Part shown: positions 1-51,726 of the stretch, one piece after another
How the letters are laid out: each line of letters opens with the position of its first letter
Position numbering within the stretch: position 1 is the first letter of the stretch
Source: Alphaproteobacteria bacterium
GTDB lineage: Bacteria; Pseudomonadota; Alphaproteobacteria; RF32; CAG-239
Direction: 5' to 3'
Length of the DNA: 51,726 nucleotides
Assembly (NCBI GenBank): GCA_028706255.1
Contig: JAQWBS010000009.1
Span: 1 to 51,726 of the forward strand
Notes under the pieces: generated by a model
Database searches by the model: none
Seen by the model: only the letters and a program-made list of their open reading frames with translations
What the model was told of the DNA's origin: nothing
Position numbers and translations under genes: made by a program

Positions 1-1
1 T

Positions 2-1138
2 AAATCTAATTTTGTGAAATGTGAAAATGGTGGCGCAACTGGCGCTGATTCTTGCACTGATAGTGAAGGTGAGAAATTCTCAAGTTGCAAACAACTCACT
101 TGCTTTGACGGTGGATATCACATTACACCCCAAACAAATATGCATTGTTCAAAAATAACCTATGCAGGAAATAGTTGCTATAACTGTAATGATACTTGTG
201 CCAAAGCAGGATATTTTACAGAAACTCAATCAAGTCCTACAATTAGCTGCTCAACGCTATGGGTTTCTGATAAGCTATGTTATAAATGTTCTTTAGATTG
301 CTGGAAAGCTGGATATTCAGCTTCATATGAGAATCAATTCCCTTATGAAACAGTGTTTTTAGAGAATGGTGTTTGTTACAAAGATTGTCAAAGTGAAATC
401 AGAAGACTATATCCTAATCAATTTATTGATGGAAATCCGACTGCAGATAAGATTGGATATGCCCTCAGATGCAAAGGACAATCTGGAGGTCAAATTTCTG
501 GATTATCTTCCTCATATGGCTTATTGAAAAGACAATTATCCCGCAATAGCTTTACAGATATTCCACTCTGTATGCAGATTCCAAAGTGTCTTATAAATCT
601 TTCTCCTACTAGTTCTCAATCTTATAACTCTAGTATTTTGCCAGCTGCTTCATTGGAGGATTTTGATATAGAAATATATGACAACAAGGACAAAGGAATA
701 ATGTTTGATTCTAAAATTTTAATCAAAGAAACGGATTATATTGCAACAATTTTACCTGAAGCAGGTGATATGATAACACGCCATAAAGTTTCAAACTTAA
801 AAAACATATCGCTCACTCTCATGGATTATTCTTCGACAACAAAAACATTAATTCTTATTCCTGGAAGTTATATACTAACAATAGAAGGAGATGGAAAATT
901 CAATAATTATTATCTTAATAAGATTGATGTTAGTACTATATATAGTATTTTACTGACTGGAAATAAAAATGCGGGAGAATATACAGGGCAAAATGTTTAT
1001 AGTGTGCTTTATGTTAAGCCAGGGGCAACGCTAACGGTGGACCAACCAATTTGTGTTGATACTGCAGCAGGCGGACGAATCATCAATGAAGGAACAATTA
1101 ATGGAACAATTATAGAAAATTGTACAGATTATGAATGA
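2..1138 (+). CDS. Cysteine-rich secreted repeat protein, 5'-truncated by the window edge
   Basis: The frame is open to the first base, so the true start and any signal peptide lie outside the window. The visible part (about 379 residues) has 19 Cys, mostly in the first 160 residues, with repeated S-C-Y-x-C motifs such as NSCYNC, and CYKC followed by C-x-K-A-G-Y. The C-terminal half is Cys-poor, Ser/Thr/Asn-rich and probably beta-structured, and ends in a repetitive Gly/Asn/Thr stretch. The S-C-Y-x-C motif and the spacing of the preceding Cys residues resemble the cysteine-rich protein at 49611-50645, so I place it in the same family. It is probably exported and disulphide-bonded, but that is inference. 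A strong terminator follows. I do not recognise a characterised function. Confidence 0.75.
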   Translation, partial: KSNFVKCENGGATGADSCTDSEGEKFSSCKQLTCFDGGYHITPQTNMHCSKITYAGNSCYNCNDTCAKAGYFTETQSSPTISCSTLWVSDKLCYKCSLDCWKAGYSASYENQFPYETVFLENGVCYKDCQSEIRRLYPNQFIDGNPTADKIGYALRCKGQSGGQISGLSSSYGLLKRQLSRNSFTDIPLCMQIPKCLINLSPTSSQSYNSSILPAASLEDFDIEIYDNKDKGIMFDSKILIKETDYIATILPEAGDMITRHKVSNLKNISLTLMDYSSTTKTLILIPGSYILTIEGDGKFNNYYLNKIDVSTIYSILLTGNKNAGEYTGQNVYSVLYVKPGATLTVDQPICVDTAAGGRIINEGTINGTIIENCTDYE

Positions 1139-1175
1139 ACTATCCTTTAACTAATGTTCAAAAATAATTGGTCAT

Positions 1176-1214
1176 AAAAAAACACCACCCCATTATTGGA
1201 GTTGGTGTTTTTTT
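1176..1214 (+). terminator. Rho-independent terminator of the cysteine-rich gene
   Basis: The stem AAAAAAACACCA pairs with TGGTGTTTTTTT across a short loop and ends in a T run. It lies about 40 bases after the stop codon at 1138. Confidence 0.85.
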
Positions 1215-1288
1215 AAGGACTAAACAAATGTGCTTATATCCACATTCAGACTTGATTAATTTTAATTTAATCTGAGAGAAAAAAATAA

Positions 1289-1317
1289 TTGACAAGTCTT
1301 TTTTTTAATTTTAATCT
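1289..1317 (+). promoter_or_regulatory. Candidate sigma-70-type promoter for the structured leader
   Basis: A consensus TTGACA occurs at 1289-1294. A weak -10 (TAATCT, 1312-1317) follows at 17 bases. It sits downstream of the previous gene's terminator and would start a transcript near 1325, ahead of the small ORF at 1353. The -10 match is poor, so confidence is modest. Confidence 0.4.
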
Positions 1318-1352
1318 TTTTAATGAAATTTAATTTAAGGAAAAATTTTCAA

Positions 1353-1442
1353 ATGTTTAAGCGTAAGCCGATTTGTAATTATATGCGAATGATGCAGCTG
1401 GTCAATCAGACCAACGGCGCATTGTCGCACACAAATTTCTAA
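1353..1442 (+). CDS. Candidate 29-residue small ORF inside a folded leader
   Basis: ATG at 1353 is preceded by AAGGA about 11 bases upstream, and the frame runs 29 codons to TAA at 1440-1442. The peptide begins MFKRKPICNY and ends in GALSHTNF. Codons such as CTG, GTC, ACC, GGC, TCG and CAC are unusual beside the A/T-ending codons of neighbouring genes, so either the peptide or the RNA structure it overlaps appears constrained. It could be a leader peptide for the 80-codon gene at 1542, an independent small protein, or a chance frame through a structured RNA. I know of no matching family. Confidence 0.4.
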   Translation: MFKRKPICNYMRMMQLVNQTNGALSHTNF

Positions 1443-1508
1443 CGCTTACACCATCACATTTTTTATTTCTAGTTTCTAAGTTGGGGTTGTAAGTCAGGGC
1501 AGACCCCA
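1363..1508 (+). ncRNA. Nested hairpin region, possible small RNA or cis-regulatory leader
   Basis: This is the main content of the 403-base stretch between genes (1139-1541). Nested pairs are GTAAGC (1363-1368) with GCTTAC (1444-1449), ATTTGT (1371-1376) with ACAAAT (1431-1436), TGCGA (1384-1388) with TCGCA (1425-1429), ATG with CAT inside that, and a terminal hairpin TGGTC-AATCA-GACCA (1399-1413). A separate hairpin TGGGGT/ACCCCA lies at 1482-1508. No strong T run follows, so read-through into the gene at 1542 is expected. I do not see SRP, RNase P, tmRNA or 6S signatures. Confidence 0.45.
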
Positions 1509-1541
1509 TAAATTTTAGATTTTAAGAACAGGAATAAAAAA

Positions 1542-1784
1542 ATGAAACTTTCAAAAACAGCTCTCAAAAAACCAATCAGATCAAGAAAAGTTAGCCATGA
1601 ACTTTCTTTCAAAGAACTTGCCTTTGTTTATGAACACCTCAAAGACATCAATGGCACTGTTGCATTGAAAGCCTTAGATAAAGAACTTGCTTCTCTCGAC
1701 AAGCTTTATGTTGATTCCTTTGCCGAATTTGCAAAAGTGATTAAATCTTCCAGCAATGCGTATCAGGTTTTAAAGAAGCAATAA
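1542..1784 (+). CDS. Small basic hypothetical protein (80 aa)
   Basis: ATG is preceded by an AGGAA Shine-Dalgarno about 8 bases upstream. The protein is Lys/Leu/Ala-rich with no signal peptide or membrane segment. A basic N-terminal tail (to about residue 20) is followed by predicted helices. It has its own apparent promoter and long 5' leader (1325-1541) and a terminator immediately downstream, so it is probably monocistronic. I do not recognise a family. Its small size, charge and separate transcription would fit a nucleic-acid-binding or regulatory protein, but nothing in the sequence proves this. Confidence 0.6.
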   Translation: MKLSKTALKKPIRSRKVSHELSFKELAFVYEHLKDINGTVALKALDKELASLDKLYVDSFAEFAKVIKSSSNAYQVLKKQ

Positions 1785-1796
1785 ACTTATAACAAA

Positions 1797-1829
1797 AAAA
1801 AGAGGCTCCCGTTAAGGAGCTCTCTTTTA
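1797..1829. terminator. Bidirectional terminator between convergent genes
   Basis: AAAAGAG-GCTCC pairs with GGAGCTCTCTTTT with a one-base bulge. A runs on one side and T runs on the other let it serve both the rightward gene ending at 1784 and the leftward gene ending at 1838. Confidence 0.8.
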
Positions 1830-1837
1830 TATGGTTT

Positions 1838-2467
1838 TCAACCTTCAAATGGAAAGTCAAGTTGGTTTCTTTTCTCAAGAAGAAGATTGAGATGCTTTGT
1901 CAACTTTTGAATATCATTTCTGACATTTGCAATTTCTGGCAAATATTTAATCTCGACATCTGCTTTCTTATCCGCTTCAAAAACAAAAAGAGGAGCTGAA
2001 CACCCTTTCTCTGTTTGTTTATTAAAGCTTTCAAAAGAGGCTGTAAATTCTTTTGTATAGTAATTCAGCCTTCGTAACAGACAATCCACTCTCTCAACAT
2101 ATTCCACAGGAGAGACAGAAGTGCTTGAAGCAGGATAGGCTTTATAAGTAAGAAAACTCATATAAATATCCTTAACAGCTAAGTTCAAATCCACCGATGT
2201 TAAAAATGTCGAAAAAGAATGATAATATTCCGTTTCTTCTTTTGTCAGGTCTTCATTCTTTTGCATTTTTTCCAAGCCTTCGCAAGCCATGTATAAATAC
2301 GTCAGAACTTCACGACACCAAGAGCCAAAATCAGCATGATAATTTTTTACCACACTTGCTTGTTTTCTCAGTTTTTTCCAATAAAAATAGTTGGGTAAAA
2401 CATTTGATAACGTCACAAGAATGGCAAGGATGCCAATAAGTACGACAAGAAATCTTAGAATTTCCAT
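1838..2467 (-). CDS. Hypothetical single-pass membrane protein (209 aa)
   Basis: One hydrophobic N-terminal segment (about residues 5-28) is followed by a Lys/Arg-rich stretch, suggesting an inner-membrane anchor with the soluble domain in the cytoplasm. The rest is largely helical and acidic, with likely coiled-coil character near the C-terminus (the NDIQKLTKHLNLLLEKRNQL region). It has no catalytic motif that I can see. It stands alone, facing the terminator at 1797-1829, and has an AT-rich upstream region. No family is recognised. Confidence 0.55.
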   Translation of the reverse strand: MEILRFLVVLIGILAILVTLSNVLPNYFYWKKLRKQASVVKNYHADFGSWCREVLTYLYMACEGLEKMQKNEDLTKEETEYYHSFSTFLTSVDLNLAVKDIYMSFLTYKAYPASSTSVSPVEYVERVDCLLRRLNYYTKEFTASFESFNKQTEKGCSAPLFVFEADKKADVEIKYLPEIANVRNDIQKLTKHLNLLLEKRNQLDFPFEG

Positions 2468-2567
2468 AATTTTTAAGTTTTTAAGTTAATAATGATTAAT
2501 AATTTTATTTGTTGTCATTATATCACTCATAAATCTTTTTGCAAGTATTTTGTCTAATTTTACGCAA

Positions 2568-2594
2568 AACAAAAGACGTTCAAAATTGAACGTC
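2568..2594 (-). terminator. Terminator of the gene at 2616-2921
   Basis: GACGTTCAA (2575-2583) and TTGAACGTC (2586-2594) form a perfect 9-bp stem. Read leftwards it is followed by TTTTGTTTTG. Confidence 0.75.
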
Positions 2595-2615
2595 CATTTT
2601 TGTTTTTTAAAAGAG

Positions 2616-2921
2616 TTAGACCGAGATGCACTCTAGTTCATATTCTTCTTCAAGCCCTTTTGTTATCTCATCAAGATAGTCCTTGGGGTCGGTACGTGAC
2701 GGCAGTTTGCAGCAGTCAATAAACTTTCTGAAATGTGATGATAGTTCAGGAAATTGTGCGGCAACCTCATTAGAAATGTTACAACTAATTAAACGAGCAC
2801 GGTAAGTTGAAACATTTTTACCAACAATCTGACCAACTGCTTCTGCAAATCTTTCTTCACCTAAAAGTACTTTTCCTGAAACTAAGCAAAATAAATCTTT
2901 AGTTCTAACTTTCGTTTTCAT
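2616..2921 (-). CDS. Small hypothetical protein, possibly DUF7736-like
   Basis: A 101-residue soluble protein. Residues about 6-45 (TKDLFCLVSGKVLL, then a VGQIVGKNVSTY stretch) loosely recall the DUF7736 pattern in which a 'TGKLL' strand is followed by a helix and a membrane-unrelated core; this is a weak resemblance from memory. The C-terminus is acidic. No obvious Shine-Dalgarno precedes the ATG; instead a perfect 16-bp hairpin lies 19-54 bases upstream (2940-2975). It is followed by its own terminator. A DNA-binding autoregulator is possible but unproven. Confidence 0.5.
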   Translation of the reverse strand: MKTKVRTKDLFCLVSGKVLLGEERFAEAVGQIVGKNVSTYRARLISCNISNEVAAQFPELSSHFRKFIDCCKLPSRTDPKDYLDEITKGLEEEYELECISV

Positions 2922-2939
2922 GACAATATAATTTAAATG

Positions 2940-2975
2940 TTAATAATAGTGTTTATCCCTAAACACTATTATTAA
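2940..2975. repeat. Perfect 16-bp palindrome in front of a small gene
   Basis: TTAATAATAGTGTTTA (2940-2955) is the exact reverse complement of 2960-2975, leaving a 4-base loop. It lies between the leftward gene ending at 3020 and the start of the leftward gene at 2921. No T run follows on either strand, so it is a poor terminator. It may be an operator, or a 5'-UTR hairpin of the gene at 2616-2921. Confidence 0.7.
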
Positions 2976-3019
2976 ACCCTAACAAACTCAACAAAAAATG
3001 TGGTAATTAACAGCTTTTT

Positions 3020-3634
3020 TTATTCAATGCAGCAATCAACAGCTTTTTTTACAAAAGCTTTCATTTTTGCCAAAGCACCACCTGCTTTTTCATCTTCAAT
3101 TTTTACAGTTTTTGCTTCTGTTTTAACTTCAGATTTGACGTCCGCATTGGCAAAAGCTTTCTCAGCCTTAAGGGTTGCTTTCTTCACATCTTCTGTTTTG
3201 TCTTCAATCCACTTAACCTCTTCAATGTTAAGCATATTCATATTCAAACCCCAGAACAAACAATACATATCATAAGCTTTGTTAAACAAACTATATGCTT
3301 CTTCATGATTACCCCAGCTTTGTTGCTTTGTGCCAACTTCCATCAAACGCATTGAAGTTGCCAACAAGTGTTTTGAAATGCACCAAACTTCGCCTTCATA
3401 TTTCGGAATCACTGTTTGCATCAAATTTTTTCTGGTTTCACGAACATCTTCAATTAAGTCATAATATGATGTCTTACCAGTTTTTGCCCCTGAAAAAACC
3501 AAATGTTCTTCAATGGAAATCAAGTTCATAATTGCAATTGTTAAATCTTGATCAGAAGACAAGTCTTTGGGATTAACCTTTTTTGAACTATCAATTTGCT
3601 CAACAAATTCTTTTAAATTTTCAGCTTTTTTCAT
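3020..3634 (-). CDS. Conserved helical protein of unknown function (204 aa)
   Basis: A soluble helix-rich protein. The central block (about residues 50-105, containing KTGKTSYYDLIEDVRETRK and CISKHLLATSMRLMEVG) reads as a conserved core and resembles uncharacterised proteins I recall from Patescibacteria, but I cannot verify this here. The C-terminal 60 residues are Lys/Ala/Glu-rich, ending with CC near the terminus. It follows the cysteine-bearing membrane protein at 3646-4173 by 11 bases and the SulP transporter upstream of that, suggesting a three-gene operon. Its function is unknown; a cytoplasmic partner of the membrane protein is a reasonable guess. Confidence 0.6.
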   Translation of the reverse strand: MKKAENLKEFVEQIDSSKKVNPKDLSSDQDLTIAIMNLISIEEHLVFSGAKTGKTSYYDLIEDVRETRKNLMQTVIPKYEGEVWCISKHLLATSMRLMEVGTKQQSWGNHEEAYSLFNKAYDMYCLFWGLNMNMLNIEEVKWIEDKTEDVKKATLKAEKAFANADVKSEVKTEAKTVKIEDEKAGGALAKMKAFVKKAVDCCIE

Positions 3635-3645
3635 TTTAAATTCTC

Positions 3646-4173
3646 CTAAAAGCCAAGCACATCAGCAGCATTGCTGATTTTATAGTAGTTAAAAATAAAG
3701 CTTAAAACAAGCAAAGTACCAACTGGCAAAGCAACTTTTTCAAAGGGAAAATGTGCACGTCCGCCATTTTTTGCTTTCATCCATTGATAAAAATCGGAAG
3801 GAAGAATAAAACCTAAAGCCCCAACAATTACACTAAAAAGAAAAGGATCAAGATAGAAAATCAAAATTGGTTTTGGTGCATATGCCATTTGAGAAACATA
3901 CATAAACCCAATCATTGCCACAGAGCCCCAAACAGAGATAAACTTTCTGCCCCAGAAATTGATATTTTTCTTTTCAAACCATTTCAACATCCAAAAGCCA
4001 AGAAGGGTTAAAAGCGCTCCTGCCCAAACCCCAACCACACAATCATCAACACCTAGACGACGGGCAACTTCGAGTGAAGCCCCAACGGCAACCGTGCAGA
4101 CGGCACAAGCAGGGTTCGCAAAAGCCTCTGTTGTCAAAACCAAGACAGCCAATAAGCAGACAAGTGAAAACAT
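3646..4173 (-). CDS. Multi-pass membrane protein with N-terminal CxxC (175 aa)
   Basis: A signal-like hydrophobic N-terminus (residues 1-19) leads to PACAVC (Cys23, Cys26) and a third Cys at 45 (GVDDC). About four hydrophobic segments follow. The pattern of a CxxC next to 'TVAVGA...LGVDD..VG.W.G' recalls a family of uncharacterised membrane proteins that I have seen in diverse bacteria. The Cys residues would face the outside or the membrane boundary and could bind metal or be redox-active (inference). It sits 40 bases after sulP and 11 before the helical protein, so is probably cotranscribed with both. Confidence 0.6.
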   Translation of the reverse strand: MFSLVCLLAVLVLTTEAFANPACAVCTVAVGASLEVARRLGVDDCVVGVWAGALLTLLGFWMLKWFEKKNINFWGRKFISVWGSVAMIGFMYVSQMAYAPKPILIFYLDPFLFSVIVGALGFILPSDFYQWMKAKNGGRAHFPFEKVALPVGTLLVLSFIFNYYKISNAADVLGF

Positions 4174-4213
4174 TAATAATCTCCCTTTAATTTACATCTA
4201 TGAACAAAGTAGA

Positions 4214-5992
4214 TTAAATCAACTCATTAATCAACAATTTTATGTCTTTTTCATCAGGTTCTTTGGTTTCTCCTTCTTTCTCAAGTTCACGGATATATTT
4301 CTTGGCAATATTAACCGCATTCTCAAAAGTTGAAGCTTGGGAAATGTCTTTATAAAGCCCTGCATGTTTCAAAATTGGAATCAAAACACGTTGTGGCTGT
4401 TTTCTGATGTGTGAAAAAATGATTTTTGTGTCATATTCCTTCAATCTTTTCAAAAACTCAACCAGAGCATTTGCCCCGCTGGCATCAACCACATTCACAC
4501 GTGACATTCTCAAAATTAAAACTTTCGGCGGGTTAATTGTTTTGAAAAAACCTGCAATTGTTGAAGCTGCTCCAAAGAAAAGAGGGCCTGAAAAACGAAT
4601 TGACATCACCCCTTTTCTAGATAACTTCTCATCAATATCCGACCCTTTAACTTCATATCCTTGACGATAAACCTCCATGGCATCATCGGCTTCCACTTCA
4701 ACCTCTTCACTCATTGAGTGCATAAAGATAATGCTTGAAAGAATGAAACCAATACTGATTGCAACGTTTAAATCTACAAATACGGTTAAAAAGAAAGTTG
4801 AAAGTAAGACCCATCTATCTCCTCTTGCCCCACTCAAAATTTGATAAAACTTATTAAACCCAAACATATTATATGCAATCAAAGTCAAAACGACCGCCAA
4901 TGCTGCTAGTGGAATATATTTTGAAATTGGGGACAACAGGAGCATAAAAAGCAATAAGAAGACAGATTGCAAAATGCCTGAAACAGGAGAATATGCTTTT
5001 GCCTTATAGTTCGCAGTAGTACGAGCAACCGCACCTGTTGCTGGCAATCCGATGAAAGCAGCAGAAGCAATGGTTGCAATTCCGCCTGCAATAATTTCTG
5101 CATTCGGATTGTGGTTATCACCACTAATTCCGTCAATTACTGTTGCACTGAGCAAGGATTCAACTGCCGTCAAAAAAGCAATTGTCAAAGCACTTGGGAA
5201 AACACGTAAAGCTAATTCTAAATTAAATTCAGGAAACTCAGGTTTCGGCAAAAACAAAGGAAGGCTGCCAAACTTGTTGCCAATTGTGTCAACTTCAATT
5301 TTAAAAGCTGCAAAAGCAATAACTAAAACAGTTGCCAATGCCAAACCTACTAAATATGCTGGAAGTTTAACTTTTCTAATTTCAATAAAGAAAATCACCC
5401 CAAAAGTGAGTAAAGAAATGATAATTGAAGCGAGGCTATATTGACCTTTAGATGCAAAATAAGCTTGCCATTTTGGTAAAATTTCGGCAGGAACATCCGT
5501 CATTTCCAATCCAAACAAGTCTTTAATTTGTGTTGAGAAAAGTAAAATTGCAATACCTGAAGTTAATCCAATAATAACTGGAAAGGGAATATATTTAACA
5601 TAATTTCCAAGTCTTAGAAACCCAGCAACCAGCAAAATAATTCCCGCAATCATCATCGCCATTAGCAAGCCAGAATATTGATGTTGTTGAATAATGTTGA
5701 AAATGATAATCACAAACGCGCCTGTCGGACCGCCAATTTGATAACGACTTCCGCCAAACAAAGAGATGAAAAAGCCCGCAACAATCGCCGTATATAACCC
5801 TTGTGCAGGTGAGACCCCTGAAGCAATAGCAAAAGCCATTGCCAATGGCAACGAAATGATTGCAACCGTTAACCCTGCTGCCACGTCTCTTTTGAAATGT
5901 TCACGACTATAACCCAATCTAACAATTTCGTAGAGCTTTGGGGCAAAATTATTTCCATAAAAGGTAAAAAATCTTTTCACAAAATCAAACAT
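4214..5992 (-). CDS. SulP/SLC26-family anion transporter with STAS domain
   Basis: Inner-membrane transporter for sulphate or another anion such as bicarbonate. The N-terminal region has the SulP signature (RDVAAGLTVAIISLPLAMAF, then GVSPAQGLYTAIVAG and GGSRYQIGGPTGAF), with about 12 membrane segments to residue ~430. A C-terminal STAS domain follows (VLILRMSRVNVVDASGANAL). I chose the ATG at 5992, which has GGAGA about 11 bases upstream. The upstream TTG at 6010 lies inside that region. Length is typical. Two small genes follow closely and are probably in the same transcript. Substrate cannot be read from sequence. Confidence 0.92.
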   Translation of the reverse strand: MFDFVKRFFTFYGNNFAPKLYEIVRLGYSREHFKRDVAAGLTVAIISLPLAMAFAIASGVSPAQGLYTAIVAGFFISLFGGSRYQIGGPTGAFVIIIFNIIQQHQYSGLLMAMMIAGIILLVAGFLRLGNYVKYIPFPVIIGLTSGIAILLFSTQIKDLFGLEMTDVPAEILPKWQAYFASKGQYSLASIIISLLTFGVIFFIEIRKVKLPAYLVGLALATVLVIAFAAFKIEVDTIGNKFGSLPLFLPKPEFPEFNLELALRVFPSALTIAFLTAVESLLSATVIDGISGDNHNPNAEIIAGGIATIASAAFIGLPATGAVARTTANYKAKAYSPVSGILQSVFLLLFMLLLSPISKYIPLAALAVVLTLIAYNMFGFNKFYQILSGARGDRWVLLSTFFLTVFVDLNVAISIGFILSSIIFMHSMSEEVEVEADDAMEVYRQGYEVKGSDIDEKLSRKGVMSIRFSGPLFFGAASTIAGFFKTINPPKVLILRMSRVNVVDASGANALVEFLKRLKEYDTKIIFSHIRKQPQRVLIPILKHAGLYKDISQASTFENAVNIAKKYIRELEKEGETKEPDEKDIKLLINELI

Positions 5993-6097
5993 CTTTCTCA
6001 ACTTCTCCAATTAACATAAAAAAACACAATAAAAAAATACCATTTATAACATATGAATACATATACTATAAATAGTAGCCACTTTAAAGATTAACCT

Positions 6098-6124
6098 AAG
6101 TATTATATATAACATATAATACTT
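6098..6124. repeat. 10-bp AT-rich palindrome upstream of sulP
   Basis: AAGTATTATA (6098-6107) pairs with TATAATACTT (6115-6124) over a 7-base loop. It lies in the 160-base gap between the merR terminator and the sulP start, so it could be an operator. A shorter palindrome TACTAT-AA-ATAGTA lies close by, near 6064-6077. Confidence 0.45.
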
Positions 6125-6145
6125 ATATCTTGTTTATAAAACGTT

Positions 6146-6173
6146 AAAAAAATAAACCAGAGGGCTCTGATTT
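6146..6173 (-). terminator. Terminator of the ihfA-merR end of the lipid cluster
   Basis: Read leftwards, AAATCAGAG pairs with CTCTGGTTT (one G-U pair), followed by ATTTTTTT. The stem overlaps the stop codon of the merR-family gene by two bases. Confidence 0.75.
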
Positions 6174-6576
6174 ATATTTTTTTGACAATGTCTTCAAGTT
6201 GGCTTTTGACTGTTTTCAGCTCTGAAAGCAAACAGCTGAAAACTTTGCGACTGCCTTCATCAAGTTCTGGTCTATCTTCTATCATTTCAATTAAATCTTT
6301 TTGAATTTCCTCACCAACGATGGCTTTCACACCTCTTTCTTTTAAAAGAATCTGCACGCCTTCAATGGTATATCTCTCATCATAAAGATAATATTTAATT
6401 TTAGATAGAAGCTCGACATCATCAGGACGATAATAACGTCGACCACCACTTCTTTTCATTGGTTTGATTTGAGAAAATTTACTTTCCCAAAACCTCAAAA
6501 CATGGGTTGCAATGCCTAGTTCCTCTGCAACTTCAGAAATTGTTCTAAAGGCTGATTTCGGTTTATTTACAACCAT
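6172..6576 (-). CDS. MerR-family transcriptional regulator (134 aa)
   Basis: A winged-helix MerR DNA-binding domain occupies residues about 11-80: [20 protein letters not shown] is the recognition helix region, then [18 protein letters not shown], and the '[10 protein letters not shown]' segment. The short C-terminus is helical with no metal-binding Cys, so it is not a metal-sensing MerR. It lies 14 bases after ihfA, an arrangement common in alphaproteobacteria, where this gene is annotated only as MerR family. Its target is unknown. Confidence 0.9.
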
Positions 6577-6590
6577 ATTTCTTCTTTCTT

Positions 6591-6875
6591 TTAAGCGTTA
6601 ATTATCTTTCTCATTGTTTGAGAAGGCTTAAATGAAATGACGCGGCGTTCAGAAATTTCTGCTTCAACACCAGTCTTTGGGTTTCTGCCAACTCTTGGTT
6701 TTTTATCTCTTAAAGAAAGTGTGCCAAAAGATGACAATTTTACATCATTTCCACTAACAAGTTCTTGAACAATTTCATCTAAAACATTGTCTAAAATGTC
6801 GCTTGCATCTTTTCTGGATAGTCCAACTTCTTTACAAATAACATCTGCTACATCTGCGCGCGTAACGGTTTTCAT
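6591..6875 (-). CDS. ihfA: Integration host factor subunit alpha
   Basis: A 94-residue HU/IHF-fold DNA-bending protein. It starts [13 protein letters not shown], continues with [12 protein letters not shown], and carries the signature [20 protein letters not shown], whose arm Pro intercalates and kinks DNA. IHF alpha forms a heterodimer with IHF beta (not in this window) and works in replication, recombination and promoter architecture. Its place after fabH and before a MerR-family gene is the normal alphaproteobacterial order and supports alpha rather than HU. Confidence 0.93.
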
Positions 6876-6975
6876 TTTAACTCCTCTAATTTAACTATAA
6901 ATATTACTCTTTTATGAAAACTACAATATTATGAGACGAAAAACAAGTCTCTATAATAAGTTGTTATAAATTTTT

Positions 6976-7956
6976 TTAGAAACGAATGAGCGCCCCGCCC
7001 CAAGTGAATCCAGCACCCATTGCCGTCAACACAACGAGGTCACCTTTTTTGATTTTACCACTTGCAACGCTTTCAGATAATGCGAGCGGAATCGTTGCTG
7101 CTGAAGTGTTTCCTTGGTTTGCCACAGTGACAATCACCTTTTCGCTATCAACATCTAACTTCTTCGCAACACCGTCAATGATTCTGATGTTTGCTTGGTG
7201 AGGGATAATCCAATCTATTTCTTCTAAACCAATTTTTACTTCTTCAACAACCGCTTCAATGCTACTTGCCATTGCTGGAATCGCAAATTTGAAAACTTCC
7301 TTACCATTCATCCAAAGGAATCCAGTAGATTTTGTGGTTGATGGACCGCCTGTCGTCTTAAGGGAATCGTAATAAGCACCATCGGAATATATTTTTGTGG
7401 TCAAAATGCCACGGTCTTCAATTGTTCCCTTGCCTTCTTGAGCTTGCAAAACAACTGCACCTGCACCATCTCCAAACAACACACATGTGTTTCTGTCTGT
7501 CCAATCAGTGATACGAGAAAGACTTTCTGCACCAACGATAATTGCATTTTTCGCCTGACCCAAGCGAATCATATTATCCGCCAATGTCATTGCATAAACG
7601 AATCCTGAGCAAGCAGCGGAAATGTCAAAAGCCGGTTTTCCTGCTTGAACGCCCAATCTTGAAGCAACTTTTGTTGCAGTTGATGGAGTTAAATTATCTG
7701 GTGTGATTGTTGCCACAATCAAAACATCAACTTCACTTGCGGAAATGCCAGCATTTTTCAACGCATTTTCAGCAGCATGAAAACACAAATCAGAAGTTGA
7801 TTCGTCTTCGGCAACGATGTGTCTTGATTTGATTCCGGTGCGTTCAGAAATCCATTCGTCACTGGTTTCGACAATTTTTGACAAGTCGTCATTGGTCAAA
7901 ATCTTGGACGGCAAATAATGCCCACATCCAACAATTTGTGATCTAATATAAGTCAT
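6976..7956 (-). CDS. fabH: Beta-ketoacyl-ACP synthase III
   Basis: Condenses acetyl-CoA with malonyl-ACP to start type II fatty-acid synthesis. The thiolase-fold protein (326 aa) has the catalytic triad: Cys116 in DISAACSGF, His253 in IIPHQANIRI and Asn283 in NQGNTSAATIP. It ends GAGFTWGGALIRF, typical of the family. Its start overlaps the end of plsX by 14 bases, showing translational coupling. About 100 bases separate it from ihfA downstream. Confidence 0.97.
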   Translation of the reverse strand: MTYIRSQIVGCGHYLPSKILTNDDLSKIVETSDEWISERTGIKSRHIVAEDESTSDLCFHAAENALKNAGISASEVDVLIVATITPDNLTPSTATKVASRLGVQAGKPAFDISAACSGFVYAMTLADNMIRLGQAKNAIIVGAESLSRITDWTDRNTCVLFGDGAGAVVLQAQEGKGTIEDRGILTTKIYSDGAYYDSLKTTGGPSTTKSTGFLWMNGKEVFKFAIPAMASSIEAVVEEVKIGLEEIDWIIPHQANIRIIDGVAKKLDVDSEKVIVTVANQGNTSAATIPLALSESVASGKIKKGDLVVLTAMGAGFTWGGALIRF

Positions 7957-8992
7957 AAATTATTTCCTGAGATAACTCTTCCAAGTCCACTTTTTCAATT
8001 TCAGATTTAATGGTTGCAACGAAATCGTTTCTGACCATCTTAATGGCATTATTCACTGCCACATAATAGCCAACAGAATCCGTACCACCATGACTTTTGA
8101 TAGAAAGTCCATTAAGTCCGACAAACATCGCACCGTTATAAAGTCTTGGATCTAAGATTTTTTTGACTCTGAAGATAACGCCCAACATAAACAAGACACC
8201 AATTTTTGCAAGGATTGATTTTTTAACCAAGTCTTTCAAAATTCTCATAAAGAGTTTTGCTGTGCCTTCAGTTGTTTTCAGGGCAATATTTCCTGTGAAG
8301 CCGTCTGCGACAATCACATCTGCAACCCCTTCACCAATTTGATGAGGTTCAATATAGCCAATAAAATCTAAGTCGAGTCTGGAGTTTTTGATGATTTGGG
8401 CAGCTTCTCTGATTTCTTCTTTACCCTTCATCTCTTCAGCACCAATGTTTAGCAAAGCGACTCTTGGTTTTGCAATACCAAGAGCAGTTTTTGCAACAAC
8501 ATTCCCCATCAAAGCAAATTCTGCCAAATTGATTGCATCACATTCCGTGTTTGCACCCAAATCTAGCATAATATAATTTCCATGGCGATGCGGCATCATG
8601 CTCACAATCGCTGGACGATGGATTTTTTGAATGGTGCGAAGCGTGAGTTTTGAAATCGCCATCAAAGCACCTGTGTTTCCTGCGGAAACAACAGCCTTAG
8701 CTTCACCAGATTTAACGGCAGCAATTGCCATATACATACTAGTGTTGCGATTTCTAATCACTTGGGAAGGTTTGTCATCATTACTGACAACATCTGTCGC
8801 ATGACGCACTTCGCAAACGGTTTGAAGTTGAGGAAACTCTTTAAGAATTTCATTGACTTTTCCTTCATCACCGAAAAGCAAAAATTTGACATCAGGATTT
8901 TTCTGGGCAGCAATTGCCAACCCTTCAATCACTACTCGAGGGGAATTATCTCCCCCCATAGCATCTATCGATATGACCAGATTTTCAGACAA
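7943..8992 (-). CDS. plsX: Phosphate acyltransferase PlsX
   Basis: Converts acyl-ACP to acyl-phosphate, the donor for PlsY in phosphatidic-acid synthesis. The protein begins with the family hallmark ISIDAMGGDNSP and contains SAGNTGALMA, LDLGANTECDA and VADGFTGNIALKTTEG. No ATG is available at the expected start. I chose the TTG at 8992, 7 bases after AGCAGG; a second TTG at 8998 is possible. A non-ATG start may lower expression. It is followed by fabH with overlap and preceded by rpmF. Confidence 0.96.
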   Translation of the reverse strand: MSENLVISIDAMGGDNSPRVVIEGLAIAAQKNPDVKFLLFGDEGKVNEILKEFPQLQTVCEVRHATDVVSNDDKPSQVIRNRNTSMYMAIAAVKSGEAKAVVSAGNTGALMAISKLTLRTIQKIHRPAIVSMMPHRHGNYIMLDLGANTECDAINLAEFALMGNVVAKTALGIAKPRVALLNIGAEEMKGKEEIREAAQIIKNSRLDLDFIGYIEPHQIGEGVADVIVADGFTGNIALKTTEGTAKLFMRILKDLVKKSILAKIGVLFMLGVIFRVKKILDPRLYNGAMFVGLNGLSIKSHGGTDSVGYYVAVNNAIKMVRNDFVATIKSEIEKVDLEELSQEIIYDLY

Positions 8993-9021
8993 AATCAACC
9001 TGCTCCATATAAAGTTTTAGA

Positions 9022-9210
9022 TTATTCTTCAGTTGTTTTTTTAGCAACAACTTCTTTGCCATCATAATGTCCGCAAGCTGCGCAAACATTGTGAGGAGCT
9101 TTTAATTCGCCACAATTTGGGCATTCATGATATGAATTACCACCCAAAGCGTGGTGTGAACGACGCATATTGCGACGTGATTTAGAAGTTTTTTTCTTAG
9201 GTGTAGCCAT
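9022..9210 (-). CDS. rpmF: 50S ribosomal protein L32
   Basis: 62 residues, beginning [21 protein letters not shown] zinc ribbon is formed by CPNC and CAAC, so this is the Cys-containing (zinc-binding, C+) form rather than a Cys-free paralogue. It lies in the conserved DUF177-rpmF-plsX order. Confidence 0.97.
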
Positions 9211-9377
9211 TTTCTTATACTCTTTTTAACAGTTACATATACAAAATTCAGACGCATTAATACATCATTCAGTTTTAAAAATCAACTAAATAAAAAAATT
9301 AATACCTCTAGCCAAAGTTTATTGTGTTTTATAGAATTTTTGACTTCTTGGCAAGTCTTTTTTTATTATTTTTTAAA

Positions 9378-9890
9378 CTATTTTTTCAGCTTTGATAAAA
9401 CCGCAAAAGGATTAGGTCTTTCCTCTTCCTCAAATTCTGTGGCAAAAGAAAAAGTTTCTCCTTTCTGACGAGGATAGTCTTCAATCGCCAAAGACAATTG
9501 CTCCATCGCAATTCCAGCTAAGTCTATTTTGCCATCTATTGGCGTGTCAAAAGCCTCATCTTCAAGCCCAAACTCAGCCCCATCCAACTCTTGCAGATTA
9601 AGATTTGTGTCATATTTGATTTCAAAATTTGTTTGATATTTCTTATCAAAGTTTTTTAAACTCACCACACTTTGCAACTCAACTTCGGCTTTCACCCAAC
9701 CTTTAACGTCGATTTTTCCGCTTTTATGATTGCACTTTACTTTAATTTCAGATGAAAAACTTTTCACGTTTTCAACACCTAAAACCTCGGTTATCGAAGC
9801 ACGTTCTGCTTCGTTTGGCGTGAGTGTGTAAGTATTTTCCACGTTAGGAAGTTCCGCAACAAGCAAGGGATATGAAAAATCTTTTTGCAT
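9378..9890 (-). CDS. DUF177 / YceD-family protein
   Basis: Conserved small acidic protein found before rpmF in many bacteria; in E. coli YceD is linked to rRNA metabolism and in plants to 23S rRNA maturation, but its biochemistry is not settled. The ATG at 9890 is chosen because AAGGA lies 8 bases upstream; an upstream ATG at 9914 has no Shine-Dalgarno. The protein (170 aa) has the usual acidic C-terminal half (LAGIAMEQLSLAIEDYPR) and ends near NPFAVLSKLKK, as in alphaproteobacterial members. It is divergent from bamE. Confidence 0.9.
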   Translation of the reverse strand: MQKDFSYPLLVAELPNVENTYTLTPNEAERASITEVLGVENVKSFSSEIKVKCNHKSGKIDVKGWVKAEVELQSVVSLKNFDKKYQTNFEIKYDTNLNLQELDGAEFGLEDEAFDTPIDGKIDLAGIAMEQLSLAIEDYPRQKGETFSFATEFEEEERPNPFAVLSKLKK

Positions 9891-9947
9891 AAATTTTTTC
9901 CTTATGTTATACATTTTATCAGATTATATAATGTTAAGGATGAGAGA

Positions 9948-10412
9948 ATGTCAATCAACAAAATCATATTATCAGGACTAGTTGCTTTATTTCTAACAAC
10001 AGGCTGTTCAAAAGAATGGTTCACGACTTATAACGGCAACATGCCGACCCCTGAAAGAGTTTCTAAACTTGAAAAAGGGCTTTCAAAAAATGAAGTCATT
10101 GACCTGCTCGGTGCACCTTCCAATATTGTTTCCTTAGACAAGAACACATGGCTTTACATGTCTTCAGAAGTTGAACAAATCGCTTTCATGCGTCCAACTG
10201 AACTGCAAAGACAATTGCTTGTACTTCGCTTCGACCAACATGAACAAGTTGCTCAAATTCAAAGACTTTCCCTTAAAGATGGTGAAGACATAAAAATCAG
10301 CGAAGCTTACACGCCTGACGTTGGCAAAGACCTTGGCTTCTTTGAAAAATATTTCGGCGGCGTCAATCAATATAACCCAATGGGTGGCGGCGGTTCTAAC
10401 GCCCCAATGTAA
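9948..10412 (+). CDS. bamE: Outer-membrane assembly lipoprotein BamE (SmpA/OmlA)
   Basis: Subunit of the BAM complex that inserts beta-barrel proteins. The start at 9948 has AAGGA 7 bases upstream; the frame extends further upstream but without a ribosome site. A signal peptide ends in the lipobox LTTGC. The SmpA domain follows with the characteristic TPERVSKLEKGLSKNEVIDLLGAPS. The C-terminal tail is Gly-rich (GGGGS). A TATAAT at 9927-9932 may be its -10. It is divergent from DUF177, the usual alphaproteobacterial arrangement. Confidence 0.92.
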   Translation: MSINKIILSGLVALFLTTGCSKEWFTTYNGNMPTPERVSKLEKGLSKNEVIDLLGAPSNIVSLDKNTWLYMSSEVEQIAFMRPTELQRQLLVLRFDQHEQVAQIQRLSLKDGEDIKISEAYTPDVGKDLGFFEKYFGGVNQYNPMGGGGSNAPM

Positions 10413-10418
10413 AAACTT

Positions 10419-10448
10419 AAAAGCTCTTCAACAAGAAGAGCTTTTTTT
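10419..10448. terminator. Terminator after bamE
   Basis: AAAAGCTCTTC pairs with GAAGAGCTTTTTTT. The T run overlaps the end of the convergent anmK gene by two bases. Confidence 0.9.
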
Positions 10449-11730
10449 AATCTTTCGCAATGCGGCTAATTAAAGCATGTTTTTCTCTTTCATCATTCGG
10501 ATGAGCCCAAATACCACAAACGGTTGGCGACTTGCAATTGGTGATTTCGGGGGTGGTGAAAGGCATGTTTTTTATCTTACAATAAGCCAAATCGGCAAAA
10601 ATTCTCGCTTCCATAAATTCGCCACTATATCCATATTGATTTGACCAACAGACCTTCGGGGTTTCAGAAAATCCGGCAAAGATGTCCTTGAAAATTTGTT
10701 TATGCTCTTGAAGAATCGGCCTTTCATTTTCAAGTAACGCTTGAAAATCTGCAAAACAGAGAGGGTTTTTCCAGCCACCGCCAAAAAGCAAAAAATGCTT
10801 TGGAAATAAAAGATTATCAGGAATATATTTCAGATTATAAACAAAACTATAAGTGCTTAAATATTCAACCGTTCTCAAGGTGTCTGCAAAGCCATATTGC
10901 TCACAATTTAGCACCTCTAAAAACTTATACCAACTTGGGTCGGAAGATTTAGGCGGAGTTTGTAGATAATAATTCCCCCCTTTCTCATTTGTTGCAACAT
11001 GATGAAACAGCTCTTGCAAGAGGGGCGATTTTATTTCTCCCTGTTTCCCATATTTTCCGTCGAAATCACAGGCTTCTCCCTTAAAGGTTCTCACCAAATG
11101 GTCTGCAAAATGATTGAAAGGTCCAATATCCCACCCTAAAACGGATTCTTTTTTTGCTTCATTTTCTGAAATAAGAGCAATGTTTCCGGTGTTACCGGCA
11201 TTACAAAAAGCCACTGGGAAAACGCCTTTTGTTTTTAAATCTTGGGCAAGATGAAGATTGTGCATTGGGGCAAGCGGTGCTCCCTCCCCGCCATTTAGCA
11301 TATCATCTGAACGAAAATCATAAACCACAGGAAGTTGCGTTAAATTTGCCAATAAAAGTGCATCGCCAACTTGGAGGGTATATGCTTTTTTATCCCCCGC
11401 TATGGAAGGCGGAAAGTGGTCTAAAGTTTGCCCATGGAATCCAATTGCAGTAATTTCTTGTTTATCAAAATTTTCTAAGAGTTCATTAACCGTTTGAGCG
11501 ACAAGCCTTGTATATTCCTCAACGATAGACTCAAACTCTACCGTTGCACAAACTTTAGAAATACCCTCTGCTTTTATTTTTTTGCGTAAAGAGAGAAAAT
11601 CTTGCCGTAAAGACACAGGATATGGCTTTGAAAGACAAGCAATGTCTTTCATTTTGGTTTGTTCAAATGCTGTCAAAACAACATCGACGGCATCTAAAGA
11701 ATTTCCTGTCATTACCCCAACAATTTTCAT
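10447..11730 (-). CDS. anmK: Anhydro-N-acetylmuramic acid kinase-like protein
   Basis: AnmK cleaves and phosphorylates anhydro-MurNAc during cell-wall recycling. The chosen ATG (11730) has AGGAGA just upstream; the frame's earlier codons have none. The N-terminal phosphate loop is GVMTGNSLDAVD, where the family usually has GxMSGTSxDGxD, so Thr-to-Asn and Gly-to-Ala changes are present. The catalytic region LGWDIGPFNHFADH keeps the Asp of the DTGPGN motif, also in divergent form. At 427 residues it is longer than the usual ~370. It is kinase-like, but the altered motifs leave room for a different sugar substrate. Confidence 0.82.
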   Translation of the reverse strand: MKIVGVMTGNSLDAVDVVLTAFEQTKMKDIACLSKPYPVSLRQDFLSLRKKIKAEGISKVCATVEFESIVEEYTRLVAQTVNELLENFDKQEITAIGFHGQTLDHFPPSIAGDKKAYTLQVGDALLLANLTQLPVVYDFRSDDMLNGGEGAPLAPMHNLHLAQDLKTKGVFPVAFCNAGNTGNIALISENEAKKESVLGWDIGPFNHFADHLVRTFKGEACDFDGKYGKQGEIKSPLLQELFHHVATNEKGGNYYLQTPPKSSDPSWYKFLEVLNCEQYGFADTLRTVEYLSTYSFVYNLKYIPDNLLFPKHFLLFGGGWKNPLCFADFQALLENERPILQEHKQIFKDIFAGFSETPKVCWSNQYGYSGEFMEARIFADLAYCKIKNMPFTTPEITNCKSPTVCGIWAHPNDEREKHALISRIAKD

Positions 11731-11782
11731 TATCTCTCCTTTTTTTGATATCATAAAGAAAAGGGGTTAAAATATGTTCAAT

Positions 11783-11817
11783 AAAAAAAGCCAGAATATT
11801 CCTATTCTGACTTTTTC
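11783..11817 (-). terminator. Terminator of fadL
   Basis: Read leftwards, AAAAAGTCAGAATA pairs with TATTCTGGCTTTTTT, giving a stem with a T tail. It lies between the end of fadL and the start of anmK. Confidence 0.8.
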
Positions 11818-11862
11818 TTTTTGCTAATTTTATATTATGCAATGAGCAATAAGATAAAATTG

Positions 11863-13098
11863 TTAGAAGTTATAAGTTACGCCAACACCAACGATGTGAA
11901 CATAAGACTTATAATCCGCTTGCAAGTCGCCTCTTGCGGTGTCGTGCAAGTTAATTTGAGCACCGTTAGCGGCTTTAATGTAAGTATAACCTAAATCAAA
12001 CGCAACTTTTTCGCTTGGTTTATATTGTGCACCAAGAGAATACCATTTACGGTTTGAGTCCGGAATTCTTGGGGTACGGTGTTGTTTTTTAACCGCAGCC
12101 TTATCAAACCCAAGACCACCACGCAACTTCAATGATTCTGTCAATTGGTATGATGCACCAACGGAATAGAAGTTTGTGTTTTTCCAGTTTTCAGCTGTTA
12201 CGTTATCTCCACCAGGAACGCCTTTGATTCTGAGCTCGTCAAATGATTCCCAATAAGTTCTTTGGAACTCAGCCATTAAGGAAACTTTTTTGTTCAAATC
12301 ATGAGTCACACCAAAGCTGGCAACAGCAGGGGTTGTGAGTTCAGCGTTAATTGGGTATGAACCATTTCCTACCAGCAAACCTGACAAAGTGATATCACCC
12401 TTAAGCTTGTGACCGATACGGCTTCTATAACCCGCACCAAAACGAGTGTCATCACGCCATTCATAAGTTGCACCAAAAACGAAGCCAGCATCTGTGGTAT
12501 CGCCTTCAAGAACAGCCTTACCGTCAACTGCAGGAACAGGTCCTACGCCATTTCTTAATCTGGCTTTAACATGTTGAATTTGCGCCCCAACACCAATGGA
12601 GAGTTTTTCATCCATTTTATAAGCAAGCATTGGCGTCATTGTGTAAGTTTTCAAATCAGATAATGTTCCGTGCATTCTACCTGCCCAGTCGTCATTATAT
12701 TTTGTGACCAAACCAAATGGGGCATTAAATGAAACGCCTAGGAATAAATCATCATTAAGCTGTTTTGAAGCATAAAAATTTGGAACAACAGCATTGCTCA
12801 CCACATCAGATGAGTGTCCATCAGATTGATTGACAACACCTGTTGATTTTGCATATTCTAATTTTGCTGTTGGGGCAACATAAGTTGCACCGAAAACAAT
12901 TTGAGATCCTTTATATCTTGTTAACACTGCAGGGTTGAAGTAAGACGCAGAAATGTCTTGACCACCCGAAGATGAACCCGCAAACGCTGTTCCTAAACCT
13001 GAAACTGATTGTTCTTTAAGATGAAAGCCCGATGCTTGAGCATTTGAGGCAACAAGAATAGCACTAAGTGCCGTTAAAGTTAGTATCTTTTTTTTCAT
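11863..13098 (-). CDS. fadL: FadL-family outer-membrane fatty-acid/hydrophobe channel
   Basis: A 14-strand beta-barrel that imports long-chain fatty acids. A signal peptide (to ...SNAQA) is followed by SGFHLKEQSVSGLGTAFAGS, the N-terminal hatch region typical of FadL, and by ISASYFNPA. It ends with an aromatic strand (VGVGVTYNF) as barrel proteins do. The ATG at 13098 is used; a GTG lies three codons upstream. It is divergent from an Aas-like gene, and the shared intergenic region has dyad motifs that may bind a fatty-acid-responsive regulator. Confidence 0.93.
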   Translation of the reverse strand: MKKKILTLTALSAILVASNAQASGFHLKEQSVSGLGTAFAGSSSGGQDISASYFNPAVLTRYKGSQIVFGATYVAPTAKLEYAKSTGVVNQSDGHSSDVVSNAVVPNFYASKQLNDDLFLGVSFNAPFGLVTKYNDDWAGRMHGTLSDLKTYTMTPMLAYKMDEKLSIGVGAQIQHVKARLRNGVGPVPAVDGKAVLEGDTTDAGFVFGATYEWRDDTRFGAGYRSRIGHKLKGDITLSGLLVGNGSYPINAELTTPAVASFGVTHDLNKKVSLMAEFQRTYWESFDELRIKGVPGGDNVTAENWKNTNFYSVGASYQLTESLKLRGGLGFDKAAVKKQHRTPRIPDSNRKWYSLGAQYKPSEKVAFDLGYTYIKAANGAQINLHDTARGDLQADYKSYVHIVGVGVTYNF

Positions 13099-13155
13099 AG
13101 TTTTCACTTTTATAGTTAATCCAAAAATAACATACTGCCCTTATTTTCGATAACA

Positions 13156-13178
13156 TTTTGTGACAATATGTTACAAAA
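13156..13178. promoter_or_regulatory. Dyad operator candidate near fadL
   Basis: TTTTGTGACA and TGTTACAAAA form a 10-bp dyad with one mismatch and a 3-base centre. It lies 58 bases upstream of the fadL start. The half-site TTTGTAACA recurs at 13332-13340 in front of the divergent gene. Confidence 0.45.
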
Positions 13179-13324
13179 AACTATTAGTATATTTAATTCT
13201 AAGATTCAATATCAAATTAACAACCCTCTGGATAAAACAATAAATATTATTAAATTTCAAATAGATAAAAAGAATAGGTTTACTTTTTTACTTAACAAAC
13301 TGTTAACTAAACAAAAATATACCT

Positions 13325-13338
13325 TTACAAATTTGTAA
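13325..13338. promoter_or_regulatory. Palindromic operator candidate near the Aas-like gene
   Basis: TTACAAATTTGTAA is a perfect 14-bp palindrome, 47 bases upstream of the TTG start at 13386. It may overlap a promoter whose -10 is TATTAT at 13359-13364. It shares the half-site TTTGTAACA with 13156-13178. Confidence 0.45.
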
Positions 13339-13385
13339 CAAACGTATTAGATTTTGTGTATTATTCAACTATGGAGATATAAATT

Positions 13386-15557
13386 TTGACGAACTTTGTA
13401 AGATTTTGTTTGAGAATGGTGTTTAAGGCACTTAAAGTAAAGTGTAATATTAATTTCAAAGAAGATAAACTGCCTAATAAGGGTGTGTATGTATCTAACC
13501 ACGTTTCCTACCTTGATCCTCTTATTCTTTTTGCTTTCCTTCCTGGAAATCCTGTCTTTGCTTTAAACGGACACCTTTATCGTAACAAATGGATTAGATT
13601 TTTTATGAAAACGGCTGATATTGTCGAATTTAATCCAATTGAACCAAGTGACATCAAAGAATTGATTGCTAAAGTTTCTAGTGGTCGTCTTTGCATGATT
13701 TTTGCTGAAGGTCGAATCACTGAAAATGGCGGTTTGATGAAAATTTATGAAGCCCCTGGCCTTGTTGCTGATAAATCTGGAGCGCCTTTAATTCCAATTT
13801 GGATTAGCGGACTTCAATATAGCTATTTCTCAAAAACCAAAGGGAAAATTCCTCATCGTCCATTGCCGAGAGTGATGGTTACTGTTGGAGCACCTCGCAA
13901 ATTTAAATTAAAAGACAATTTACGCCGTCAGCGTGACCACATTAGTAATGAGGTTTATACTATTCTTCGTGAAATGCACTTTGAGTCTATGTATAACCCT
14001 AACATCTCCCTTTTTGCACAATTAATGAAAGCTTCGAAAATTCATTCAAAACAAGGTTTTTTTACAGGTCGTTTGAAGTTTTTTGAAGATATTAAAAGAG
14101 AGCCTAACTCTTATAAAGACATTGTGATTAAAGCTTTCGTACTTGGTAAATATTTCAAAAAAAGAACAACCAGAGAAGAACATGTGGGTATTCTATTGCC
14201 AAACGCGATTGCCACTGTTTGCACGTTTTTTGGGCTTTCCGCTTATGACCGTGTGCCGGTGATGCTCAACTTCTCAACCGGAGCAACAAACTTGGTTTCG
14301 ATGTGCAAAACTGCCGTTGTTAAAAAAATTGTCACTTCGCTCAATTTTGTTCGTCAAGCCAAACTTGAAGAAGAAATTTCTGTTCTGAAAGCGAATGGAT
14401 TTGAAGTTGTTTACTTAGAATCCGTTGCTAAAGAAATTTCATTAAAACAAAAAATCGGCGCACTCATCCGCTATAAAATTAAAAGAGTTCCTCACCGTGA
14501 CGGTGGTGATAAAAAAGCAGTTATTTTGTTTACTTCAGGGTCTGAAGGCATGCCTAAAGCCGTTATTTTAAGCCATGCCAACATCATCTCGAACATTAAA
14601 CAAGTTTCCGCCATTGAAAGCATCAACACAACGGACGTCGTCTTTAATGCTTTGCCGATGTTCCATAGCTTCGGTTTAACCATTGGCACAATCTTCCCAC
14701 TGTTTGAAGGTGCAAGACTTTTCCTTTATCCTTCTCCATTACACTATCGTATTGTGGCTGAGATTGTTTATGAGATTGGGGCAACCATTATGTTTGGAAC
14801 AGACACGTTCTTCAGAGGCTATGCCCGAATTGCTCACCCAATGGACTTCCATAATATTCGCTTTATGTTTGCAGGTGCGGAAGCTGTGAAAAGCGACACA
14901 AGAGATATGTGGATGGAAAGATTGGGAATCCGTGTAATGGAAGCCTATGGTAGCACGGAATGTTCACCTGTGGTGACTGCAAACAACCGAATTTTTAATC
15001 GTTTTGGTTCTATCGGAAAACTCCTTCCAGGCATGGACTATAAAATTATGCCAGTTGATGGCATTGAAAAAGGCGGTGAGCTTTTGGTTAAAGGTCCAAA
15101 CGTGATGCTTGGTTATTATCTTTCCGACAACCCTGGGGTTCTTGTCCCTCTGAAAAACGGCTGGTATAATACCGGTGACGTGGTGGAAATGGACGAGATT
15201 GGCTTCTTCTATATCAAAGACAGAATCAAACGTTTTGCTAAAATTGGCGGCGAAATGGTTTCTCTAAACGCTGTTGACGAGCTTGTTCGCAATGCTTATA
15301 AAGGCGAAAGCAGTGATGAATATTGCTATGGTGTGGTGTCCATTCCTCACGACAGCAAAGGGGAACAAGTTGTTTTGGTCACAAATAACCAAAATGTGAC
15401 ACAATCGGGAATCCACGAATATATTAAGAAAAATAATATGTCTGAGCTTTATCTCCCTCGTGTGATTTTGTTCAAAGACAAAATTCCTGTGTTCGCAACC
15501 GGAAAGACAGATAATGTCACTTTGAAAAAAGAAGTGCTTGCTGAACTTCAAGGATAG
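13386..15557 (+). CDS. Bifunctional acyltransferase / acyl-ACP (CoA) synthetase, Aas-like without transporter
   Basis: A two-domain protein (723 aa). Residues ~1-210 are a PlsC acyltransferase: NHVSYLD (His39-x4-Asp44) and the FAEGR motif at 106-110. Residues ~240-723 are an AMP-forming ligase: LFTSGSEGMPKAV near 381-393, YGSTE near 520, GWYNTGD near 592 and the catalytic Lys in ATGKTD near the end. E. coli Aas has this architecture and re-acylates lysophosphatidylethanolamine. The start is TTG with GGAGA 8 bases upstream. A second, transporter-fused paralogue lies at 46045. Divergent from fadL, so it may activate and use imported fatty acids. Confidence 0.88.
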   Translation: MTNFVRFCLRMVFKALKVKCNINFKEDKLPNKGVYVSNHVSYLDPLILFAFLPGNPVFALNGHLYRNKWIRFFMKTADIVEFNPIEPSDIKELIAKVSSGRLCMIFAEGRITENGGLMKIYEAPGLVADKSGAPLIPIWISGLQYSYFSKTKGKIPHRPLPRVMVTVGAPRKFKLKDNLRRQRDHISNEVYTILREMHFESMYNPNISLFAQLMKASKIHSKQGFFTGRLKFFEDIKREPNSYKDIVIKAFVLGKYFKKRTTREEHVGILLPNAIATVCTFFGLSAYDRVPVMLNFSTGATNLVSMCKTAVVKKIVTSLNFVRQAKLEEEISVLKANGFEVVYLESVAKEISLKQKIGALIRYKIKRVPHRDGGDKKAVILFTSGSEGMPKAVILSHANIISNIKQVSAIESINTTDVVFNALPMFHSFGLTIGTIFPLFEGARLFLYPSPLHYRIVAEIVYEIGATIMFGTDTFFRGYARIAHPMDFHNIRFMFAGAEAVKSDTRDMWMERLGIRVMEAYGSTECSPVVTANNRIFNRFGSIGKLLPGMDYKIMPVDGIEKGGELLVKGPNVMLGYYLSDNPGVLVPLKNGWYNTGDVVEMDEIGFFYIKDRIKRFAKIGGEMVSLNAVDELVRNAYKGESSDEYCYGVVSIPHDSKGEQVVLVTNNQNVTQSGIHEYIKKNNMSELYLPRVILFKDKIPVFATGKTDNVTLKKEVLAELQG

Positions 15558-15571
15558 TTCGTAACAATCCG

Positions 15572-15607
15572 AAAAAGCTCCCAACTGAAAAGAAGGGAGC
15601 TTTTTTT
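15572..15607 (+). terminator. Terminator of the Aas-like gene
   Basis: AAAAAGCTCCC pairs with GGGAGCTTTTTTT over a 12-base loop, 15 bases after the stop codon. Confidence 0.9.
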
Positions 15608-15628
15608 GACGCTATATGAAGAAAATGC

Positions 15629-16828
15629 TTAGAAGAGAAGCGTTGCACGCAAGCTATAAACAAATGCTGTGTTCTTGTCGCTTAACGCTGGTTTGATATA
15701 CATCTGAACATCAGGCGTTAGCAACAGATTATTGCCTATGCCATAATTCAGATAAGTTTCCATCACGTTTTCCCATTTTCTGGCATCAGCAACAACTTGG
15801 TGATTAATCTTATTCACCCCTGCCGCAAAGCCAATGCCGTCAAGAGAATTTTCTCTGTCAAACGGATCTTTGTAAACCCCACCCAAGACATATGACTGCT
15901 TCAAGCTTGATGAATGAGAAGAGCCATTAATTCGGCTGAAAACCGCCCATTTCTTACCAATATCTTGAGCTAAGTTCAAAGACCAGCCGTAACTATTTTC
16001 AGGCTGTTCTTTCACACTTGGTTGGTGGTAAACCGTTAAGGAATATAACCCTTGTCCTAATCCTTCAATTTTCGGCGTGTAGGCAACATAACCAAAGCCT
16101 GTGTATTTTCCTGAGCTCGCGGTGTTGGTTTTAATTTCTCGACCGGAGATATTATGTGCATCTTGATACCCGATGCTTGCCGTCCATTCATCATTCGGGG
16201 TTACGCTAACAAATCCACCGATACTCGCTGACGGATATGTATCTGAACCATTTTGAGAGAAAGCATCATTGATAAATTGGGTTTGTTGGTTTGAAGCATA
16301 AGGATTGCCGTCAAAATTATACATTGGGAATTGACCAAACGTCACGGACAACCATTTGAAATCCGCCGGCATTTGGTGTGTGTATGTCAACTGATTAAAA
16401 TAGTTCTGATTTGTGCCATAATCATTTACGCCATCGACAACGCCAATATTTTCACCTAAGGCGGCGCCATTTCTTTTATGTTTCATATAGCGGTTGCTCG
16501 TGTAAGAAATTTGGAAAGAGCCACTGCCGATTTCTTCACTTTCAAACGCTTGCCAATCCGCCTCACCGTAATATTGAACTTGAAACGGCGTGATTTTTCC
16601 GCTAGGCGTTGCTCTTTGTCCTAAAATGCTGATTGCACCGTCATAAGACAGCCCTGTGTCTTCCTTAAGTTCGGCTTTGAAATCTTGATAGTCGTCTTGA
16701 ACCCGATGAAACCCATTTTCAGCCGTTTTAAAGTCGTTGTTCATTTTGGTTGCATATCTCGCCTCTGCCGAATCTACAACACCAAGTGCCAGAAAAGCCG
16801 CTAGCCCACAAGATATTTTCTTATTCAT
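15629..16828 (-). CDS. OprB-type carbohydrate-selective porin
   Basis: An outer-membrane beta-barrel of 399 residues. A signal peptide (MNKKISCGLAAFLALGVVDSAEA) is followed by a short helical region and then repeating amphipathic strands. Blocks such as WLSVTFGQFPMYNFDG, TASIGYQDAHNISGR and the terminal strand ending in ATLLF fit the OprB family. GGAGAA precedes the ATG. A homologous role would be sugar diffusion across the outer membrane, but substrate is not visible. It is convergent with the Aas-like gene and divergent from ygiW. Confidence 0.75.
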   Translation of the reverse strand: MNKKISCGLAAFLALGVVDSAEARYATKMNNDFKTAENGFHRVQDDYQDFKAELKEDTGLSYDGAISILGQRATPSGKITPFQVQYYGEADWQAFESEEIGSGSFQISYTSNRYMKHKRNGAALGENIGVVDGVNDYGTNQNYFNQLTYTHQMPADFKWLSVTFGQFPMYNFDGNPYASNQQTQFINDAFSQNGSDTYPSASIGGFVSVTPNDEWTASIGYQDAHNISGREIKTNTASSGKYTGFGYVAYTPKIEGLGQGLYSLTVYHQPSVKEQPENSYGWSLNLAQDIGKKWAVFSRINGSSHSSSLKQSYVLGGVYKDPFDRENSLDGIGFAAGVNKINHQVVADARKWENVMETYLNYGIGNNLLLTPDVQMYIKPALSDKNTAFVYSLRATLLF

Positions 16829-16951
16829 AATTTTTTCTCCAAGGTTGTTTTTATCTTTGGCATTAAGCTAATCATTCATTTTATTTTTTAAATATAGACC
16901 TTGTTTTATTTGATTATTTTTTATTTGAGCTTATTTATATTATAAATATCC

Positions 16952-16968
16952 CTTAAGCGTTTCTTAAG
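16952..16968 (+). promoter_or_regulatory. Direct-repeat box for an OmpR/PmrA-type regulator
   Basis: CTTAAG occurs twice (16952-16957 and 16963-16968) with 5 bases between, an 11-bp period. This is the layout of PmrA/QseB-type boxes. It ends 20 bases before a possible -10 (TATGTT, 16989-16994), so it could replace the -35. It lies 54 bases upstream of ygiW, whose operon encodes such a regulator. Confidence 0.6.
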
Positions 16969-17021
16969 TTCATGCTGTTTAACTTTGTTATGTTAAAACA
17001 TTAAATAAAGGAGTTAATCTT

Positions 17022-17378
17022 ATGAAAAAATTAGTAGCAATCTCAGTTTTATCTTTAGGGCTTGGTCTTTCCGCTCAAGCTTGGGCACAAAATGTTGGTG
17101 GCGGATATACCGGCCCCGGAATCCCGTCAATCACCGTTCAAGAAGCTTTAAAACTTTCCGACGACACCCCTGTGGTTTTGGTTGGAAAAATTGAAAAAAG
17201 TTTGGGCAATGAAAAGTATGTCTTTACAGATGAGAGCGGAAAAATTACAATTGAAATCGATGATGAAGATTGGAAAGGTTTAACTGTTGGTGCTGATGAT
17301 GTTGTTGAAATCAGAGGCGAAGTGGACAAAGATTTCACCTCTATTGAAATTGACGTCGATAGCGTTGTGAAAAAATAA
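17022..17378 (+). CDS. ygiW: YgiW/YdeI-family periplasmic OB-fold protein
   Basis: A signal peptide ending AQAWAQ precedes a single BOF (bacterial OB-fold) domain. Family hallmarks are GGGYTGPG, the ITVQEALKLSDDTPVVLVGKIE segment, YVFTDESGKITIEIDDEDW and VEIRGEVDKDF. Members contribute to stress and cationic-peptide tolerance in enterobacteria. GGAG lies before the ATG. It is followed at 18 bases by a QseB-like regulator and then a QseC-like kinase, the same association as ygiW-qseBC in E. coli. Confidence 0.9.
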   Translation: MKKLVAISVLSLGLGLSAQAWAQNVGGGYTGPGIPSITVQEALKLSDDTPVVLVGKIEKSLGNEKYVFTDESGKITIEIDDEDWKGLTVGADDVVEIRGEVDKDFTSIEIDVDSVVKK

Positions 17379-17396
17379 TAAAGGAACTGCGGGACT

Positions 17397-18056
17397 GTGC
17401 GAATTCTTATTCTTGAAGATGACATGCTCATTGGCGACGGACTCATGGTTGGGTTGCAGAAGCTTGGGTTTAGTGTCGACTGGTTCACAGACGGGCTTGA
17501 GGGCAAAGAAGCTTTGTATCAAGCCCCTTATGAAGCCGTTGTCCTAGACTTAGGGCTTCCCGGTGAAGACGGCATTTCTATCTTGAAAGAATGGCGTGCA
17601 AAATCTCGCAAAGAACCTGTTTTGATATTAACCGCTCAGGGTGATGTCGAACAAAAGATATTTGGCTTGGAATCAGGTGCAGACGACTATTTGACCAAGC
17701 CTTTTGCCCTTGCTGAAGTGGCGGCTCGCATCAAAGCTCTGGTAAGACGCCATCATAACCAACTGGATCTTGTTCTAAGACATGGCGACCTCATATTTAA
17801 TCCTAAAACAAGAACCGTCACTTCAGCATCCCAAAACATTATGCTTGCACCCAAAGAACTGCTCTTACTTGAGCTTTTCCTCCTCAATAAAGGCAAAGTG
17901 CTTTCCAAAACACAGCTTGAAGAAAAACTTTATACTTGGCAGGAAGAGGTTTCAAGCAATGCCATTGAAGTTCATGTGCATAATCTGAGAAAAAAACTCG
18001 GCAAAAACATCATCAAAACACTCAACAAAATAGGCTATCTCTTGGGGGACGAATGA
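17397..18056 (+). CDS. qseB: OmpR/QseB-family response regulator
   Basis: A receiver domain (residues 1-115) carries acidic residues Glu7-Asp8-Asp9, phospho-acceptor Asp51 (VVLDLGLPGEDG) and Lys in LTKPF. It is followed by a winged-helix DNA-binding domain with SKTQLEEKLYTW and NAIEVHVHNLRKKLG. These two segments are typical of QseB/PmrA/TctD-type regulators. The start is GTG, with AAGGA 12 bases upstream. It overlaps the kinase gene by 4 bases (ATGA). It probably binds the CTTAAG repeat at 16952-16968 and controls its own operon. Confidence 0.9.
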   Translation: MRILILEDDMLIGDGLMVGLQKLGFSVDWFTDGLEGKEALYQAPYEAVVLDLGLPGEDGISILKEWRAKSRKEPVLILTAQGDVEQKIFGLESGADDYLTKPFALAEVAARIKALVRRHHNQLDLVLRHGDLIFNPKTRTVTSASQNIMLAPKELLLLELFLLNKGKVLSKTQLEEKLYTWQEEVSSNAIEVHVHNLRKKLGKNIIKTLNKIGYLLGDE

Positions 18057-19429
18057 AAAAACTAAGCTTACAACTTCGCCTTATTTTATCATTCCTCGTC
18101 ATTTCACTTGGGGTGGGGCTTTGTGCAGGATTAATGTCTTGGTATGAAACCAAAGAAGAAATGGATGAGTTTTTCGACACTTATCAACTTAATCTAGCCC
18201 GCCAACTTGCCTCTGCTGATTGGAACAACATAAATCATAAAACACAGAAAAAGACCAACGAACTTATTGAAGCCCTTGATGATGACGGCGAAGAGGAAGA
18301 AGAAGCGATTGCCTTTGCCGTTTTCACAAAACAAGGGAAAATGATTTTTAATGATGGGGAAGAAGGGAAACACTTTGTTTTTTCACCAACTTCGGGCTTT
18401 GCCAACCAACAAATTGGGCATAAGAAAAAAAATAAATGGCGAATGATTTGGTTGGAAAGCATTGACGGGAAGTTTTATGTTGCCGTTGGGCAAGAACTTG
18501 ACTTCAGGCAAGAAGCCTCTTTGGAAATGGTACTACAAAGCCTTGTCCCTTGGTCAGTGGGCTTACTTTTTCTGATTACATTCACTTTGTTTTTGGTGCG
18601 TAAAGAACTTCTGCCTTTAAAAAAAATGGCAAAGACACTTTCTAATCGAAGAGGGGATGACTTTTCTGAAATTGATACGGATGCCCTTCCCTCTGAGATT
18701 TTGCCGATTGTTGATGAGATGAACGACCTGTTAGAGCGTATTGAATCAATGGTTAAGAAAGAAAGGAGCTTTATTTCAGATGCAGCTCATGAACTTCGCA
18801 CCCCACTGGCTGCACTCAAAGTTCAACTAGATGTTTTGGAACTTTCCAAAGAAGATGAAAAATCTTTTAACAAGGCTTCTCAGAATCTGCATCAAGGCAT
18901 TGAACGTTCAGCACATTTGGTTGAACAATTGCTTGCGCTTTCTCGCCTTGAAACTAATCATCCTTCAAAAATAGCCTTAAAACAAATTGACTGGCGAAAA
19001 ATTTCTCATGAAATTCTAACCTTCTATCAACCAAAGATTTTACAAAAAGGCTTACGTTTTGAGCTACAACTTTCAGATGCTTCTCCTATTGAGCAAGGCA
19101 ATGAAATTTTATGTGTCTTAATGTTGCGAAATCTTTTAGCTAATGCCATTTTATATAGCCCAGAAAAATCAGAAATCAAACTTAAAATCACACAGAGAGC
19201 GATTACGCTTGAAAATCTTTGCGCTTTGACAAGTAAAGACTTTGCTCGTTTGGGAGAAAGATTTTTTAGACCTTCAGGGCAAAAAGAAATGGGCAGTGGC
19301 TTAGGACTTTCCATCGTTAAGAAAATTGCTGAAATTCATACTTGTGTTGTTAATTTCACACTCGAAAAAGGCTTGTTTTTAGTCGAAGTTGAAAGAAATA
19401 ATGATAAAAATTTTAAAAACTTGCCTTAA
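18053..19429 (+). CDS. qseC: QseC-like sensor histidine kinase
   Basis: Two membrane segments (residues ~8-28 and ~165-185) flank a periplasmic sensor of about 135 residues, including an acidic run of Asp/Glu near residue 80. A HAMP-like linker is followed by the H box DAAHELRTPLAALK with phospho-acceptor His246. The N box (RNLLANAILYSPE) and G2 box (GSGLGLSIVKKIAE) are present. The D/G1 box is abnormal: where QseC has EDNGPG, this protein reads LENLCA, losing the conserved Gly residues. The kinase may bind ATP poorly or act mainly as a phosphatase; this is inference. A very acidic sensor fits Fe/cation sensing. Confidence 0.88.
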   Translation: MKKLSLQLRLILSFLVISLGVGLCAGLMSWYETKEEMDEFFDTYQLNLARQLASADWNNINHKTQKKTNELIEALDDDGEEEEEAIAFAVFTKQGKMIFNDGEEGKHFVFSPTSGFANQQIGHKKKNKWRMIWLESIDGKFYVAVGQELDFRQEASLEMVLQSLVPWSVGLLFLITFTLFLVRKELLPLKKMAKTLSNRRGDDFSEIDTDALPSEILPIVDEMNDLLERIESMVKKERSFISDAAHELRTPLAALKVQLDVLELSKEDEKSFNKASQNLHQGIERSAHLVEQLLALSRLETNHPSKIALKQIDWRKISHEILTFYQPKILQKGLRFELQLSDASPIEQGNEILCVLMLRNLLANAILYSPEKSEIKLKITQRAITLENLCALTSKDFARLGERFFRPSGQKEMGSGLGLSIVKKIAEIHTCVVNFTLEKGLFLVEVERNNDKNFKNLP

Positions 19430-19503
19430 GCTCTTTAAACAACAAAAAATTTTACCTATATTTTAAAAAGACGACACAATAACACTTATGAAAGGAATGA
19501 CTA

Positions 19504-19938
19504 ATGAGTTTACATGAAAAAATGAATCGTTACCTTGCTAATCAACAAGTATCATATATCAAATTACATAATCTTCACTGGTACGTTGAAGGCTCTTCTT
19601 TCTTTACCCTTCACCCAAAACTTGAAGAACTTTATGACCAAACCGCAGAAATCATTGATGAAGTTGCTGAAAGACTTTTGGCAATGGGTCATAAGCCTGT
19701 GGCAAGCTTCAAAGAAGCGTTGGCAATTGCAACCATCAAAGAATTAGACAGCAAACCAATTTCTGGCAAAGACACAATTGACGCTTTAGCAAAAGATGTT
19801 GATTGGTGGGTTAAAGATACGAAAGAAGTGATTGCCGCTGCTGAAAAAGAAGGTGACGTTGTTTCTGCTGATATCTTCACTGGATATTTGAAAGAATATG
19901 AAAAACTAAACTGGATGATTAAAGCCTTTTTGAAATAG
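19504..19938 (+). CDS. dps: Dps-family ferritin-like DNA-protection protein
   Basis: A 144-residue four-helix protein forming 12-mer iron-storing shells that oxidise Fe(II) with peroxide. The Dps ferroxidase ligands at the dimer interface are visible: His25 (LHWYVEG), His37, Asp52 and Glu56 (IDEVAER). The N-terminus is too short for a lysine-rich DNA-binding tail, so DNA binding may be weak. It lies 74 bases after qseC; it may be in the same transcript, but a separate promoter cannot be excluded. A strong terminator follows. Confidence 0.93.
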   Translation: MSLHEKMNRYLANQQVSYIKLHNLHWYVEGSSFFTLHPKLEELYDQTAEIIDEVAERLLAMGHKPVASFKEALAIATIKELDSKPISGKDTIDALAKDVDWWVKDTKEVIAAAEKEGDVVSADIFTGYLKEYEKLNWMIKAFLK

Positions 19939-19955
19939 TTTTTTTCAAAACACTT

Positions 19956-19988
19956 AACCCTCCCAACTTGGGAGGGTTATTTTTTATT
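19956..19988. terminator. Terminator after dps
   Basis: AACCCTCCCAA and TTGGGAGGGTT form a perfect 11-bp stem with a single-base loop, then ATTTTTTATTT. It overlaps the end of the convergent MFS gene. Confidence 0.92.
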
Positions 19989-21177
19989 TCAAAAAGATTT
20001 TCCACATTTGTTTATGCTTTCTCTTAAAAACATATAGCACAACAAAATAGACCCCTAGTAAAACCATTGCTCCGCCAACAAATCCAATATTGTTCACGCC
20101 AAGCTTCTTAATGGTAATTCCACCTAAAAACGCTCCCGCTCCGATGCCGACATTGAACAAAGCTGAATAAATTGACATTGCAACATCTCTGTCTTTTGGT
20201 GCGAGTTTCATAATCCAATTTGCAAGGGAAGGATAAATAAGTCCACCAGAAATGCTCCAGATAATGAGCAAGAACGTAATAGCAATTACATTATCTCCAA
20301 AAAGTCTTAAATTAAACAAGCAAAATGCTAAGGTAATAAGACCATATAAGATGAGGCTTATCATATTTTTTGCCACAAGTCTTGTTGCAACCAAAACCCC
20401 AAACAATCCAGCTAGTCCAAAAACAAATAACATGGTTACAACTTCATCTTCCTCTAAAAATGTCACCTTGTTCAAAAATGGAACAATGTAGGTATAAGTC
20501 AGAAAACTTCCCGTCACAAACAAAACAACCGCCAAATAAGCATTCATCAAGGCTTTATTTTTCAAAAGTTTTGCAAGCCCTTGACCACGTCCATTGCTTT
20601 GGCTAGGCAGATTTGGAAGCATATATGTTAAAATAAGAACAGATATCACCCCGAAAGCAGAGATGATAAAAAAGACACTATGCCACCCCATTTTGTGACC
20701 AATAAAGGTACAAAAAGGAATTCCAAAAACGCCTGAGAGAGAAGAACCAGCAGAAATTAGAGCAACAGCTTGTGGCCCTTTATTTTCAGGAGCCACTCTA
20801 GCCGCCATTGGCGCAACAATTGACCAATAAATTGCATGGGCAGCTGCAACAATAATTCTTGCCAGAAGGATTTGGTTGAAAGTTCCTGAAAAACCAACCA
20901 GAAAATTTCCAATGCAAAAAACAATCAAAACAATAACAATTAGTTTTTTTCGATCCATTTTTGAAAAAAACAATGTTAAAGGCAAGGAAAGAATCGCCAC
21001 TGCCCACGCATAATAAGTTAAAAGAACACCAGTATCAGCCTCTGTTCTATTGATTGCTTCTGAAATTTCAGGAAGAAGTCCAACGGGTGTAAATTCTGCT
21101 GTTCCCATAATGAAAGCAGAGAATGCTAAAGTTGAGACCAAAAACCATTCTTTTAAATTTTTATAGATAATTGCCAT
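19984..21177 (-). CDS. MFS sugar/drug efflux transporter (SotB/AraJ-like)
   Basis: A 12-helix major facilitator of 397 residues. The N-terminus has MGTAEFTPVGLLPEIS, the signature of the DHA1 SotB/YdhP/AraJ group, followed by motif-A-like SKMDRKKLI between helices 2 and 3. A sugar or drug proton antiporter is the likely role, though substrates for this group are often unclear. It is convergent with dps and follows the MscS gene by 74 bases on the same strand, so could share its transcript. Confidence 0.85.
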   Translation of the reverse strand: MAIIYKNLKEWFLVSTLAFSAFIMGTAEFTPVGLLPEISEAINRTEADTGVLLTYYAWAVAILSLPLTLFFSKMDRKKLIVIVLIVFCIGNFLVGFSGTFNQILLARIIVAAAHAIYWSIVAPMAARVAPENKGPQAVALISAGSSLSGVFGIPFCTFIGHKMGWHSVFFIISAFGVISVLILTYMLPNLPSQSNGRGQGLAKLLKNKALMNAYLAVVLFVTGSFLTYTYIVPFLNKVTFLEEDEVVTMLFVFGLAGLFGVLVATRLVAKNMISLILYGLITLAFCLFNLRLFGDNVIAITFLLIIWSISGGLIYPSLANWIMKLAPKDRDVAMSIYSALFNVGIGAGAFLGGITIKKLGVNNIGFVGGAMVLLGVYFVVLYVFKRKHKQMWKIFLK

Positions 21178-21251
21178 TTCAAATCGTACCCTTTTTTACA
21201 AACCTTAAGGGTTTTAATACAGATTGATAAAAAAGCAATCTTATCTTTTGA

Positions 21252-23564
21252 TTATTTTTGACTGTGAACAACCATCTGTGGAAATGGAATATCAATGCCT
21301 GCGGCTTCAAACCTTTCAAGAATTTGTTCACGTATATTATTTGCAATTTCACCTTTGTTTGATACATCAAACGTGTAGCACTTGACCGTGAAATCTAAAC
21401 TGCTTGCTCCCAAATTTTCAAAAATCACAAATGGAGCAGGCTCAGTCATCACATATTTCTGAGAAATCACAATGTCTAGTAACAAATCACGCACTTGTTT
21501 GACATCACTTCCATAAGCGACGCCAACAGCAACATCAATTCGGCTCATGCGATTATGATAAGTTCTGTTTGTTAGACTGCTGGAAAGAATTGTCCCATTA
21601 GGGATAATCACACTTGATTTATCAAACGTTTCAATTTCTGTTGCCCGAATATTAATCTGTTTAACGATGCCTTCCTGACCATTAATCACCACCCAGTCAC
21701 CAATTCTGAAAGGACGTTCAAATAAAATGATAATGCCTGAAACCAAGTTGCTGACAATATTTTGAAATCCAAGACCAACCCCAAAAGACAATGCACCAGC
21801 GATGAGAGCAATATTACCTAAGCTTCCGCCCATAACAGAAATGGCAAACAAAGCAGATGCCACAAACCCAACAAACCCAAAGCCTGAGGAAAGTGAATTT
21901 TTAATACCATCATCAACTTCTGTTTTTGTTAGCACATTTATCAAAATATATTTTTTCAAAATTTTGAAGATGTAAAGTGAAACAAAAAAGACGAAAATTC
22001 CAAACGCAATGGACACAATTGAAACTTTTACGCCACCAACTGAAAACTCAATGAGAAATCTTTTAATGTTTTGCAACAGCAAATCGACAGAAACACCCCA
22101 TAAAGCTAAGATAACCATTGAGCCAATAAAAACCATAATTGGGGTAAACAAAAGACTAAACCAAAAATTTAGTTTGCTCATCAATTTGCGAGATAAACGA
22201 AAATTTTTGTTCCAAAATCTCAAAAATAAAAACTTCTTAACCATCACACGCACAGTTCTTGTGACGATGTAAAAACTCAAAATGGTTAAAACTGAAAGAA
22301 TTAAACGATTAAAAATGAACTCACTCAATTTAATATAGCCAAACAATGAAATAGAGAAAACACCCAAAGCAAAAATAGAAAGAAGCATCACTGCTTTGAA
22401 AACTGGTGTTGTTTCAGAATCTTCCTCGTCATTTTTGACGATATTATAATCATAAGTAAACCGATGTATGACTAAAATGATACTGAAAGCTTTAACAGCT
22501 GATGAGAGCATTATCAAGTAGTCAACGACTTGTTTTGGATATGCCGTCTCTTCTGCAATCGACTTAAAAAACGAAACAGAAGCAATGAGAATAATTGATA
22601 ACAACATCGCACGGCATAAGGCTTTGGCTTTTTCATTACCAACTTCTAGCAATCGCCATTTTGCATTTTCAGGTGCGAATAAAACACGTACCACACTTTG
22701 CGACAGAGAAATCAACAATAAATAGAACATAAAATAATAAAGTGAAATGGTGAAAAGGCTCTTATCAATTAAGCCTAAATCTTTCATCAACAAGATAAAC
22801 CCACCAATTAAACTTGATGGAATAACCCCGTAAGAAACAAATGTCCAAAGAGAAGCCATAAGCTTAGCACTATAATCTGGTTTCTCAATACCACTTTGAT
22901 AACCAAGTTTCTTTTTAATGATTAGGCTGACAAAGATTGCAAGGGTTAAAGACAAAACCATCAGCATTAAAAATTCTTGCATATTTTTCTTTACGACTTC
23001 TCTGCCCTGATTATTTTGCAACCAATCAATTGGAGAATGTACCACATCGTAAGCAAAACCCACAAAAGCAACTGTGGCATTTAAGAAATTTGTCGGATAA
23101 ATTAAAGGTCCTTGCTTGTCAAGAATATTTTCAAGCAATTCTTGATTTCTAATGGTAAGCACGATGTTATCAAGCTCGTCAATTTTTGCTGTTACGACAT
23201 CTGCTTCGATGATTTTAGATTTCAGGCTGGTTGCCTCATCATTAAAAATTTTTCTTTTCTGTGTGATAGAATAAGCTTCTTTACTTCCATCTGTTGGCAC
23301 TTCTCCCAAGGCTTCAATTCTTTTTTGCACAAAGCTCAAATTTGATTCTGTCACCTTGCGGTCTTCAGAAATTTTGCCTCTCATTTCATTGAGATTTTTA
23401 ATATATTCAACAGTTTCTTCACTGGTTACCTTACCAGATTTCAAAGCCACTTCCAAACGGCTAAGTTCTCCACTGACCTTTGTGTAGTTCAACATTGCAG
23501 TTTGAGCTTGAGCTTCAAACGAAAAGAGCATTAGCAAAGCAAATAGAAAGATAATTTTTTTCAT
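21252..23564 (-). CDS. Large MscS-family mechanosensitive channel
   Basis: A 770-residue inner-membrane channel. A signal peptide (to ~residue 20, FEAQAQ) precedes a periplasmic helical domain with coiled-coil character (residues ~25-150). Ten or more membrane segments follow, then the MscS core: TM3 GALSFGVGLGFQNIVSNLVSG, and the beta domain ERPFRIGDWVVINGQEGIV and IIPNGTILSSSLTN. The architecture is like MscK/YbiO-type large paralogues. It opens under membrane tension to release osmolytes. Confidence 0.9.
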   Translation of the reverse strand: MKKIIFLFALLMLFSFEAQAQTAMLNYTKVSGELSRLEVALKSGKVTSEETVEYIKNLNEMRGKISEDRKVTESNLSFVQKRIEALGEVPTDGSKEAYSITQKRKIFNDEATSLKSKIIEADVVTAKIDELDNIVLTIRNQELLENILDKQGPLIYPTNFLNATVAFVGFAYDVVHSPIDWLQNNQGREVVKKNMQEFLMLMVLSLTLAIFVSLIIKKKLGYQSGIEKPDYSAKLMASLWTFVSYGVIPSSLIGGFILLMKDLGLIDKSLFTISLYYFMFYLLLISLSQSVVRVLFAPENAKWRLLEVGNEKAKALCRAMLLSIILIASVSFFKSIAEETAYPKQVVDYLIMLSSAVKAFSIILVIHRFTYDYNIVKNDEEDSETTPVFKAVMLLSIFALGVFSISLFGYIKLSEFIFNRLILSVLTILSFYIVTRTVRVMVKKFLFLRFWNKNFRLSRKLMSKLNFWFSLLFTPIMVFIGSMVILALWGVSVDLLLQNIKRFLIEFSVGGVKVSIVSIAFGIFVFFVSLYIFKILKKYILINVLTKTEVDDGIKNSLSSGFGFVGFVASALFAISVMGGSLGNIALIAGALSFGVGLGFQNIVSNLVSGIIILFERPFRIGDWVVINGQEGIVKQINIRATEIETFDKSSVIIPNGTILSSSLTNRTYHNRMSRIDVAVGVAYGSDVKQVRDLLLDIVISQKYVMTEPAPFVIFENLGASSLDFTVKCYTFDVSNKGEIANNIREQILERFEAAGIDIPFPQMVVHSQK

Positions 23565-23639
23565 GACAAATCCTCAAGATATATGTTGCCTATTTTTTTT
23601 AATATATCCCTTTTTTATTAAAAATGTCTGAAGTATAAA

Positions 23640-24842
23640 CTACTTAGTGTTAGAATTAATTCGCTTAATTTGAACATTTTTTGAAGCTGCAGATGCTGTT
23701 TTAATAAGCGGTTTATCCGTCATTAACATCTTATCTCCCAATAACCTGAGTTCTCTGTGTTTGTTGGTTAAGACTTGTACAGTATCGTTCGGTAAGATTG
23801 TAACAATTGGTCTTTCAAAGTCTTTTTGAGGCTTCAAAGATTCAATTGCTTCGTCAATTGCTCTATCATCCGTTTTCAAAGTGAGCCAACCTTTTCTGAT
23901 GGCTTGAGAAAATCTGGCTTTTGAAGAAACATCTTCCTCGACAAATTTGTTTAAATTAAGACTATAACATCCCCCAACTTTCATCGTGGCGATATTATCA
24001 TAAAATTTTCTACTGATAATCATCAGTCCTTCAAAACCACGACGTTCACCAAGTGCTTTGTTTGCTCCAAATTTTGTGTATGAATGTTTGAAAAAGAATT
24101 TCGCTAAATCCTCCCCCTTTGCGCCTTCATTTAAGGCGATTAAAACAGGAGATGGTGGAACTTGTTTTCTTTTAGCTTTATTATAATATCCAGTGAAGTT
24201 TCCTTTTCCGATGTTATAAATGAGAGAAGAAATGGCGGTCACTTCATTTGGTTCAAGCTTCACATTCACATTTTCCAAAATAATCGGATAAACATGTTCT
24301 TTGAGATATTCCGAAACATATTCCATGCCCTTTGAAAGGATGGCATCACGTCTTTCATCTTCACTCATATCATCATTTATCTCAGCAAATTTGCTAACCT
24401 TGTCCGTTGCACGGACGGGACGACCAATGTCCGTTGTGCCATAACCAAAGGTTCTAACTCTTGCGGAACAGAGATATGATTTATCTTTAAAATCTTCTGT
24501 CATCGCAATAATGGCTTTGATAGAAGCATCAGCTTTTTCAATGGAACGTGCATTATATTCTTGAATAGAAAGCGTGTCAGATTTCAAATTTTCATGATTT
24601 GTACTATCCGCTTTTTGAACGCCAAGAGAATCAATAACCAGAGTTTTTTCATCTTTTGTGTGGTCCTTTTGCACAGGAGCCTTAATTTCTTTTTTATGTT
24701 TTATGGAATCTGATTTGGCAACAGGAGCTTCATTTGCTTTGGCTTTCCCTGCAACTAATGAAGCGGCAACCACACCACCTATCAACATTTTATTCTTGAA
24801 ACGTCTAATTCTTTCAATGATTTTTTCTTTGTCTTGCGCCAT
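23640..24842 (-). CDS. GH24 (T4-lysozyme-like) muramidase with Asp-to-Cys substitution
   Basis: A signal anchor (residues ~15-37, after a basic RIRRFKNK) precedes a ~60-residue charged linker and a lysozyme domain (residues ~105-300). An ungapped alignment with the T4 lysozyme active site gives Glu116 (T4 Glu11), Thr131 (T4 Thr26), and Cys125 where T4 has Asp20. RTFGYGTT matches the family's TIGYG motif, and SSLIYNIGKGNF and LGERRGFEGLM are also recognisable. T4 D20C is reported to stay active, so function is plausible. A C-terminal extension of ~100 residues is unrecognised. A leftover phage lysin, or a cell-wall remodelling enzyme. Confidence 0.75.
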   Translation of the reverse strand: MAQDKEKIIERIRRFKNKMLIGGVVAASLVAGKAKANEAPVAKSDSIKHKKEIKAPVQKDHTKDEKTLVIDSLGVQKADSTNHENLKSDTLSIQEYNARSIEKADASIKAIIAMTEDFKDKSYLCSARVRTFGYGTTDIGRPVRATDKVSKFAEINDDMSEDERRDAILSKGMEYVSEYLKEHVYPIILENVNVKLEPNEVTAISSLIYNIGKGNFTGYYNKAKRKQVPPSPVLIALNEGAKGEDLAKFFFKHSYTKFGANKALGERRGFEGLMIISRKFYDNIATMKVGGCYSLNLNKFVEEDVSSKARFSQAIRKGWLTLKTDDRAIDEAIESLKPQKDFERPIVTILPNDTVQVLTNKHRELRLLGDKMLMTDKPLIKTASAASKNVQIKRINSNTK

Positions 24843-24917
24843 CTCACCCTCTTTTCATCTGCCACTTCTTAATATATGGACAGAATACACTAAAAAAACA
24901 AATGTGTAAATAGTAAT

Positions 24918-26030
24918 CTATATTAGATTATACATTTTCTTAAATTCTTCTAAACGATATAATCTACGCATTTCCTTAATCTCAGAAGAATCCAAGCTTT
25001 TGTGTTTTGAATTTAAAACGAAAGGTGATATATTAGACAAAATATCACAAAACTTACAAACTAATTCATCTGTTTGAGCAAGATTTTGTTGTGATTTTGT
25101 GGAATCTTGAGAAATTATTTTAGCGAAATCTAGCAAATTTCTCATCTTTTCAAATTTGCCATGCCCGCAAATTTCTTCTACAAAATCGACTTGTTGTTCA
25201 AGAGTCATTCCTAAAAACTCAGACAACGAATGCACATAATGAATTGTCATTAACGAAGTTTTTTTATATTTGTTAGGGATTTTTAGTCTTTGGCAAAGAC
25301 TTTTTATTGCTTCTTCATCAACCAAAGAAGAAAGCAAAACCGCAAACTTAACCTCGGCACAAGTTTTCTCAGCCTCTTTAAGCAAGGACAAGCCCTTTTC
25401 TGTCAACTCTGGAAACAAAACTGAGAAAGCTCCACATGCTTTTGTTGTCTCAATAAATTTATAAAAATGGGCAGTGTTCAAAGCTCTCTCAATTTCACGC
25501 CAAACTCTTTCGACAGATAAATTTTGCAACATCTGTTCACCAACCATTTTTTGTGTAAGAGCCATGGTTTCTGGGACAACTGAAAAATTGAGTTGTGCTA
25601 CAAAACGACACATTCTCAAAATACGAAGCGGGTCTTCCACGAAATGAAGACTATTCACATGGCGAAGCACTTTATTTTCAATATCTCTAACGCCTCCATT
25701 GAAGTCAATAAGCTCCTTGCTCTCTTCATCGTATGCCAGTGCATTACAGGTGAAGTCACGCCGTTGCATATCTTCTTCTAAGGTGATATCAGGGGTAAAG
25801 ACAAATTCAAAATCCGTGTGTTTGTTGCCTGTCTTTTTTTCTTTACGAGCTAGAGCATATTCTGCCTTATTATGCGGATTAATAAAAACAGGAAAGTTTT
25901 TGCCAACCTGAACATAGCCTAAAGAAATCATCTCAGCTGGCGTTGAGCCAACAACAACATAATCAACATCTTTGGCCTGAATACCAAGAAGTTTATCTCT
26001 TACTGCTCCACCGACTTGATATATTTTCAT
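24918..26030 (-). CDS. cca: CCA tRNA nucleotidyltransferase
   Basis: Adds or repairs the 3' CCA of tRNAs. The head has VGGAVRDKLLG and the catalytic DVDYVVVG, then RRDFTCNALAY and the neck GGVRDIENKVLRHV and EDPLRILRMCRF. The N-terminal sequence resembles the E. coli enzyme (MKIYxVGGAVRD...VVVGSTPxEM...VGxxFPVF), which is a gammaproteobacterial/betaproteobacterial form. The C-terminus is 370 residues long, versus about 412 in E. coli, and I see no HD phosphohydrolase motif. It follows a lipoprotein gene by 14 bases on the same strand. Confidence 0.93.
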   Translation of the reverse strand: MKIYQVGGAVRDKLLGIQAKDVDYVVVGSTPAEMISLGYVQVGKNFPVFINPHNKAEYALARKEKKTGNKHTDFEFVFTPDITLEEDMQRRDFTCNALAYDEESKELIDFNGGVRDIENKVLRHVNSLHFVEDPLRILRMCRFVAQLNFSVVPETMALTQKMVGEQMLQNLSVERVWREIERALNTAHFYKFIETTKACGAFSVLFPELTEKGLSLLKEAEKTCAEVKFAVLLSSLVDEEAIKSLCQRLKIPNKYKKTSLMTIHYVHSLSEFLGMTLEQQVDFVEEICGHGKFEKMRNLLDFAKIISQDSTKSQQNLAQTDELVCKFCDILSNISPFVLNSKHKSLDSSEIKEMRRLYRLEEFKKMYNLI

Positions 26031-26044
26031 TCATTTTCTTCACA

Positions 26045-26620
26045 CTAAAAACCATAGGCTAACTTATTTGTTTCAAACACAATCCTATCAAAAACGTTTT
26101 GGTGCATCTCATAGACATTATCATATGTAAACGGCATTGCCAAAACGAAGAGTAATTCCCTTACCTCAACTTTATCTTCAAAATAAGTGAAGGTTGCACA
26201 TTTATTCGTTTTCAAGTCTGTAATTCTGACATCATAAACATATTTGTCATTATCCCAAGATGGAATGAGGAATAAGGTTGCGTAAGTTGTATAGTTGCAC
26301 CACTTACATTCCGTGTAGTCATTTCTGATCACAACATCAACGCTATATCTTGGCAGATAAACATTGGTTGAAACTTCTCCGAATGCGCCACTCTTATAAA
26401 AACTACTTTGCAATTGAGACAGAAAATCCATTTTCATAAATGAAGCTTTAGACGCGTCTGAAACCCCTTCATAAGTTGAAAAAACTTGCATATTCAGCAA
26501 AACACTTTGTTGTTTGTTTCCTTTAATGCCATCTTGCAATAAAACCTTAGAATTATCTGAAGTAAAATTGACACAACCGCTTAAAAACAGGCTAACCGCC
26601 AAAAGATAGATTTTTTTCAT
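26045..26620 (-). CDS. Hypothetical lipoprotein (191 aa)
   Basis: A signal peptide with lipobox FLSGC ends at Cys16. The mature part is mixed alpha/beta with one CKWC pair (TECKWCNYTT region) and two later hydrophobic patches. AAGGA lies upstream of the ATG. It is transcribed leftwards, immediately before cca. Upstream on the same strand lie a strong terminator (26713-26750) and the structured element 26746-27121, so its expression may be controlled by that region. No function is recognised. Confidence 0.7.
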   Translation of the reverse strand: MKKIYLLAVSLFLSGCVNFTSDNSKVLLQDGIKGNKQQSVLLNMQVFSTYEGVSDASKASFMKMDFLSQLQSSFYKSGAFGEVSTNVYLPRYSVDVVIRNDYTECKWCNYTTYATLFLIPSWDNDKYVYDVRITDLKTNKCATFTYFEDKVEVRELLFVLAMPFTYDNVYEMHQNVFDRIVFETNKLAYGF

Positions 26621-26712
26621 AGAACCAAGTCCTTTTAAGTTGATTTAATCTTTATGTTATTATTACGTCAAAAAAGCTTAAGTCAACAGAAAACAATGAC
26701 ATATGCCTTTCA

Positions 26713-26750
26713 AAAAAAATATCCCGATTAAGCTAATCGAGATATTTTTT
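26713..26750 (-). terminator. Intrinsic terminator following the structured element
   Basis: AAAAAATATC-CGATTA and TAATCG-GATATTTTTT form a long stem with T runs on both strands. Read leftwards it has eight Ts and comes directly after the inverted repeat at 26746-26760, sharing the A/T run with it. It lies about 95 bases before the lipoprotein gene start, so it could terminate a leftward RNA or act as an attenuator. Confidence 0.75.
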
Positions 26751-27121
26751 AAGGAACTATAATAATTCATATATTCTTCATTATAAGAATGTACATGACA
26801 CATGCTTATAATCTTTTCAAACACCCGATTTTTTCAAAAAAAAAACCACCCAAATATATAGAAGGCGGGCGGATGTTCGAAAACCGTATAAAGCTCGACG
26901 GCTCGGCTTATTTGGCTGAGCCTTATTCACCGACATCCGCCCATAAGGACAGAAATCGGCACCTTATTTAAAGTCGCATGCATAACGACTAGCTTTATTT
27001 AGGGTTTTCGATGCCCTAAGTGGAATTTTACCTCCACTCATTCAAAATGATATATTATTTTATGCTATTTTCAAGCACTTATTTTAATTTTGAATAAATC
27101 TTATGCATAGTTCCTTAAAAA
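26746..27121 (-). ncRNA. 376-base structured element with perfect 15-bp inverted ends
   Basis: This occupies most of the 598-base gap between pbpC and the lipoprotein gene. TTTTTAAGGAACTAT (26746-26760) is exactly complementary to 27107-27121. Inside are: 26780-26787 with 26805-26812; GGGCGGATGT 26867-26876 with 26933-26942 (10 bp), enclosing 26900-26907 with 26915-26922; 26943-26948 with 26962-26967; 26972-26976 with 26986-26990; 26999-27004 with 27014-27019; 27019-27024 with 27033-27038; 27040-27048 with 27087-27095. Strand is uncertain: G-U pairs favour plus, the terminator favours minus. No RNase P, tmRNA or 6S signature is seen. A MITE is the alternative. Confidence 0.55.
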
Positions 27122-27218
27122 GTACCATTTCCCATTTATATCAGAGTGCTAATTTTCTTAACATCTAACAAATAGATTTAGATTTTTATCAGATACAGTG
27201 CTTTTTACTATATAGCCT

Positions 27219-29564
27219 TTAGTCAATAAGCTTAACATTGATTTCAATTTTTGAACTTCGTCCAAAATTATCTGTAGCAATAATTTCAAGTTTGCCAACT
27301 TGCGCTTTCATATCTAGCGTTTCTTCAGCTTTCGTCACGCCAATAAGTTTACTATTCACATACCAATAAACATTTGTGGCATCAGAATCTAAGCCTGCTT
27401 TTAAAATAATTCTCTCTTCATCTAACTGATGTGAACGCACAATATAAGTGCTGCCATTGCTCGGAAATTGAATCAAAGGTGGTCTTCCTTGATTTCTCAC
27501 TTCAATTTCATCACAATTTTCCAAGAACTCTGGTGGTCTTTTAAGATTAATTCCAGCTTGCTCATAAATTTTCAAAATATCAGACGGCCAAAAATCAAAG
27601 CTTTCCATACGAGTTTGAGGTGGACGGTGGCGACAGGCTCTTTTTCCTGTGGCAATGTCTATGGGAATTTGACGGGTGATATTCGACATTTTAATGGTTG
27701 AAACCCCAGGGATAAAATATGACTTAACCGTTTGACGACAATTGCCATTGTCAATATCTCCTGTGTTTTGACAGATATCAATTTTTGTCAGATTAAGCCC
27801 ATAGTTTTTAATGGCTTCCATTTTTTCCTGTTTTGCCAAAGTTCTAACAATTCTAAAAAACAAAGGACTTGCTGCTGTTCTGCCCACAAAATGATTATTC
27901 TGTGTGCCGTCAAAATTGCCAACCCAAACCACTAAAGCATAATCTCCAACGATGCCTGCCGTCCACGCATCTTTATAGCCATAAGAAGTTCCCGTCTTCC
28001 AATAAACAGGATAATCTTTGTTTCTCTTTTGCGCAAAAGGAAGCAAACGTCTGTCTGGTTCAGGGGCTTTTGAAAGCATATCTAAAGTCAAAAATGCAGC
28101 TTCTGGAGAATAAAACTGTTCTGGGTCACAAGGTTCATCATCTTTTATCAATTTGACGTCACAATGTTCTCCTAAATTTGCCAAAGTCATATACATTTTC
28201 GCAATTTCTAAACTTGAAAGTTCAAACGCTCCCAAAGATAGTCCAAGTCCATAATGTTCTGGAGCTTTCAGATGATCAACACCGTTTTTCTTGATGAAAT
28301 TATAAAAAGAATCTTTCTTTAAATTCCCCATGAGTTCAATTGCGGGTAAATTACGGCTCAAATTAAGCGCACTTGTCGCATTAACCAAACCCAAATATGA
28401 CCTGTCAAAATTTTCTGGCGTGTAGAAGCTATAATTTTTCGGAACGTCTTTCAGCATGCTCATTGGGTGGATTATGCCCTCATCCAATGCAAGTGTATAG
28501 ATGAAAGGTTTCAAGGTTGACCCTGGAGAACGATAAGCCCTGATACCATCAACTTGCCCTTGAATCTTCGAATTCCAAAAATTATTCGAACCAACATAAG
28601 CCACAACCTCGTGTGTTTTATGATTAAGCAAAACTGCTGTGGCATTATAGATGCCTTTGCTTTTATTTTGTTCAACATAAGTTTGCAAAACCTCTTCTAA
28701 ACTGCTTTGTAATGAGCTATCCAATGTTGAAAAAATTTCGCCATAATATTGATTTTGAAGATGTCTTACAAAGTGAGGTGCTTTGAACGGAAGCATTTTA
28801 TGAGCATAAAGCGGTAAAGATAAGTTATCTCTCTCAGCATCTCCAAATTTCTTAAACCAAATTTCTTGCAACCGAGCAATAGCTGTTTCAACTTCAGCCA
28901 CACCCTTTTGTTTTGCCAAATTACGTTTGCTTGGATTTTGAGGAATGACCGCCAAAGCCATTGACTGTTGCAGATTCAAATCTTGAACTCTGGCTTGGAA
29001 ATAAATAATACTTGCCGCCCCTGCCCCTTCAATATTTCCGCCATAAGGGGCTAAGTTGAAGTAGGCTTCCAAGATTTCTTCCTTAGAATAAAAAAGCTCA
29101 ATCTGTATGGCTCTTAAAATTTGCAAAAACTTTCCTGAAAGTTTTCGGCTATCGATATGATAAACAATTCTGGCAAGTTGCATGGTGATGGTTGAAGCCC
29201 CTTGCACTCTGCCCCCTCTCACCATATCCACTGCCACACGCCCTAAGCTGAGTGGATTAACGCCAAAGTGAAATGGAAACCAATTATCTTCATAGCTTAT
29301 CAACGCTTGCTTCAACACATCAGGAATTTCTGAAATTGGCACAAACAGGCGATATTTATCATCAAGGCTCAAACCAATTTTTAAGAGTTGATTATGCTTG
29401 TCATAAACGGCCGACGAATAGCTATATTTTTCTAAAAGACGAGGCTTAGGAATAACGACGTATAGCAGTGTTAAAAACACTGCTATACAGAGTCCTATTT
29501 TTGCATACTTATTCTTCAACAGTGAAGGTTGAATTTTTCGTATTTGCTCTAACATCCGTGTCAT
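27219..29564 (-). CDS. pbpC: Penicillin-binding protein 1C
   Basis: Bifunctional peptidoglycan synthase: glycosyltransferase (GT51) then transpeptidase. A short N-terminal cytoplasmic stretch precedes one membrane helix (about residues 20-40 after the chosen start). GT51 motifs are EDNWFPFHFGVNP and GASTITMQLAR; transpeptidase motifs are SPGSTLKPF (SxxK), SRN and KTGTSYGYKDAWTAG. A PBP1C-type C-terminal beta domain (BiPBP_C) ends the protein. The ATG at 29564 has AGAGG 6 bases upstream; the longer frame has only TTG. It overlaps the alpha-2-macroglobulin gene by 56 bases, the same pairing as yfhM-pbpC in E. coli. Confidence 0.93.
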   Translation of the reverse strand: MTRMLEQIRKIQPSLLKNKYAKIGLCIAVFLTLLYVVIPKPRLLEKYSYSSAVYDKHNQLLKIGLSLDDKYRLFVPISEIPDVLKQALISYEDNWFPFHFGVNPLSLGRVAVDMVRGGRVQGASTITMQLARIVYHIDSRKLSGKFLQILRAIQIELFYSKEEILEAYFNLAPYGGNIEGAGAASIIYFQARVQDLNLQQSMALAVIPQNPSKRNLAKQKGVAEVETAIARLQEIWFKKFGDAERDNLSLPLYAHKMLPFKAPHFVRHLQNQYYGEIFSTLDSSLQSSLEEVLQTYVEQNKSKGIYNATAVLLNHKTHEVVAYVGSNNFWNSKIQGQVDGIRAYRSPGSTLKPFIYTLALDEGIIHPMSMLKDVPKNYSFYTPENFDRSYLGLVNATSALNLSRNLPAIELMGNLKKDSFYNFIKKNGVDHLKAPEHYGLGLSLGAFELSSLEIAKMYMTLANLGEHCDVKLIKDDEPCDPEQFYSPEAAFLTLDMLSKAPEPDRRLLPFAQKRNKDYPVYWKTGTSYGYKDAWTAGIVGDYALVVWVGNFDGTQNNHFVGRTAASPLFFRIVRTLAKQEKMEAIKNYGLNLTKIDICQNTGDIDNGNCRQTVKSYFIPGVSTIKMSNITRQIPIDIATGKRACRHRPPQTRMESFDFWPSDILKIYEQAGINLKRPPEFLENCDEIEVRNQGRPPLIQFPSNGSTYIVRSHQLDEERIILKAGLDSDATNVYWYVNSKLIGVTKAEETLDMKAQVGKLEIIATDNFGRSSKIEINVKLID
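29460..29488. repeat. Perfect 13-bp palindrome inside pbpC
   Basis: GTATAGCAGTGTT (29460-29472) and its exact complement (29476-29488) flank a 3-base loop. It lies in the coding sequence for the PBP1C membrane helix, about 76-104 bases after the start codon, so it would form a strong hairpin in the mRNA just past the gene overlap. Confidence 0.7.
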
Positions 29565-32500
29565 ATAATGCCTCTGCATATGTTGCCGGAACAACAAATT
29601 TTCCTTTGGCAATTACTTTCACTTTATAAGTGATTTCTTGCACCTGAGAATTTGCTGATAAATAAATCAAAGCACGATCTTCTCTTTCTTCTTTATAATC
29701 CAGAGAAGCATCTGTTTCAATCGAATTACTGACGACTTCAAAACAACCCGCAATGAGGTCAACAATTGCAACATCATTCACATAGTCTTTATTGCCAGTG
29801 GTTTTGAAACGAATGCGAACAGTGAGTTCATCCCCAACATTTGCTTTGCTTACAGTATTTCCCTTTTCATTCAAGAACTCTTTTGAAAGCTCCAAGAAAT
29901 TGCTTTTAGCTTTTTTCGCACTTTCCTTTTCAAAGCCTTGTTCAGATAAGACATAGAAAAATGCTTGTGGCGATTTAATTGTCAATGTTTTATCCGCTTC
30001 AGAGAAAATTGTTCTAGCAAATGTTTCGTAGCTTGCTGGCTTATCAACAAATTCAATTTTCTTATCAGCTTTTTTATCAAACTTATAACTGCTTAAAGCA
30101 AGCAATGAATTTGCTGAAAGGCTTGTATTGAATCTGGCAGCTTTAAGCGGTTTCAACAATGACTTAACTGCTTTCGCATCAATTTCTGCCAAATCTTCAG
30201 CAAAGAATTTGGACATCACCGTAATATAACGTGCATTATCAAGATCACTGTTCTTATCAAAGTCATAATCGCCAATTAATCCACGAGCTTTCGTGTCGTT
30301 CTTCAACATCTTATATGACGCTGCCATATAAGCGGCACTTAAGCTACCCTTCCATTCTTCTTTAGACTTCGTCAAACGCTTAAGTTTGTCTTTCCATTTT
30401 TCTTGAGAAGCTTCTGCCAATTCTTCATAATATTTTTCAAGATTAATCAGATAGTTTGTTGTCACTTCCCCTTTTTGGGTAAGCAAGAAAATTGCATATG
30501 CCACTTTAGAATCATTCAGCCCACTTGGTGTTTCACCAGCCACAGATTTAGCATATGTCGTGACCTTATTATACATTCCTGTTGGGACATCAAAATTCTT
30601 TTCTTTCGCAAATGTTAAGAAGTCAAACGCATAAAGAGAAGCTTCCTTATCCACTGAAGACCAACCTCCGCTCCATGCAGCAAAGCCTCCACCAGATTTT
30701 TGACGTTCCATTAATTTTGCGAGTGCATCATCATAAAGCCCATAGATGTCAATTCCTTTCACCAAATCTGGATATTTGAAGAAAATGTCCATTGCAGGAT
30801 AAATCTTACTAATGGTTTGCTCTGTGCAAGCATGTGGGAATTTATCTAAGAACGCAATGAGCCCTTCACTCAACACCAAAGGTGAAGTTGAAGCAAATGC
30901 TTCTTGACGACGATATTCATCATACATTGGTGTCACAAAGTTTTTCAATGTTAATTGCTTTGGTTCTTGTCCCATGCTCAAGCTTGTTACATATGGACTT
31001 GCTGGTCTAACGCCAATGTGATATGACATTTCAAAATGTTTGTCACTCTCATTTGCAGCTTCAACCGTATAAACTAAGCTATGACCGCCCAGTTCTGGCA
31101 AAGCACGAATTTTGTAACGAACACTTTTCTCACCATTTTCATCAATTTTGAGTGTTTGTGTTGTTTCACCCAAAACTTCCAACCCATTAGAAGCATTGAG
31201 CGTAACTTTCACTTCATAATTCTTTCCAGAACCTTCAACCAAGTTGGCGATTGAAGTTCCCACTTCAAATTCATCATGAGGTGAAACATTAAATGGTCCA
31301 TTTGGCGTGAGGGCAAAGTCACCACGAACATAAGTGTCTGCCGACACACTGCCCATTGCAGATTCAGAAACCGCAACAGCCATTACCTTAATTTGTCCAT
31401 TGAAAATGCTTGGAACTCTATAAACATATTCCTGATTTTCAGTTGTCACATCAATCACACCGCTCCAAAAAGCAACAACTTCTTCTTGCTTACGAGCAAA
31501 TGGGTTTACCTGTTTTTGAAGTTCTTCAGAGCTATATTCTATGTCTCCACCTGTTGCTTTGTTCAATTGCAACAAACGCATATCAGGCATAATCAAATCC
31601 ATAATTTGAGAACTTTGAACACGCAAGGCTTTTTTCTTGATGAACTCAGACAAAGGATTTGGCAATTGATATTTTGCAACTTGCAAAATTCCCTGATTAA
31701 CCCCATAGACAATGACTTTACCAGATTTTGCTGCTTTATATTTAACAACCAAATCTTCTCCTGGTTTCACTTTTTCAGGCATCTCAAGTTCAATTTTTAT
31801 ATCTCTTTTATCTTTATTAATCTCAAATGCCTCAACAGCATATGCCAAAGGTGGCATAAAGATTTCTCGAGAATTTGAATCTCTCACAAAAGACACATTC
31901 ACATAAGCATTGCCTTCAACAGTGTTCGGCAAACGAATGTCTTCTGTTGTAACTTTGCTTGAAGTCTTAAACCATTTGTAGGCATAAACGCTGTCACGTT
32001 CAATTGTAATCAAGCCATAGCCTTCATATGGAGAAATAATTTTCATCGAAATCATCTCACCATTATTATATTGTTTTTTATTAAGTGTCACTTTCAAAGC
32101 TGCATCACGGTCTAACATGAAGTTTGTGTTTTCTCCGCCAGCAATATCATAAGAAACTTTTGAAACAACTTCGCCTGCTTCATCTTCAAGAAGGAGATAA
32201 AACTGACCAGAAGTTTCGGTGTTAACTTCATATTTATTGCCTGTTGCTGGAATGGAAACTTTGTTTTCAGACAAGGTTTCTTCTTTGGCAATTTGCATAT
32301 ATTTGAACGTGCCATTTTCCATCTCAACCAAGCTTGGCACATATTTAATTTGCACCACTTTCAAGGTGAGATTTTCTTTAGCAATTTTATTAAGAGTGTT
32401 ATCAATTGCAAGGAAGTTGATGTTTCTTTCTGTGTTTTTAGCAATATTTCTTAAGCCACCATCAGCTTTGTAACCCACCAAATATTTTGCTGGAGAAACA

Positions 32501-35175
32501 AGTGCTTTTTGACTTGTGAAGACACTACGTCCACCTTCAAGTTCAAACCCTTCAACGTTCAAAGCAAACTGATATGTGCCTCGTGAAAAGGCATTCAAAT
32601 CAACTTCAAAATCAGCTTCACCCTTTTTGCTTGTGGTCTCTTCTTCCAAGGTTTCATAATAACTTCTGCTCGTTCCCGTTTTTAATGGATCTTGGAAATT
32701 ATAACCTTTATATTCTGCAAATGAAAAACCTGTTGGTTGCAACGTGAATGTTGCCTTCACACGGTGTCCAATTGCAGGATTGCCATATAAATTTTGCAGT
32801 AAAGTTTTGCCTTTAATTTTCGATTCAATATACCAACCTTTTTTTTGAACATCTTGCAACGTGAGTTTGATTTTCATGGTATCAGGCATAAACTCTTCCA
32901 CACGAAACGCAACAGAATTCAGATATTTTTCATATCTTCCGCTCACATCATAAATGTTTAGACTATAATCACCAATTCTTGCAGAGGCTGGCACATTATA
33001 TTGATAATCTAACATACCAAATTCATTCACAACGACTGCCTTGGTGGCAACAACTTCCCCAGAAGGATTAACAACAGTTAATTTCAATGGGTATTTCGTT
33101 GGCGCGACCAAATCTTTATTGCGCAACATCACGCCAAAAGAAGCTTTTTCATTTGGACGATAAATGCCTCTATCGCTAAAGCCATAAGCCTTCATTTCAT
33201 TTGAAGAAGTGCTGTCATAAACACCACCAATATCAAATTTTGACAAGTCTAATTTACGGTCGCTGCGGTCAACAGGCATAAAGGATAAGTCCCCGCCTTG
33301 GCTCACAACATAAACCGTTGGTCTTTTTTCATCTCTAAAATCTGAATAGTCATGAATTTTTGCCATGCCAGACGCACTTGTATAAGCGGTTAACACAGGA
33401 ACGCCATTTAAGCCTAAGAGCTCAACTTTTGCCCCTTCAATTGGCCTGCCTTCAGCAAAACTTGAAACGAACACATCATGTGTCTTGTCTAAATTATCTT
33501 TGACCATCAAAGCTAAATCTGTAATCACAACCAATCTTTTTTCTTCAGAAGTCCAAGAACTTTGATGTTTTCCTTTAACAGTAACAAGGAACGTGCCTTT
33601 TTTGCTTTTGAAATATTCATTCAAATTAACGGAAGCATAATTCGTTTTTGCAGGGTGCTTCATATTAATTGGCAATTCTTTTCTGAAAATTTCAGAGATA
33701 TTATCTTCTGTGAAACTATAATTTCTGAAATATGGATTTGTGAAATCACCAGAAGTTTGACTGATGAGATGGTTTAAATCATTGCTTGCAATTCTTGCCA
33801 CTTCAACTTTAATGTTATCAACGCCTTGTGATGAAAGGGTGAGAGTCTTATCACCTTTAAGAGAAAGAATTGAGCCTTGGAAAGCAATGTTCGCAGACAT
33901 TGGATAATTTGATGAAGAAGTATATTTTATTTCATCATCTGAGAACAAAAACCCATCAACAGAAGACAATCCTTTTTTAATGCGAGTGATGACACAAGCA
34001 TTTCTTTTGACAATATCATATTTGAACATATGTGTTTTTGAAGAATCTGTTGAAAGCGCTTCCACTTCAAGCTTCTTAACATTTTTAATTTCTGTTGGAT
34101 AAGTGACTTTAGAAAGCTTAGAAGAAATATTGTAGCAACCTGTGTCATAAGTGTAAAACTCAACATATTCAGCAAGTTCTTTTGCCTCAACTGCGGTTGA
34201 AAAATTAACAAACATCACTTGTTCAGGTTCATTGTTTTTCAACTCATTTCTAATGATTTGGCTATTAAAAGAATTGAGTTTGAAAAAAGTTTTTGAACTT
34301 GGAATTTTGACTTTTGTTTTCAAATCACTTTTAAGTTTTTCTTGATTATAAGCATTTTTAATGCCTGAAATTTGGATTTCAGCAAAATCTTCTTCTTGCT
34401 TAATTTTAACTGGGGCAGAAAGTACATGTAAAACTGTGTCTTTTTCTTTTAACTTATAAGTAAATTCATAATTATCTCCGCCATAAGTTTTGATTTTGAT
34501 TACTTTATCCAAGTTGTCAGTGGCAATTGGGTAATTGAACTTGAAGCTTGCAACCACTTGCTTAACCTTAATATCTCTTGGATCTTCATAAAACTCAGAG
34601 CTTACTGTTCTGCCTGAAAAAGTTGGAGAACTTATTGAAAATTCTCTGGCAGATTTTTCAACATCAACAGAATCACTAAAAATTTCATTACTTAATTTAA
34701 CTTTATATTCTGTGTTTGGAATCCAGTCTTTGGCTGGTGTAAAGGTCAAGTTCTGACTATCTGTCCAACGCCAAGTTCCACTAATGTCAGGGTGAATACG
34801 AATCCCACTCTCAACAACTTTATAAATCTTTTCAAGATGTGCAACTGGATATGGATAATATATTTTGGCATAGCCTGGAATGATTTGATTTCCTGAGACA
34901 TATGAATCATCAGGATTATAAAGATAAATATTTGAAACGGTCGTTTTTTCGGCTGTTTCAGAAACAGAATAACCTTTATCTCTTAAGAGATAAGCCAAAA
35001 CACTCATCAATAAAACAACAAACAAAACAAAGAAAGCAATTGATTTCTTTTTGTTCGCTTTCACATAATCTTTTCCAGAAGTAAAAACCTTCTTAAAGCT
35101 TACTTTATTGAATTTGCTTTTCAATTTTACAACAATTGACTTAATGCTATTTTTTATCTTATCAAATTTTGCCAT
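29509..35175 (-). CDS. Bacterial alpha-2-macroglobulin family protease-trap protein
   Basis: A large (1,888 aa) envelope protein that traps attacking proteases through a thioester. The ATG at 35175 has GGAGA 8 bases upstream. A basic cytoplasmic stretch and one membrane segment (about residues 50-68 of the frame) anchor it; no lipobox is seen, unlike the E. coli lipoprotein form. Many MG-type beta domains follow, and the thioester motif CTEQ is intact (HACTEQTISKIYPAMD). The bait region is not obvious. It is translated together with PBP1C, consistent with a role in guarding the wall when it is breached. Confidence 0.92.
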   Translation of the reverse strand: MAKFDKIKNSIKSIVVKLKSKFNKVSFKKVFTSGKDYVKANKKKSIAFFVLFVVLLMSVLAYLLRDKGYSVSETAEKTTVSNIYLYNPDDSYVSGNQIIPGYAKIYYPYPVAHLEKIYKVVESGIRIHPDISGTWRWTDSQNLTFTPAKDWIPNTEYKVKLSNEIFSDSVDVEKSAREFSISSPTFSGRTVSSEFYEDPRDIKVKQVVASFKFNYPIATDNLDKVIKIKTYGGDNYEFTYKLKEKDTVLHVLSAPVKIKQEEDFAEIQISGIKNAYNQEKLKSDLKTKVKIPSSKTFFKLNSFNSQIIRNELKNNEPEQVMFVNFSTAVEAKELAEYVEFYTYDTGCYNISSKLSKVTYPTEIKNVKKLEVEALSTDSSKTHMFKYDIVKRNACVITRIKKGLSSVDGFLFSDDEIKYTSSSNYPMSANIAFQGSILSLKGDKTLTLSSQGVDNIKVEVARIASNDLNHLISQTSGDFTNPYFRNYSFTEDNISEIFRKELPINMKHPAKTNYASVNLNEYFKSKKGTFLVTVKGKHQSSWTSEEKRLVVITDLALMVKDNLDKTHDVFVSSFAEGRPIEGAKVELLGLNGVPVLTAYTSASGMAKIHDYSDFRDEKRPTVYVVSQGGDLSFMPVDRSDRKLDLSKFDIGGVYDSTSSNEMKAYGFSDRGIYRPNEKASFGVMLRNKDLVAPTKYPLKLTVVNPSGEVVATKAVVVNEFGMLDYQYNVPASARIGDYSLNIYDVSGRYEKYLNSVAFRVEEFMPDTMKIKLTLQDVQKKGWYIESKIKGKTLLQNLYGNPAIGHRVKATFTLQPTGFSFAEYKGYNFQDPLKTGTSRSYYETLEEETTSKKGEADFEVDLNAFSRGTYQFALNVEGFELEGGRSVFTSQKALVSPAKYLVGYKADGGLRNIAKNTERNINFLAIDNTLNKIAKENLTLKVVQIKYVPSLVEMENGTFKYMQIAKEETLSENKVSIPATGNKYEVNTETSGQFYLLLEDEAGEVVSKVSYDIAGGENTNFMLDRDAALKVTLNKKQYNNGEMISMKIISPYEGYGLITIERDSVYAYKWFKTSSKVTTEDIRLPNTVEGNAYVNVSFVRDSNSREIFMPPLAYAVEAFEINKDKRDIKIELEMPEKVKPGEDLVVKYKAAKSGKVIVYGVNQGILQVAKYQLPNPLSEFIKKKALRVQSSQIMDLIMPDMRLLQLNKATGGDIEYSSEELQKQVNPFARKQEEVVAFWSGVIDVTTENQEYVYRVPSIFNGQIKVMAVAVSESAMGSVSADTYVRGDFALTPNGPFNVSPHDEFEVGTSIANLVEGSGKNYEVKVTLNASNGLEVLGETTQTLKIDENGEKSVRYKIRALPELGGHSLVYTVEAANESDKHFEMSYHIGVRPASPYVTSLSMGQEPKQLTLKNFVTPMYDEYRRQEAFASTSPLVLSEGLIAFLDKFPHACTEQTISKIYPAMDIFFKYPDLVKGIDIYGLYDDALAKLMERQKSGGGFAAWSGGWSSVDKEASLYAFDFLTFAKEKNFDVPTGMYNKVTTYAKSVAGETPSGLNDSKVAYAIFLLTQKGEVTTNYLINLEKYYEELAEASQEKWKDKLKRLTKSKEEWKGSLSAAYMAASYKMLKNDTKARGLIGDYDFDKNSDLDNARYITVMSKFFAEDLAEIDAKAVKSLLKPLKAARFNTSLSANSLLALSSYKFDKKADKKIEFVDKPASYETFARTIFSEADKTLTIKSPQAFFYVLSEQGFEKESAKKAKSNFLELSKEFLNEKGNTVSKANVGDELTVRIRFKTTGNKDYVNDVAIVDLIAGCFEVVSNSIETDASLDYKEEREDRALIYLSANSQVQEITYKVKVIAKGKFVVPATYAEALYDTDVRANTKNSTFTVEE

Positions 35176-35247
35176 AACCAATCTCTCCACATTAAAATCT
35201 TTGCGAGATTGTAGCAGTTCTCAACTTCCAAGAAAATAGATTTAAAC

Positions 35248-35448
35248 CTAACTTTCGTTAGTATCCGTTTCGAACGAATTTAGGGCTTCTTCCATCTCAT
35301 CAATTTGCACATCATCAAGCTCGACCACAGGAATTGTATATTTTTCACCGAACCAATTTCCTAAGTCGATATCAGCACATCTTTTGGAACAAAAAGGTTT
35401 ATATTTTGCGTCTTTTTGTTCTTTATGACAAATCGGGCATTTACTCAT
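35248..35448 (-). CDS. yacG: DNA gyrase inhibitor YacG (zinc-ribbon)
   Basis: A 66-residue protein with a Cx2Cx12Cx3C zinc site (Cys4, Cys7, Cys20, Cys24) followed by RCADIDLGNWFGEKYTIP, the YacG signature. Family members inhibit gyrase by binding GyrB. The acidic tail is typical. Its start abuts the end of the RNase gene (shared base), so it belongs to the maf-rng-yacG unit. Confidence 0.9.
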   Translation of the reverse strand: MSKCPICHKEQKDAKYKPFCSKRCADIDLGNWFGEKYTIPVVELDDVQIDEMEEALNSFETDTNES

Positions 35449-36614
35449 TAGTCACAAACTCTTCCCGTTCCCTGACAACATTCACATTCTGTTGTGAGCA
35501 AATCTCTTAAACTTGGGCGTCGGCGACTGCGTAAAATCTCAACATTTCCAGCACGACTTAGTCCTACTAAATAGCCCATATTAGAATCTTTTTGCATTTC
35601 TTCTGCCAAAACATCTAACACAGGTTTGATATATTTATAGTCTGAAGAGCCAGCGAAATCGATGATAATTTTTCCTGAAAGATTGCGAAGGCGAATTTGT
35701 TTTGCAATTTCTGTTGCTGCTTCAGAGTTCAAACGAGCAATTGAGCCATTGCCACGGTCATCCCCACTATCCACATCAATCGCCACACAAGCTCTCGTTT
35801 CTTCAATGGTGATACGTCCACCATTTTTGAGCTTCACTTCTTTCATCAAGGCATCATTAATTGCTTCTTCAAGACCATATTCTTCAAATGGTTCAGCTTG
35901 ATATTCAATTTCAAACTTATCGCCAAAAAGCTCAATCAACTCTTTTTCAACATTGTGAGAATTAACAACAATTCTTCTCAAACTCTTCTTATAAGTTTCA
36001 ATATATGAATAGAGCACATTTCCCTTAGAATAAAGCAAGCTTGGCGCTTTATCTTTTTTAGCTTTATTGCGGATTTCTTCATAAACTTTTCTGAGTTCAA
36101 CCATTTCTTCTTTCAGAACTTCTAAAGAAACCTCAACACTTGATGTTCTTAAAACCCAGCCTTCTTGACCTGTGGTATTTTCAACAACAAATTGCTTATA
36201 GTCATTTGCATTTTCATGCTCTTTGATTTTAGAAGAGAGAAAAACCCCCATAGAATATGGGCAATAAACCAAGTTCGTGCCAGCAAGCTTAATGCCACGA
36301 GCAACTTTTGCTCCTTTCTCTTCACGAGCTTCTTGAAGCACTTGCACAATAAGACTTTGACCTTCGGTTAGGTTTTTTTCTTCAACACCTTGCTCTTCCA
36401 AGTTTAAGAAAGCATCTTTGTCATCTTTAATGTCAACAAAAAAGCCTGTCTTTCCATTAGCCAAATCTAATTTGTGCGTGATTTTTCCAAGAAAAACATC
36501 TCCTTCAGAAACTTTATTACTATCATTAAACTCAAGTTCACGCAAATCGCCTTCAACTAACAAAGCAATTGCAGAAAGAGAATCTCTTTTCTCAAAAACC
36601 AAAGTATCAATCAT
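35448..36614 (-). CDS. rng: Ribonuclease E/G family endonuclease
   Basis: A 388-residue RNase G-type protein without an RNase E C-terminal scaffold. An S1-like N-terminal domain (VFLGKITHKLDLANGKTGFFVDI) is followed by the catalytic DNase-I-like region with AIDVDSGD and KIIIDFAG, whose Asp residues bind the metal. It ends with Zn-link cysteines CECC and GTGRVC. It is shorter than E. coli RNase G (489 aa), as is common for alphaproteobacterial members. It sits one base after maf. Confidence 0.88.
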   Translation of the reverse strand: MIDTLVFEKRDSLSAIALLVEGDLRELEFNDSNKVSEGDVFLGKITHKLDLANGKTGFFVDIKDDKDAFLNLEEQGVEEKNLTEGQSLIVQVLQEAREEKGAKVARGIKLAGTNLVYCPYSMGVFLSSKIKEHENANDYKQFVVENTTGQEGWVLRTSSVEVSLEVLKEEMVELRKVYEEIRNKAKKDKAPSLLYSKGNVLYSYIETYKKSLRRIVVNSHNVEKELIELFGDKFEIEYQAEPFEEYGLEEAINDALMKEVKLKNGGRITIEETRACVAIDVDSGDDRGNGSIARLNSEAATEIAKQIRLRNLSGKIIIDFAGSSDYKYIKPVLDVLAEEMQKDSNMGYLVGLSRAGNVEILRSRRRPSLRDLLTTECECCQGTGRVCD

Positions 36615-37187
36615 TTATTTTACTCCCACACCAATTAACATATTTCTGGCTTCAAACAACGGCAAGCCTACAATTGAGGAATGCGACCCAATAATTTTTT
36701 TAACAAAGGCAGCCATCGTGCCTTCAATTTTATATCCGCAACAGCCAACCCATTCTTTCGTGGCAACATATTCAGCAATTTCTTGAACTGAAATTGTTTT
36801 GGTTACCACGCGGGTTGACACAACTTTAACAGATTTCTTACCCTTTTTATCAATCACACAAACAGCGGTGATAACCTGATGCGCTTTACCAGAAAGGAGT
36901 TTCATCACAGCCGTTTGTTCTTCATCGTTTTGAGATTTGTGTAAAATTTTTCTGCCAACAGCAACAATCGTATCACTTCCTAAAACAACTTCATCAACAT
37001 TTTGTTGCCAGACTTTTTCAGCTTTTTCAATTGCCATCCGCTTCACATAAGCCGTTGGTTTTTCACCTTTCTTTTCGCTCTCGTCAATATCTGCTCCCTC
37101 AATTTTTTTTGGAGGAAAGCCAATTTGAATTAAGAGTTGCTTTCTTTGTGGTGAACCCGAAGCTAATATGAAGTCTTTTACTGGCAT
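36615..37187 (-). CDS. maf: Maf family nucleotide pyrophosphatase
   Basis: House-cleaning enzyme that hydrolyses non-canonical (or dTTP/UTP-type) nucleoside triphosphates. Seen motifs are LASGSPQRKQLL near the N-terminus, DIDESEKKGEKPTAYVKRMA and VVLGSDTIVA. Length (190 aa) is normal. Its stop is adjacent to the start of the RNase gene, and dksA precedes it, a standard alphaproteobacterial string. Confidence 0.93.
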   Translation of the reverse strand: MPVKDFILASGSPQRKQLLIQIGFPPKKIEGADIDESEKKGEKPTAYVKRMAIEKAEKVWQQNVDEVVLGSDTIVAVGRKILHKSQNDEEQTAVMKLLSGKAHQVITAVCVIDKKGKKSVKVVSTRVVTKTISVQEIAEYVATKEWVGCCGYKIEGTMAAFVKKIIGSHSSIVGLPLFEARNMLIGVGVK

Positions 37188-37192
37188 AGTTT

Positions 37193-37627
37193 TTATATTT
37201 TCATAACCTCATCGTCATAAGTTTTTTCCATTCTTTCATGGCGTTCTTGTGCTTCCAAAGAAAGGGTTGCAACAGGTCTTGCTTCAAGACGTGCTAAGCC
37301 AATTGGTTCGCCAGTGTCTTCACAAAAACCATATTCACCATCTTCAATTCTTTTCAAAGCAGAATTAATTTTTGAAATAAGCTTTCTAGCTCTGTCTCTG
37401 GTTCTGAGTTCCAAAGATTTATCTGTTTCAACAGAAGCTCTATCATTCGGATCAGGTTGATTCAAGCCACCCTGACGCAAGTCTTCCAAAGTGTCTTTAG
37501 ATTGATTAATCAAAGACTTCTTCCAGTTTTCCAATTTCTGACGAAAATATTCTAACTGAGTGTCATTCATATATTCTTCATCTTCCGTGGGAATATAATC
37601 TGGTGGAAGAATAATTATTGCGCTCAT
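37193..37627 (-). CDS. dksA: RNA-polymerase-binding transcription factor DksA
   Basis: Works with ppGpp at rRNA and other promoters. A long coiled coil (residues ~20-100) contains DPNDRASVETDKSLELRTRDR, whose tip Asp residues enter the polymerase channel. The C-terminal zinc-finger position has only one Cys (GFCEDTGEPIG...TLSLEAQ), so it does not bind zinc in the classical way. Cys-poor DksA is normal in alphaproteobacteria. GGAG precedes the ATG. Confidence 0.93.
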   Translation of the reverse strand: MSAIIILPPDYIPTEDEEYMNDTQLEYFRQKLENWKKSLINQSKDTLEDLRQGGLNQPDPNDRASVETDKSLELRTRDRARKLISKINSALKRIEDGEYGFCEDTGEPIGLARLEARPVATLSLEAQERHERMEKTYDDEVMKI

Positions 37628-37723
37628 GACTTTCTCCTTAAAAAAATACTAAGTTAATAAAATGATTTATGAAAAAATAAACATTTAACGCCTTAACTGC
37701 AAGCAAAAAAATGACTTATCACA

Positions 37724-38140
37724 CTATTTCATTAACTTCGCCAGTTCAACTTCAACTCTTAATTCTATTTCTTCAACAATTATCTTTAATTTTTCATCTT
37801 CAGAAGTGATTTTTTGTTCTTTCACAAAGCGAGAAATTTCAACAAGTTTATCCATTGAAATATAACCGTCTAACAAAGCATTTCTGATACTTTCTAGTTT
37901 TTCCAATAGCCCATTTGCTCTTTTGAGGAGCTTTTTCTTTTTCTCTTGTTCTTCTTCATCCCCAACCATTTGTGCAGCAAAGATAGCTTCATTCACAGAA
38001 AAGTTTGTTTTAGAAGTCACGTTCACGCGTTCATTTTTACCAACATTATTCAAATAGGCAGAAAAATTTTCCCCATCTTTTGCTTTCTTAACTTTCGAAC
38101 TTGAAAGTTCATTTGCTTTATTGACTTCTTTTACAAACAT
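37724..38140 (-). CDS. FliX-like flagellar assembly regulator
   Basis: A small helical protein. Its last ~40 residues (KIIVEEIELRVEVELAKL) match the FliX C-terminal signature, and the middle LLEKLESIRNALLDGYIS also fits. In Caulobacter, FliX controls the sigma-54 activator FlbD during flagellar assembly. Here there is no neighbouring flagellar gene; dksA lies 96 bases downstream and a prepilin gene 7 bases upstream. It may be a remnant of a flagellar locus or have a new role. Confidence 0.72.
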   Translation of the reverse strand: MFVKEVNKANELSSSKVKKAKDGENFSAYLNNVGKNERVNVTSKTNFSVNEAIFAAQMVGDEEEQEKKKKLLKRANGLLEKLESIRNALLDGYISMDKLVEISRFVKEQKITSEDEKLKIIVEEIELRVEVELAKLMK

Positions 38141-38147
38141 TTTTCAC

Positions 38148-38711
38148 CTATTCAAATGTCAACTCAACTTTGTTTGCTGTTCCAGTGCAAGATTTTGCTG
38201 CTTCAGTAAGGGTGAGAGGCAAGGTATTATCTGATTTATTTTTTTCCCAAGCATATTTTTTCGTTGCCCCACCACTTGAAGAAGCAATTCCAACAGAAAG
38301 CAATGGGGTTGTGTCATCTACACGCCAATCAATGACCGAAATTTCCAAACAAGCTGTTTTACTTAGCCCCATCAACGCAATGGTATAGCTTGCGCTTGTT
38401 CCTGTAACTTCCATCTTCCCACTGAAAGCATGAACGAACCCATCATCTGTGGTCATATCAGAAGGGATAACCTTATCTTTTTTCAAATTAGCATTAGAAA
38501 TTTTTGCATAGCTCCCATCGGCAAGATATCTGGCAGTGATATTTTTCTTAACTGTGTGGATTTGCTGAACGAACTTACTAATCTTATATTTACCCATTGC
38601 ACCATTAACTGCCCCAATTAGTGTAATTGATACCATAGAAATAAGGGAGAGATACAAAATTGTTTCAAGCATCGTTCTACCTTGATTATTATTTTTATAT
38701 TTATTTTTCAT
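38148..38711 (-). CDS. Type IV prepilin-like protein
   Basis: A basic leader with cleavage site Gly11 followed by RTMLE gives the required Glu at mature position 5 (Glu16). A hydrophobic helix (ETILYLSLISMVSITLIG) continues into an alpha/beta globular domain with two Cys (SKTACLE, AAKSCTG), placed as a likely disulphide. The size and end ('LTEAAKSC') resemble PilS-type class IVb pilins. No other pilus gene is in the window, so a prepilin peptidase and assembly machine must be elsewhere. It is likely cotranscribed with the FliX-like gene. Confidence 0.7.
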   Translation of the reverse strand: MKNKYKNNNQGRTMLETILYLSLISMVSITLIGAVNGAMGKYKISKFVQQIHTVKKNITARYLADGSYAKISNANLKKDKVIPSDMTTDDGFVHAFSGKMEVTGTSASYTIALMGLSKTACLEISVIDWRVDDTTPLLSVGIASSSGGATKKYAWEKNKSDNTLPLTLTEAAKSCTGTANKVELTFE

Positions 38712-38904
38712 AAGATTGTCCTATAATGCTTCTCAAAATTTACTACCGAAAAGCATAACATCAATTCGTTATCAAAACAATAATATTATGCTTTTATCCA
38801 TTTGCGATAATTATTTTTTTATGATGTGTTTTCTTTAAAAACTAAAAATTGCAATTATATTAATTTTTGTTAACTTAGGATTTTAACTTTTAAGGAGTAA
38901 TAAT

Positions 38905-39474
38905 ATGAAGAATACTATTGGTGCTTTGATGGTTGCGGTTTCAGCAATTGCTTTGTCTACAACGGCTGAAGCAAAAGAAATTAATATTCATGATTTCAAA
39001 CCTTATGTAGGTTTTGACTATGCCTACACAACAACTTCCGTCAAAAACGTGGCAAGACCATATTACAATTCAGGAAAACTCAGTGTTGGTACGGATTATA
39101 GCCAATATTTCGGCACTGAATTATTTTTCCAATATTCAGATAAATACAAAAAAAGCGGTTATAGCAACAGATTCCAAGCATATGGTTTGGACTTGTATGG
39201 TTATCTCCCTATTAAGCTTGAAACTTTGGGTCTTCACACAAACTTCAGCTTGATTGGTACAGGTGGTTTTGGTTTTTATACCCTCACCTCAAAAACACAT
39301 ATCACTTCCAAAGAACATGACCATGGATATGGCTTCCGCCTCGGTACAGGTATTCAATATGACATCAACGAACAAGTTGCTGTTAGAGCCTTATTCCGTC
39401 AAATTCAAACAGATCAAATTGATCATGTGAACCATTTTGCAGAATATAGCTTGGGTGTGAAATATTCATTCTAA
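38905..39474 (+). CDS. Small outer-membrane beta-barrel protein (189 aa)
   Basis: A signal peptide ending TAEAKE is followed by about eight amphipathic strands with alternating aromatic residues (FKPYVGFDYAYTT, TELFFQYSDKY), ending in a terminal Phe (SLGVKYSF). It resembles OmpA/OmpW-like small porins (OMP_b-brl). AAGGAG precedes the ATG. It has its own terminator. Likely a small structural or adhesive barrel; substrate unknown. Confidence 0.8.
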   Translation: MKNTIGALMVAVSAIALSTTAEAKEINIHDFKPYVGFDYAYTTTSVKNVARPYYNSGKLSVGTDYSQYFGTELFFQYSDKYKKSGYSNRFQAYGLDLYGYLPIKLETLGLHTNFSLIGTGGFGFYTLTSKTHITSKEHDHGYGFRLGTGIQYDINEQVAVRALFRQIQTDQIDHVNHFAEYSLGVKYSF

Positions 39475-39494
39475 GTTGTAAGGCAGAAAATTTC

Positions 39495-39530
39495 AAAAGG
39501 AAGAGAATTTCTCTTCCTTTTTTGTTTTTT
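39495..39530. terminator. Terminator of the small beta-barrel gene
   Basis: AAAGGAAGAGAA pairs with TTCTCTTCCTTT (12 bp), followed by TTTTGTTTTTT. Confidence 0.9.
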
Positions 39531-39548
39531 TAATCCTATAAATGAAAT

Positions 39549-40712
39549 ATGAAAAATTTTGACGTTCTCATCATTGGTGCTGGAGCTTCCGGCTTTGCCT
39601 GTGCGCTTCAAGCCTTGAAGCGCCATAAAAAGGTTGCAATCTTAGACCACAACGCCTCACCTCTTAAAAAAGTTAAAATTTCAGGAGGCGGAAAGTGTAA
39701 TTTCACTAATCTAAACGCCAAACCTGAAAACTATGTTTGTGCTATAAAAAACTTCACAACCTTTGCATTGAAGACTTTTCCACCGCAAATCATTGTGGCG
39801 CTTCTGAAAAGACATGGCATTAAATTTTCTGAAAAAGAAAAAGGACAACTCTTTGCCCAATCTTCACAAGAAATTATTGATGTTTTGATGGAAGAAACTC
39901 AAAAGGCACAATTCTTCTTCAATTGCACAATTGAAAAAATTGAGAAACAAGACACGTCTTTCAAAATTCACACCTCCGATGAAATTTTTTCTGCAAAATC
40001 CTTAGTCATTGCCTGTGGTGGAATGTCTTATCAAAACATTGGCGCAAGCGATTTTGGTTATGTTCAAGCAAAAAATTTCGGACACAAGATTATCCCTTAT
40101 CGCCCTGCGCTTGTGCCATTTAATCTTGATAACGAACTTATGAAGAAAACAATTAAACTCAAAGGGATTGCACTTGACTGTCTTATCTCCACTGGAGAGC
40201 GTTCATTTCGCGGCAATGTGTTGTTTACCCATTTTGGCATTTCAGGTCCATCTGTTTTGCAATCTTCTCTTTATTGGGAGAAAAACCAACCTATCAATCT
40301 TAATTTTTTACCTGAATTTGACCTTCTCAACTTTCTTAAGGAACAACGAGATGTTGCAAAAAAGAAAAAGCTAAGCAACATTCTTCGCCAATTTTTCCCT
40401 GAAAGTTTTGTCGGCTTTTTAGTGGAAGATAAAGATGTCTTCATCTCAGAGGCAGCAAATAAAACCCTTCAAAAAATCGCCGAGATGGTTCATAACTTTA
40501 AAACTATACCAATTGGCACACAAGGATTCAAACTCGCGGAAGTGACTTGTGGCGGGGTTGACACGACAGAAATTGATAATCAAACTTTCGAAAGCAAAAA
40601 AGTTAAAGGCTTGTTTTTTGTTGGCGAAGTGTTAGATGTGACAGGACAACTTGGTGGATATAATCTGCAATGGGCATGGTCTAGCGGTTTTTGTGCTGGC
40701 GAAAATGTTTAA
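39549..40712 (+). CDS. HI0933/BaiN-family flavoprotein
   Basis: FAD-dependent oxidoreductase (387 aa). The N-terminal dinucleotide fold is VLIIGAGASGFACAL, and the family mark is KKVKISGGGKCNFTN. A second motif near residue 155 (LVIACGGMSYQNIGASDFGY) and the C-terminal FVGEVLDVTGQLGGYN complete it. Homologues in gut bacteria are sometimes called BaiN, a bile-acid-metabolism enzyme, but HI0933-family function in general is unclear; I do not claim bile-acid activity. It starts 75 bases after the beta-barrel gene's terminator. Confidence 0.88.
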   Translation: MKNFDVLIIGAGASGFACALQALKRHKKVAILDHNASPLKKVKISGGGKCNFTNLNAKPENYVCAIKNFTTFALKTFPPQIIVALLKRHGIKFSEKEKGQLFAQSSQEIIDVLMEETQKAQFFFNCTIEKIEKQDTSFKIHTSDEIFSAKSLVIACGGMSYQNIGASDFGYVQAKNFGHKIIPYRPALVPFNLDNELMKKTIKLKGIALDCLISTGERSFRGNVLFTHFGISGPSVLQSSLYWEKNQPINLNFLPEFDLLNFLKEQRDVAKKKKLSNILRQFFPESFVGFLVEDKDVFISEAANKTLQKIAEMVHNFKTIPIGTQGFKLAEVTCGGVDTTEIDNQTFESKKVKGLFFVGEVLDVTGQLGGYNLQWAWSSGFCAGENV

Positions 40713-40739
40713 TTTAATTTATTTTAGGAAACACTGAAT

Positions 40740-41285
40740 ATGAAAAAATTTCTTTTTATCCTTCTTATCCTTGCTGTTAGCGGATTTGGCGCTTATCATT
40801 TTATCTCTTTGAAACAGAAACAATCTCAAGAAGAACATTCCTCAGCGCAAGCTCTTCAAACAGAAGGAAAACAAGCGCCTGTTTACGTCAATGAAAATAA
40901 GTATGTTCCCAAAATTGATTATAATCGTGAAAAAAGAGCTTTCAATAAGCAAGATACAACTCAAAACTGTGAAAGTGATCCTGCTATTTGTGCAGTTGAT
41001 TTGGCAGTTAAATGTACCCTTAATCCCAAGCAAGCTTTTTGCGATAAAAAGCTTATGCCTCGCTTTATCTTTATGCAAGACCCGAGCTTAGGACGTCCGA
41101 CCTATATTCATTACAACGTTTTGAAAGTTCATCCTATTGATGCCTATACCATAGAAATTCAAACAGAAAGCACCTGCGACGGCGTTTGGTTTGGACTTTG
41201 CAATGGAAATATCATTTATGTTGCCAATAAAACAGATAATGTTTGGCGAATCAAAGAAATCTATGCGCTTGAAACCTACTATTAA
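40740..41285 (+). CDS. Hypothetical envelope protein with N-terminal membrane anchor (181 aa)
   Basis: A hydrophobic N-terminal segment (FLFILLILAVSGFGAYHF) precedes a charged linker. The soluble domain has six Cys, including CESDPAIC and CTLNPKQAFC, and CDGVWFGLC; pairs suggest disulphides and hence a periplasmic location. The C-terminal strand-rich part ends ALETYY. It follows the HI0933-family gene by 27 bases, so it may be in the same operon. No family recognised. Confidence 0.6.
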   Translation: MKKFLFILLILAVSGFGAYHFISLKQKQSQEEHSSAQALQTEGKQAPVYVNENKYVPKIDYNREKRAFNKQDTTQNCESDPAICAVDLAVKCTLNPKQAFCDKKLMPRFIFMQDPSLGRPTYIHYNVLKVHPIDAYTIEIQTESTCDGVWFGLCNGNIIYVANKTDNVWRIKEIYALETYY

Positions 41286-41379
41286 GCATAAAATAGACCC
41301 AAATTTCTATTGACTATCCCTTTGCCTTTTTGCTAAACTCATCTTTGGGCTATTACTAAAATTTTGTAAGGATTTTTAT

Positions 41380-42063
41380 ATGTTTGAGAAAAAAGTTATC
41401 ATCTGGGATTTAGACAATACGCTTTACAGAGTGACAGAAGAATTTGGTCACCGACTAGATGAAACAATGGCACAAGTTTCTATTGGAGAACTTGGTCTTG
41501 ACCTAGACTTTGAAACAGCCTTGCAAAAAGTTAAAGAATCTTTCGCAAAATATCGTGACGGTGGCGAAATCTTTTATCGTGACCATGGCATCAGCATTGA
41601 AGATTTTTACAATGCTTATCATAACAATGTGCCTTATGAAGAAATTATCCCATATGACGGTTTAGCAGAACTTTTGGAAAAACTCACAACAGAACAATAT
41701 ATCTTCACTTATAGTAGCCATAGCTTAGCAGAAAAAATCTTGAAGAAAATTGGGCTTTATGAAATTTTTAAGGGAAAGTTTTATTCCGTTGAAGATTTTG
41801 GCTCTTTCAAGAAAAATGAGAACGCAGATATTTATTTTGATTTATGCAAAGCCATCAATCATAAGCCAGAAGAATGTATTTTTGTTGATGATAGCTATTC
41901 CAACCTTGAATTTGCTAAAGAGACAGGGATGACAACCGTTCGCTTGTTTTACAACAATAACTCATCGAAAGACAAAGAATATATTGATTATGCTTATAAG
42001 GGAATTTTTGCTTTTCTTGAAGCCTTTGACGAAAACCACAAATGCAATAAAAGAGTGGGTTAA
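41380..42063 (+). CDS. HAD-superfamily phosphatase (pyrimidine 5'-nucleotidase-like)
   Basis: Has the HAD catalytic motif WDLDNTLY (nucleophile Asp10 and acid Asp12), a helical cap (residues ~18-90), motif II Thr/Ser in FTYSSHS and motif IV acidic residues in FVDDSYSNLEFAK. It resembles pyrimidine 5'-nucleotidases (SDT1/YjjG-like) that release nucleosides from UMP/CMP. GGAT lies before the ATG. It is followed convergently by a secreted protein gene. Substrate is inferred only from family. Confidence 0.88.
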   Translation: MFEKKVIIWDLDNTLYRVTEEFGHRLDETMAQVSIGELGLDLDFETALQKVKESFAKYRDGGEIFYRDHGISIEDFYNAYHNNVPYEEIIPYDGLAELLEKLTTEQYIFTYSSHSLAEKILKKIGLYEIFKGKFYSVEDFGSFKKNENADIYFDLCKAINHKPEECIFVDDSYSNLEFAKETGMTTVRLFYNNNSSKDKEYIDYAYKGIFAFLEAFDENHKCNKRVG

Positions 42064-42064
42064 A

Positions 42065-42778
42065 CTACTTCTCGTTTGTAGATTCCACGTGCTTAATTTC
42101 CTTACATAAAGCACCTTCTCGCTGATAGTTTTCAAGACTATCTAGTTTCTTTTGTTCTTCTTTCAATTTTGCTTTGAACGTTTCAACCATTGGCTCAACA
42201 AAACTTATATATTCTTTGCTGATTTCTTCATTAACAGGAGCAAGTTCCGTCAAGCTCTCTGCTTTTCTTGGCAAAACTTCTTTACCAACTTGCGGAAGCA
42301 TTTGTTCAATTTGAATAGCAAAATAGTCTAATGCTGTTTTATTAATTTGCTGATGTGTCTGTTCATGTCTTAAAACGACATCATATTCGCAAGTGTCTTC
42401 TTTTAAGTTCTTATCAATATAAATGGTTGGGTTTTCATAGCCTAAAAACATATTTATCTTAACTGGAATGACACAAACATCTCCGCTTGTTTGAGAAATG
42501 TGATTAATGGTGTCAATAGAAATTTCCCAACTGATGTTGATGGTTGAAAGCCCCGCAGCAAACAAACCTTTTTCTACAACACCAAATTCTTTGCCAATTT
42601 CCGTAATTTCTTCCCGACTTTTTTCTCGATTATAATTGAGCTTTCCATAAGAGGCTTCAAATAATATCTCAGGTTCAGGAATAATTTCCTCACAAGCAAT
42701 TTCCTCATCAGCTAAAACAAAATTAGCTTTTATGCAAAAAAAAGTGAAAATGATTAAGATTAAATTTGTTTTTTTCAT
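42065..42778 (-). CDS. Secreted protein with HExxH metalloprotease-like motif
   Basis: A signal peptide ends near VLADEE (residue 24). The mature domain has HEQTH at 138-142, a zinc-metalloprotease-like HExxH site within LRHEQTHQQINKTAL, flanked by beta strands. The third zinc ligand (often a Glu or His downstream) is not obvious. The last 60 residues form charged helices and include VETFKAKLKEEQKKLD. It may be a periplasmic peptidase or a structural relative; no named family recognised. Convergent with the HAD gene (stop codons 2 bases apart). Confidence 0.6.
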   Translation of the reverse strand: MKKTNLILIIFTFFCIKANFVLADEEIACEEIIPEPEILFEASYGKLNYNREKSREEITEIGKEFGVVEKGLFAAGLSTINISWEISIDTINHISQTSGDVCVIPVKINMFLGYENPTIYIDKNLKEDTCEYDVVLRHEQTHQQINKTALDYFAIQIEQMLPQVGKEVLPRKAESLTELAPVNEEISKEYISFVEPMVETFKAKLKEEQKKLDSLENYQREGALCKEIKHVESTNEK

Positions 42779-42828
42779 GATACTTTATATAATTAAAAAA
42801 AGTGACCTCTTTAGGAATGATAGGATAA

Positions 42829-43344
42829 ATGAAAAAAAACTTTTTTACAACAACCGTTTTTATGTTTTTTTTGCTCGTTGCTTCTTTTTGCTTTGCACAA
42901 GGAACATATGTGAGAAAAAAAATCCAACCTAGTTTCTACATTCCCGAATCTGCCTTGGACAAACCTGAAAAACTTCCTGAGTTTCAAATTCCTAAACTTC
43001 AGCCTCAAAAGTTTATATCCATTCCAATCCCTGAAGAAGCAGAAGAACCTGAAGATACAGCAATAGAAGAAATAGAAGTAGCACCTATTGCTTCTTTACC
43101 TGTTGCGCTTAAAAAGACTGAAAAGAAGCAAATTCTTCCCAATAATAAATATGCCCAGCTGATTTTAGAGAAGCTCTCTCTTGAGCCAGCTGATTTTCAA
43201 AAAAGATTTAACATCTACCAAGAAGATATCAAGCTTTTGTCAGAAACAGGAAATTTGCCAAAAAATGAACAACTTGAGCGTGAACTCTCTTTTATGAACT
43301 CTGCAGACAGAACCTCTTTACAAAATCTTTTTTCGCAAAACTAG
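42829..43344 (+). CDS. Hypothetical secreted Pro/Glu-rich protein (171 aa)
   Basis: A signal peptide (to SFCFAQ) is followed by a low-complexity region rich in Pro, Ile, Glu and Lys (IPIPEEAEEPEDTAIEEIE) and a helical C-terminus. It may be a periplasmic adapter or tether. It is divergent from the HExxH gene across 50 bases. It has no recognised domain. Confidence 0.6.
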   Translation: MKKNFFTTTVFMFFLLVASFCFAQGTYVRKKIQPSFYIPESALDKPEKLPEFQIPKLQPQKFISIPIPEEAEEPEDTAIEEIEVAPIASLPVALKKTEKKQILPNNKYAQLILEKLSLEPADFQKRFNIYQEDIKLLSETGNLPKNEQLERELSFMNSADRTSLQNLFSQN

Positions 43345-43353
43345 AAATATTAT

Positions 43354-43381
43354 TTGACATTTTCGACAAAATATATAAAAC
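43354..43381 (+). promoter_or_regulatory. Candidate promoter for the GNAT leader
   Basis: A perfect TTGACA lies at 43354-43359. A -10 such as TAAAAC (43376-43381, spacing 16) or TATAAA (43374-43379, spacing 14) is less clear. It would give a transcript starting about 15 bases before the small ORF at 43401. Confidence 0.5.
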
Positions 43382-43400
43382 TCCTTGTCAGAGGTATTTT

Positions 43401-43478
43401 ATGAATAATATAAATTTTAATATTTTTTCAAAATTGGGACGAGGTCTTCGCACACGTAGATTCAATCTGCGACGATAG
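43401..43478 (+). CDS. Arginine-rich 25-codon leader peptide candidate
   Basis: AGAGG lies 6 bases before an ATG that opens a 25-codon frame to TAG at 43476-43478. The peptide has six Arg, with tandem pairs at residues 19-20 and 24-25, and a C-terminal part reading LGRGLRTRRFNLRR. Its last codons fall inside hairpins that lead to an intrinsic terminator just before an acetyltransferase gene. That is the layout of ribosome-mediated attenuation. A small cationic peptide, or no translation at all, are alternatives. Confidence 0.5.
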   Translation: MNNINFNIFSKLGRGLRTRRFNLRR

Positions 43479-43543
43479 ATTATGCCTTTTTATAATTTAT
43501 AATAATCGTTGCAGGGGTTTGGATTTCACAAGCCTCTTTTTTT
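43455..43543 (+). terminator. Attenuator-like stem-loop set with terminal poly-T
   Basis: Stem 1:2 is CGTAGAT (43455-43461) with ATCTGCG (43465-43471). Stem 2:3 is CTGCGACGAT (43467-43476) with ATCGTTGCAG (43505-43514), one G-U pair. Stem 3:4 is AGGGGTTTG (43513-43521) with CAAGCCTCT (43529-43537), two G-U pairs, followed by TTTTTT to 43543. Stems 1:2 and 2:3 share five bases. Stems 2:3 and 3:4 share two, so their competition may be weak. The GNAT start codon is 22 bases after the T run. Confidence 0.55.
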
Positions 43544-43565
43544 ACTCCCTTTGAAAGAAATTAAA

Positions 43566-44321
43566 ATGACACAGTTGACCGCTAAAAGACTTAAACCAGA
43601 AAATATTCATGATGTTGTTGCCTTGCAAGAAACGATTGTTCAAAACTTGCACCCTGATGAGCAACACTTCATCATTAAAAAATCTGAACAAGATTTTATG
43701 AAAACATTGAAAAATGACAACAACTATGTCCTCGGAGTTTATGACCACGATAAGTTGGTCGCTCAAAGCATTCTCTCCTTACCGCAAAACTACCAAGAAA
43801 GAGAAATGCCTGAATATGAAGGTAATCACCAGAACGAAGACATTGCCATTTATAAATCAATTTTAGTTAATCCGCATTACAGAAAACATGGCTTGATGAA
43901 AAAAATGTTGGAAACGTTTGAAACACTTGATTCTGTGAAGCAAAGAAAAGTTGCCCTCATTCAAATTGCTGTCGACAATCCTGCAAGCTGGATTAATGCC
44001 ATGAAACATGGTATGCACATTTCAAAAGTTGCGCATGACCCTGAAGATGATGCAATGGTTATTTATTTGAAAAAAGATCTTCAGAAAAAGCAAGATGCAA
44101 AAGAATCGGCAAAAGGTGACTATCATTTGAAAATTGATGATAAAATCTTACATCACCCTGAAATTTTATTCCAAAAGATGCAAAAACTTTCACAAACCAT
44201 GATTGGCGGAAGTTGGGACAAAGAAAGCCAGTCCATCGTTTGGCAAAACAAATATAACACCAAAACAAATGCTCAGACATATTTTTACGTCAAGGGGAAG
44301 TCTTATGCAAATGCTAAATAA
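43566..44321 (+). CDS. GNAT-family N-acetyltransferase
   Basis: The GNAT core is visible: residues ~95-145 include IYKSILVNPHYRKHGLMKKML, where RKHGLM is the acetyl-CoA motif A (Q/RxxGxG/A), followed by motif B (LIQIAVDNPASWINAMKHG). An extra ~60-residue C-terminal extension is unusual for a simple GNAT. The ATG at 43566 is chosen; the frame starts upstream at 43509 but that would run through the terminator hairpin. The following GNAT gene overlaps by 17 bases. Substrate unknown. Confidence 0.8.
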   Translation: MTQLTAKRLKPENIHDVVALQETIVQNLHPDEQHFIIKKSEQDFMKTLKNDNNYVLGVYDHDKLVAQSILSLPQNYQEREMPEYEGNHQNEDIAIYKSILVNPHYRKHGLMKKMLETFETLDSVKQRKVALIQIAVDNPASWINAMKHGMHISKVAHDPEDDAMVIYLKKDLQKKQDAKESAKGDYHLKIDDKILHHPEILFQKMQKLSQTMIGGSWDKESQSIVWQNKYNTKTNAQTYFYVKGKSYANAK

Positions 44322-44856
44322 GCTCGAGTTGCCTGAATATATTGAGACAGAAACTTGCTATGCCGTAAGAAGAAAACACGAGCATAATACGGAAATGCTT
44401 GAAGCAATCGATAAAAACCGTGTCTTCTTGCGAGAATTTTTATTCTGGGTGGACAAGACAAAATCTATTGATGATGTTAAAAATGCAACAAATATGTTCA
44501 TTGCCTCATGGAACAATGGAGAGAATTACGCTTATGCCATCTTTAACAAAGACAACAAACTCATTGGCTCAATTGATTTGCATGAGATTAATTCTTTCGA
44601 CCGAAATGGTGAGTTTGGATATTGGCTTGCTCCTGAAGAAAATGGAAAAGGACACATCAGCCGTCTACTCCAAAAAATTGAAAAAATGGCATTTGAAAAA
44701 GGATTGGTTCGCATCTACATTCGTTGTGATGTTGCTAATTTACCTTCCAATAGAGTCTGCAAGAGGAATGGTTATGTTTTTGAAGGTTGTTTGAAAAAAG
44801 CATTAAACACTTATGGTGAATTTCACGATTGCAATCTTTATGCTAAGACAATTTAG
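44305..44856 (+). CDS. GNAT acetyltransferase, RimJ/RimL-like
   Basis: A 183-residue enzyme similar to RimJ/RimL-type protein N-terminal or antibiotic acetyltransferases. The core is FGYWLAPEENGKGHISRLLQ (motif A, GKGH), then IYIRCDVANLPSNRVCKRNGY (motif B) and the ending EFHDCNLYAKTI. ATG at 44305 has AAGGGGAAG 4 bases upstream and overlaps the previous gene. The two genes are thus translationally coupled. Confidence 0.85.
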   Translation: MQMLNKLELPEYIETETCYAVRRKHEHNTEMLEAIDKNRVFLREFLFWVDKTKSIDDVKNATNMFIASWNNGENYAYAIFNKDNKLIGSIDLHEINSFDRNGEFGYWLAPEENGKGHISRLLQKIEKMAFEKGLVRIYIRCDVANLPSNRVCKRNGYVFEGCLKKALNTYGEFHDCNLYAKTI

Positions 44857-44874
44857 GAAAAGTATCACAAAAAA

Positions 44875-44910
44875 AATAAAGCCCGTTTTCACGGGCTTTA
44901 TTTTTTATTT
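44875..44910. terminator. Bidirectional terminator between GNAT and DUF1013 genes
   Basis: AATAAAGCCCG pairs with CGGGCTTTATT, followed by TTTTTATTT. It lies between convergent genes and overlaps the end of the DUF1013 gene. Confidence 0.9.
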
Positions 44911-45630
44911 CTTTGTTGTTTTCTTAGCTTTAGTCTCTTTTTTCGCCTTAGCTTCCTTTTTGACTTTAGTCTCTTTTTTGACCTTGGTTTCTTTCTTCGC
45001 TTTAGCTTCTTTTTTCACTTTAGGCTCAGCTTTTTTTGCAACCTTTTTAACAGCAACTTTTTTTACTGTCACTTTCTTTGTCTTTTTTGCTTTTTTAGCT
45101 TTTGGTTCATTATATGCTTTTGAAATGTTCAAAGCATTTTCCAAGTCTTTTTCATTGCAAAGTCCAACTGCAACTGGATTTTTCGGACGTAAAGAACTTG
45201 CATCACGGTGTGTGCCATTACGGATTGTTTCAATTGTTGGTTTTGTTGTCCCAATGAGCTTGCAAATTTGGGAATCAATAATTTGCGGATAATTCTTAAT
45301 CACCCACAAGATGGCTGCAGGCTTGTCTGCTCTTTGTGATGGAGAAAGAACTTTTTTGCTTTTTGCATTTTTCGCCTTAACATTTCTTTCCAAAATGCTT
45401 GCTTGCAAATCCTCACGATAGTTTGCTTCGCATCTCTTGATTTCTTCTTCACTCAATTGACCATTTGCTATTGGACTAATTCCAACAATATTATAAGCCA
45501 CATCACCATCGGCAATTGCCTGAATTTCAAGTTCGTGAATTTCACAGAAAACTGAAATTTGTCTAAAAGTCAATGTTGTGTTTTCAACCAACCAAACCGC
45601 TGTTGCTTTTGGCATCAATGGTGCTGTCAT
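44905..45630 (-). CDS. trcR: DUF1013 (TrcR-type) cell-cycle regulator with lysine-rich tail
   Basis: The DUF1013 core (residues 1-165) is recognisable: MPKATAVWLVENTTLTFRQI, HELEIQAIADGDV, ISPIANGQLS and the helix-turn-helix-like LIGTTKPTIETIRNGTHRD, ending with NPVAVGLCNEKDL. In alphaproteobacteria this family is called cell-cycle transcriptional regulator TrcR. The last ~75 residues are Lys/Ala/Val/Glu, with six K-rich hexads (VKKEAK, AKKETK, VKKETK ...), like histone H1 tails. AAGGGGAA precedes the ATG. The tail would increase nonspecific DNA binding. The symbol is by family analogy. Confidence 0.85.
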   Translation of the reverse strand: MTAPLMPKATAVWLVENTTLTFRQISVFCEIHELEIQAIADGDVAYNIVGISPIANGQLSEEEIKRCEANYREDLQASILERNVKAKNAKSKKVLSPSQRADKPAAILWVIKNYPQIIDSQICKLIGTTKPTIETIRNGTHRDASSLRPKNPVAVGLCNEKDLENALNISKAYNEPKAKKAKKTKKVTVKKVAVKKVAKKAEPKVKKEAKAKKETKVKKETKVKKEAKAKKETKAKKTTKK

Positions 45631-45730
45631 AATTTATTCCCCTTAAATGCTGAATTTATTTTCCCTAAGAATAGAGAATATTCTTTGATTATACAAGCGT
45701 TTTTTTGAGTTATCTCTCTTTTTGTTTGTC

Positions 45731-45934
45731 TTAATAATGAGGTGGAGGTGTTTCTTCATTTTGAGGTTTTAAATCATTGTCAGAAAGCACACTGGCAACA
45801 TATAAACCTTGCTTGAGTAAAGCGTCAATTATTTTGCTTTGTTCAATCACGACCTGATTAAGCTCTTCAATTGTTTTTTCACAATTTGCCAAAGCCATTT
45901 CAATTTTCATCAGTCTTTCATCACTATTATTCAT
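45731..45934 (-). CDS. slyX: SlyX-family coiled-coil protein
   Basis: 67 residues. The N-terminal coiled coil (KIEMALANCEKTIEELNQVV) is followed by the family's C-terminal signature ETPPPHY. The start at 45934 has GAGAA upstream; the frame's first codons (to 45961) lack a site. The family's function is not defined despite the name. Confidence 0.88.
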   Translation of the reverse strand: MNNSDERLMKIEMALANCEKTIEELNQVVIEQSKIIDALLKQGLYVASVLSDNDLKPQNEETPPPHY

Positions 45935-45986
45935 TGTTTTCTCACGAGAAATTACACACATTAAAAGGTAATTTAACGAAGAATAA

Positions 45987-46015
45987 TTGACAGGTCAATC
46001 TTTCTTTTATATCTT
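45987..46015 (+). promoter_or_regulatory. Candidate promoter of the fused aas gene
   Basis: TTGACA (45987-45992), within the palindrome ATTGAC-AG-GTCAAT, is followed 17 bases later by TATCTT (46010-46015; TATATC at 15 bases is the alternative). It is 30 bases before the ATG at 46045. Confidence 0.45.
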
Positions 46016-46044
46016 CCATGAATATATCTTACAGAGGGTTTACT

Positions 46045-49000
46045 ATGAACAAAATCTTATCAATTCTCAAACAACGTGCTTTTCTTTCCGTATTTATCAC
46101 TCAATTTCTTGGCGCTTTCAACGACAATTTGTTTCGTGCGGCAATGTCTGGCTTCGTCACTTATAAAATTTATACAATTACCGAAGGCAACAAACAAATC
46201 ATTGTGACCATGGCGGTTGGGCTATTTATGTTGCCTTTTTTCCTCTTTTCAGCCATTGCTGGGGAAATGGCAGATAAATTCCGTAAAGACGTCATTTTTA
46301 AGATTACTAAATTCATTGAAGTGGTGATTGCCAGTTGTGCGATTGTTGGGTTTTATCTGCATAATCCTTATATTTTGCTCTTTGTTTTGATGCTTATGGG
46401 CATGCAATCGGCTTTCTTCGGACCTGCAAAATATAGTGTGTTGCCTGATATTTTGAAAAAAGACGAACTGATTGCAGGGAACGCACTGTTTGAAGCTGGA
46501 ACATATTTAGCCATTTTACAGGGCATCATCATCGGTGGAGTGATTATGTCTGGCGAAAGTTCTGGTCTTTTAGCAACAGCCATTTGGATTATGTCGGTTG
46601 CACTCATTGGCTTCACCGTAAGCCTTTTCATTCCAAAAGTTGAAGCTGTTGACCCAGAATCTAAAATTCAGCTAAACTTTTTGAAATCAACATGGGAAAA
46701 TATGAAGTTTGCCACAATCAAACGTGACATTTTCTTATGTATCTTAGGAATTTCTTGGTTTTGGCTTATTGGAGCTTCACTTATTTCGCAAATTCCAAGC
46801 TATGCTGGCCAAGTTCTGAATGCTGATGGTAATGTCTATACTTGGCTTCTCACCCTTTTCTCTTGTGGGGTTGGTGTTGGTGCAATTGCTTGTCAAGCTT
46901 TGCTTAAAGGAGAAATCACGCCTAAATTTGTACCAATTAGTGCTATTTTGATGACCTTATTTATGGCAGACTTAGCCCTTGCAAGTTTAGGCATGAACCC
47001 TGACCACCCTCTCCTGACTTTGATGCAATTCATTTCTTCAGGAACAGGAATTAGAGTTTCCATTGACCTTTTTATGTTGGCAGTTTGTGGCGGAATTTAT
47101 ATGGTTCCCCTAAATGCGTTGTTACAAACCCTTTCAAGTTCAAAAATTCGTTCTCGTGTGATTGCCACCAATAACATCATCAATTCTCTGTTTATGGTAC
47201 TTGGCTCTATTGGTTGCATTATTCTCCTTTCTATTGGGGTTGGTATCGCTGGTGTTTTTGTGGCAATGGCTGTGGCGAATGCGTTTGTTACCCTTTACAT
47301 CTGTGGACTTTTGCCAATGGCGCTTGCCAAAGCAATGGCAAGAAGAATTGTTGGGCTTTTCTATAAAGTTGAACTAAAAGGGGCAGAAAACCTCAAAAAA
47401 ATTCGTGGCAGAACTGTTGTCATTTGTAATCACACCTCCTTCTTAGATGCCGTTTTGCTTTGGGTTAACTTACCTGACAATGTCTTTTTTGCAATCAACA
47501 CCTATATTGCTCGTGTTTGGTGGATTAAACCGCTTATCAATCTTTGCAACTATGTCACCCTTGACCCAACAAATCCAATGAGTGTGAAGCATATTATAGA
47601 AGAGGTGAAAAGAGGCAAAAAAGTTGTTATCTTCCCTGAAGGTAGAATTACCACAACTGGAAGCTTAATGAAAGTTTACCCAGGGCCAGCCGTGATTGCG
47701 GACAAAACACATGCAAACATTTTACCAATTTGCATTGAAGGGTCACAATATTCAATCTTCGCAAAATTTGCTGATAAATTAAAAAAACGTCCAAAATGTA
47801 AGATTGTGATGAACGTTCTTCCGCCACAAAAACTTAATGTGCCAGAAGACCTCAAAGGCAAAAAACGCCGTATTGAAGCAGCAAAAAAGCTTTATGACAT
47901 GATGTGTTTTATGAAGTTCAAGACCTATGACTATAATAAAACGCTTTTCACAAGCCTTGTTGAAGCAAGCCAGTTAGTTGGCAAAAATAAAATCGTTCTC
48001 GAAGATTCTGCCCGCAAATCTTTAACGTTTAGAAAACTTTTGCTTGGAATCTTCGTTCTCGGTGACCAATTCAAACTGAAAACCAAACGCAGTGAACATG
48101 TTGGGCTTTTGCTTCCAAACTCTGCAGCGGCAGTGGTCACGTTCTTTGGTTTGCAAGTTTATGGTCGTGTGCCTTGCATGTTGAACTTTTCAAGCGGGTT
48201 GAAAAATCTCATCACTTGTTGCAAAACAACAGAAATCAAAACCGTTTACACGTCAAAAATGTTTATTAAAAAAGCAAAACTAAGTGAAACAATTGAAGCA
48301 ATTGAAGCACAAGGCATTGAGGTTATTCACCTTGAAGACATTGGACGCAGCCTCTCTTTGCGTGACAAACTTTCTGGATTCATCAAAAGCTTAAATCCGT
48401 TGAAGCATATGACGGCTGTTTCTCCGCATAGCCCAGCGGTTGTTTTATTTACTTCTGGCTCTGAAGGAACGCCAAAAGGCGTGGTTTTAAGCCACATTAA
48501 TCTGAATGCTAACCGTTGCCAACTCATTTCCGTGATGCCTTTGGGCGTATTGGATAGCATTTTTAATGCGATGCCAATTTTCCACTCTTTCGGGTTAACA
48601 GCTGGGCTTTTGGTTCCTCTATTGAGTGGGCTAAAAGTCTTTATGTATCCAACCCCGTTGCATTACCGCATTGTTCCTGAGCTGATTTATGACACAGACT
48701 CAACCGTTATGTTCGGCACAGACACTTTCTTAAATGGCTATGCTAAAGTGGCTCACCCATACGACTTTCACTCCATTCGCTTTGCTATTGCGGGTGCGGA
48801 AAAAGTGAAAGATGAAACCTTTAAAACATGGTATGATACCTTTGGCGTGCGTATTTTTGAAGGATATGGTGCAACAGAAACAGCCCCAGTTATTTCTGTG
48901 AATACACCAATGAACTTCCACCGAGGAACAGTGGGCAGAATGTTACCTGATATGCAATATAAACTTGAAAAAATTACTGGGGTTGAGAATGGTAAAAAGC

Positions 49001-49443
49001 TTTTGGTAAAAGGTCCAAACATTATGTTAGGCTACCTTCTTGCTGACAAACCAAATGTGTTACAACCTTTGAATGATGAATGGTATGACACAGGTGATAT
49101 CGTTAGCCTTGAAGAAGGGTTCATCTCCATTGTGGGGCGAGCTAAAAGATTTGCTAAACTTGGAGGAGAAATGGTGAGCCTTGCTGCTGTTGAAGCAGCA
49201 ATTAATAAAATTTGGAAAGATTTCGGAAATGCCGTTATCTCAGTACCTGACGATAAGAAAGGCGAGCAGCTTGTTTTGTTCACGACAAACAAAGTGGCTG
49301 AACGCTCTGAAATCATTGCTTATTACAGAGAACATGGCATTAGTGAAATTTCCATTCCAAAAACGATTCGAATTCTTGATACCATTCCACTTATGGGCAG
49401 TGGCAAGACGGATTATGTAAAACTTTCCGAACTTGCTTCTTAA
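46045..49443 (+). CDS. aas: Three-domain MFS-acyltransferase-acyl-ACP synthetase (Aas/LplT fusion)
   Basis: A 1,132-residue fusion. Residues ~1-410 are an LplT-like MFS transporter that flips lysophospholipids. Residues ~440-640 are a PlsC acyltransferase with NHTSFLD (His463-x4-Asp468) and FPEGR near 530. Residues ~680-1132 are an AMP-binding ligase with LFTSGSEGTPKG near 800, YGATE near 940, WYDTGD near 1012 and the Lys in GSGKTD near the end. It likely imports and re-acylates lysophospholipids. ATG at 46045 has AGAGGG 8 bases upstream. A transporter-free paralogue is at 13386. Confidence 0.93.
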   Translation: MNKILSILKQRAFLSVFITQFLGAFNDNLFRAAMSGFVTYKIYTITEGNKQIIVTMAVGLFMLPFFLFSAIAGEMADKFRKDVIFKITKFIEVVIASCAIVGFYLHNPYILLFVLMLMGMQSAFFGPAKYSVLPDILKKDELIAGNALFEAGTYLAILQGIIIGGVIMSGESSGLLATAIWIMSVALIGFTVSLFIPKVEAVDPESKIQLNFLKSTWENMKFATIKRDIFLCILGISWFWLIGASLISQIPSYAGQVLNADGNVYTWLLTLFSCGVGVGAIACQALLKGEITPKFVPISAILMTLFMADLALASLGMNPDHPLLTLMQFISSGTGIRVSIDLFMLAVCGGIYMVPLNALLQTLSSSKIRSRVIATNNIINSLFMVLGSIGCIILLSIGVGIAGVFVAMAVANAFVTLYICGLLPMALAKAMARRIVGLFYKVELKGAENLKKIRGRTVVICNHTSFLDAVLLWVNLPDNVFFAINTYIARVWWIKPLINLCNYVTLDPTNPMSVKHIIEEVKRGKKVVIFPEGRITTTGSLMKVYPGPAVIADKTHANILPICIEGSQYSIFAKFADKLKKRPKCKIVMNVLPPQKLNVPEDLKGKKRRIEAAKKLYDMMCFMKFKTYDYNKTLFTSLVEASQLVGKNKIVLEDSARKSLTFRKLLLGIFVLGDQFKLKTKRSEHVGLLLPNSAAAVVTFFGLQVYGRVPCMLNFSSGLKNLITCCKTTEIKTVYTSKMFIKKAKLSETIEAIEAQGIEVIHLEDIGRSLSLRDKLSGFIKSLNPLKHMTAVSPHSPAVVLFTSGSEGTPKGVVLSHINLNANRCQLISVMPLGVLDSIFNAMPIFHSFGLTAGLLVPLLSGLKVFMYPTPLHYRIVPELIYDTDSTVMFGTDTFLNGYAKVAHPYDFHSIRFAIAGAEKVKDETFKTWYDTFGVRIFEGYGATETAPVISVNTPMNFHRGTVGRMLPDMQYKLEKITGVENGKKLLVKGPNIMLGYLLADKPNVLQPLNDEWYDTGDIVSLEEGFISIVGRAKRFAKLGGEMVSLAAVEAAINKIWKDFGNAVISVPDDKKGEQLVLFTTNKVAERSEIIAYYREHGISEISIPKTIRILDTIPLMGSGKTDYVKLSELAS

Positions 49444-49467
49444 AAAAACATTTATTTAAAAACATAC

Positions 49468-49503
49468 AATCCCCCCTCTCCTTTTTTTGGGGGGGGGATT
49501 TTG
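49468..49503. terminator. Terminator of the fused aas gene
   Basis: AATCCCCCC pairs with GGGGGG-ATT (a run of nine G), followed by TTTT. The loop contains seven T. Confidence 0.8.
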
Positions 49504-49513
49504 CAACAAAAAC

Positions 49514-49610
49514 TTCATAAATTTAAGACTCATTTTTTCTTGCAAAAAAAAAAACAATTATCATAGGTTGTATAAGAAGTATTTTTCTTACAACTATGAG
49601 GAGTCGTGCC
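49514..49610 (+). promoter_or_regulatory. Conserved leader of the cysteine-rich family, copy A
   Basis: This 97-base block is repeated almost unchanged at 51582-51680. It includes a run of 11 A, a hairpin with two bulges (ATAGGTTGTATAAGAA with TTCTTACAACTAT, near 49563-49597) and the ribosome site GAGGAG before the ATG. It probably carries the promoter and 5'-UTR. Confidence 0.75.
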
Positions 49611-50645
49611 ATGAAGAAGTCATATTTCACCTTTTTGGGAGCTTTTTTGCTCTTTTGTTTAAGCTTAACTTTAACTTACAATGCCTTTGCTGGGGTTTAT
49701 TTCATCACTAAACCTGCCACGACAAATATTGGTATCAGTAATAAGCCCTGTCAAATGATGGGATATAAAGTAAAAGCTGACGATTGTAAAAATGGCGAAG
49801 AAGCTTTTGAAAAATGTCCAAATGGAGATTATTATAAGATATGTGCTTGTAACACTTCTAAACTCCCTTATAACACTACAAATTGTGTTGCACCTTTGGA
49901 ACTCTCAGGAAATTCTTGTAATGATGAACAGTTTGAAAAATGTGAATGCAATGCCACAAAATATCCTTACACAACAGAAAACTGCAAGGGAAATAATGTT
50001 CCTGCTGGAAGTTTTTGTAAAGACTTAAATGATATCACCCATTATGAAAAATGTTCTTGCGCATCTTCATTTCCTTACACATCTTCAAATTGTTCTTCTC
50101 CAAAAATTTTAGGCGGAAACACTTGTCAAGACTCGTCCAATGTGACTTATTACAAAACCTGTTCTTGCCCTTCAACTTATGTCACATGCAATTGTGGTGG
50201 CAACAGCACTGAGTGTAATGACGGAGTAGCAAAATTTACCTCCTGCAGATCTTGCTGTACTGATACCTGCCCTTCAGGGGTTTTATCTTGTCCTATAGCT
50301 GGACAATATGGAAAATATGTTAGCCAAACGAGTTGTGGAAAAAGTTGCTATCAATGCTATGACTATGTTGTTGAAGAATATTTGATTGGTTATGATGAAA
50401 GTAAAACGTGCTGTTATGAACCTGTAAAATATGGCGGTTGGACAAGCTGTCTTAGCCCAACGTCAGGAAGAGATATGTTTTACACTGAAGCCAGAACTTT
50501 TTATCGTGGTACATTAATAAAAACAGAACCTGGACGTGAATATGGTGGAACAGGAAGTGGTGTTCAGAGTACTCAGGAAGAATGCCTAGCTATAATGAAA
50601 TCCATCTGGTATCTTGATCGTTACATGGGGTACTACTATAACTAA
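49611..50645 (+). CDS. Cysteine-rich repeat secreted protein
   Basis: 344 residues with a signal peptide (MKKSYFTFLGAFLLFCLSLT..., cleaved near NAFAG). The mature part holds 32 Cys. Residues ~60-190 contain about 3.5 repeats of ~37 residues with the pattern C-x-C-x4-(F/Y/L)PY-(T/N)-(T/S)-x-NC-x(6-9)-G-x-(S/T)-C-x-D; examples are KYPYTTENC and SFPYTSSNC. A CSCP...CNCGG part follows, then SCYQC and a Cys-poor Tyr-rich end. ATG at 49611 follows GAGGAG. It is probably an exported, disulphide-stabilised surface protein. The next family member starts at 51681. Confidence 0.8.
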   Translation: MKKSYFTFLGAFLLFCLSLTLTYNAFAGVYFITKPATTNIGISNKPCQMMGYKVKADDCKNGEEAFEKCPNGDYYKICACNTSKLPYNTTNCVAPLELSGNSCNDEQFEKCECNATKYPYTTENCKGNNVPAGSFCKDLNDITHYEKCSCASSFPYTSSNCSSPKILGGNTCQDSSNVTYYKTCSCPSTYVTCNCGGNSTECNDGVAKFTSCRSCCTDTCPSGVLSCPIAGQYGKYVSQTSCGKSCYQCYDYVVEEYLIGYDESKTCCYEPVKYGGWTSCLSPTSGRDMFYTEARTFYRGTLIKTEPGREYGGTGSGVQSTQEECLAIMKSIWYLDRYMGYYYN

Positions 50646-50659
50646 TTGTTTTCATTCAT

Positions 50660-50692
50660 AAAAAAGCCCCTTCTTTTGAAGGGGCTTTTTTA
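50660..50692. terminator. Terminator of the cysteine-rich gene
   Basis: AAAAAAGCCCCTTC and GAAGGGGCTTTTTT form a perfect 14-bp stem with a 4-T loop. It also faces the end of the convergent gene at 50698. Confidence 0.93.
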
Positions 50693-50697
50693 TGAAG

Positions 50698-51369
50698 CTA
50701 TTTCGTTTTTCCTTTTAACTTAACGATTTTCTTTTTTTCAAATTCTTGCTCTTTCAATGTTTTTTTCCTAGTCGCTTCCTCTTTCCTCATCTGCAATTCT
50801 TTTTTTAAAATTTTCTCAACCATCTCGGCATATTTAAATTTTTCTTCTGTTCGCCTTTTTTCTTTATGTGATTCATCTGAAAATTCTTTATGTTGCAAAA
50901 TGTGTTTCATTGAAATCAGCATTTCCAATAGGCATTTAACCTCATCATTCGAAAATTCAATTGTCTTTTTTATATATTTCTTCTTAGAATTTGTCTTAAG
51001 CATCTTTGCGTCAGAACTTTCTTCAAAATCAGTAAGCAAAATATAATTTGAAATGCGGTGCGTGACTTCGTTTTCTAAAACTTGAAACCAATATTCTAAA
51101 TCATCATCTTCCACAACTGAATAGCCCGCTGAAGTAAGAGCGATAAGCAAGTTCACAATATCTTGAGAGCTAAATTCAGAAATTTTTTCCTCTGAAAGAC
51201 GCAAAAATTCAATCGCATATTTACGACGACTCAAAACATATATTCTATCTGCATTTTTTTTAATTTGATAATTATTATAACCTAAAGCTTTACTTTCCCT
51301 CTCAACTTGATTTTTGTTGATGAAGGAAAAAAGCAACTCTTCGTCTTGATTATAAAACGACTCACTCAT
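50698..51369 (-). CDS. Hypothetical helical, Lys/Glu-rich protein (223 aa)
   Basis: A cytoplasmic protein without signal or membrane segment. The N-terminal half is mixed helical (SSQDIVNLLIALTSAGYSVVEDDD), and residues ~160-223 form a very charged helix likely to be a coiled coil (EEKFKYAEMVEKILKKELQ, ending KLKGKTK). It lies between two cysteine-rich family genes, on the opposite strand. No family recognised. Confidence 0.6.
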   Translation of the reverse strand: MSESFYNQDEELLFSFINKNQVERESKALGYNNYQIKKNADRIYVLSRRKYAIEFLRLSEEKISEFSSQDIVNLLIALTSAGYSVVEDDDLEYWFQVLENEVTHRISNYILLTDFEESSDAKMLKTNSKKKYIKKTIEFSNDEVKCLLEMLISMKHILQHKEFSDESHKEKRRTEEKFKYAEMVEKILKKELQMRKEEATRKKTLKEQEFEKKKIVKLKGKTK

Positions 51370-51478
51370 GACAGTTTAAACTACAAATATTTGATATATA
51401 ATGAATTATTTTAATATAGCAAAACCGCAAACACAACCTTAAAGATAAGTTCAGTGGAAAACTCTATAAACAGAAGTT

Positions 51479-51586
51479 TTATTTAATTAGCTTTTTGATG
51501 TAACTAATATCTTTCACCCAAGATTCAGGATTTCCAGCATCTAACCCAAAAACGAAGCATGGCACATTATGCAATAAAAGTTTCAT
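51479..51586 (-). pseudogene. 35-codon ORF, possibly a gene remnant
   Basis: This lies in the 311-base stretch 51370-51680, which otherwise holds the leader repeat and no other feature I can see. An ATG at 51584-51586, on the reverse strand, opens 35 codons to TAA at 51479-51481; the peptide includes NPESWVKDISYIKKLIK at its end. No Shine-Dalgarno precedes it and its start falls within the shared leader repeat. It reads like the C-terminal end of a larger protein cut off by the repeat; a real small protein is less likely. Confidence 0.3.
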
Positions 51587-51680
51587 CTATTTGGGACTCA
51601 TTTTATCTTGCAAAAAAAAAAAAACGATTATCATTGGTTGTATAAGGAGATTTTTTCTTATAACTACAAGGAGTCGTGTC
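51582..51680 (+). promoter_or_regulatory. Conserved leader of the cysteine-rich family, copy B
   Basis: A second copy of 49514-49610, with 13 instead of 11 A and a few substitutions. The inverted repeat is kept in partly altered form (GTTGTATAAGGA with TTCTTATAAC), and AAGGAG precedes the ATG. Confidence 0.75.
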
Positions 51681-51726
51681 ATGAAGAAGTCATATTTAAT
51701 TTTTTTGGGAGCTTTTTTGCTCTTTT
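51681..51726 (+). CDS. Start of another cysteine-rich family protein, truncated by the window
   Basis: Only 15 codons are visible: MKKSYLIFLGAFLLF, differing from copy A (49611) at two residues and at 3 of 46 bases. It has the same ribosome site and leader. The body lies outside the window; membership rests on the shared signal peptide and leader. Confidence 0.75.
   Translation, partial: MKKSYLIFLGAFLLF

Follow-up and report, generated by a model that had tools for sequence, protein, structure and literature searches.

A conserved Arg-rich leader ORF and terminator before a GNAT acetyltransferase gene in one alphaproteobacterial family: a probable ribosome-controlled attenuator

Between its promoter and a pair of GNAT acetyltransferase genes, the alphaproteobacterial contig JAQWBS010000009.1 carries a short Arg-rich open reading frame (ORF) followed by an intrinsic terminator. 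Do these parts form a regulatory leader and, if so, to what does it respond? The locus lies in the 51,726-nucleotide stretch of DNA analyzed here, referred to as the window (Table 1). The original prediction interpreted the arrangement according to the logic of trp/his attenuation, with arginine as the signal. The parts are where it had placed them: the TTGACA box, the 25-codon ORF with six Arg codons, the terminator and the GNAT start all have the coordinates claimed, and the tandem Arg codons 19 and 20 do coincide with the 5' strand of a possible stem 1:2. The ribosome-binding site, which had been called good, is also present, although homologous leaders show it at a lower grade (Table 1). 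The leader is very probably a ribosome-controlled on/off switch. In our view it probably works in cis, as a ribosome-controlled transcription attenuator of the GNAT acetyltransferase operon.

Table 1. Features of the leader and of the GNAT genes in the window (contig JAQWBS010000009.1)
Feature	Position	Strand	Basis and remarks
-35 box TTGACA of the leader promoter	43354-43359	+	Read from the sequence; position kept in homologous leaders
Weak -10 of the leader promoter	about 43374-43382	+	Read from the sequence
Shine-Dalgarno-like AGAGGT of the leader ORF	43390-43395	+	Sequence; weak to moderate in homologs
Leader ORF MNNINFNIFSKLGRGLRTRRFNLRR, ATG at 43401, stop TAG	43401-43478	+	25 codons, six Arg; ...LRR end conserved
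Basic cluster R-T-R-R, codons 17-20	43449-43460	+	Putative stall region; Arg conserved, codons vary
CGT-AGA, codons 19-20	43455-43460	+	5' side of possible stem 1:2
Strand 2, CTGCGACGAT (CTG CGA CGA T)	43467-43476	+	Leu-Arg-Arg codons and first stop base; covaries with strand 3
Strand 3, ATCGTTGCAG	43505-43514	+	Complementary to strand 2; covariation and minimum-energy fold
Intrinsic terminator (stem 43513-43537, T-run to 43543)	43513-43543	+	Terminator scan; covarying stem in relatives
GNAT acetyltransferase 1 (GNAT1), 251 aa, presumed controlled gene	43566-44321	+	Pfam Acetyltransf_9 and _1; AlphaFold GNAT fold
GNAT acetyltransferase 2 (GNAT2), RimL-like, Acetyltransf_3	44305-44856	+	Pfam and NCBIfam; start overlaps GNAT1 end

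The terminator scan of the window lists the leader terminator. The promoter scan does not list the leader promoter, because its -10 element is poor. Folding of the whole window leader gives -37.1 kcal/mol (z = -3.0 relative to shuffled sequence), and the segment comprising helix 2:3 and the terminator reaches z = -5.1. At the Rfam gathering score the leader has no match, and relaxed thresholds yield chance-level matches only, with high E-values. A DNA-level search with the leader likewise returned only AT-rich chance matches. Conservation of the leader is invisible to a DNA search alone; what is kept is the peptide and the architecture rather than the sequence.

The GNAT1-GNAT2 tandem is found in some relatives only, with an identical order in G001. 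In fold, GNAT1 comes closest to PaiA and to other GNATs acting on small molecules or peptides, a match that is generic for GNATs. The sequence match to AAC(6') is weak, a PDB sequence search with the GNAT gave no match and PADLOC gave no defence hits. A role as N-acetylglutamate synthase of the arginine pathway was considered and discarded, as neither ArgG nor ArgJ turned up in the family genomes searched. On the other side, the leader adjoins two proteins without a Pfam match (42065-42778 on the minus strand and 42829-43344 on the plus strand); G001 has similar counterparts of both at the same place, together with the GNAT pair and TrcR.

To follow the leader among relatives, we compiled 47 GNAT orthologs including that of the window (E <= 1e-25) among 152 genomes. 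They belong to a single alphaproteobacterial family of uncultured gut bacteria, and their GNAT identity ranges from 34 to 100%. Searching the contigs with a single protein as query returned nothing, and an alignment query returned 48 named loci; widening the search from family to order brought in one extra genome and added nothing. The original prediction had staked itself on conservation in close relatives, and the leader ORF is present at 46 of the 47 orthologous loci, even over GNATs with only 34-53% identity to that of the window. At L039 (genome G110) there is no leader and the GNAT start lies directly behind the promoter. TTGACA stands 102-118 bases before CGACGA at 38 of the 46 loci, compared with 5.5% of background windows, and an intrinsic terminator follows 41 of the 46 leaders. 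The terminator is gone from genus g3 (L005, L049, L061, L062 and L064), which keeps the LRR-stop leader with CGA-CGA. Thus, the element before the GNAT gene is not a product of chance: relatives keep its promoter position, its leader ORF and its association with the GNAT, and helix 2:3 and the terminator are both conserved and covarying. Two public records, L108 (JAISVX010000003.1) and L154 (JAISFX010000154.1), are titled Lactobacillaceae or Lactobacillus; they look mislabelled, because they group in the alphaproteobacterium's own genus or family. Three of the terminator-less g3 loci (L061, L062 and L064) have other hairpins near the GNAT start, e.g. CGCGAAAACGCGAGG in L064, which perhaps reflect a switch to translational control.

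The 46 leader ORFs are about 18-25 codons long and end in x-Arg-Arg, mostly Leu-Arg-Arg, encoded as yTG-CGA-CGA and followed by TGA, TAA or TAG; L045 has one extra CGC beyond the CGA-CGA pair. Arg accounts for 27% of leader residues vs 3.4% in the long ORFs of the window. It occupies positions -1 and -2 in all 46 leaders, -7 in 45, -6 in 34 and -9 in 29. The upstream Arg residues are encoded variously by CGT, CGC, CGA and AGA. For the final pair the codon is invariably CGA, which makes up only 30 of the 433 Arg codons in the long window ORFs. Arg at -7 is kept despite the changing codons, and selection therefore acts on the residue. Homologs differ freely in the N-terminal half of the peptide. 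At two loci, L047 and L065, the TGA stop has changed to TGG and the peptide is extended by several residues toward strand 3, with CGACGATGG retained.

RNA structure was analyzed in an alignment of the 38 leaders with a terminator (A2). CGACGAT is invariant in all 38 sequences. Helix 2:3 and the terminator stem are 95% paired and contain 38 double changes, compared with 10.8 in shuffles; their score is 0.276, vs 0.04-0.14 when the helices are slid, where pairing is 32-47%. The pairing of 43467-43476 with 43505-43514 proposed in the original prediction is thus borne out by both complementarity in the window and compensatory changes in relatives, and the relatives also conserve Arg residues. The pair at the overlap (columns 45:109) alone has 11 double changes: the first base of the Leu codon, preceding TG, is C or T according to whether strand 3 has G or A. 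Column 109 doubles as the first terminator pair. Changes of this type arise several times on the GNAT tree, and on independent branches with both sides changed they always go in the same direction and never in the opposite one, the events being too few for significance. Among alternative helices, pairing of the post-stop region with the terminator arm shows no covariation and its pairing with strand 3 gives a weak signal. Stem 1:2, to which the original prediction assigned a part in the switch, is 84% paired, but its covariation is not above that of shuffles.

The alternative structures were also folded. In nearly all members, equilibrium folding yields the terminator whether the ribosome is left out, placed on the Arg cluster or placed on the stop codon, and helix 2:3 can coexist with it. 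Stems 2:3 and 3:4 have only 43513-43514 in common in the window, a two-base overlap against which the prediction itself had cautioned; the overlap is absent in the Met-Arg-Arg group and reaches up to four bases elsewhere. Mutual exclusion of helix 2:3 and the terminator is therefore conjectural, since the terminator is predicted throughout and the overlap is 0-4 bases. Of the trp/his-type logic, the Arg-rich leader ORF, the conservation of helix 2:3 and the terminator upstream of the GNAT operon are supported; mutual exclusion and stem 1:2 are putative.

A possible relation between the abutting helix and a classical antiterminator comes from a second GNAT paralog, present in 28 family genomes and in most of them preceded by its own leader and terminator (loci L170-L194). 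The window genome also carries this paralog (G000:C11, about 171362-172165; L191), with leader SIKRLVIKKKAS. The leader motif of the second system is KQ[LMI]KxK(K)R, with Lys as the prevailing residue and a conserved Gln. At L170 the overlap between the antiterminator strand and the terminator arm is complete, and at L187 and L191, both from the window's genus, the corresponding helix abuts the terminator as in the GNAT1 leader. This comparison suggests that the abutting helix is a variant of a true antiterminator.

Taken together, these features would fit the following scheme. Transcription would start just before the leader ORF of 18-25 codons, which we presume to be translated. A free-running ribosome arriving at the stop codon would cover strand 2, allowing the terminator to form and leaving the GNAT mostly untranscribed. 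If instead the ribosome slowed down in the basic cluster, some 5-8 codons upstream of the stop, with its stall site at Arg -7 or earlier, strand 2 would be free to pair with strand 3. The resulting helix would abut and slightly overlap the terminator base, hinder its closure and permit read-through. We infer that a helix joined without a linker to the terminator base might hinder closure in the polymerase exit channel and by itself be enough to weaken termination. Several observations count against an attenuator: the terminator is predicted at every ribosome position, the overlap is absent in the Met-Arg-Arg group, stem 1:2 does not covary, g3 has no terminator, G110 has no leader, and CGA-CGA is fixed where helix 2:3 is lost, a fixation that the attenuator model leaves unexplained.

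Genome-wide occurrence was assessed with a covariance model (R1), which matches the window leader at E = 1e-12, run over the 152 family genomes. Each genome with a strong match has a single one, located upstream of the GNAT, apart from two cases: in G152 the match is at a contig edge, and in G083 leader MLMQNLHNFNEELRRRTERR with a terminator precedes a 565-aa ATP-grasp-like protein instead. No other regular target class, such as Arg transport genes, emerged from these genomes. Outside the family, a GNAT in the distant-family genome G348 is preceded by MFTSYTPLDLTAVAARGVLTGSPVLLRR-stop (an LLRR-stop leader written CTGCGACGATAG), 113 bases after TTGACG; this single example is without the Arg cluster and without an evident terminator. 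A class-wide search for TTGACR-N90-113-YTGCGACGATRR gave, apart from the window and G348, about as many matches as expected by chance, none of them with an ORF of this type.

What, then, slows the ribosome? The original prediction's answer was arginine limitation, with uncharged Arg-tRNA stalling the ribosome at the tandem Arg codons and turning the GNAT on. The high Arg content of the leader fits this answer, as does the Salmonella orf34 leader, in which two consecutive Arg codons sense arginine (PMC6386406). ArgG and ArgJ were not found in the family genomes searched, where weak ArgG matches are partial and fall on frames of ~367 aa that are probably a related enzyme; because both proteins are absent, the family probably consists of arginine auxotrophs, which would also suit an arginine sensor. 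However, the same absence also speaks against arginine as the signal, the GNAT has no known arginine link, and R1 shows no other target. Moreover, the second GNAT paralog has a sister leader rich in Lys and with a conserved Gln, members with three Arg codons persist, and starvation sensing needs neither the conserved spacing nor a fixed CGA-CGA-stop, which persists without the terminator and helix 2:3. Arginine as the signal is thus not substantiated, and we regard an arginine-limitation attenuator as doubtful. A tentative alternative, to which we give similar weight, is ligand-responsive arrest of the ribosome on the basic +x+ motif. According to PMC8298421, ketolides stall ribosomes at Arg/Lys-X-Arg/Lys motifs. 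R-x-R-R occurs in most leaders of the first family and K-x-K-R in the second, and the closeness of the GNAT fold to that of PaiA and of other GNATs with small-molecule or peptide substrates, with the weak AAC(6') match, could indicate an enzyme that modifies such a ligand. Yet Arg at both -9 and -7 is found in most leaders, not all, so that +x+ is absent from some, a resistance function is putative, and the fold match is generic for GNATs. As the +x++ pattern of both systems resembles the ketolide stall motif, we think that the basic nascent chain is no less important than the charging of Arg-tRNA. Slow translation of this chain, caused by a ribosome-targeting inhibitor or another ligand, is the trigger to which we would give nearly an even chance; a shortage of charged Arg-tRNA is plausible with a somewhat lower probability, and we would be rather surprised by any other trigger.

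The remaining readings place the function elsewhere. The real signal could be that the ribosome arrests or terminates slowly at the invariant CGA-CGA-stop (LRR-stop), the terminator and helix 2:3 having been added later. CGACGAT does not vary in A2, CGA-CGA survives in the terminator-less g3, the stop-loss loci L047 and L065 retain CGACGATGG, and the G348 GNAT follows an LLRR-stop leader. Because of its persistence in g3 and G348, CGA-CGA-stop may have a function of its own. As the primary signal it is unlikely: a ribosome at the stop would cover strand 2 and favour the terminator over read-through, G348 stands as one example, and the invariance is partly due to pairing with strand 3. An independent short transcript that ends at its own terminator and encodes a functional cationic peptide or acts as a small regulatory RNA, with leaky read-through into the GNAT, would account for the complete promoter, ORF and terminator unit and for the cationic character of the peptide. 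The original prediction had allowed for such an sRNA. We consider it improbable, because nearly all genomes have the element upstream of the GNAT and nowhere else; in addition, conservation of the peptide does not extend to its N-terminal half. The attenuator controlled by a ribosome slowed in the basic cluster is the reading we prefer.

With trp/his attenuators the GNAT leader shares a short ORF with regulatory codons, a helix using the ORF end and an intrinsic terminator. It differs in that its 2:3 helix only abuts the terminator, the stop codon lies inside strand 2, and the gene it targets encodes a GNAT rather than an enzyme that makes the amino acid specified by the leader codons. We do not assign it to the trp type, since the amino-acid-pathway feature fails and mutual exclusion is only conjectured. 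The pyrL leader peptide probably ends in Arg-Arg before the stop and is likewise accompanied by a terminator; there, by contrast, the ORF overlaps the terminator and control works through coupling to pausing of RNA polymerase. The speF leader (SpeFL, encoded by orf34; DUF2618) resembles the GNAT leaders in that consecutive Arg codons of a leader peptide control a downstream gene, and the GNAT is possibly polyamine-related too; however, the speF leader uses Rho and RNase G without an intrinsic terminator and targets ornithine decarboxylase (PMC6386406). The HIRRT-HIM core of its peptide occurs in none of the 46 GNAT leader peptides. With macrolide/ketolide erm-type leaders (PMC8298421) and with vmlR, an example of an antibiotic-responsive transcription attenuator (PMC9226507), the GNAT leaders share the short leader, a basic +x+ in most members and putatively stall-controlled expression of a possible modifying enzyme. 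In contrast to them, the GNAT leaders have no methylase or ABCF target and are not known to respond to a drug. Leader-peptide attenuation is known, as is arginine-codon sensing for speF; in the literature searched, most of it outside subscription papers, we found no report of Arg- or Lys-rich attenuator leaders before GNAT genes, and the leaders are undescribed there. If the switch works, it offers a direct handle on the signals to which these acetyltransferases respond. It also provides a case for asking whether an abutting, non-overlapping helix can prevent termination and whether Arg-Arg-stop written as CGA-CGA is an arrest signal.

Other short conserved ORFs precede related genes in these genomes. 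ATP-grasp (YheC/D-like) genes at L158-L169 lie behind ORFs that have LRSL-stop ends or contain RLSLRRSLGAVILF; a hairpin (GCCTCTGA...TTCAGAGGC) spans the stop codon of some of them. It is conceivable, if speculative, that unrelated leader peptides (RxRRxxLRR-stop, KQ[LM]KxKR and perhaps ARG-stop and LRSL-stop) stall on basic residues or on CGA-CGA-stop and switch acetyltransferase and ATP-grasp genes on in response to a translation inhibitor or a polyamine-like signal, as a new class of arrest peptides rather than as amino-acid-starvation attenuators. The third GNAT paralog group (L008, L012, L195 and L197) has leaders ending in ...ARG-stop or ...CKRKxTAGI-stop. At L008 and L012 the stop codon is enclosed by a near-perfect hairpin, and a 5' hairpin with a trailing T-run immediately precedes the leader ATG.
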